28,199 nt of DNA, taken from positions 1 through 28,199 of IMG/VR virus record IMGVR_UViG_3300008517_000189. One strand, 5' to 3'. The stretch is from a virus. The notes under the pieces are model-generated. The model saw only the letters and a list, made by a program, of their open reading frames with translations, did no database searches and was not told where the DNA came from. Made by a program: the position numbers and the translations under genes. Positions 1 to 28,199 of the stretch are shown here, one piece after another. Positions within the stretch are counted from its first letter, which is position 1; each line of letters begins with the position of its first letter.

Positions 1-80
1 GTGGCAATTATTAATTATAATTTTTGAATAAAAAACAATCTGGACTGGGCTGCTCTCTCTAATTTTAAGGAAAAATTAAT

Positions 81-467
81 ATGTCAAAATCTAAATATCA
101 TAAAACTCTTGTTTATAAAATCTTTATTGATATTTATAAAATAAATATTTCAGTGGTGTTTAATAAAAATTGGAAAATATTTGCACATGATATGTGTAAT
201 TGTAATCCTCATTCGAGTGGAGACGCTTTAATTTATTTTAATAATGATGTCAGTCCCACAGAAGCTTTTATGTTTTTTCACCCGAAAGTCTCGCTTTCTA
301 CAATAGGTCATGAAGTTTTTCATATGATTATATATCTTTGCGATCATTATGGAATTGTTATCGATGAGAGATCATCCGAAGCTGGGGCCTATTTATTTGG
401 GTATTTATTTGATGAAGTGTTAGCTATAAAAAAGAAAGCAGCTAAAGCAAAAATCGCACGCAAATAG
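81..467 (+). CDS. HExxH putative zinc metallopeptidase-like phage protein
   Basis: A 128-aa protein. Seen: a HEVFH motif at residues 77-81 (the HExxH zinc and catalytic signature), followed 19 residues later by E100 in a SSEAGAYLFGY segment, which would serve as a third zinc ligand as in gluzincin-like folds. The C-terminus is lysine-rich. Known: short phage proteins with HExxH followed by an E-x-x-AYL-x-GY segment are common in tailed phages and mostly have no assigned function. The substrate is unknown and proteolysis is inferred from the motif alone. The start is supported by AAGGA about 9 bases upstream. It lies alone at the left edge, separated from the next gene by a promoter-like element and a stem-loop. 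Confidence 0.75.
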   Translation: MSKSKYHKTLVYKIFIDIYKINISVVFNKNWKIFAHDMCNCNPHSSGDALIYFNNDVSPTEAFMFFHPKVSLSTIGHEVFHMIIYLCDHYGIVIDERSSEAGAYLFGYLFDEVLAIKKKAAKAKIARK

Positions 468-548
468 ACATATTTAGCTCGCGCAAATTGATTAGGTTCA
501 CTGATTTATTAATTTGGATAAAGAGATTAAAATATACGCCTGATTTGG

Positions 549-560
549 TGATATTATAAT
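549..560 (+). promoter_or_regulatory. Possible -10 element upstream of the ankyrin-like gene
   Basis: TGATATTATAAT contains a perfect TATAAT at 555-560. The same 12 bases occur in the scaffold promoter at 11204-11215. No good -35 is visible at 16-18 bases upstream, so it would need to act as an extended or activator-dependent promoter. A start near 567 would place the stem-loop at 568-628 at the very 5' end of the transcript. Confidence 0.4.
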
Positions 561-567
561 AGGTTTT

Positions 568-634
568 AACGACCCTCTGTTCCACATGATCTATCCATCA
601 TCAATCCACAAAACTACAGGGGGTCGTTATTTTT
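568..634 (+). promoter_or_regulatory. Long-stem hairpin directly before a ribosome site (leader or terminator)
   Basis: AACGACCCTCTGT (568-580) pairs with ACAGGGGGTCGTT (616-628), 12 of 13 positions, around a 35-base loop, and is followed by ATTTTT (629-634). It could be a rho-independent terminator for the gene at 81. The large loop and the AAGGAG site starting a few bases after the T run suggest instead a structured 5' leader. Similar arrangements precede the genes at 3072 and 3420. Confidence 0.6.
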
Positions 635-645
635 AAGGAGAATAA

Positions 646-981
646 ATGTTAGATCAAGATAAATTAATACGTTCAGTTTTAGATAACAATATAAGATTAT
701 TTAAAAGTCTCCTTTCAAGTGATGCTGCTGACCAAAGCACCTTAAGAGCAGCTTGTTGGTGGGCTTCTCGCCGTGGTTATTTAGATATTCTAATTCATTT
801 AATTGTTTTTGTAGAGAATCGCAATATAGGAAATGCTTTAAAAGCTAAAATTGATTTAGAATTAGATTATGCGTTAGTACAGGCAATAAAAGCTGAACAA
901 ACAAAAATTATGGATTTTTTAGTTACTCATTTGGAAAAGACAGAGCCAAGGATTAAAAATGCCAAGTCCTCAAAAAAATAG
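646..981 (+). CDS. Small ankyrin-repeat-like protein
   Basis: A 111-aa protein. Seen: two helix-pair units of ankyrin type. One is around residues 33-54 (RAACWWASRRGYLDILIHLI) and one around 74-97 (YALVQAIKAEQTKIMDFLVT). A preceding segment at 5-24 (DKLIRSVLDNNIRLFKSLL) may form a degenerate third unit. Known: ankyrin repeats bind proteins. No partner can be named. The AAGGAG ribosome site 6 bases upstream fixes the start. The last 23 bases overlap the replication gene in another frame, so the two are probably co-translated. Confidence that it is a real gene is high; the fold is moderate. Confidence 0.7.
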   Translation: MLDQDKLIRSVLDNNIRLFKSLLSSDAADQSTLRAACWWASRRGYLDILIHLIVFVENRNIGNALKAKIDLELDYALVQAIKAEQTKIMDFLVTHLEKTEPRIKNAKSSKK

Positions 982-1630
982 TTTCGTTTTGTCATATGAT
1001 TTTAGGGATATATTTAAAAATTTATCGTCTGATGATAAAGCCAAATTAATTGATTCTATTTTTGATTACGAAGTTACGGGCAAATATGAAAAATTAAATG
1101 GTTTGTTGCATGTAATTTTCATTCAAATTAAGCATTATTTAGATCGTAATAAAAAGAACTATCAAGATAAGTGTTTGAAAAATAAAGAAAATGCTAATAT
1201 GCGATGGCATGCGGTCGCATCCGATGGCAAAATTCGCAATGCGAATGATGCCGATAGTGATAGTGATGGTGATGGTGATGGTGATATAAAAAAAGAAGAG
1301 AAAATACATAAAAGAGAAGAAAGAAAAGCACCCGTACCATATCAAAAAATTGTTTCTATTTATCACCGCTGTTGCGGTGATGTTCTGCCGACTGTCACGT
1401 TACCTCTTGAAGAAACCAGAAAAGCACATCTACGAATGCATTGGCGAAACAAATTAAACACCTTGGATGCGTGGGAATCATTTTTTAAACGAGTTGCCGC
1501 TAGTGATTGGTTGATGGGAAAGGTTGTATCTGCAAAAACCGGAATGCCTTTTCATTGTAGTTTTGATTGGCTTATAAAACCCTCCAACGCCACTAAGGTC
1601 AGAGAGGGAAATTATTCAAATCACAGATAG
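959..1630 (+). CDS. Replication initiation protein (primosome or helicase-loader type)
   Basis: A 223-aa protein in two parts. The N-terminal domain (about 7-75) has the FVLSYDFRDIF...LSSDDKAKLIDSIFDYEVTG pattern of the DUF6291-like domain found at the front of phage replication proteins. The C-terminal domain (about 128-221) carries AWESFFKRVAASDWLMG and SFDWLIKPSNATKVREGNY, typical of phage O-like and DnaD-like initiators. Between them is a low-complexity acidic then basic linker (residues 97-124) with Ser-Asp and Gly-Asp repeats. Inference: it binds the origin and recruits the host helicase, because no phage helicase is visible in this window. AAGGA lies 7 bases before the ATG. The linker-coding DNA may itself be the origin. 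Confidence 0.8.
   Translation: MPSPQKNSFVLSYDFRDIFKNLSSDDKAKLIDSIFDYEVTGKYEKLNGLLHVIFIQIKHYLDRNKKNYQDKCLKNKENANMRWHAVASDGKIRNANDADSDSDGDGDGDIKKEEKIHKREERKAPVPYQKIVSIYHRCCGDVLPTVTLPLEETRKAHLRMHWRNKLNTLDAWESFFKRVAASDWLMGKVVSAKTGMPFHCSFDWLIKPSNATKVREGNYSNHR
1199..1330 (+). other. Candidate replication origin inside the initiator gene
   Basis: Seen: the octamer CGATGGCA twice with 20-base spacing (1202-1209, 1222-1229); an inverted repeat ATGCGA/TCGCAT (1199-1204, 1215-1220); a palindrome ATTCGC-AAT-GCGAAT (1232-1246); five hexamer repeats GATAGT or GATGGT (1253-1282); then a purine-rich, A-rich tract (1284-1330). Known: lambdoid origins lie inside the O gene and consist of iterons followed by an AT-rich strand-asymmetric unwinding tract. 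The match in architecture is the only evidence. Confidence 0.4.
1253..1285 (+). repeat. Hexanucleotide tandem repeat encoding Asp-Ser / Asp-Gly
   Basis: Two GATAGT units and three GATGGT units in tandem, plus a final GAT. The repeat lies in the linker of the replication protein and keeps its frame. Copy number may vary by slippage. Confidence 0.9.
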
Positions 1631-1640
1631 GAGGTAAATT

Positions 1641-1979
1641 ATGGGTAAATGTACTTGTGGGGAATATTATTCTGATAAATTATCAGAATGCCCAGAATGT
1701 GGTGCCGAAAATTTTATGAGAAAGCTGAACCAAGAAAGAGAAAACAAAAAGGCTACTATAATTTTCGAAAGAGTAAATAATTATACGTGGATTGCTAAAA
1801 CCAAGCGGATGTATGGCGTTAATCCAAAACACTTTAAAGCAATAACGGAGAAATGGAGCGTAGAAAGAGTTCTTGACGAGCTTAAAAAATTCAGATTGGG
1901 CCAGATAGCTTTAAAGAATATCAAAAGTGGAGAGAGTGCATCTCAAAAACCACTCCATTTCGATGTGAGGCAAGCGTAA
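1641..1979 (+). CDS. Zinc-ribbon protein, function unknown
   Basis: A 112-aa protein. Seen: an N-terminal C-x-C (residues 4 and 6) and C-P-E-C (17 and 20), which could form a single zinc ribbon. A basic helical region follows (about 25-90). The start is set by a very strong ribosome site, TAGGAGGTAAATT. It starts 10 bases after the replication gene stops, in the same operon, so a role next to replication (accessory, loader partner or single-strand binding helper) is plausible but not shown. It is the last plus-strand gene before the opposing minus-strand cluster. I see no convincing terminator in the 65 bases between them. Confidence 0.7.
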   Translation: MGKCTCGEYYSDKLSECPECGAENFMRKLNQERENKKATIIFERVNNYTWIAKTKRMYGVNPKHFKAITEKWSVERVLDELKKFRLGQIALKNIKSGESASQKPLHFDVRQA

Positions 1980-2044
1980 CTGAATTTTCTTTGGTATGTT
2001 AAGGGGTAAGTACCGGAAAATAAAAATCTCTTTGCTGTGGGCTT

Positions 2045-2236
2045 TTAATTAGCTTTCTGCCAATTTAGCACTTGACCCATTTTCATTTCTATTCTTTGGC
2101 GTCTTAAAAAACCTAAATGAGTGTGTACCAAATCGAGCATTTTTTTATCTATTGGTAGATGTTGAATACTTTGCCAAAAAGGCTTATCACATTTTTTAAT
2201 TAAATCCAATTCTTGTAAAAAATCATTTCCATTCAT
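2045..2236 (-). CDS. Microprotein, fourth of minus-strand early operon
   Basis: 63 aa, soluble, with mixed charge, a predicted helical middle (LPIDKKMLDLVHTHLGFLRR) and a basic C-terminus. AGGAG stands 9 bases upstream of the ATG. It is the promoter-distal member of four genes read from the leftward promoter at 2724-2751. No family was recognised. Phage genes of this size next to a divergent early switch are often host-interaction or regulatory factors, but nothing in the sequence proves this. Confidence 0.6.
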   Translation of the reverse strand: MNGNDFLQELDLIKKCDKPFWQSIQHLPIDKKMLDLVHTHLGFLRRQRIEMKMGQVLNWQKAN

Positions 2237-2250
2237 TTTATTTCTCCTGT

Positions 2251-2445
2251 TTATTTTAAATTTATTGCTTCTAAAGCCATTAAAAGCTTATCAAAACATT
2301 TGTTGGCTGCTTTACGTGTTTTAAATTCTAAACACCAACTAACATTCTCATTTATTAAATGAAACTCAATAGTGTTGGTTTCTTTGTTAATCCTAACTAT
2401 TTGATCTATATTTATAATAACATCGGGCAAATATATAAAGTTCAT
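2251..2445 (-). CDS. Microprotein, third of minus-strand early operon
   Basis: 64 aa. The first half alternates hydrophobic and polar residues (probable beta strands, e.g. YLPDVIINIDQIVRI and TIEFHLINENVSW), and the second half is helical (residues 42-61). This beta-then-helix pattern is common in small phage proteins with a compact alpha/beta fold. AGGAAA precedes the ATG and overlaps the end of the upstream 31-aa gene. Function is unknown. Confidence 0.6.
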   Translation of the reverse strand: MNFIYLPDVIINIDQIVRINKETNTIEFHLINENVSWCLEFKTRKAANKCFDKLLMALEAINLK

Positions 2446-2455
2446 TTTATTTTTC

Positions 2456-2551
2456 CTATCTAGTTTTAACTAATTTGTTATTGATATCGAGAGTCATTCC
2501 CGCGGCCCTAATTCCATATGAATGCCAATAATTATTATCAAAATTTTCCAT
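2456..2551 (-). CDS. 31-aa microprotein, second of minus-strand operon
   Basis: Reading the minus strand, AGGGG stands 8 bases before an ATG at 2551, and the frame runs 31 codons to TAG at 2458-2456. The stop of the upstream 45-aa frame lies at 2555-2553, so the two are nearly joined. The protein has a Trp-His-Ser-Tyr-Gly segment near residue 10 and a basic C-terminus. Support is positional (ribosome site and tight packing) and not homology. Confidence 0.5.
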   Translation of the reverse strand: MENFDNNYWHSYGIRAAGMTLDINNKLVKTR

Positions 2552-2552
2552 T

Positions 2553-2690
2553 TTAATATCCCCTTACATAATTAGCTGCAAATCTCCGATCAGCAGCACA
2601 AAAATACCCTTTAGATCCTAACACATTTATCGTGTGATATCGCTCAGTATCTAAATCCTTAATTTTTATTATTGCTACTTCCATTTCCAT
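2553..2690 (-). CDS. 45-aa microprotein, first of minus-strand operon
   Basis: The minus strand has a perfect AGGAGG 8 bases before the ATG at 2690, and an open frame of 45 codons ending in TAA at 2555-2553. It starts about 34 bases downstream of the -10 of the leftward promoter, so it is the first gene of the operon. The protein is alpha/beta-like with a central INVLGSKGYFCAADRRFAA segment. No family was recognised. A second in-frame ATG two codons in gives an alternative start. Confidence 0.6.
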   Translation of the reverse strand: MEMEVAIIKIKDLDTERYHTINVLGSKGYFCAADRRFAANYVRGY

Positions 2691-2723
2691 GATTTATTCC
2701 TCCTGTTTATTAGTTTCGCTGTC

Positions 2724-2751
2724 ATTGTATAACATTATTATACTTTGTCAA
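2724..2751 (-). promoter_or_regulatory. Leftward early promoter
   Basis: On the minus strand a perfect TTGACA (2751-2746) is followed after 16 bases by TACAAT (2729-2724). This is a near-consensus sigma70-type promoter pointing into the four minus-strand microprotein genes. Confidence 0.75.
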
Positions 2752-2787
2752 GTGTTTTATTAGAATATTTTTATATTATATTAGATG

Positions 2788-2833
2788 TATATTACAAAAA
2801 GAGTTGACATGAGTGTTTTCGTTTGGTAATATA
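2788..2833. promoter_or_regulatory. Inverted repeat overlapping the rightward promoter, possible operator
   Basis: TATATTAC (2788-2795) and its exact complement GTAATATA (2826-2833) bracket the -35 and cover the -10 of the rightward promoter. The octamer AGTGTTTT also appears twice (2751-2758, 2812-2819), each next to a -35. These are AT-rich words and may occur by chance. They are listed because a winged-helix regulator is encoded about 600 bases downstream. Confidence 0.35.
2804..2832 (+). promoter_or_regulatory. Rightward early promoter
   Basis: TTGACA (2804-2809), a 17-base spacer, and TAATAT (2827-2832). The expected start is near 2839, so the transcript would carry the tRNA-like element, then the hairpin at 2986-3050, then the genes from 3072 on. 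It is back-to-back with the leftward promoter; the two -35 boxes are 52 bases apart. Confidence 0.75.
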
Positions 2834-2886
2834 TGGTTGTTATTCGAAAGGCCGGTTATCGTATAGAATCGAGCCAATGATTAACT

Positions 2887-2968
2887 CAAGTAGGGAGATC
2901 AGTAGGCTCAGTTGGTAGAGTGGATGCTAAAGCATCGGTCGGCGGTTCGAGTCCGTCCTACTCGCCCA
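2887..2968 (+). tRNA. tRNA-like element with an aberrant anticodon arm (probable pseudo-tRNA or tRNA mimic)
   Basis: Seen: a canonical T arm (GGCGG-TTCGAGT-CCGTC, 2941-2957), a 3' acceptor strand CTACTCG, then C and an encoded CCA (2966-2968). There is also a canonical D arm (GCTC-AGTTGGTA-GAGT, 2906-2921). The anticodon stem GATGC/GCATC (2923-2936) is perfect but closes a loop of only four bases, TAAA, instead of seven, so no anticodon can be assigned. The 5' acceptor strand is ambiguous because AGTAGG occurs at 2889 and 2901. Using the first copy gives 6 of 7 pairs but inserts about 10 bases before the D arm; using the second removes the two-base linker. It is unlikely to decode. It could be a decayed tRNA, a structural mimic, or an att-derived fragment. 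Confidence 0.5.
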
Positions 2969-2985
2969 GTGAACTTGATAAATCT

Positions 2986-3050
2986 AAGGGGGCGTTTTGG
3001 CGATAAATTCCTGCGGAAAGCATTACCGGAATTATACTAGTTGCCCCCTT
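2986..3050 (+). promoter_or_regulatory. Nested long-stem hairpin in the early leader
   Basis: AAGGGGGC (2986-2993) pairs perfectly with GCCCCCTT (3043-3050) across 49 bases. Inside, AATTCC pairs with GGAATT around a 16-base loop. There is no U-run of terminator quality after it, only TTTGGGTTT. The GGAGG ribosome site of the 3072 gene follows within 15 bases, so this looks like a 5' leader structure or processing site. Confidence 0.6.
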
Positions 3051-3071
3051 TGGGTTTAAATTGGAGGAAAT

Positions 3072-3233
3072 ATGTTAGAAAAAACAATTAAAGTAGGAGA
3101 GATGGTCAATGTTTATATTGCCACGGAAGATTGTTTTGTTTTAGAAAGATCAGATGGGGAAATTGTTAACATTCAAAACTATTCTAAAATGATAAAACTC
3201 AGAGAAGGAAAGAAAAATGAACATCCCGAATGA
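3072..3233 (+). CDS. 53-aa early protein, unknown
   Basis: ATG at 3072 with GGAGG 7 bases upstream; the frame runs 53 codons to TGA. The first 35 residues look like a small beta barrel (KVGEMVNVYIATEDCFVLER), similar in pattern to short SH3-like or KOW-like folds, followed by a basic tail. No family can be assigned. The last 17 bases overlap the next gene. It is the first gene of the rightward early transcript. Confidence 0.55.
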   Translation: MLEKTIKVGEMVNVYIATEDCFVLERSDGEIVNIQNYSKMIKLREGKKNEHPE

Positions 3234-3327
3234 AGAAACACGAAAAGCAATATTAGAGACAAGAGCTGGAATAGGTCTTATCGAATGTAAAGACTTTGAT
3301 GACATGTGTAAGAAGTTAGGTATATAA
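3217..3327 (+). CDS. 36-aa microprotein with an EF-Ts/UBA-like pattern
   Basis: ATG at 3217 behind AAGGAAAG, ending in TAA at 3325-3327. The protein has the pattern R-x3-L-x3-R-x-G-x-G-L-x-E-C-K, which recalls the N-terminal UBA-like domain of elongation factor Ts (LRERTGAGMMDCKKAL) and, more loosely, ribosomal L7/L12. The resemblance is short and could be chance. A translation-related or ubiquitin-associated-fold microprotein is an inference only. It overlaps the 3072 gene by 17 bases. Confidence 0.5.
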   Translation: MNIPNEETRKAILETRAGIGLIECKDFDDMCKKLGI

Positions 3328-3331
3328 GTTT

Positions 3332-3393
3332 GAGGTCGCTGTTTATTAGAAAGGACATTCAACCATAAGCAATCCCTAATAAATGGTGGCCTC
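3332..3393 (+). promoter_or_regulatory. Two-part long-stem hairpin before the regulator gene
   Basis: The outer stem GAGGTCGC (3332-3339) pairs with GTGGCCTC (3386-3393) with two G-U pairs. The inner stem TTTATTAG (3342-3349) pairs perfectly with CTAATAAA (3376-3383). Together they give about 16 pairs with a 2x2 internal loop and a 26-base terminal loop. CTTTTC and then the TAGGAG ribosome site of the 3420 gene follow. It could be an attenuator or weak terminator between the microproteins and the regulator. Confidence 0.65.
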
Positions 3394-3419
3394 TTTTCAA
3401 AAATAGGAGAACATAATAA

Positions 3420-3767
3420 ATGAAAAAGTTACATGACACACAATGTAAATTATTGGATTTATTAGTAGCAAACGTTGCAGATCCTTTAACTATTCGTGAA
3501 CTACAAAAAGAATTAGGGTTGTCTTCTACTAGTGTGGTTTTTCATCATCTCCAAGCTTTAGAAAATAAAGGGTTTTTGGTGAGAAACCCACAAAATCCTA
3601 AAGAGTATATAATTATTACTAATGACGGACTACAACAGAGTTATGCATCACTTCTTGTTGATATTAAGGAATTGCGTAGACAAAATGAGGTTTTTCGAAA
3701 AATGATTGAAGAATTTATACAGCCACGTTTTATTGGATGGGAAAAAGTAAAAGGAGACAAAAAATGA
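3420..3767 (+). CDS. LexA-type winged-helix transcriptional regulator without peptidase domain
   Basis: 115 aa. Residues 5-67 match the LexA N-terminal DNA-binding pattern: Q-x2-LLD-x-L, then LTIRELQKELGLSSTSVVFHHLQALENKG with the recognition helix at about 35-50, then a wing ending in EYIII. There is no S24 or LexA peptidase domain. Instead a charged helix (70-100) probably dimerises it. Known: LexA, MarR-like and phage regulators use this fold. Inference: it controls the divergent promoters upstream, but it has no self-cleavage module, so classic SOS induction is not expected. AGGAG lies 11 bases upstream. It ends in an ATGA overlap with the next gene. Confidence 0.75.
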   Translation: MKKLHDTQCKLLDLLVANVADPLTIRELQKELGLSSTSVVFHHLQALENKGFLVRNPQNPKEYIIITNDGLQQSYASLLVDIKELRRQNEVFRKMIEEFIQPRFIGWEKVKGDKK

Positions 3768-4267
3768 AAAGAAAATATAAGTGGAAACTAGAAACTTTAG
3801 AAGGCGATATTGATCGTCTCGAAAAGAAAATATGGGAGCATAGAGAGGACGAAATATACGAGATTTATGTACTCCAAGATCTATGGGGTATTTTTGAAGA
3901 ATATAACATTAAAATTAAACACAAATTGCCTGTTTCCTTTCTTTCTGATGACTTTCTGGTACTCCATAATCTAGATTCTCCCGAGGGATCAACTGCTATC
4001 GGCACTCTTATGGAAATCAAAGATTTAACTGTAACCGCGATCGACGGAACGAAAAAATTTGATGCTAGTAAGATTATATTAATTTACGAATTTTATTATC
4101 AATGGCAAAACCGTATGACGGGTAATTGGACAACGGATATGATGGGTAATTGGACAACGGAAAAGCGTAAAGTTTCTTTAACTTTATCAAAGTATCAGGA
4201 ATTGATAAAAGCAACAAAACCGATTGCGACAAGGGGTAAATCGTTGCCAGAGTCCACAAAAGAGTGA
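3764..4267 (+). CDS. Coiled-coil early protein A (paralogue of the 4591 gene)
   Basis: 167 aa from the ATG at 3764, chosen because AAGGAG lies just upstream and the ATGA overlaps the regulator stop; an earlier in-frame ATG at 3737 lacks this support. Residues 1-30 form a charged coiled coil (LETLEGDIDRLEKKI). The rest looks beta-rich and ends in SLTLSKYQELIK. The protein at 4591 has the same order: a coiled coil, a Trp-containing helix of the type LWGIFEEYNIKIKHKL, strands, and LTLDQYKKMM at the end. The sequence contains a 24-base tandem duplication that repeats GNWTT. Function is unknown. Confidence 0.65.
   Translation: MKRKYKWKLETLEGDIDRLEKKIWEHREDEIYEIYVLQDLWGIFEEYNIKIKHKLPVSFLSDDFLVLHNLDSPEGSTAIGTLMEIKDLTVTAIDGTKKFDASKIILIYEFYYQWQNRMTGNWTTDMMGNWTTEKRKVSLTLSKYQELIKATKPIATRGKSLPESTKE
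4117..4164 (+). repeat. Tandem 24-base duplication inside a gene
   Basis: Two adjacent copies (4117-4140, 4141-4164) sharing GGGTAATTGGACAACGGA and differing at only a few positions. They encode TGNWTTDM and MGNWTTEK. The duplication is in frame and looks recent. Confidence 0.9.
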
Positions 4268-4343
4268 ATCGTAGCCGCATTGACATTGTGGGTAGGTCTG
4301 GCGCGTTCCCATTTATTAATAACTAACCTATAGGAGGTGTAAA

Positions 4344-4547
4344 ATGAAAATAGATATAAAAAACCTTAATAAAGAATATGTGCGTATTGTAAACTATAAA
4401 CCTAGCAAAGAAGGGCCAGAGGTAATTATGAATGTTAAACGTTGTGAGGGAATATTTAACGACACTAAGCATATATTTGTGTTGGATGATTACTGTGCCA
4501 CGGCTTTTTACGAATGGATGATTAACCAGCATTACATAGTAGAATAA
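4344..4547 (+). CDS. 67-aa early protein, unknown
   Basis: ATG at 4344 behind TAGGAGGTGTAAA, a very strong ribosome site. 67 aa, soluble, predicted beta strands in the first half and a helix near the end (TAFYEWMINQHY). No family was recognised. Its 3' end (4522-4538) carries a 17-base word that recurs in the interrupted gene at 5413. The 76-base gap before it contains short complementary stretches (TGGG/CCCA and TAGGT/ACCTA) in pseudoknot order, too short to call. Confidence 0.6.
   Translation: MKIDIKNLNKEYVRIVNYKPSKEGPEVIMNVKRCEGIFNDTKHIFVLDDYCATAFYEWMINQHYIVE
4522..4538 (+). repeat. 17-base direct repeat, copy 1
   Basis: TTAACCAGCATTACATA, identical to 5428-5444. Here it encodes the NQHYI region near the end of the 67-aa protein. 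In the second copy it is read in a different frame, so protein homology does not explain it. Confidence 0.85.
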
Positions 4548-4590
4548 TATGAGGTAATAAAGTGAAAAAATCATTGAGGAGGAATAAATA

Positions 4591-5052
4591 ATGTCATTTT
4601 ATAAAAAGTTTATGGATCATAGCCGGATGATGCGTGGGCACATAGAGAATTTAGAGGATGGTCGTCGTAATTGTCGACTTGATATCGGCAATTTAAAAGA
4701 CAAATGCGAGGATCTTGAGATAGATTTAGCTGAGTTACAAGATAGAATAAATATTGATTGGGTAAATTTATGGGATAGAATCTGGACAACTTTTAAATCG
4801 CTACAACAAAAGCAATGGGATATATTCTGCAAGTTCGATATTAAGATTAGAAATGAGCTTGCCGGAGATGACTTGCGGTTAGTATATCCAGACTGTATGT
4901 GGATAAATTATGTTTTAAAAGATATTGAGGTAAAAGATGATTATAAATTTTGTGTTTTAACATATAAACCAAAATATCGATCTGACATCGATTGCGGTTA
5001 TGTCCACAAGCTAACGCTCGATCAATACAAGAAAATGATGGAGAAAAAATGA
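4591..5052 (+). CDS. Coiled-coil early protein B (paralogue of the 3764 gene)
   Basis: 153 aa. Residues 15-55 are a long charged coiled coil (IENLEDGRRNCRLDI, then DLEIDLAELQDRI). A Trp-rich helix follows (NLWDRIWTTFKSLQQKQWDIF) and then a beta-rich domain ending in LTLDQYKKMM. The order and terminal motif match the 3764 protein, so the two probably arose by duplication and then diverged. AGGAGG lies 9 bases upstream. A nine-codon GTG frame at 4562-4591 (MKKSLRRNK) ends in TAATG on this start codon and could couple translation. The stop overlaps the next gene as ATGA. Function is unknown. Confidence 0.65.
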   Translation: MSFYKKFMDHSRMMRGHIENLEDGRRNCRLDIGNLKDKCEDLEIDLAELQDRINIDWVNLWDRIWTTFKSLQQKQWDIFCKFDIKIRNELAGDDLRLVYPDCMWINYVLKDIEVKDDYKFCVLTYKPKYRSDIDCGYVHKLTLDQYKKMMEKK

Positions 5053-5381
5053 AATATAATAAAAAAGCATTCTATCTTGAGCGTAAAAGACTTACAAAAG
5101 AGTTTTTAGATGGAAGCCCACCTAAATTTAATTTAGGGGACAAGGTTTATGGATGGTCTACGCGAAACTTTGGGCGCAAAAATAAAAATGGAGATTATCA
5201 GTATAATATTCTTACGGGAAATATTAATGAAATAATTATAAGAGGGGACAAAAAAGCTGATCGTTTCTCTTATTCTTATGGAGTTTCTCCATTTCGACGC
5301 GCATTTTCAGAAAAGGATCTTTTTGCTAGTTATAATGAAGCTTTAGCAAGTGCTCTAACTGATTTTGAGTTTGATTTTTAG
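5049..5381 (+). CDS. 110-aa early protein, unknown
   Basis: The start at 5049 is chosen for the ATGA overlap with the upstream stop and the GGAG 5-8 bases before it; an upstream in-frame ATG at 4992 would overlap the previous gene by 61 bases. The protein is basic at the N-terminus, then has a segment like NLGDKVYGWSTRNFGRK, predicted strands, and an acidic Phe-rich end (DFEFDF). No family was recognised. It is co-transcribed with the coiled-coil gene before it. Confidence 0.6.
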   Translation: MKYNKKAFYLERKRLTKEFLDGSPPKFNLGDKVYGWSTRNFGRKNKNGDYQYNILTGNINEIIIRGDKKADRFSYSYGVSPFRRAFSEKDLFASYNEALASALTDFEFDF

Positions 5382-5412
5382 ATTGACAATTTAATTTAGA
5401 GGATGATGAAGA

Positions 5413-5574
5413 ATGACTGATGAATATTTAACCAGCATTACATAAGTCACTGATTTAACTAGTCGTATTAGTTCATTTGTATATCATTCGAGTACCGCTA
5501 TTAGTGAGCTGCGAGAGCCAAATAAAATGGATATGCCCAGCCTAAGTGATAGAATAAATAAAAGCGAAGATTAA
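5413..5574 (+). pseudogene. Short gene interrupted by an in-frame TAA
   Basis: From ATG at 5413, preceded by GAGG, the frame stays open for 54 codons except for TAA at codon 11 (5443-5445), and ends in TAA at 5572-5574. The part after the stop (VTDLTSRISSFVYHSS and on) has gene-like composition. Either a nonsense mutation or a recombination event broke the gene: the stop lies at the edge of a 17-base repeat shared with 4522-4538. It could also be a pair of unrelated short frames. Confidence 0.45.
5428..5444 (+). repeat. 17-base direct repeat, copy 2
   Basis: Identical to 4522-4538. It ends within the TAA that interrupts the frame of 5413-5574, which suggests that a short template switch or insertion created the stop. 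Confidence 0.85.
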
Positions 5575-5589
5575 AAAAGGTGAAGAAAT

Positions 5590-5907
5590 ATGAAGGAATT
5601 TAAATATAGAAGTGTAACTTTCCCACTTTCTGAATTGGTTTCACCAATCAGATTTGATAAAAATGTACTTACTTTAAGTTTTGTTAAAGATGGCTATAAT
5701 AATACATCTTGTCATTCAACAATATTAATTCTTTGTTCACATGATGGTTCGATAAAACAAAAAATAGAAAAAGATATAAATAAGTTTTTAGAAATGGCTC
5801 AAGATCCGCTAGGGCTCAGTTTTAATTTGGATCGTTTGGCTAAAAAGTATGAGGTACATATTGAGTGGCATCAGAGATTTATAGATAAAAAGGAGACTGA
5901 ATGTTAA
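5590..5907 (+). CDS. 105-aa early protein, unknown
   Basis: AAGGTGAAG precedes the ATG. The first 50 residues suggest beta strands (FKYRSVTFPLSELV, NVLTLSFVKDGYNN, STILILCSHDG), followed by helices (KIEKDINKFLEMAQD) and a basic end. No family was recognised. It overlaps the 48-aa gene that follows by 7 bases. Confidence 0.6.
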   Translation: MKEFKYRSVTFPLSELVSPIRFDKNVLTLSFVKDGYNNTSCHSTILILCSHDGSIKQKIEKDINKFLEMAQDPLGLSFNLDRLAKKYEVHIEWHQRFIDKKETEC

Positions 5908-6047
5908 AGTTTATATCAAAAACTGATTTTGAAAAAATGTATCCGCATGTTACGGAAGAAGGAAAGCTAACCTTTTCGGATTTAGAGAGACCGATACATT
6001 ATACGAACATAAACCCATTTGCACAGGAGGATGAGGAAAAAAAATGA
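5901..6047 (+). CDS. 48-aa acidic microprotein
   Basis: ATG at 5901 with AAGGAG 5 bases upstream; 48 codons to TGA at 6045-6047, which overlaps the next gene as ATGA. The protein has KTDFEKMYPHVTEEGKLTFS in its N-terminal half and ends in an acidic AQEDEEKK tail. Position and packing support it. No function is suggested. Confidence 0.55.
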   Translation: MLKFISKTDFEKMYPHVTEEGKLTFSDLERPIHYTNINPFAQEDEEKK

Positions 6048-6256
6048 AAATCATTTATTTAGCGACGGCAGTAATTCTTATCTTTTTATTTCCTGTAGTG
6101 GTTACCGTTCTTGGTGAATTCGGGGAGCCAAAACATTTACGCGATTGGATATTAGCTATTAAATGTGGTTTTTTTATTGGAGCTGCTATTATTATCCTAG
6201 GCTTTTTTGTAATAGCCATAGTTTCTTTATTTTGTTTTGGACTCGGTTTTAATTGA
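6044..6256 (+). CDS. Small membrane protein with two transmembrane helices
   Basis: 70 aa. Hydrophobic helices at about 3-23 and 38-66, joined by a short charged loop (EFGEPKHLRDW), so both ends probably face the same side. Two-helix phage proteins of this size include holins and superinfection-exclusion factors. This one is far from the lysis genes, at the end of the early block, which favours an exclusion or host-modification role, but this is only inference. GAGG lies 8 bases before the ATG. The first late-region promoter starts inside its last codons. Confidence 0.65.
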   Translation: MKIIYLATAVILIFLFPVVVTVLGEFGEPKHLRDWILAIKCGFFIGAAIIILGFFVIAIVSLFCFGLGFN

Positions 6257-6281
6257 CAATCAATCCTATTTATGGGATACT
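6253..6281 (+). promoter_or_regulatory. Promoter, first copy, before the late region
   Basis: TTGACA (6253-6258), 17-base spacer, GATACT (6276-6281). Bases 6253-6273 match 6371-6391 at 19 of 21 positions. Transcripts starting here would meet the terminator at 6333-6368. Confidence 0.6.
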
Positions 6282-6332
6282 TAAAAAGTAATTTTATTAT
6301 TACTACTAAAAACATCGATCCATGGACACCTA

Positions 6333-6368
6333 AATAAAGCTTAATGGTTTGCCACATTGGGCTTTATT
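6333..6368 (+). terminator. Terminator between early and late regions
   Basis: AATAAAGC (6333-6340) pairs perfectly with GCTTTATT (6361-6368). An inner TGG-TTTG-CCA extends the hairpin. TTATTATTTG follows the stem, so the U-run is interrupted and termination may be partial. Confidence 0.6.
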
Positions 6369-6370
6369 AT

Positions 6371-6399
6371 TTGACAATTAATTCTATTTATATTACATT
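6371..6399 (+). promoter_or_regulatory. Promoter, second copy, drives packaging genes
   Basis: TTGACA (6371-6376), 17-base spacer, TACATT (6394-6399). It begins two bases after the terminator stem and about 70 bases before the first late gene. The octamer TATATTAC (6389-6396), also present in the early control region, overlaps the -10. Confidence 0.65.
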
Positions 6400-6442
6400 C
6401 GTCCATAATTAATTTTATTAATATTGTTATGGAGGAATTACA

Positions 6443-6736
6443 ATGCGTAAAAAGACCAAAAAGGCTATGCCTAAACGAGGACCTTTCATTAAAACCGCTC
6501 GAGCAAAGAAAACTCCCGGAAAGACCGTAAGAGTTGGTGGAACTGAAGTATTAAAGCCTAAGAAGAAAGGGCAGAAGGTTGTTAGTTTCAAGAAAGGTGG
6601 ATTACATAAGACTTTAGGTGTTGCTGCTGGCAAAAAAATCCCAGCCTCTAAAATGGCCGCTGCCTTACGTGGTGAGTATGGAACTAAAGCAAAAAAACAA
6701 GCGTTATTTGCTAAGAATGTATTGGTTGGAAAATAA
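6443..6736 (+). CDS. Small basic phage protein upstream of terminase
   Basis: 97 aa and very rich in lysine and arginine. The N-terminal 50 residues are a basic, probably disordered tail. The second half has the pattern [20 protein letters not shown] followed by A-x-FAKNVL, which recurs in small proteins of many tailed phages (G-x-LH-x-x-LGV-x-x-GKKIP). These usually sit near head or packaging genes and are thought to bind DNA or be carried in the virion; no role is proven. GGAGG lies about 9 bases upstream. First gene of the late transcript. Confidence 0.65.
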
Positions 6737-6738
6737 TA

Positions 6739-6921
6739 ATGCCACTTAAGAAAGGAAAATCCCAAAAGACAATTAGCTCTAATATCAAGACGCTAGTTAA
6801 AGAAGGTCGCCCGCAAAAGCAAGCTATAGCGATTGCTTATAGCGAAGCGGGCAAAAATAAAACTAAGAAAGCGCGTAAGCGTGTTAAAAAAAGGAGATCT
6901 AATTATGGTAATACAATGTAA
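6739..6921 (+). CDS. 60-aa basic phage protein ([10 protein letters not shown] family)
   Basis: 60 aa. The pattern [20 protein letters not shown] followed by [16 protein letters not shown] is a widespread small phage protein, found in many podoviruses and siphoviruses; its role is unknown. A highly basic tail follows ([11 protein letters not shown]). It starts two bases after the previous stop and its 3' end overlaps the zinc-finger microprotein by 17 bases. With the 97-aa gene it makes a pair of small, strongly basic proteins. Confidence 0.7.
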
Positions 6922-7096
6922 GTTTTGCAATGGTAAAGGTAAACGCCGTGGTATGGGTTGGATATTGGAAGATTGCCAAAAGTGCGGTGGTACTGGAAAG
7001 CTTGAAATTAAATCAACTATAGAAGATGCGCCAAAAGAGGTGGAACCTAAAGCAGCCCCGAAGCCTAAAAAGAAAGAAGCAAAAGAGGATAAATGA
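6905..7096 (+). CDS. DnaJ-type zinc-finger microprotein
   Basis: 63 aa from ATG at 6905, chosen because AAGGAG lies just before it; a longer frame from 6833 lies wholly inside the previous gene. Seen: C-K-F-C-N-G-K-G near residue 5 and C-Q-K-C-G-G-T-G near residue 24, the two halves of a DnaJ-type CxxCxGxG zinc module, followed by an acidic then lysine-rich tail ([14 protein letters not shown]). Known: DnaJ zinc modules bind unfolded protein. Here there is no J domain, so chaperone help in head assembly is possible but unproven. ATGA overlap with terminase small. Confidence 0.7.
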
Positions 7097-7491
7097 GTAA
7101 TACACGTGATCCAAAAGAACCGATATTAGATAAGAACGGAAAAGTTGAGCTTACCCCAGATCAACTTTTAATGATCCGTTCTATGCAACAAAATTATGGG
7201 ATAGTTACAAAAGCCCTAAAGGCTGCGCATGTTTCAAATAGTTTATATTATCGCTGGCTTAAGAAGTGTCCTAAGTTTAAAAAAGCTATTGAAGATGTAG
7301 AAGACTATGCGCTTGATTTTGTAGAAGATGCATTGCTTAAGAATATCAAGAAAGGCGATAAAACCTGTATTATCTTTTATCTGAAGTGTAAAGGTAAAAG
7401 ACGCGGATATATTGAAAAGCAAGAGATTGAACATAGTGCTATTAACATTCAAGGATTGCGTGAAATTACGGCTGCAATAAAAGAATACTAA
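7093..7491 (+). CDS. Terminase small subunit
   Basis: 132 aa. Recognises the packaging site and regulates the large subunit. Seen: a helix-turn-helix at about 35-57 (YGIVTKALKAAHVSNSLYYR) and then a helical segment (KKAIEDVEDYALDFVEDALL), followed by a GDKTCIIFYLKCKGKRRGY segment that is typical of small terminase proteins of the phBC6A51-like type. It directly precedes the large subunit and overlaps the zinc-finger gene by four bases. AGAGGAT is the ribosome site. P22 gp3 is of a different sequence type, so only the role is shared. Confidence 0.85.
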   Translation: MSNTRDPKEPILDKNGKVELTPDQLLMIRSMQQNYGIVTKALKAAHVSNSLYYRWLKKCPKFKKAIEDVEDYALDFVEDALLKNIKKGDKTCIIFYLKCKGKRRGYIEKQEIEHSAINIQGLREITAAIKEY

Positions 7492-7495
7492 TGAT

Positions 7496-9043
7496 ATGCA
7501 AACAGCTCAGGATTTACTATTTGAGGAAGAGACCAGATCCAAACTCCTAGGATCGTTGATTTATTTTACGCAGGTATTTTATAAGCTAAGAACTGGTCGG
7601 GATTTTGAGATTAGTCAACCTATTGGAAGAGAATCACATCATGTAACGATCTGTAGAGCATTTACCGATGTATTTAAAGGTGATATTACTAGGTTGCTTG
7701 TTAATATCGCACCTGGTTCAGGTAAAAGTGAATTATTAAAGCATTTTATTGCGTGGGCTATGGCTTGGTATCCTGATAGTAAGTTCTTATATCTCAGTTA
7801 TTCACATGATCTTGCTTCTTATCATACGCATACAATCAAACAAATAATGCAATTACCTCTATACCGTAAATTGTTTGGAATAGAGCTAAGATCTGATTCA
7901 ACAGCTAAAAATCACTTTCAAAATATCAATGGTGGAACTGTTTATGCTGCTGGATCAGCAGGAACAATAACAGGTTTTGATGCTGGCTTGCCTTTAATGA
8001 AGAGATTCACAGGTGCAATCATTATGGATGATATGCATAAGCCAAGCGATGTGCATAGTGATGTAGAGCGCGAGAAAGTAAAAAGAAACTATCATGATAC
8101 GATCATCCACCGCAAAAGAAGTCAAAAAGTACCGATTATATTTGTTGGTCAAAGATTACATGAAGGTGATCTGCCGGCTAGTTTACTAGCAAAAGAAGAT
8201 GGGTATGAGTGGGATAAGATTATATTAAAATCTATTGATGAAGTGGGAAATGTATTATATCCAAAGATTCATCCGAAAGAACACTTGCTCACTTTGCAGG
8301 AATCATCCCCATACTCATTTTCTTCGCAATATCAACAAGACCCGCAACCAGCAGGAGGTGGGATTTTTCCAACTAAAAGATTCTTAGAATTAGAGAAAGA
8401 ACCAGAAATCTTAGCGACTTTTATTACTGCTGATACAGCTGAAACAGATAAAGATTATAATGATGCAACGGTATTTAGTTTTTGGGGGGTTCATAAGATT
8501 ATCCAAAACGATATCGATACAGGATTGTATGGGATTGTTTGGCTTGACTGTCTCGAGTTAAGAATTGAGCCAAAAGATTTGGAAAGTGAGTTTTTGGCTT
8601 TTTATGCTCAATGTATGCAACATAGTGTAAAACCTAAGCTTGCTGCAATTGAAAAAAAATCAACTGGAGTTACTTTGTTATCTGTTTTAAAAAATATGCA
8701 AGGATTAGAAATACTGGATATTTCAAGAACTCGGGCGTCTGGCAATAAAACATCAAGATTTTTAGAAATTCAACCATATATCTATACCAAACGCGTTTCA
8801 TTTTTATTGCATGCAAAGCATAAAAAGATGTGTGTTGAGCATTGTGGCAAGATAACGGCGAATAATACGCATAGATTTGATGATATTGCAGACACATTAT
8901 ATGATGCAGTTAAACTAGCATTAATTGACCAAATAATAATAACGCGTTATATTAACAAAACTGATAATGCAACAAATAAAATTGTGAAAGGAATGGCTCA
9001 GGAATTTGCTGAGTTACAAAAATTGAGAGGATTAAGAAAATGA
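7496..9043 (+). CDS. Terminase large subunit
   Basis: 515 aa. ATP-driven DNA packaging motor and nuclease. Seen: Walker A-like APGSGKSE at 72-79; Walker B IIMDD at 175-179; nuclease motifs with D313 in ITADTAET, E386 in AAIEKKSTG, and D463/D466 in HRFDDIADTLYD. The order and spacing match full-length large terminases, so both ATPase and RNase H-like nuclease parts appear intact. No good ribosome site precedes the ATG, four bases after the small-subunit stop, so translation is probably coupled. The stop overlaps the portal start as ATGA. P22 gp2 is 499 aa. Confidence 0.95.
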   Translation: MQTAQDLLFEEETRSKLLGSLIYFTQVFYKLRTGRDFEISQPIGRESHHVTICRAFTDVFKGDITRLLVNIAPGSGKSELLKHFIAWAMAWYPDSKFLYLSYSHDLASYHTHTIKQIMQLPLYRKLFGIELRSDSTAKNHFQNINGGTVYAAGSAGTITGFDAGLPLMKRFTGAIIMDDMHKPSDVHSDVEREKVKRNYHDTIIHRKRSQKVPIIFVGQRLHEGDLPASLLAKEDGYEWDKIILKSIDEVGNVLYPKIHPKEHLLTLQESSPYSFSSQYQQDPQPAGGGIFPTKRFLELEKEPEILATFITADTAETDKDYNDATVFSFWGVHKIIQNDIDTGLYGIVWLDCLELRIEPKDLESEFLAFYAQCMQHSVKPKLAAIEKKSTGVTLLSVLKNMQGLEILDISRTRASGNKTSRFLEIQPYIYTKRVSFLLHAKHKKMCVEHCGKITANNTHRFDDIADTLYDAVKLALIDQIIITRYINKTDNATNKIVKGMAQEFAELQKLRGLRK

Positions 9044-11181
9044 TTGAAGTAGCCAAAAAACACCAAGATGCATTAGAGCGCATCAAAAAAAACGTAGAAG
9101 AATCCGCTAATTATTTCGAACCAAATTATAAACGTTGGCATGAGTTTATGAAGTTTGTGTTTTTAACATCATTAAGTGATTATGATATTGCTCTCTTAGA
9201 CCGACTTAAAAAACCACAAATAGAATTTAATGTATTAGAGGCTTATATTTCTAGGCTTTTAGGTGAGTTTTCAAAACAAGAACCATCTGTAAAAATTAGC
9301 GCGGCAAATAGCTCTCTTCCAGCAGGAGAAAAAACTACAAGTACTGTTGAGGGATATATGCGTTATGCAGAACAAGAAGCACGGGAGAATGGTTGTGAAT
9401 ATGAAATATATAAAGATTTATTAGGTGGTGGGTTTAGTGTTGCTAAGGTTTGGACGGATTATGTAAATGAGATGAGCTTTGAGCAAGAGATTAAATTTGA
9501 ACGTGCTTTTGATCCTACATTATGTGGATTTGATCCTCTCGCTAGAAGGTCAGACAAGTCCGATGGTCAATATTGTTTTGAGTTAGTACCTAAAACAAAA
9601 GATGAGTTTCAAGCCGAATTTCCGGATATTGACATAAGTGACATTAAATTTGTTAGATCAGCGGATTTAAAAGGTTTTAACTGGTCATATCAGAATCAAA
9701 GCCAAAAAATTCTATTAATAGCCAATTATTACGAAAAGAAACTTAAACAAACAAAGATTGTGCATTTGAGCAATGGAACTGTAATGCCAGAAGATCGTTA
9801 TAAAGAACACTTGTTGAGATGGGAAGAGGCTGGGATTATAGAGCAGGCACCTACAATTGTGGGAAAACCAAGAATGACAACCATTACAACAATTTGTCGC
9901 TATAGGTTTATAGAAAATAAAGTTATGTCCTATAAAAAAATGAATTTTGCGTATTTGCCCTTAGTTTTCTTTGATGGAAGTTCTGTAATAGTGCGAAAAG
10001 ATGAAAGCGGTGCTGTTCAACAACATACACGCCCCTATGTTTACCAAGCAATGGGCATTCAAAAGCTTAAGAATTTTGCTGGTCAAACATTAGCAAATGA
10101 AATTGAAAATATGGTACAGCATAAATTTAAGATTCCAAAAGAAGGTATTCCACAAGAATGTAAAGAGGCATATACTAATTATCAAACGCCAAGTACTATC
10201 GTTTATAATCAATTTAAAGATGACAACCCTGATGTTAGACTAGACCCTCCTCAAGAAATCGCAAGAGTTCCAACGCCGCCAGAAGTTGCAAATGCTTTCA
10301 TGGGATCAGATCAAGTCACACAATCTATTTTAGGTTCGTATGATGCGCAGCTTGGAATTCAAAACCAACAATTAAGTGGTGTTGCCATTGTTGAAGGTGC
10401 AACACAATCAAATGCAACTGCAATGCCTTATATTGTTGGGTTTTTAAATGGATTAACGCAAGTATTTACTATTATGCTTGATTTGATACCTAAATATATG
10501 TCTACTCCTCGAACGGTTCCTACAATAGGAATAGATGGAAAACGAAATTATATTGCAGTAAACCAGCAAGGACATCCAAGTTTACAATATGATCCGCATT
10601 CTTTAAATATTCGGGTTCAAGCTGGTGTTAATTTCGCTATTCAAAAATCTAGAGCTTTACAGCAGATTATTGCTATGTCTCAAGCATCCCCAATGTTTGG
10701 ACAATTTATTAATACTGTTGGATTGCCTATTATTCTAGATAATTTGGAGATCAGAGGAATAGACCAGTTAAAAGACCTCGCAGATAAATTTATAAAACAA
10801 ATGGAGGCCCAACAAGCTCGAACTGCACAACAAGGCCAGCAAGATAACCCGCAATTGATTAACGCACAAAATGATCGTATGAAGATAGCTCAAGAAGCAC
10901 AATTAGATGAAACAAACGCTAAATTAAAAGCTGCTGAAATAGCGGTTAGTAATAAAAAAGCTGATAATGAAAGACTAAAGATTATGGAAATGGGTAATAA
11001 TAATTCGATAAAACAAGAATTAGAAGCTAAAAAAGTTGATGCAGAGCTTACCGGTCAAGCTGTTGATGTGGCGATAAAGGCTGCAGATACAGATCATAGA
11101 CATACAAAAGAAAGCATAGAATTGGCCCATAAAATTGGTCAACCTATAATGGAAATGACTGAAGAACCAGGCGAAGAATAA
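9040..11181 (+). CDS. Portal protein, P22 type
   Basis: 713 aa (P22 gp1 is 725). It forms the dodecameric DNA channel at one capsid vertex. Seen: N-terminal segment FEPNYKRWHEFMKFV, then LDRLKKPQIEFNVLEAYISR and LLGEFSKQEPSV, all characteristic of P22-like portals; a central AFDPTLCGFDPLARRSDKSD segment; and a Gln-rich helical C-terminus (about 590-690) that would form the barrel typical of P22 portals. It sits between terminase and scaffold, as in P22. It ends 5 bases before the scaffold promoter. Confidence 0.95.
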   Translation: MIEVAKKHQDALERIKKNVEESANYFEPNYKRWHEFMKFVFLTSLSDYDIALLDRLKKPQIEFNVLEAYISRLLGEFSKQEPSVKISAANSSLPAGEKTTSTVEGYMRYAEQEARENGCEYEIYKDLLGGGFSVAKVWTDYVNEMSFEQEIKFERAFDPTLCGFDPLARRSDKSDGQYCFELVPKTKDEFQAEFPDIDISDIKFVRSADLKGFNWSYQNQSQKILLIANYYEKKLKQTKIVHLSNGTVMPEDRYKEHLLRWEEAGIIEQAPTIVGKPRMTTITTICRYRFIENKVMSYKKMNFAYLPLVFFDGSSVIVRKDESGAVQQHTRPYVYQAMGIQKLKNFAGQTLANEIENMVQHKFKIPKEGIPQECKEAYTNYQTPSTIVYNQFKDDNPDVRLDPPQEIARVPTPPEVANAFMGSDQVTQSILGSYDAQLGIQNQQLSGVAIVEGATQSNATAMPYIVGFLNGLTQVFTIMLDLIPKYMSTPRTVPTIGIDGKRNYIAVNQQGHPSLQYDPHSLNIRVQAGVNFAIQKSRALQQIIAMSQASPMFGQFINTVGLPIILDNLEIRGIDQLKDLADKFIKQMEAQQARTAQQGQQDNPQLINAQNDRMKIAQEAQLDETNAKLKAAEIAVSNKKADNERLKIMEMGNNNSIKQELEAKKVDAELTGQAVDVAIKAADTDHRHTKESIELAHKIGQPIMEMTEEPGEE

Positions 11182-11185
11182 AAAC

Positions 11186-11215
11186 TTGACATATTAATTT
11201 AATTGATATTATAAT
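11186..11215 (+). promoter_or_regulatory. Promoter for scaffold and coat genes
   Basis: TTGACA (11186-11191), 18-base spacer, TATAAT (11210-11215): both boxes are perfect consensus. The -10 context TGATATTATAAT is identical to 549-560. The expected start is near 11222, giving a leader of about 135 bases. Confidence 0.85.
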
Positions 11216-11235
11216 TCTGTAATATTAATGATTTT

Positions 11236-11349
11236 GATGGAGACTCGCGCCATAATGCGAGGTAAACGTGTCTATACGGTCAAAATAGACGGAGACTCAT
11301 AACGTATAATTTGAGGCATTTACCGTGACGGGGTAAAAGTCGATGGAGG
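11236..11349 (+). promoter_or_regulatory. Three-hairpin leader of the scaffold gene with repeated GATGGAG
   Basis: Three simple hairpins follow each other: CTCGC/GCGAG (11244-11261), GTCTAT/ATAGAC (11270-11290) and TTTACC/GGTAAA (11319-11337). The word GAYGGAG starts at 11236, 11288 and 11342; the third is the ribosome site of the scaffold gene. A short frame from ATG 11255 to TAA 11302 encodes MRGKRVYTVKIDGDS. It may be a leader peptide or the remains of a gene. Confidence 0.55.
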
Positions 11350-11355
11350 TTTAAA

Positions 11356-12111
11356 ATGAACGAAGGCGATACAACACAGCAGAGTTCTACTGAAAATGTG
11401 AGCACTGCTGATTCTGGGGCGCAAACGCAAACTGCTCCTGTAGAAAAGACGGAAGGAACTGCGAAACCAGAAACCCCGTCTGAAAAGCTTTTAAAGCAAT
11501 CAGAAGTTAATGAGATAGTTGGTGGCGTTAAGAAAGAAGCTTATGAGAAAGGAAGGCGTGATTCACTTGGTGAAGTACAGGCCAAACAGACTCAAGAACT
11601 TAAGAATGATGTCACACCTCAGCAAGCTGAGACTAATGCTGTAAATGCGCAGCTTTCAGAGGAAAACATTAGACAGATAATCGATGATGAATCTCAAAGA
11701 AAAGCTAATGAAGCTGTTATACAGAATGTTGTTAATGAGTTTGTGCAGAAGATGAGTGCTGGAAAAGATAAGCATTCGGACTTTAACGAAGTTGTAGAAA
11801 AATTGAACATACCATCAATACCACATATTGTTGTTATGGCAAATTCGATGGATAATACTGCTGATGTAATGTACGAATTAGGAAAGCACCCGGCTAAATT
11901 GGCTAATGTTTTAATGTTAGCTCAAAATGCTCCGCGTTTAGCACAAGATGAGTTCAGGAAATTATCTGAATCCATCAAGAAGAATGAGGAAGCAGCAGGA
12001 AAAGAACAGCCGCCAGAGCCATTAGATCAAATTAAGCCATCCATAACAGGAACGGATAATGGCTCAATGACTGTAAATGATTTACGTAAGCAACCCTGGT
12101 TGCGAGGATAG
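11356..12111 (+). CDS. Scaffolding protein
   Basis: 251 aa. Seen: a disordered Thr/Ser/Gln/Glu-rich N-terminus, hydrophilic helical middle (EVNEIVGGVKKEAYEKGRR), a helical region with KHSDFNEVVEKLNIPS at about 138-153, and a C-terminus ending in TVNDLRKQPWLRG. Composition, size and its place between portal and coat identify it as the internal scaffold that shapes the procapsid and leaves before DNA packaging; P22 gp8 is 303 aa. Identification is mostly by position and composition. GGAGG lies 7 bases upstream. Confidence 0.8.
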   Translation: MNEGDTTQQSSTENVSTADSGAQTQTAPVEKTEGTAKPETPSEKLLKQSEVNEIVGGVKKEAYEKGRRDSLGEVQAKQTQELKNDVTPQQAETNAVNAQLSEENIRQIIDDESQRKANEAVIQNVVNEFVQKMSAGKDKHSDFNEVVEKLNIPSIPHIVVMANSMDNTADVMYELGKHPAKLANVLMLAQNAPRLAQDEFRKLSESIKKNEEAAGKEQPPEPLDQIKPSITGTDNGSMTVNDLRKQPWLRG

Positions 12112-12168
12112 TTCAGACATATAGGTCATTATCTCTAAAATTGATTTTAATTTTTTGGAGGTTTAAAA

Positions 12169-13407
12169 ATGGCTTTACCCACAAACGTATTACAAACGGT
12201 TGAAACTTACCAACCGTCAGGATTGGCATATTTGTTGAATTATTCAGCTTATATTTCAAATTCAAATAAAAAATTCAAAGATTTCGAGAAAATTGGAGCA
12301 AACCTAGGTGGGACAGTTACCTTTGATTTGCCACCGAGATTTACTACTAATCCTGGTTTAGTTGCAACATTCCAAGGTTCAGAGCAAAGAGTCCATAACT
12401 TAACAGTAGATCAAGCTGAGAACACTTCTTTTGCTTTTAGTGCTCAACAGTTTATCTTTAATGTTGAGGATTATATGGAGAAATTCGGTAAATCTGCTAT
12501 TAGTGAACTTGGTGCTACTGTTGAATCTAATGTCGCAGAAAACAACGTCAAACATACATATCGTTTCTATGGTAATGGTGTTGCCGCTATTGATTCATAC
12601 CAAGATCTTGCTACGGCATTAGCGTATTTTAGAAACTATGGAGCTGCAAAAGAAAATACATGCGGCTATCTTCCAGATATAGATGTTCCACCAATTATAG
12701 CTTCCGGCTTGACTGAGTTTGCTACAAATCGTAATAACGAGATTGCAAATTCTTGGGAGTTAGGCTCGTTTAGTAAGAGCATGTGGTATCAATCTAATTT
12801 ATTACCTATTCATACTGCTGGAAACGTTGGTGAATTAGATACAACCTTGGTAATTACTGGCGTTACAACTGATGCAGACGGTGGAATTAGCGCAATTACT
12901 TGTAGTGGTGCTACGACTGATCCTGACGCTATTAAAGAAAATGATTTATTGCAATTCCAAGATGGCATTACAGCTCAACCAGATGTTCGTTATTTGACCT
13001 TTATTGGTCATAAACCATCAGCAAACCCAGTACAAATTAGGGCTACCGCTGATGCCGCATCTGTAACTAATGTTTTAACTATTCCGATCTATCCTAAGCT
13101 TTATTCTGCTGCTGGAAAAAATCAGAATGTTAATAACACTATTGCAATTGGTATGGAGCTTAAAGCTCTGCCAAGTCATAGAGCCGGTTTGATTTGTGCT
13201 GGTAATCCATTGTATTTAGCAATGCCAAGATTACCAGATCAAAGCCCATTTTCAACAGCTAACGCCACTGATACAGAAACAGGAGCAAGTTTCCGTATGA
13301 CTCATGGTGCAAAGTTTGGTGAAAATGAAATGGGAATGATTTATGACATTATCTGGGGTTCTACAATGGTAGATGAGTACGCAATGCGTTTAGTATTCCC
13401 TCTCTGA
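12169..13407 (+). CDS. Major capsid (coat) protein, P22 gp5-like
   Basis: 412 aa (P22 gp5 is 430). HK97-fold shell protein. Seen: the start MALPTNVLQTVETYQPSGLA, then ANLGGTVTFDLPPRF and VDQAENTSFAFSAQQFIFNV, and a C-terminus typical of P22-like coat (FGENEMGMIYDIIWGSTMV). The section around residues 220-300 (VITGVTTDADGGI, FIGHKPSANPVQI) is the probable insertion domain region. A GGAGG site 9 bases upstream and a 57-base gap from scaffold support the start. Confidence 0.92.
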   Translation: MALPTNVLQTVETYQPSGLAYLLNYSAYISNSNKKFKDFEKIGANLGGTVTFDLPPRFTTNPGLVATFQGSEQRVHNLTVDQAENTSFAFSAQQFIFNVEDYMEKFGKSAISELGATVESNVAENNVKHTYRFYGNGVAAIDSYQDLATALAYFRNYGAAKENTCGYLPDIDVPPIIASGLTEFATNRNNEIANSWELGSFSKSMWYQSNLLPIHTAGNVGELDTTLVITGVTTDADGGISAITCSGATTDPDAIKENDLLQFQDGITAQPDVRYLTFIGHKPSANPVQIRATADAASVTNVLTIPIYPKLYSAAGKNQNVNNTIAIGMELKALPSHRAGLICAGNPLYLAMPRLPDQSPFSTANATDTETGASFRMTHGAKFGENEMGMIYDIIWGSTMVDEYAMRLVFPL

Positions 13408-13419
13408 TAGGAGGAAAAA

Positions 13420-14124
13420 ATGCCACATACAGCAAGAGAGCTTATAATAGATGCTTATTATTTGTCAGGAGTTGCAAGTAGAGACTTGCAGACAGTGACA
13501 GGTAGTCAAATCACAGATGGTTTAACTCTATTAAATGAGCTTCTTGCTGTTAAAGGCATTACTGGAGCGTTAATTCCTTATTATAAAGAATATCAATTTA
13601 ATGCTGTCGTAGGACAAGAAAAGTATTTTATTGAAAATCTAATGGAAATAGAAACCTTTACTTTTACTATTGATACTGTTAGGTATTCTACATATCCTAA
13701 AACAAGACGGGAATATTTTGGTAGTGGGAGAGCAAACGATATCCAATCACTTCCTTATAGCTGGCGCATGGAAAGAACATTAGATGGCACCGACTTATAT
13801 TTATATTTTTTGCCAGATGTTACGTACCCGCTGACTATTTGGGGCAAATTTGGATTTGAAGAAATCACGGATTTATGCCTTGATTTAAGAACAATTTACG
13901 ATAGATATTATATGGTTTATCTCCGTTATGCTTTAGCGGAGTATATATGTGAATATAACGGCATAACCTTTAAACCACAAGCAGCCTCTAAATTAAAGCA
14001 ATTAGAGGAAAAACTCACTTATGTTAGTCCAATTGACTTGAGTATAAGAAAACAGTCAACTTTACAAAGAAAGGCAGCGTTAAATTATGGGGATATTAAT
14101 ATTGGCCAAGGGTGGAGACCATGA
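13420..14124 (+). CDS. Head-tail adaptor / tail accessory factor, P22 gp4-like
   Basis: 234 aa (P22 gp4 is 166). It would sit under the portal and close the channel with the tail hub. Seen: an N-terminal helix pair (ARELIIDAYYLSGV, ITDGLTLLNELLAVK) followed by strands (YKEYQFNAVVGQEKYFI) and a C-terminal helical part (YDRYYMVYLRYALAEYICEY, ASKLKQLEEKLTYV), the pattern of the gp4-like family. It lies between coat and gp10-like genes as in P22. GGAGG lies 8 bases upstream, and its TGA overlaps the next ATG. Confidence 0.85.
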   Translation: MPHTARELIIDAYYLSGVASRDLQTVTGSQITDGLTLLNELLAVKGITGALIPYYKEYQFNAVVGQEKYFIENLMEIETFTFTIDTVRYSTYPKTRREYFGSGRANDIQSLPYSWRMERTLDGTDLYLYFLPDVTYPLTIWGKFGFEEITDLCLDLRTIYDRYYMVYLRYALAEYICEYNGITFKPQAASKLKQLEEKLTYVSPIDLSIRKQSTLQRKAALNYGDINIGQGWRP

Positions 14125-15533
14125 CAGTTAAATCAGTAATAGCAAAAGAAATGCCGCTAAGAATGGTCGGATCTAATGTTTTTGGTCGTTATCCAAAAAT
14201 TTCTAGAGAGGAAACTTTTAACATGCTTATTTCTGATAACTGGATGGTTCCTTATGCTGGCTATGAAATTGCGATAGAGCTTGATGAGGTTGCAGAAGGC
14301 CGCGATGTTTTTACAAGCACTAGATCAAATAAAATGATTGTGGTTACATCTAAGAATGTATGGGAGGTCAGTACAGGTTTATCCGCTACTAGAATTGGAA
14401 TATTAGAGACATCATCTGGAGATGTTTTTATTGATGAAAACGATGCAGAACAAATAGGCATTTGTGATAAAAAGAATATATATATTTATGATTATGGAGC
14501 GAATACTTTCACAAAAGCAACTACGGATTTCACGCCTGGTTATATAGCTTTTCAGGATGGTTATTTTATAGCCCCTGATGTTGATAGGGCACAATGGAGA
14601 TTATCTGCCTTAAATAATGGCTTAAATTGGCCAGCAGGATCAAATAATGTTGGAAGTTTTCAAACGAAACCTGATAATCCTTTGGCATGTATTAGGGTGC
14701 CTGGTAAAGGAAATCAATTATTTGTAATTGGTTCAGCGGTTACAGAATCATGGAATAACCTCGGTTATACATTATTTCCATATCAGCGCACTGGTTCATT
14801 TAATATCGATTATGGTTGTGTTAATCCAGCTACAATAGCCACAGGTAGTAATTTTGTAGTATGGGTCGGTAAAAATGAAAAAGCAGGCCTAGCCATTATG
14901 TATAGTACTGGAGGAGAAGTTCAGCAACTTTCAAATGATGGCATTAACTTTAAATTAGCTGAATTAACAACCCCGGAAGATGCCTATGGTCTTTTATTTA
15001 AACAAGATGGGCATGTTCTGTATCAAGTCACATTTAAAACTGATAATTTAACGTATGTATATGATTTTAATACTAAAAAATTTTTTACACTAACGGACGA
15101 ATACCAAAATTATCATATCGCAAAACGACTTACATTTTTTAACAATTCATACTATTTTGTGAGCTTTAAGGATGGAAATTTATATCGATTAAGTAGCGAT
15201 ATCACAACTTATAATGGCGCAGAAATACCTCGAATTAGAATACCAAATACTACTAGATTGCCGAATGGAGATAAATTCATTGCGGATTATTTGAGCTTTA
15301 TTATAGAGCAAGGAGAAAATGACGATATATCTAGAATTGATATGTCAATTTCTAGAGATGGAGGTGAGAGTTTTGGAAACTATCTGCCGATAAATTTGGC
15401 CTCTCAAGGAAACAGAAGGAATAGAGTTGTTTTATATCGTTTAGGAATATCAAATGAATTTACTCCACAATTTAGATTTTGGGGAAAAGATAGGTTTGTT
15501 ATAGATAATGCAATATTGGGGATTTATGAATGA
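14121..15533 (+). CDS. Packaged DNA stabilisation protein / tail hub, P22 gp10-like
   Basis: 470 aa from ATG 14121 (P22 gp10 is 472); a GTG three codons upstream is not needed since ATG gives a clean ATGA overlap. Beta-propeller-rich tail hub. Seen: start with PLRMVGSNVFGRYPKISREE, then repeated strand segments, QRTGSFNIDYGCVNPATIA and VVWVGKNEKAGLAIMYSTGG, and a C-terminal jelly-roll-like end (ISRIDMSISRDGGESFGNYL). These are hallmarks of the gp10 family. Context is the expected one. Confidence 0.92.
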   Translation: MTVKSVIAKEMPLRMVGSNVFGRYPKISREETFNMLISDNWMVPYAGYEIAIELDEVAEGRDVFTSTRSNKMIVVTSKNVWEVSTGLSATRIGILETSSGDVFIDENDAEQIGICDKKNIYIYDYGANTFTKATTDFTPGYIAFQDGYFIAPDVDRAQWRLSALNNGLNWPAGSNNVGSFQTKPDNPLACIRVPGKGNQLFVIGSAVTESWNNLGYTLFPYQRTGSFNIDYGCVNPATIATGSNFVVWVGKNEKAGLAIMYSTGGEVQQLSNDGINFKLAELTTPEDAYGLLFKQDGHVLYQVTFKTDNLTYVYDFNTKKFFTLTDEYQNYHIAKRLTFFNNSYYFVSFKDGNLYRLSSDITTYNGAEIPRIRIPNTTRLPNGDKFIADYLSFIIEQGENDDISRIDMSISRDGGESFGNYLPINLASQGNRRNRVVLYRLGISNEFTPQFRFWGKDRFVIDNAILGIYE

Positions 15534-15793
15534 AGATACCTAATTTTATAGATACACAAGTAATAAATAAAGATGGTTATTTAACGCCAAGTTGGAAACA
15601 GATTTTAGCGCAATTATTTACAGAATTGCAGTTAAATTTGTCGGATGAAGGAATAATTATGCCACAACAAACTACGGCAAATATAACGCAATTAAATATA
15701 AGCAAATATATCGGTGGTCTTGTATACAATAGCGATACAGACAAGGGAATGATTAATATAGCAGGAACATATAAAAATATAATTACAGCATAG
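15530..15793 (+). CDS. Small tail-region protein, unknown
   Basis: 87 aa. It starts on the ATGA of the hub gene. Seen: NFIDTQVINKDGYLTPSWKQ followed by a short helix (ILAQLFTELQL), the front pattern of a small protein common next to tail genes in podoviruses, then a strand-rich end (YIGGLVYNSDTDKGMINIAG) resembling short tail-tip motifs. In P22 the tail needle gene (gp26) is here, but this protein is far too short and lacks a long coiled coil, so it is not a needle homologue. A tail or plug role is inferred. Confidence 0.6.
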   Translation: MKIPNFIDTQVINKDGYLTPSWKQILAQLFTELQLNLSDEGIIMPQQTTANITQLNISKYIGGLVYNSDTDKGMINIAGTYKNIITA

Positions 15794-15804
15794 GAGACTT
15801 AAAA

Positions 15805-16569
15805 ATGCCAAATGGAATAGATAATCCGCAAACAGAAGAATACTTAAGAAACTTGCTTGGTGGTAGTGGTAGTGCTGGATTTGGCACTACTGGGGGTGCT
15901 GGTGGTACAGGAGGTGGCTTTCCGTGGAGATCTTTAGCAGGAATTGGTGGAGGAGCTTTAGGAACAATGTTAGGTGGTTTATTTGGAGGTGGTGATAGTT
16001 CTGACGCAGAAAAAGACGCATCCAAATATTTACAGCAAATTCCAGGTGTTATGAGTAAATATATGTCACCTTATACGCAAGCTGGTCAAGCTGCCATACC
16101 GACATTAGAACAACAATACAATCAATTACTATCTGATCCAGGGGCGTTAATGAGTAAGTTTGGGCAGAGTTTTCAAACTTCACCGGGATATCAATTTTCT
16201 GTAGATCAAGCGACGCAAGCGGCAAATAGAGCAGCAGCAGCAGGAGGAATGGTTGGAAGTCCGGCAGAACAACAACAGCTTGGTCAAACTGTTACAGGAC
16301 TCGCAAATCAGGATTATTATAATTATATTGATCGAACTTTAGGATTGTATGGTCGCGGATTACAGGGATGGCAAGGTTTAGAAACAGGAGGACAACAAGC
16401 GGCAACTACATCAGCTCAAGATATGGCGGAAGCTTTAATGAATCAAGCGAATCTTGCTTATAGTTCAGATATTAATAAGCAGCAGCAACAACAAGGGTTT
16501 TGGGGTGGTTTAGGAGGCTTGTTAGGAACAGGTTTAGGTATTGCGGGAGCAACATTATTACGAGGATAA
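15805..16569 (+). CDS. DNA ejection protein, P22 gp7 position
   Basis: 254 aa (P22 gp7 is 229). Seen: a glycine-rich front with a hydrophobic GGGALGTMLGGLFGGG at about 48-63, a YMSPYTQAGQAAIPTLEQQ segment, then a SPGYQFSVDQATQAANRAAA motif near 126-145, and a second glycine-rich hydrophobic stretch near the end (GGLGGLLGTGLGIAGATLL). The SPGYQF pattern is typical of phage proteins annotated as DNA transfer or ejection proteins. First of three ejection genes in P22 order. GGAG lies 9 bases upstream. Confidence 0.8.
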   Translation: MPNGIDNPQTEEYLRNLLGGSGSAGFGTTGGAGGTGGGFPWRSLAGIGGGALGTMLGGLFGGGDSSDAEKDASKYLQQIPGVMSKYMSPYTQAGQAAIPTLEQQYNQLLSDPGALMSKFGQSFQTSPGYQFSVDQATQAANRAAAAGGMVGSPAEQQQLGQTVTGLANQDYYNYIDRTLGLYGRGLQGWQGLETGGQQAATTSAQDMAEALMNQANLAYSSDINKQQQQQGFWGGLGGLLGTGLGIAGATLLRG

Positions 16570-16573
16570 TATT

Positions 16574-17980
16574 ATGGCTATACCAGTAGAACAATTTCCA
16601 ATTTTAACTCCGCAACAGGCGGTTCCTGCGCTTACGGGTGCAGAGAGAGGTGTAGGATTAGCTCGAAATCTTATGCAAGCCGCTTATACTCCCCAGCAGA
16701 TGCAATCACAAGCAGCTCTTAAAAATGCGATGGCAAAAATGTATGGAGCGCAAACGCAATTTATGCCATTAAAATATGCTTTACAAGCCCAACAACAGAC
16801 CCAAACAGGATCAAGATTTGGTGGGGCATATCAAATGGCGCGTGCATTAATGGCTGCACCTCAACCTGTTAGAGCAGAATGGATACAAAAAAACCAAGCT
16901 GCGTATGAATCAGTTTTAAATACTTTAGGACAGCAAGGATTGCAGGGGCCAACACCATCACAATTAATGGTTCAAAAGATGATGCAGCATTATTTTCCTC
17001 AATATTATGGGGCTGCAGCACAACAACCACAACAACCACAACAAGCACCTGTTCCACAAGCTCCAAGTCAACAAGGAATACAACAACCACAACAAGCACC
17101 TGTTCCACAAGCTCCAAGTCAACAAGGAATACAACAGCCTCCAAAACCATTAGATGCACAACTCGATGATTTATCAAATGCTTTTGCACGAGCAAAAAAT
17201 ACACCACAAGGGCAAGCTATAGAACATCAAACAGCTTTACAACAAACTGGGCAACCAGCACAACAATTAGCAGGATCTGTTGCGCCATCATCACAAGAAT
17301 TAGGAGGCTTGCCGGTTCCACAACCAAGTTTTGCACTCGGTGATATTCAAAAATCACGATTAGTTACTCAGATGACGGAGAACAATGCTTTAGTTCAGGG
17401 CCAAACTCGAACAAGGGCGCAAGGTGCTATCACAATGGAGAGATGGCTCGGTGATAATCAGCAAGAATATTCTCGCAGAATAAACAATGCTTTGGAATAT
17501 GCCGGAGCAAAAGGCCGCGGGAAATTATATTTCCAAGAATGGGCAAATAAAAACCCACATAAATTAGCAGATTATGATTGGTATTTTACAGCATTTATGC
17601 CTCAAGTTACTAATAACCAAAGAATCATGGAAACTATGGGTGTAACAGATCAACAAAAGAAAGAATTGCAAGCATCTCTTGGGCAGGCTCGCAATATTGC
17701 TTCAAATCCAACACGCGCAAGAATTGCAGTAAATAATATGTTTAGCAGTTGGCAAGACTTAGCAAAAAGTACTTTGAAAACTGCGCAACCGGCCCATCCT
17801 GGAGTATTAAGCAAGCTATATGGATTTAAGTTTTACAGTGGTGATTATATAGCAAAACCTACTGGAGCAGTTAGTGGAATCGTAACTGTGCGTAGTCCAG
17901 ATGGTAGGATGTGGAATATACCACAGAAAAATGTTGCTGAAGCCGTGAGACGCGGTGGCACAGTAATAGGAGGTCGCTAA
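16574..17980 (+). CDS. DNA ejection protein, P22 gp20 position
   Basis: 468 aa from ATG 16574, chosen for GAGGAT upstream; an in-frame ATG at 16541 would overlap the previous gene. P22 gp20 is 471 aa. Strongly Gln- and Ala-rich; the middle (about 150-190) holds two perfect 17-residue Gln-Pro-rich copies (QQAPVPQAPSQQGIQQP). The C-terminal half is better folded (IARPTGAVSG-like stretch near the end, MWNIPQKNVAEAVRRGGTV), a short motif seen in many virion proteins. Assigned by order, size and composition rather than clear homology. Ends TAATG on the next start. Confidence 0.7.
   Translation: MAIPVEQFPILTPQQAVPALTGAERGVGLARNLMQAAYTPQQMQSQAALKNAMAKMYGAQTQFMPLKYALQAQQQTQTGSRFGGAYQMARALMAAPQPVRAEWIQKNQAAYESVLNTLGQQGLQGPTPSQLMVQKMMQHYFPQYYGAAAQQPQQPQQAPVPQAPSQQGIQQPQQAPVPQAPSQQGIQQPPKPLDAQLDDLSNAFARAKNTPQGQAIEHQTALQQTGQPAQQLAGSVAPSSQELGGLPVPQPSFALGDIQKSRLVTQMTENNALVQGQTRTRAQGAITMERWLGDNQQEYSRRINNALEYAGAKGRGKLYFQEWANKNPHKLADYDWYFTAFMPQVTNNQRIMETMGVTDQQKKELQASLGQARNIASNPTRARIAVNNMFSSWQDLAKSTLKTAQPAHPGVLSKLYGFKFYSGDYIAKPTGAVSGIVTVRSPDGRMWNIPQKNVAEAVRRGGTVIGGR
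17030..17131 (+). repeat. Perfect tandem duplication of 51 bases
   Basis: Two identical 51-base units (17030-17080, 17081-17131), each 17 codons, followed by a partial third start. They encode Gln-Pro-Ala-rich sequence in the gp20-like protein. Confidence 0.9.
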
Positions 17981-19737
17981 TGAATAGTGATTTTTCAGAT
18001 TTAGGCACACAAAAAGCAGATTTTTCAGATATTGGCGAATTACAAGGAGATAGAGTTCCTCATGAAACTTTATCGCGTCAAGCTTTAGAATTTGCAAAGA
18101 ATTTAGGATTAGGTACCGCTGCCGGCGTTGCAGATCCCTTTGTTCACTTATCTAATTTGATTAATCGCGCTATAAGTGCTGTTCCAGGTGCAAAAACCGT
18201 TATTCCGCAACAACTCAGAGGACAAATAACACCTCCTCAATGGGGGGCTGGCGTTGCTGGTCAAATTGGCAGAGGTGTTGGTCAAGCACTTCCTTTATTT
18301 GCTGCAGGCCCAATGGGTGAAGGAGCAGAAATTACCGGAGAAGCCACACAACTCGGAAGACCATTATTAGAAAGCATTACAAAATACTTAACAACACCTG
18401 CTGGACGCGCAATAAGTAGAACTGCTGGAATGGCTGGTTATGGGGCTTTAATGAGTCCAGAAGATCGCGCTAGAGGCGCATTAATGGGCGCAGGATTAGG
18501 AACAGCAGGCGAAATAGCAGCTCCAATTGCTGGGCAATTAAGAGGTGCTTTAGGAAAGCTAATACCGACCAGAGCTTTAGCCGGAACACCCGCAGATCAG
18601 GCGCAAACCGTTTTAAATACTCTTGGCAAAGGATTAACTAAACAAGAGAATGTTATGTCTTTTGCCAATCGTATTAAAGATGCTCGTAGTAATGCTGTTG
18701 CAGAAGGTTCAGATTTATATAATAACGTTTTAAATCAACCTGGTATAACAGGGCGATTGATAAAAGATAATAATATTTATCAAACAAGTTTCGGCCCTTT
18801 AAAGAGAAGTTATCCAAAAGTAGGAAAAGATATTTTTAATAAATATGATCGAGATATAAAACCATATCATCAAGCATTTATGGAAAATCCAACCTTTGAG
18901 AATGCGCATAGCTTGCAAAGTCAACTAGGTTATGAAATTAGAGATTTAACGAAAAAAAATGCAAAAGGAATGCTTGATTTAAAAGATAAATCAACAATGA
19001 AAGATTTTAAATATGCAAGAAAAGCTGTAACTGGTGATATGTCTAATTTTCTTAATAAACAAGATCCAACTGGTGGTTTAAGCGATGCATATAAAGGCGC
19101 AACTCAAAACTGGAAGGAAAATGTAGCACCTTATACTGAAAATCCAAAGATAGCACAAATAGCGACAGGACGGATACAAAGTCCGGGTAGTATTGCTAAT
19201 TTATTTAGCAAACCAGAGCCAGCAACAGAAAAAATAATTGATGAACTTGGGCCAGATGCTAAACATGAGATTCTTTTTGATGAATTAAGTAAGATTCGTC
19301 CAAATGTGACAGCAGAAAGATTACAGAAAGCTTATGAAAAGCTGGATCCGCGTCGTTTAGATATGTATAAAACATCCTCTTTAGATGACCAAATGAGCCA
19401 ATTATCTAAATCAATGAAGGAATATACTGAAAAACAAAGAAAAGCAGAAATATCAGCCGCTAAAAAAGCTGCATTAAAGCAAGAGGCGATAAGAACTGCT
19501 GGAATGGGAGCTGGTTTATTAGGAACCGCAATAAGCCCATTAGCACATATGGCACCGCATGGAATTCCAGAATTAGTCGGGGCTTTAGCTGGAAGATATG
19601 CGGCCCCAGCTATAGGAAGAGGCATAGGCGCGGCAGCAAGAGGAGTTGGAGCATTAGGTCGTGGAGGATTAACTCCTGAATATTCAAGACTATTAAGTCG
19701 AGCGTTACAAGGATCACAATTATTTGGAGGACAATAA
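17980..19737 (+). CDS. DNA ejection protein, P22 gp16 position
   Basis: 585 aa (P22 gp16 is 609). Seen: front repeats SDFSDLG / ADFSDIG at 3-19, Gly/Ala-rich amphipathic region (LGLGTAAGVADPFVHLSNLI and on to about 190), a long charged helical middle (about 200-500), and a Gly/Ala-rich hydrophobic C-terminal part (GMGAGLLGTAISPLAHMAPH). This alternation suits a protein that leaves the capsid through the tail and crosses membranes. It forms the third of the ejection trio. AGGAGG precedes the start, which overlaps the previous stop as TAATG. Confidence 0.75.
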   Translation: MNSDFSDLGTQKADFSDIGELQGDRVPHETLSRQALEFAKNLGLGTAAGVADPFVHLSNLINRAISAVPGAKTVIPQQLRGQITPPQWGAGVAGQIGRGVGQALPLFAAGPMGEGAEITGEATQLGRPLLESITKYLTTPAGRAISRTAGMAGYGALMSPEDRARGALMGAGLGTAGEIAAPIAGQLRGALGKLIPTRALAGTPADQAQTVLNTLGKGLTKQENVMSFANRIKDARSNAVAEGSDLYNNVLNQPGITGRLIKDNNIYQTSFGPLKRSYPKVGKDIFNKYDRDIKPYHQAFMENPTFENAHSLQSQLGYEIRDLTKKNAKGMLDLKDKSTMKDFKYARKAVTGDMSNFLNKQDPTGGLSDAYKGATQNWKENVAPYTENPKIAQIATGRIQSPGSIANLFSKPEPATEKIIDELGPDAKHEILFDELSKIRPNVTAERLQKAYEKLDPRRLDMYKTSSLDDQMSQLSKSMKEYTEKQRKAEISAAKKAALKQEAIRTAGMGAGLLGTAISPLAHMAPHGIPELVGALAGRYAAPAIGRGIGAAARGVGALGRGGLTPEYSRLLSRALQGSQLFGGQ

Positions 19738-19739
19738 TT

Positions 19740-21770
19740 ATGCCATTAGATACAGATTACATACCATCAAAATATTTTCAAGAGTACTTAGTAGATAAAG
19801 ATACAGGTTGTCCTTTAGCTGGTGGTATTATTACTTTTTATAAAGATCAAGCACGAACCGAAAAGAAACCAATGTATAAAATAACTGGCTCACCGCCAAG
19901 TTATTCTTATACAGCATTGCCAAATCCTCTTACGTTAAGTGCTGTAGGAACATTTCAAGATGGTGGCGCAGATATAATTCCATATTTTTATCCTTATGAT
20001 GATAGCGGAAATATTGAATTATATTATATAACTGTTGAAAGTTCTGGAAATATTTCGCAATTTACAAGAGAAGGTGAACCGAATATTTCTGCACGTGAAA
20101 TAGACGAAGAAGAATTGCAAAATTATGTCCCAAATGGACAGTTTATAATTCATACAGAATTTGCAGAACAACATGGTATTGAACAAGGAGAAATAACGCA
20201 AGAGATTACGGATGTTGCTCAAGGAGGATGGACATTTGAACGTAATTCTGGAACTATAGGAAAAGATTTTATTAAATTTGATCGATTTTCTTCTATAACA
20301 AACGATCCAAATGGCTTTCCACGATATGCCTGTCGTGTTATAAATGAAGTACCAGGAAGTGGAGATACAATAAAGGGATTAAGATTAAAATTTAGAAATG
20401 TAAATAAATTTGCGTCTGATAGTCAAGAGTACACATTTTCATTTGTTGGTAAAAGTAATACTGCTGGCGAATCAACGGTTAGTATTAATGTAATAAAAAA
20501 TTTCGGAACAGGTGGAAGTTCAGCAACAAGCACACCTATTCAGGATGTTATATTAACTACAGACTATCAAATCTTTAATATAAATATTCCATTTGGATTA
20601 AATGATGGAAAAACGCTTGGGGCCTTAAATGATGATTTTGTTCAAGTTGAAATATCTTTTCCAGTAACGTTTGTTTTTGATGATTCATTTACAAATATCT
20701 CTTTAATCGAAGGAAAACATGAGCTTTCAGAATATCCTTTTAGACCAACTGCTCAAGATATATATAAATCCTTAGGCGGTTGGTTACCATCCCCAGATTA
20801 TGAAAATAAAAACATCTATTTGCCTGTAATTTTAGGGCCGGAAGGGCTTGAATATGACGAGACAGTAATTGGTAAAATTCAGATGTCAGAATTAGAGACA
20901 GCAGAACGTGGGGAACTACTTTGTCATGGTCAAATCTTAGAAACAGACCAATATTCATCGGATGGTATCCCTTATCGTAGATTATATGAAAAATGGATGA
21001 GTAATGTTGGCGGGCTAGGAAATAGTCTTTTTGGAACTGGTACAAATTATATGACATTAAAAGGGTTTGGTGTCGGCATTTCTGATTTATACGCAAATGC
21101 GGCAGGCGCAACTACTGCAATGTCTGATGGGACAATTCCAACAGGTTTTACTTTTACACCTATACAGCCTAATCCTTATATTGAAAGGATAACTTTTCTT
21201 GCTGGAAGTTCAATAACGGCTGGTGCATATTTTAATTACTATACTCCTGTACCAGAAGGAAATAGACATTTTATTTGTTGGTATGAAGTGGATGGTGTTG
21301 GCACACAGCCAACTACTTCTGCAAATAGGTATAGAAAGATTTCTATTTTAAGTACTGATGTAGCCAATACTGTTGCTCTAAAAACTGAAATCGGAATAAA
21401 CTCATTTTCTTATACGGTCATAGACTTAAGAGGGTACCTTGTTCGTGGATGGGCTGATGGGGTAGGTACTGATCCAGATAGGGCAGCTAGATTAGATCGT
21501 GGAGATGGTACTACAGGGGATCACCCTGGAACAATACAACCATGGCAAATTCAAAGCCATACACATCCTGCTCACTCTCATGGCTCTTCTAATTCTAGTG
21601 GTAATCCGGGGCTTTATGGTGATTATCCGGCAACAACAGATTGGAACTGGACAGTAAATAAAACCGTAGTCACCAATACTAAACGAAGCAGTTTTGAGAT
21701 CACCCCCGCTGCTGGTGGAAATCAAACGAATGGTATAAATAAATATGTTACTTTTGTAGTTAAATACTAA
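19740..21770 (+). CDS. Tail fibre with collar-type receptor-binding tip
   Basis: 676 aa. The N-terminal part (7-110) has the pattern YFQEYLVDKDTGCPLAGGII and FYKDQARTEKKPMY of a widespread virion-attachment domain. A beta-sandwich, carbohydrate-binding-like region is likely at about 160-330 (FERNSGTIGKDF, YTFSFVGKSNTAGESTV). The end resembles the phage tail-collar fold: CHGQ at 395-398, IDLRGYLVRGWADGVGTDPD from 561, and a histidine-rich HTHPAHSHG at 607-615 that could bind metal as in T4 gp12. Probably adsorbs to the host. P22's endorhamnosidase tailspike is absent. Confidence 0.82.
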   Translation: MPLDTDYIPSKYFQEYLVDKDTGCPLAGGIITFYKDQARTEKKPMYKITGSPPSYSYTALPNPLTLSAVGTFQDGGADIIPYFYPYDDSGNIELYYITVESSGNISQFTREGEPNISAREIDEEELQNYVPNGQFIIHTEFAEQHGIEQGEITQEITDVAQGGWTFERNSGTIGKDFIKFDRFSSITNDPNGFPRYACRVINEVPGSGDTIKGLRLKFRNVNKFASDSQEYTFSFVGKSNTAGESTVSINVIKNFGTGGSSATSTPIQDVILTTDYQIFNINIPFGLNDGKTLGALNDDFVQVEISFPVTFVFDDSFTNISLIEGKHELSEYPFRPTAQDIYKSLGGWLPSPDYENKNIYLPVILGPEGLEYDETVIGKIQMSELETAERGELLCHGQILETDQYSSDGIPYRRLYEKWMSNVGGLGNSLFGTGTNYMTLKGFGVGISDLYANAAGATTAMSDGTIPTGFTFTPIQPNPYIERITFLAGSSITAGAYFNYYTPVPEGNRHFICWYEVDGVGTQPTTSANRYRKISILSTDVANTVALKTEIGINSFSYTVIDLRGYLVRGWADGVGTDPDRAARLDRGDGTTGDHPGTIQPWQIQSHTHPAHSHGSSNSSGNPGLYGDYPATTDWNWTVNKTVVTNTKRSSFEITPAAGGNQTNGINKYVTFVVKY

Positions 21771-21780
21771 GGAGAAAAAA

Positions 21781-22137
21781 ATGACAACGAAATTTAAAAT
21801 GACAAGAGATATAAACGGTTATAATGGCTTTGGTCTAAAGTTTGCAGATGATAATTACGACACAATTTTACTCACAGGTGTTGAGCAAACTTTAACTGTT
21901 CCTGCTAAGTTTAATAAGGCTGTTGCTATATTTGCTTTTGAGCCTGGTTCTTTAGTGTGGGTAGCAAATAATAAAACTGCAACAGTTGCAGGCGCGACTT
22001 TCGCAGCTACAGATTCACAATTAAATCCAATTGCTAGGGAAGTAGAAGGTGATGATGTATTGCATTTCATAACTTCAAATGCTAATGCAGATGTAAGTAT
22101 CGCTTTCTATGCTATTGCACCAACAACAGGTATATAG
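21781..22137 (+). CDS. Small virion-associated beta protein (probable)
   Basis: 118 aa, mostly predicted beta strands (YDTILLTGVEQTLTVPAKF, SLVWVANNKTATVAGATFA, DVSIAFYAIAP), with no helix or membrane segment. Proteins of this size and type are often found near fibre genes and may be decorations or fibre accessory factors; no specific family was recognised. AAGGAG stands 6 bases before the ATG and it lies 10 bases after the fibre gene, so the two are co-transcribed. Confidence 0.6.
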   Translation: MTTKFKMTRDINGYNGFGLKFADDNYDTILLTGVEQTLTVPAKFNKAVAIFAFEPGSLVWVANNKTATVAGATFAATDSQLNPIAREVEGDDVLHFITSNANADVSIAFYAIAPTTGI

Positions 22138-22149
22138 GAGTATTTATAT

Positions 22150-22332
22150 ATGCTCTTTAATAATGAAAAATTTGGAGAATTAAAAGATGCTTTAGTTGAA
22201 AGCGTCTTTAACAAAACAGACTTGGAACATGTTCCAAGTCCTCCACCTGGAGATTATTATTTGCTAGATGATGCTAGTGTAGATGAAACTTATTTATTAG
22301 ATGATTCTGAAGATTATTTAATGGATGATTAA
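22150..22332 (+). CDS. 60-aa acidic protein with repeated Tyr-Leu-Leu-Asp-Asp
   Basis: 60 aa. Seen: helical basic-neutral front (NEKFGELKDALVESVF), a PSPPPGD hinge, and an acidic end with three related units: YYLLDD, TYLLDD and DYLMDD. AGGAG precedes the ATG. Between the small beta protein and the long fibre, it may be a chaperone, a peptide tag for binding a partner, or a linker; none is shown. Confidence 0.55.
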   Translation: MLFNNEKFGELKDALVESVFNKTDLEHVPSPPPGDYYLLDDASVDETYLLDDSEDYLMDD

Positions 22333-22346
22333 TTTGGAGAATAAAA

Positions 22347-25300
22347 ATGGCTGATACAAAATATTTTAGTGATTTAGCACCTTTACCGGCTTTTGATAGT
22401 AATAAAGTTATTGCTGTTGAAGATGACCCTAAAGGAACGGGAGGCTGGAAAGCTCAAACATCAACTGATGATACATTTGCGACACCATCTGATGCGAAAT
22501 TAGCAACACAAAAAGCTATAGCGACACGTATTGATAGGGTTGACGATAAAATAACAAATGGATTACAACATCCAACTGGGTTCGAAAATGATACAGATAG
22601 TGAAATTTTATATAATTCAGCAACACAACAAATAACTGTACAACCAAAAGCACCAGCAACTTCATTTAATTACTATTTGCACGGAGTAAAACATACAATT
22701 AGTTCGCCACAATCATTAACACATACGAATGCAACTGGAGTCTATTATTTTTACTGGGATTCTTCTAATACTTTGCAATTTACGACTAGTTTTTGGGATA
22801 TAAGAACAGATGTGCTAATTTCATATGCTGTTTATAATTTAACATTATCTGATGGTTTTTCAAGTGAAGAGCGGCATAGTTCAACTAGAAATCCAGAGGC
22901 GCATTTAGAATTTCATAATACTGTTGGTACTTATGTTAATAATCTAGCAACAGATTTTCTGGCATCAGGATATACAATAAGTCCTGTAGGCCCTACAGAT
23001 GCAGATAATACATTTTCTTTAACATCTGGAATAATAGCAGATGAGGATATTTTTAAGACATTATCTGCATTAGCAGATGGTGGGCCATATACAGCTTTAT
23101 GGCGTACTGGATCAGGAACAGAATGGCAATGGGATAAAACATTAAATATTCCTTTTAAATCCGGAACTTACATACAATATAATCATGTCAGCGCAAGCAA
23201 TTGGATTCTAAGCGATCTAACAAATGGTGAATATGTTAATATTTGGGTTTTAAAAACCCCGTCTCTAAACGGATCATTCGAAACTATAATAATCACACCT
23301 CAAAATAAATATGCAAATCTTGCAGGGGCACAAGGCGAGACTGTTGATAATCTAAATTTAGAAGGTTTATTTTTTGAAGAATATGCAGCTATTTATAAAT
23401 TTACATATAGAACGAGCGCGGCTTATACTTCAACTGGAAAAGTAAGAATAGAAAATGTAGAAAGATTAAGCGGTCGTAAAATTTCTATTACTCAAACAGG
23501 TGTAATTGCACATAACGCAACAACTGGCAAACAATTAGCTGGTGCAGGGGTAACTTATGGTCATGTTCCATATGATACAGATCTTGATATTGGAACTGGT
23601 TTATATAATGGTGTAGGTCTAAAAAATACAACAGCCGCACATACTTATTTAAATTTTGATCCAATTACAGGAAGTATAGGTTTTGATAGTTATGTGGAAT
23701 TCTTTAAAAATGTTAATTCATTAAGTAATGTCAATTTCCGAATTTATAAAGGTAATGGAACGCCTACTATTACTTGTCAAATTAATGCAGCGAATGGTGA
23801 TATAAATATTTCAGGAGGTCGTTTAACTTCAAATGATATTATATCTAATAGCATGGCTGTGGATTTATTGACCGAAAAAACACCATTTAACGGAATACTT
23901 TCTGGTAGCTTTATTAAAGCCCCTAATTTCACGGCAAGATCTCCTTCTGCAGCTTATTTTAGAGCCGCTGAAAATGATTCTGCTACTTATTACACGCAAT
24001 TAAGTGATAATCCAACTTATGCTCAGTTGAAAAAAATCGGAAACGGAGCAACTGTATTTGATATTGACGCTATACCACTTGATGGTACAAGTGCTTCTCG
24101 TATTAGATTTAATAGAAATACTAATACAACGAGCAGCACTGAAATTTATTTCTATAAAGGAGATGGAACCTTAACAATTACAAGTTTTATAAGCTGTGAT
24201 ACGGGCACTTATTATGTAGAAAATATAGCAGAAAATACTGGCGGTCTTGGCGTAAATATTCAAGGCATAAACGTTGATGAGACAGGAGCCGATTCTTTTA
24301 GATTAAGACGAGGAACAACAGATATAAACTTTTCAGTTGGTTGTGATTTAGATCAAAATGTCTCTTCGACAAGTGATGTTGATTTCAATGCAGTAACTGC
24401 CGCAACTAATATTTCTGCAATATCAGGAACAGGATTTGGAGTTGATTTGCTTAGTTTTGGATTGATTAATCTTGAAAGTGCTGGAATTGTTGCTAGTAAT
24501 ATCAATGTTGTTGGGCTTCTTAATAAAGCAAATGCAGCGTCTATGACGGCAACTGAAACATCGATATTATATAGACAGTATTATTATGATGTAGCTACTC
24601 CAGCAGCCATAAATTTAGGAACATTAACTTTTGGTACAGAAACTAACTGGACTTCTACTGCAAGTACTCAAGATGGATATTTTAAAGTACAAGTTGCAGA
24701 AAATGGTTCTTTAGGAAATGGTTTGAAGATTGATTCAGATAAAACGGTTAATTTGTATGGAAATATTACACAAACTGATGGAACTATAAATGCGTTTTAT
24801 ACATTAGGAACTTCTCCTGTAACATTAGATATTGGGACAATTACAGATCATGATGTAAGATTTCTAACAGAAAATACTCCGCGTTTTGCAATTACAAAAC
24901 CAAATGCTGCAGCATTAGATCTAGCTGCACAAGCAATAGGTAACTTCAACGCAAGAATTTATACAAGTTCTGGAACCATTAGCTTTCCGACTCATTTAGG
25001 TGGCACATATGGATATTTTGGTGTTGACGAAACACAAACATTTAAATTTAGGGTTTCTGATAGCACTACTACTTATCGTAGCTTTAAATTCGAAGGAAAT
25101 GCTAATGGTGGAGCGGGTCTATCACTTTATGCCACATTAGATGATACAAGCTTAAAGGTTAATGGAAGTGATATAACCATTAATGGCGGAGGGACATCGT
25201 TTTTTATATCTGATCGTGGAGCAACTTCTAATTTTAATGGATTACAATTACAGACCGGAAGTGTTGAAAAATGGTCTATTGGTGGAAGGAATGATGCCAC

Positions 25301-25835
25301 AGAAGATTTACATTTCTTTAATGCCACTGCTGCTGCTGATTATATGAAAATTAATGCTACAAGCGGAAAGGTAACATTATTAAAAACCTTAACTATAAGC
25401 GGAAGCGGGATAACTACAGGGCATTCATTAGAAGTTACTGGCCCAGAGAATGACGGCACAAATGCAGCACTTAAAGTTAGTACAGATTCCCAGACGATAT
25501 TATGTGATGGCAATGAATTTGATTGTATGACTGGAGCCTTATATATCCAAGCTAACAATGATACAAGCGGGATACAAATTGTTAGAAATGGAGGTCAAAC
25601 AGTAATTGGTCCAGATCCAGCAGGTGGATTTGGAACAGGAATTTGTTATATTAACCAAGATAGTACTACTGCAGCCATTCCAGCGTTAGAAATCCAACAA
25701 GATGATATATCAGAAGGATATATTAATTATAAAGGTTCTACTGTTGACGCAGATACAGGAACGCCAGAGGGTGCTGTATTAATTGAAATAAATGGTTCAG
25801 TAAAAAGAATGAATTATTATCCTGCACCTGCTTAA
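22347..25835 (+). CDS. Large tail fibre or spike protein
   Basis: 1162 aa, the longest gene. The front (1-75) has ALPAF-like and GGWKAQTSTDDTF then ATPSDAKLATQKAI, a motif often found at the start of long fibres. A region at about 150-200 (LISYAVYNLTLSDGFSSEERH, PEAHLEFHNTVGTY) is found in fibre proteins of other phages. The rest is a long array of beta-rich segments with glycine, asparagine and threonine, typical of a trimeric fibre or beta-helix spike. No S74 peptidase signature was seen at the C-terminus, which ends SVKRMNYYPAPA. GGAG lies 8 bases upstream. Confidence 0.75.
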   Translation: MADTKYFSDLAPLPAFDSNKVIAVEDDPKGTGGWKAQTSTDDTFATPSDAKLATQKAIATRIDRVDDKITNGLQHPTGFENDTDSEILYNSATQQITVQPKAPATSFNYYLHGVKHTISSPQSLTHTNATGVYYFYWDSSNTLQFTTSFWDIRTDVLISYAVYNLTLSDGFSSEERHSSTRNPEAHLEFHNTVGTYVNNLATDFLASGYTISPVGPTDADNTFSLTSGIIADEDIFKTLSALADGGPYTALWRTGSGTEWQWDKTLNIPFKSGTYIQYNHVSASNWILSDLTNGEYVNIWVLKTPSLNGSFETIIITPQNKYANLAGAQGETVDNLNLEGLFFEEYAAIYKFTYRTSAAYTSTGKVRIENVERLSGRKISITQTGVIAHNATTGKQLAGAGVTYGHVPYDTDLDIGTGLYNGVGLKNTTAAHTYLNFDPITGSIGFDSYVEFFKNVNSLSNVNFRIYKGNGTPTITCQINAANGDINISGGRLTSNDIISNSMAVDLLTEKTPFNGILSGSFIKAPNFTARSPSAAYFRAAENDSATYYTQLSDNPTYAQLKKIGNGATVFDIDAIPLDGTSASRIRFNRNTNTTSSTEIYFYKGDGTLTITSFISCDTGTYYVENIAENTGGLGVNIQGINVDETGADSFRLRRGTTDINFSVGCDLDQNVSSTSDVDFNAVTAATNISAISGTGFGVDLLSFGLINLESAGIVASNINVVGLLNKANAASMTATETSILYRQYYYDVATPAAINLGTLTFGTETNWTSTASTQDGYFKVQVAENGSLGNGLKIDSDKTVNLYGNITQTDGTINAFYTLGTSPVTLDIGTITDHDVRFLTENTPRFAITKPNAAALDLAAQAIGNFNARIYTSSGTISFPTHLGGTYGYFGVDETQTFKFRVSDSTTTYRSFKFEGNANGGAGLSLYATLDDTSLKVNGSDITINGGGTSFFISDRGATSNFNGLQLQTGSVEKWSIGGRNDATEDLHFFNATAAADYMKINATSGKVTLLKTLTISGSGITTGHSLEVTGPENDGTNAALKVSTDSQTILCDGNEFDCMTGALYIQANNDTSGIQIVRNGGQTVIGPDPAGGFGTGICYINQDSTTAAIPALEIQQDDISEGYINYKGSTVDADTGTPEGAVLIEINGSVKRMNYYPAPA

Positions 25836-25839
25836 TAGA

Positions 25840-25868
25840 TTGTAAAAATTAATTAAATTAGGTATAAT
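25840..25868 (+). promoter_or_regulatory. Promoter for the lysis region
   Basis: TTGTAA (25840-25845), 17-base spacer, perfect TATAAT (25863-25868). It lies just after the fibre gene and about 40 bases before the first gene of the lysis block. Confidence 0.65.
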
Positions 25869-25910
25869 TATTTTTCGAATATTTTATAAATTAATTTAAT
25901 GGAGGATTTT

Positions 25911-26192
25911 ATGAAACTTGATTTAAATTTTAAGCTTAAAGATTTAACTGGACAAGAAATTAGTCAAGAAACTGCTGCGATAATACTAGCAAATGCGTTG
26001 GCAGTGGGACAATCAACAAACCCTGTAAAGCTAATTGATATTGCTTTAAAATTACATCAAAATGGTTCTATTGAAATTGATAAATCAGATTTAGATTTGC
26101 TTGGAAAAGAAGTAGAAAATAATAAAGGATTTGCTAATTTAGTAAAAGCTCAATTATTAGATGCAATTGATAAAACAAAATTAGCCAAATAA
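25911..26192 (+). CDS. 93-aa protein at the head of the lysis block
   Basis: The start at 25911 is set by GGAGG 5 bases before; an ATG at 25899 would include that site in the gene. The protein opens LDLNFKLKDLTGQEI, has a helix (TAAIILANALAVGQS), then KLIDIALKLHQNG, SIEIDKSDLDLLGKEV and a final helix (FANLVKAQLLDAI). Small phage proteins with this order occur near late genes and have no proven role. It is soluble and is not a holin. Confidence 0.65.
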   Translation: MKLDLNFKLKDLTGQEISQETAAIILANALAVGQSTNPVKLIDIALKLHQNGSIEIDKSDLDLLGKEVENNKGFANLVKAQLLDAIDKTKLAK

Positions 26193-26200
26193 TAAACAAC

Positions 26201-26692
26201 ATGTCTATTGATACACGGCAGTTTAAAAGCGAAATAATCGTTCCTACTTTAAGACAGATAGATTTATATAGCAAATCTGCAGTAAATCTTCTTTTGTTAA
26301 CATGTGCCCAAGAATCACTTATGGGAACTTATTTAAGGCAATTGGAAGGTGGCCCAGCTCTTGGTGTTTATGAAATGGAACCAAACACATTCAATGATAT
26401 AATTAATAATTATCTTGTGTATCGTCCTATTCTACAGAAAAAGATTTTTGATTGTTTACCTTATTCTAATTTAGACGAATTACAACCTTCCCATTTAGTT
26501 TGGAATTTTAAGTTAGCCACGATAATGGCGCGTATTCATTATTTAAGATGTCCAGATCCTTTACCTGCCCATGATGACATTTTAGGATTGGCTAAATATT
26601 GGAAAAAACACTATAATACTGCTGCAGGAAAAGGAACGGTTGAGATGGCTGTAGCAAATTACAATATGTATGTTAAAGTGGGCCTCGAATAA
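26201..26692 (+). CDS. Endolysin-like protein, transglycosylase type
   Basis: 163 aa. Seen: E38 within CAQESLMGTYLRQ, followed by GGPALGVYEMEP and, later, AKYWKKHYNTAAGKGT. The AQES...GTYLRQ...GPALG pattern is common in phage proteins with a lysozyme or SLT-like fold, where the Glu is catalytic; the activity is inferred. No signal peptide or anchor, so it needs a holin. Its ATG lacks a ribosome site: the upstream sequence is AAATAATAAACAAC, so translation may depend on coupling to the gene before it, which ends 8 bases away. Confidence 0.75.
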   Translation: MSIDTRQFKSEIIVPTLRQIDLYSKSAVNLLLLTCAQESLMGTYLRQLEGGPALGVYEMEPNTFNDIINNYLVYRPILQKKIFDCLPYSNLDELQPSHLVWNFKLATIMARIHYLRCPDPLPAHDDILGLAKYWKKHYNTAAGKGTVEMAVANYNMYVKVGLE

Positions 26693-26695
26693 AAA

Positions 26696-26800
26696 ATGGC
26701 TAAATGTCCACATGAAGACAGATGTATGGGCGATTGTGAAAACTGCTTATATTCTGATTTTTTGGAGAAAAAGAATGAAAGTATCATTAACCAACATTGA
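26696..26800 (+). CDS. Four-cysteine microprotein, copy 1
   Basis: 34 aa. Starts 3 bases after the endolysin stop. Cysteines at 4, 10, 14 and 17 (CPHEDRCMGDCENC) have the spacing C-x5-C-x3-C-x2-C, the same as in the 26962 microprotein. It could hold one zinc or iron-sulphur site. The ribosome site is poor, so it is probably translated by coupling. Its end overlaps the next gene by 26 bases. Confidence 0.55.
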   Translation: MAKCPHEDRCMGDCENCLYSDFLEKKNESIINQH

Positions 26801-26969
26801 TTTACCAGATAAAGCCAAGTTGACAATAACCGATAAGTTAGAGTTCTACCCAACAAACTTTGTTAGATTTGAAGAATACGAACAATTACATTATGCTGGG
26901 GATTATGGAATGGTAAAAATTTCTGATCTTATAAAGCGAATTGAAGACTTAGAGAAGAAAAATGGCTAG
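26775..26969 (+). CDS. 64-aa protein between the cysteine microproteins
   Basis: ATG 26775 with GGAG 8-11 bases upstream. The protein is strand-rich in the first half (SLTNIDLPDKAKLTITDKLE) and ends in a charged helix (VKISDLIKRIEDLEKK), probably a coiled coil. No family was recognised. It overlaps the gene before it by 26 bases and the next by 8. Confidence 0.55.
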   Translation: MKVSLTNIDLPDKAKLTITDKLEFYPTNFVRFEEYEQLHYAGDYGMVKISDLIKRIEDLEKKNG

Positions 26970-27039
26970 ACCTGATAAATGCCCATTCAAAAAAGGTTGT
27001 CATGAAGATTGTAATACTTGTGGTTGGACTTATTTTTAG
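26962..27039 (+). CDS. Four-cysteine microprotein, copy 2
   Basis: 25 aa. Cysteines at 7, 13, 17 and 20 with the same C-x5-C-x3-C-x2-C spacing and a shared D-C pair (CPFKKGCHEDCNTC). It overlaps the 64-aa gene and ends 11 bases before the holin-like start. A weak AGAGAAG site precedes it. The repeated spacing in two small frames supports both as real. Confidence 0.55.
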   Translation: MARPDKCPFKKGCHEDCNTCGWTYF

Positions 27040-27050
27040 AGGAGAAAACG

Positions 27051-27434
27051 ATGTTTGATATAATTTCATCTGTGCTTGGTTTTGTTGGCCCACCTATCTT
27101 TGATTTTTTAAAGAAAAAATTTCTATCACCTAAATCAGATACACCAGAGGCAACATTGAGTGCTTTAGCAACTACAAAACCTGAAATAATGGCACCTTAT
27201 ACAGATGCACTGGCTCGATTATTTGATGCTAAAACAAAATTCTTTAACAGAGATGTAGTAGGTGATATAAGCAAATGGGTGTGTAATCTAAGAAGTATTA
27301 TAAGGCCTTTATTTGTCATATATACTTTAGTTTATTGGGTTTTGGCTGCAAAATTAGGATGGCAAACAGATGTTTATATAAAAACAATTATGGAAATCAA
27401 CTGTACATCATGGTTTAGTACAAGATTTTTATAG
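27051..27434 (+). CDS. Holin-like membrane protein, type with one or more membrane segments
   Basis: 127 aa from ATG 27051 (AGAGGAG 6 bases upstream); an ATG at 27018 lies inside the previous microprotein and is less likely. The front 1-22 is a short amphipathic or hydrophobic helix; the clearest membrane segment is 83-101 (IIRPLFVIYTLVYWVLAA) after an RSIIRP motif; the end is a short aromatic segment (TSWFSTRF). The D-x-W then R-S-x-x-RP then C-terminal WF pattern resembles the GTA_holin_3TM family. It would open the membrane for the endolysin. Identification is moderate. Confidence 0.6.
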   Translation: MFDIISSVLGFVGPPIFDFLKKKFLSPKSDTPEATLSALATTKPEIMAPYTDALARLFDAKTKFFNRDVVGDISKWVCNLRSIIRPLFVIYTLVYWVLAAKLGWQTDVYIKTIMEINCTSWFSTRFL

Positions 27435-27435
27435 G

Positions 27436-27463
27436 AAGTAAGACATTTGCCGTATTACTTTTT
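27436..27463 (+). terminator. Weak hairpin after the holin-like gene
   Basis: AAGTAA (27436-27441) pairs with TTACTT (27455-27460) around a 13-base loop, and TTTTT runs across the end of the stem. All pairs are mostly A-T, so termination is probably inefficient. A TATAAT at 27475-27480 could start new transcripts for the next gene, but no good -35 is seen. Confidence 0.35.
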
Positions 27464-27515
27464 GAATTTATATATATAATAAACCATTCTTAATTAATAA
27501 AAAGGAGGATATACT

Positions 27516-27887
27516 ATGAAATTAAGTTTTAAACCTTTGCCTATTATTCTTGGGTGTATATTATTATTTATTTTATGCGGGCATGTCTTACCATCATTAC
27601 CAACTTCTGTTAAAAAAGTATTTTCTGTAATCACTGATTGCGGTGTTTTAGGTTCTTTTACTTTTGTGGTTCTCTATGCTATCTTTAATATGAAAGATTA
27701 TACTAAACTATATAAAACTATCCTTATTACGGATTTAGTTTGTTATGGTATAATGTATGTCTCATATATGCTTGGATATGAGGCTAAATACCAGTATATA
27801 TCTGGAATAGGATTTGATTTATGCACCATTATTTTAACGTGTTTAGCGTGTTTATCGGAGAAGTTTAAAGTAAAACGAAAAAGATAA
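27516..27887 (+). CDS. Four-helix membrane protein, possible second holin or antiholin
   Basis: 123 aa. Hydrophobic segments at about 9-26, 37-58, 68-87 and 96-113, with a basic C-terminal tail (EKFKVKRKR), so both ends are probably cytoplasmic. GGAGG stands 9 bases upstream. Position inside the lysis block suggests a second holin, an antiholin or a superinfection-exclusion factor. No family was recognised. The 81 bases before it hold only the weak hairpin and an A/T-rich possible -10. Confidence 0.6.
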   Translation: MKLSFKPLPIILGCILLFILCGHVLPSLPTSVKKVFSVITDCGVLGSFTFVVLYAIFNMKDYTKLYKTILITDLVCYGIMYVSYMLGYEAKYQYISGIGFDLCTIILTCLACLSEKFKVKRKR

Positions 27888-27897
27888 GGAAAGGATT

Positions 27898-28128
27898 ATG
27901 GATAGCTTATTACGCATAATTATGGGGATAGGAGGGATAGAAATATTTCTTATAGCCTATCTCCTTTATAGTCGATGGGCTGATACAAAACGAATATCCG
28001 AACTTGAAATTAAAACAAAAATTCTTGTTACTGAAGAAATCCTAGAGCTAAAATTAGCCAATGTAAAAGTTGGTTTTACCAATGAACTTTTAAAGATGAA
28101 AGAAGCAATCATAAAAGCAATCAAAAAT
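27898..28128 (+). CDS. Truncated inner-membrane spanin-like protein (partial)
   Basis: AAGGA precedes the ATG. The 77 genuine codons encode a short hydrophobic helix (about 6-24, IIMGIGGIEIFLIAYLLY) and then a long charged helix (RISELEIKTKILVTEEILEL and on), the layout of an Rz-type inner spanin, placed last in the lysis block. No outer-spanin frame is seen. The gene is cut at 28128 by adapter sequence, so its natural end is unknown. The frame that continues into the adapter is artificial (LSLIHISEPTR). The gene could also be another type of one-helix protein. Confidence 0.6.
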
Positions 28129-28199
28129 CTGTCTCTTATACACATCTCCGAGCCCACGAGACTAGGCATGATCTCGTATGCCGTCTTCTGCTTGAAAAA
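28129..28199 (+). other. Illumina Nextera adapter contamination
   Basis: Seen: the Nextera mosaic end CTGTCTCTTATACACATCT (28129-28147), CCGAGCCCACGAGAC (28148-28162), an 8-base i7 index TAGGCATG (28163-28170, the N706 code), then the P7 sequence ATCTCGTATGCCGTCTTCTG and CTTG (28171-28194), and a final run of five A. This is library adapter read-through and not genome sequence. No biological feature should be called here on either strand. Confidence 0.99.

Follow-up and report, generated by a model that had tools for sequence, protein, structure and literature searches.

A tRNA-like element with a four-base anticodon loop in an uncultured P22-like podovirus, and short-loop tRNA-like elements in other phages

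Results and Discussion

The early operon and the tRNA-like element

The window, as we call the whole stretch of DNA analysed here, is a record of 28,199 bases and a fragment of an uncultured P22-like podovirus, its terL and portal being of the P22 type. A sigma-70 type promoter (TTGACA-17-TAATAT; 2804-2832, plus strand), extended by a TG before the -10 and scoring 10/12 in a consensus scan, ends 54 nt upstream of a tRNA-like element that occupies positions 2887 to 2968 of the same strand; the initial annotation, which placed a near-consensus promoter about 50 bases upstream, was right on this point. Beyond the element the minimum-energy fold contains a long G+C-rich hairpin (2979-3058, plus strand) that forms a structured leader, with the ribosome site and the first frame at its end. 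The hairpin carries no T-rich terminator tail, and no terminator was called after the tRNA-like element. The first frame encodes 53 amino acids (3072-3233, plus strand) and has no family match; it is followed by a 36-amino-acid frame (3217-3327, plus strand) and by a gene of the LexA-type winged-helix kind.

The 36-amino-acid frame, possibly a phage mini-antitoxin, resembles the C-terminal tail of the DinJ/RelB antitoxins, both by phmmer (DinJ 4q2u, E 0.006; 4ml0, E 0.0097) and in Pfam (RelB, E 0.12). From end to end it aligns with the final 34 residues of DinJ and lacks the DNA-binding half, and the match is short and weak. A reading of the frame as the N-terminus of EF-Ts, and hence of EF-Tu as the target, was rejected in favour of the DinJ tail on the strength of the PDB search; none of the other loci examined contains a match to the frame.

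The tRNA-like element itself was dissected by reading the sequence and checking its pairing by script. The acceptor strands CAAGTAG (2887-2893) and CTACTCG (2958-2964) form 6 of 7 pairs with one mismatch (A2888-C2963), and the 3' strand continues into a C discriminator (2965) and an encoded CCA (2966-2968). In the D arm (2906-2921), GCTC (2906-2909) and GAGT (2918-2921) form 4/4 pairs, one of them G-U, around the loop AGTTGGTA. The anticodon arm (2923-2936) measures 14 nt: GATGC (2923-2927) and GCATC (2932-2936) form 5/5 pairs, with pair probabilities of 0.89-0.98, on a loop that reads TAAA (2928-2931). After a variable region GGTC (2937-2940) follows the T arm (2941-2957), whose strands GGCGG (2941-2945) and CCGTC (2953-2957) form 5/5 pairs, again with one G-U, around the loop TTCGAGT; both this loop and the D loop match the tRNA consensus. 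All these parts lie on the plus strand, and the arms, the CCA and the perfect five-pair anticodon stem described in the initial annotation are all there.

Two features depart from a canonical tRNA. Where seven loop nucleotides with U33 and a triplet are expected there are four, and where a 7-bp acceptor is normally joined to the D arm by a 2-nt linker with U8, the six-pair acceptor is here followed by a linker of 12 nt in which U8 is absent. The 10 surplus nucleotides, already remarked upon earlier, go with a direct repeat of AGTAGG (2889-2894 and 2901-2906, plus strand), the second copy of which can substitute for the first in pairing, so that two registers are available. The element thus has a tRNA fold with intact D, T and anticodon stems and a loop too short to read a codon: it is a non-decoding (pseudo) tRNA by fold, and among phage tRNA-likes it belongs with those whose anticodon loop is shortened to 4-6 nt.

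Detection and folding

The Rfam tRNA model (RF00005) scores positions 2887-2968 at 28.6 bits (E 0.0009 in the 721 bases searched), just under its gathering score of 29 bits, and ARAGORN calls no tRNA here. The match exceeds chance although it is sub-gathering. It is also the sole Rfam match within 2700-3420 up to E 1, which bears on the idea of a split or permuted tmRNA of which the element would be the tRNA-like part. Such a domain would be expected to lack an anticodon, and in the phage Tunturi_3 a permuted tmRNA match adjoins short-loop tRNA-likes; in the window element, however, the D stem is full and the anticodon arm both short and closed, and we hold the tmRNA reading to be disfavoured and very improbable.

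The Tunturi_3 match is an observation in its own right. This isolated acidobacterial phage (Tunturiibacter phage Tunturi_3, PP885686; our locus L218) carries at 2655-2879 of the locus a match to the Rfam permuted tmRNA RF04321 of 63.3 bits, which the record does not annotate; next to it, at about 3000 and 3228, lie two tRNA-likes whose anticodon loops are odd. In the coordinates of PP885686, a short-loop element of this phage is found at about 87995-88050.

The folding energy of the window element is unremarkable (z -0.77). Its preferred fold is not the textbook cloverleaf (-18.5 kcal/mol) but a stalk of -27.4 kcal/mol, 9 kcal/mol better, built from the second AGTAGG copy, GGG/CCC and UCAAGU/ACUUGA; both folds retain the D, anticodon and T arms. 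Since the GGG/CCC pairing hides the CCA, a free CCA-ended state of the RNA is only possible.

An extended stalk without a free CCA is also what one might expect if the element served the processing or stability of an early mRNA from within its 5' leader. RNase P or the enzymes of 3' processing would then cut at the tRNA shape, or the shape would protect the transcript as a cap, with the mature mRNA running from the hairpin at 2979-3058. The position of the element fits this, since it follows the promoter and precedes the long structured leader before the ribosome site and first frame, and so does the missing terminator. Elsewhere, however, several members of a putative Firmicutes-phage family end in apparent terminators, and the element of the related locus L007 overlaps the end of a gene, so that short-loop elements have no fixed leader position; we consider this explanation unlikely.

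More weight must be given to simple decay, in which a former tRNA has lost three loop bases and duplicated 10-12 nt at its 5' end while its other stems have not yet worn away. The acceptor mismatch, the duplicated AGTAGG and the weak Rfam score agree with it, against which stand the intact T, D and anticodon stems. These defects, together with the missing U8 and the disfavoured cloverleaf, also weigh against the functional reading discussed below. For the window copy we regard decay as a strong rival, possible though short of probable.

Relatives of the virus

The closest terL relatives in IMG/VR are about 60% identical to the terL of the window, and a relative in a Legionella maceachernii isolate is 53% identical. 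The phage collection yielded no relative of the window at the DNA level, and a search for homologues of the tRNA-like element or the early operon found none.

Many of the terL relatives bear ordinary tRNAs upstream of terL, as phages often do, which is a further point in favour of decay. Several others have tRNA-likes whose acceptor and T stems are sound but whose anticodon arms are abnormal. In two distant relatives, whose terL is 54-56% identical, the tRNA-like upstream of that gene has a loop of 4 nt; these are L007 (loop GAAA; L008 is identical) and L041 with L058 (loop TATA; about 99% identical over the element region and counted once). The best folds of L007 and L041 are cloverleaves, and the anticodon stem of L041 is extended to 10 bp, which is beyond what simple deletion gives; the recurrence of four-base loops in this lineage in so elaborated a form argues against decay. 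Apart from the tRNA consensus that all three share, L007, L041 and the window element have no sequence relationship, and we infer that the loop was shortened on more than one occasion. The terL lineage is not enriched for non-canonical arms (9/45, against 41/179 of the other tRNA-bearing loci, p 0.84, the comparison loci having been picked for odd tRNAs).

Two further terL relatives, L019 (near 4212) and L012 (minus strand, near 963), have tRNA-likes of about 100 nt with a common unusual D-arm, GCGY GGNYGGTGAC RCGY, and with inserted arms that differ.

Short-loop tRNA-likes in phages and bacteria

IMG/VR was searched with the pattern GGTAGAG-N24-25-GTTCGANTC, which partly fixes the D and T loops; the counts that follow apply to the matches listed in both spacing searches. 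In many of these the acceptor is 7/7 and the T stem 5/5, and the 4-nt loop sits on a stem of 5 bp. At 25-nt spacing, a perfect 5-bp stem with a 4-nt loop was found in 12 of the 37 non-redundant intact elements listed, against 0.9 in controls (maximum 4 of 200), and at 26-nt spacing a 5-nt loop with a perfect stem in 22 of 54, against 1.5. In the controls the 3' strands were dealt among the sequences and stems scored at the canonical register. An exact count of four loop bases, which had been thought special, was rejected as a signature, 5-nt loops being at least as common. So was a -10 box directly before the acceptor as a mark of the odd elements, since normal tRNAs have one too.

Among 299 proteobacterial genomes the N24-26 pattern gave 2 matches, while normal tRNA spacing was found in all of 40 genomes, the viral and bacterial scans not being normalised to each other. 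Short-loop tRNA-likes are thus common in phages and rare in our bacterial sample. Their near absence from bacterial chromosomes speaks against decay, although phage genomes turn over their tRNAs faster. One of the two bacterial matches lies inside a small array (L365, 1485-1699), probably a mobile element. Of its three tRNA-like genes, one is called tRNA-??? and another has a loop of 5 nt.

Standard annotation partly conceals these elements. Of the 46 listed short-loop phage elements, ARAGORN labels 14 as tRNA-???, and on many of the 46 loci it opens the stem and assigns an amino-acid name, so that some supposedly ordinary tRNAs in phage annotations may be non-decoding RNAs. As 26 of the 46 clean elements listed are the sole tRNA in their locus, they are not merely dying members of tRNA arrays. 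Searches of open-access literature turned up no account of phage tRNA-likes in which the anticodon loop is shortened, but in general both pseudo-tRNAs and undetermined tRNAs are already known. The recurrent short-loop set in phages is the general finding, and it is more interesting than the window copy itself.

A comparison of the other short-loop loci with named phages was informative only for Tunturi_3 and for L100, with its tRNA-Asn-like matches. Four loci (L140, L185, L114 and L208) carry tRNA-likes with sound acceptor, D and T arms and 30-80 nt in place of the anticodon arm, which may be introns or inserted hairpins.

Maintained or decaying

A putative Firmicutes-phage family (L101, L145, L139, L152, L190, L209 and others), its host group read from gene content and gut sources, offers a view of how such elements evolve. 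Its shortened stem covaries while the loop drifts: CCAC/GTGG, CCGC/GCGG and CCTC/GAGG occur, and pair 3 is A-T, G-C or T-A with pairing kept, a covariation that rests on few sequences. From reading the sequences, a conserved TATTATGGA box, resembling a promoter -10, precedes the element, and in several members a terminator-like repeat follows it. Four members have anticodon arms of 17 nt, so that loop length can vary within one family. The initial annotation had proposed looking for covarying stems with a persisting short loop, and had named relatives with a normal loop as an argument against its mimic; this one family provides the former and, with its 17-nt arms, part of the latter, the window having no orthologue among the loci found.

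The short-loop set as a whole bears marks of wear that favour decay. The acceptor is full in only 28 of 57 elements listed (normal tRNAs, 11/15), and a CCA is encoded in 9 of 57 (normal tRNAs, 11/15); yet the T stem is 5/5 in 52 of 57. Relaxed selection would also give more stem defects and a scarce CCA, and some elements are clearly remodelled ordinary tRNAs, L100 resembling a phage tRNA-Asn. The elbow appears to be kept in these elements and the amino-acid end not, and the covariation of one family speaks against decay. Recurrence, near absence from the bacterial genomes sampled and covariation favour mimics as a class, and the window element is probably more than a single broken tRNA. The choice first offered, decayed tRNA or conserved mimic, thus leans to the mimic for the class, while the acceptor defects of the window copy keep decay in contention there. 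The genomic contexts of short-loop elements differ between lineages, and one shared function is only possible.

Possible function

Codon supply and the replacement of cleaved host tRNAs are the usual explanations for tRNA genes in phages, and both need an anticodon; a recurrent set unable to decode would need another explanation. Acceptors compared by eye reveal no single synthetase identity, which speaks against one charged product. For the window element the chances seem to us evenly balanced that it is a phage-encoded, non-decoding tRNA-like RNA kept for its shape, as one of the recurrent short-loop set. It would be made early in infection, either alone or at the head of the early operon's transcript, and a host factor indifferent to the anticodon would recognise its tRNA shape, chiefly the D/T elbow. 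The role we favour would be that of a tRNA-shaped ligand or decoy in host counter-defence, and the possible DinJ-tail mini-antitoxin next to it in the operon could fit such a function.

We tentatively extend this to a wider proposal: unrelated phages may maintain small, often solitary non-decoding tRNA-like RNAs in which selection acts on the D/T elbow rather than on decoding or the CCA. Early in infection these would bind some host factor that recognises tRNA, be it a nuclease or toxin of a defence system or an enzyme of modification or processing. Short-loop tRNA-likes could then serve to find new tRNA-sensing defences.

Comparison with known systems

The tRNA-like domains of tmRNAs likewise combine a tRNA elbow and acceptor and lack an anticodon; what sets the window element apart from them is its D stem, its closed anticodon arm and the absence of a tag part. 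The terms tRNA-??? and tRNA-OTHER are labels and not a described class, and many other short-loop elements receive amino-acid names that a loop of 4-5 nt does not support. Phage-encoded tRNAs are known to evade anticodon nucleases (van den Berg 2023, PMC10264068) and retron-Eco7 and PrrC (PMC11555353), and against retron-Eco7 this counter-defence requires an intact anticodon (PMC11555353). The phage tRNAs that evade such defences (anticodon nucleases, retron-Eco7, PARIS) keep a decoding loop, whereas the window element, having no anticodon, cannot decode or stand in for a cleaved host tRNA; short-loop elements would therefore require a different mode of action. Another parallel is tRNA-Other of Bacillus cereus, a pseudo-tRNA with a Trp anticodon that is inactive in translation and forms part of a longer transcript; its gene is chromosomal, next to a genomic island, and its phenotype has been tested (PMC3399842). 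The window element resembles it in being tRNA-like and non-decoding, and differs from it in having no anticodon and in residing in a phage.
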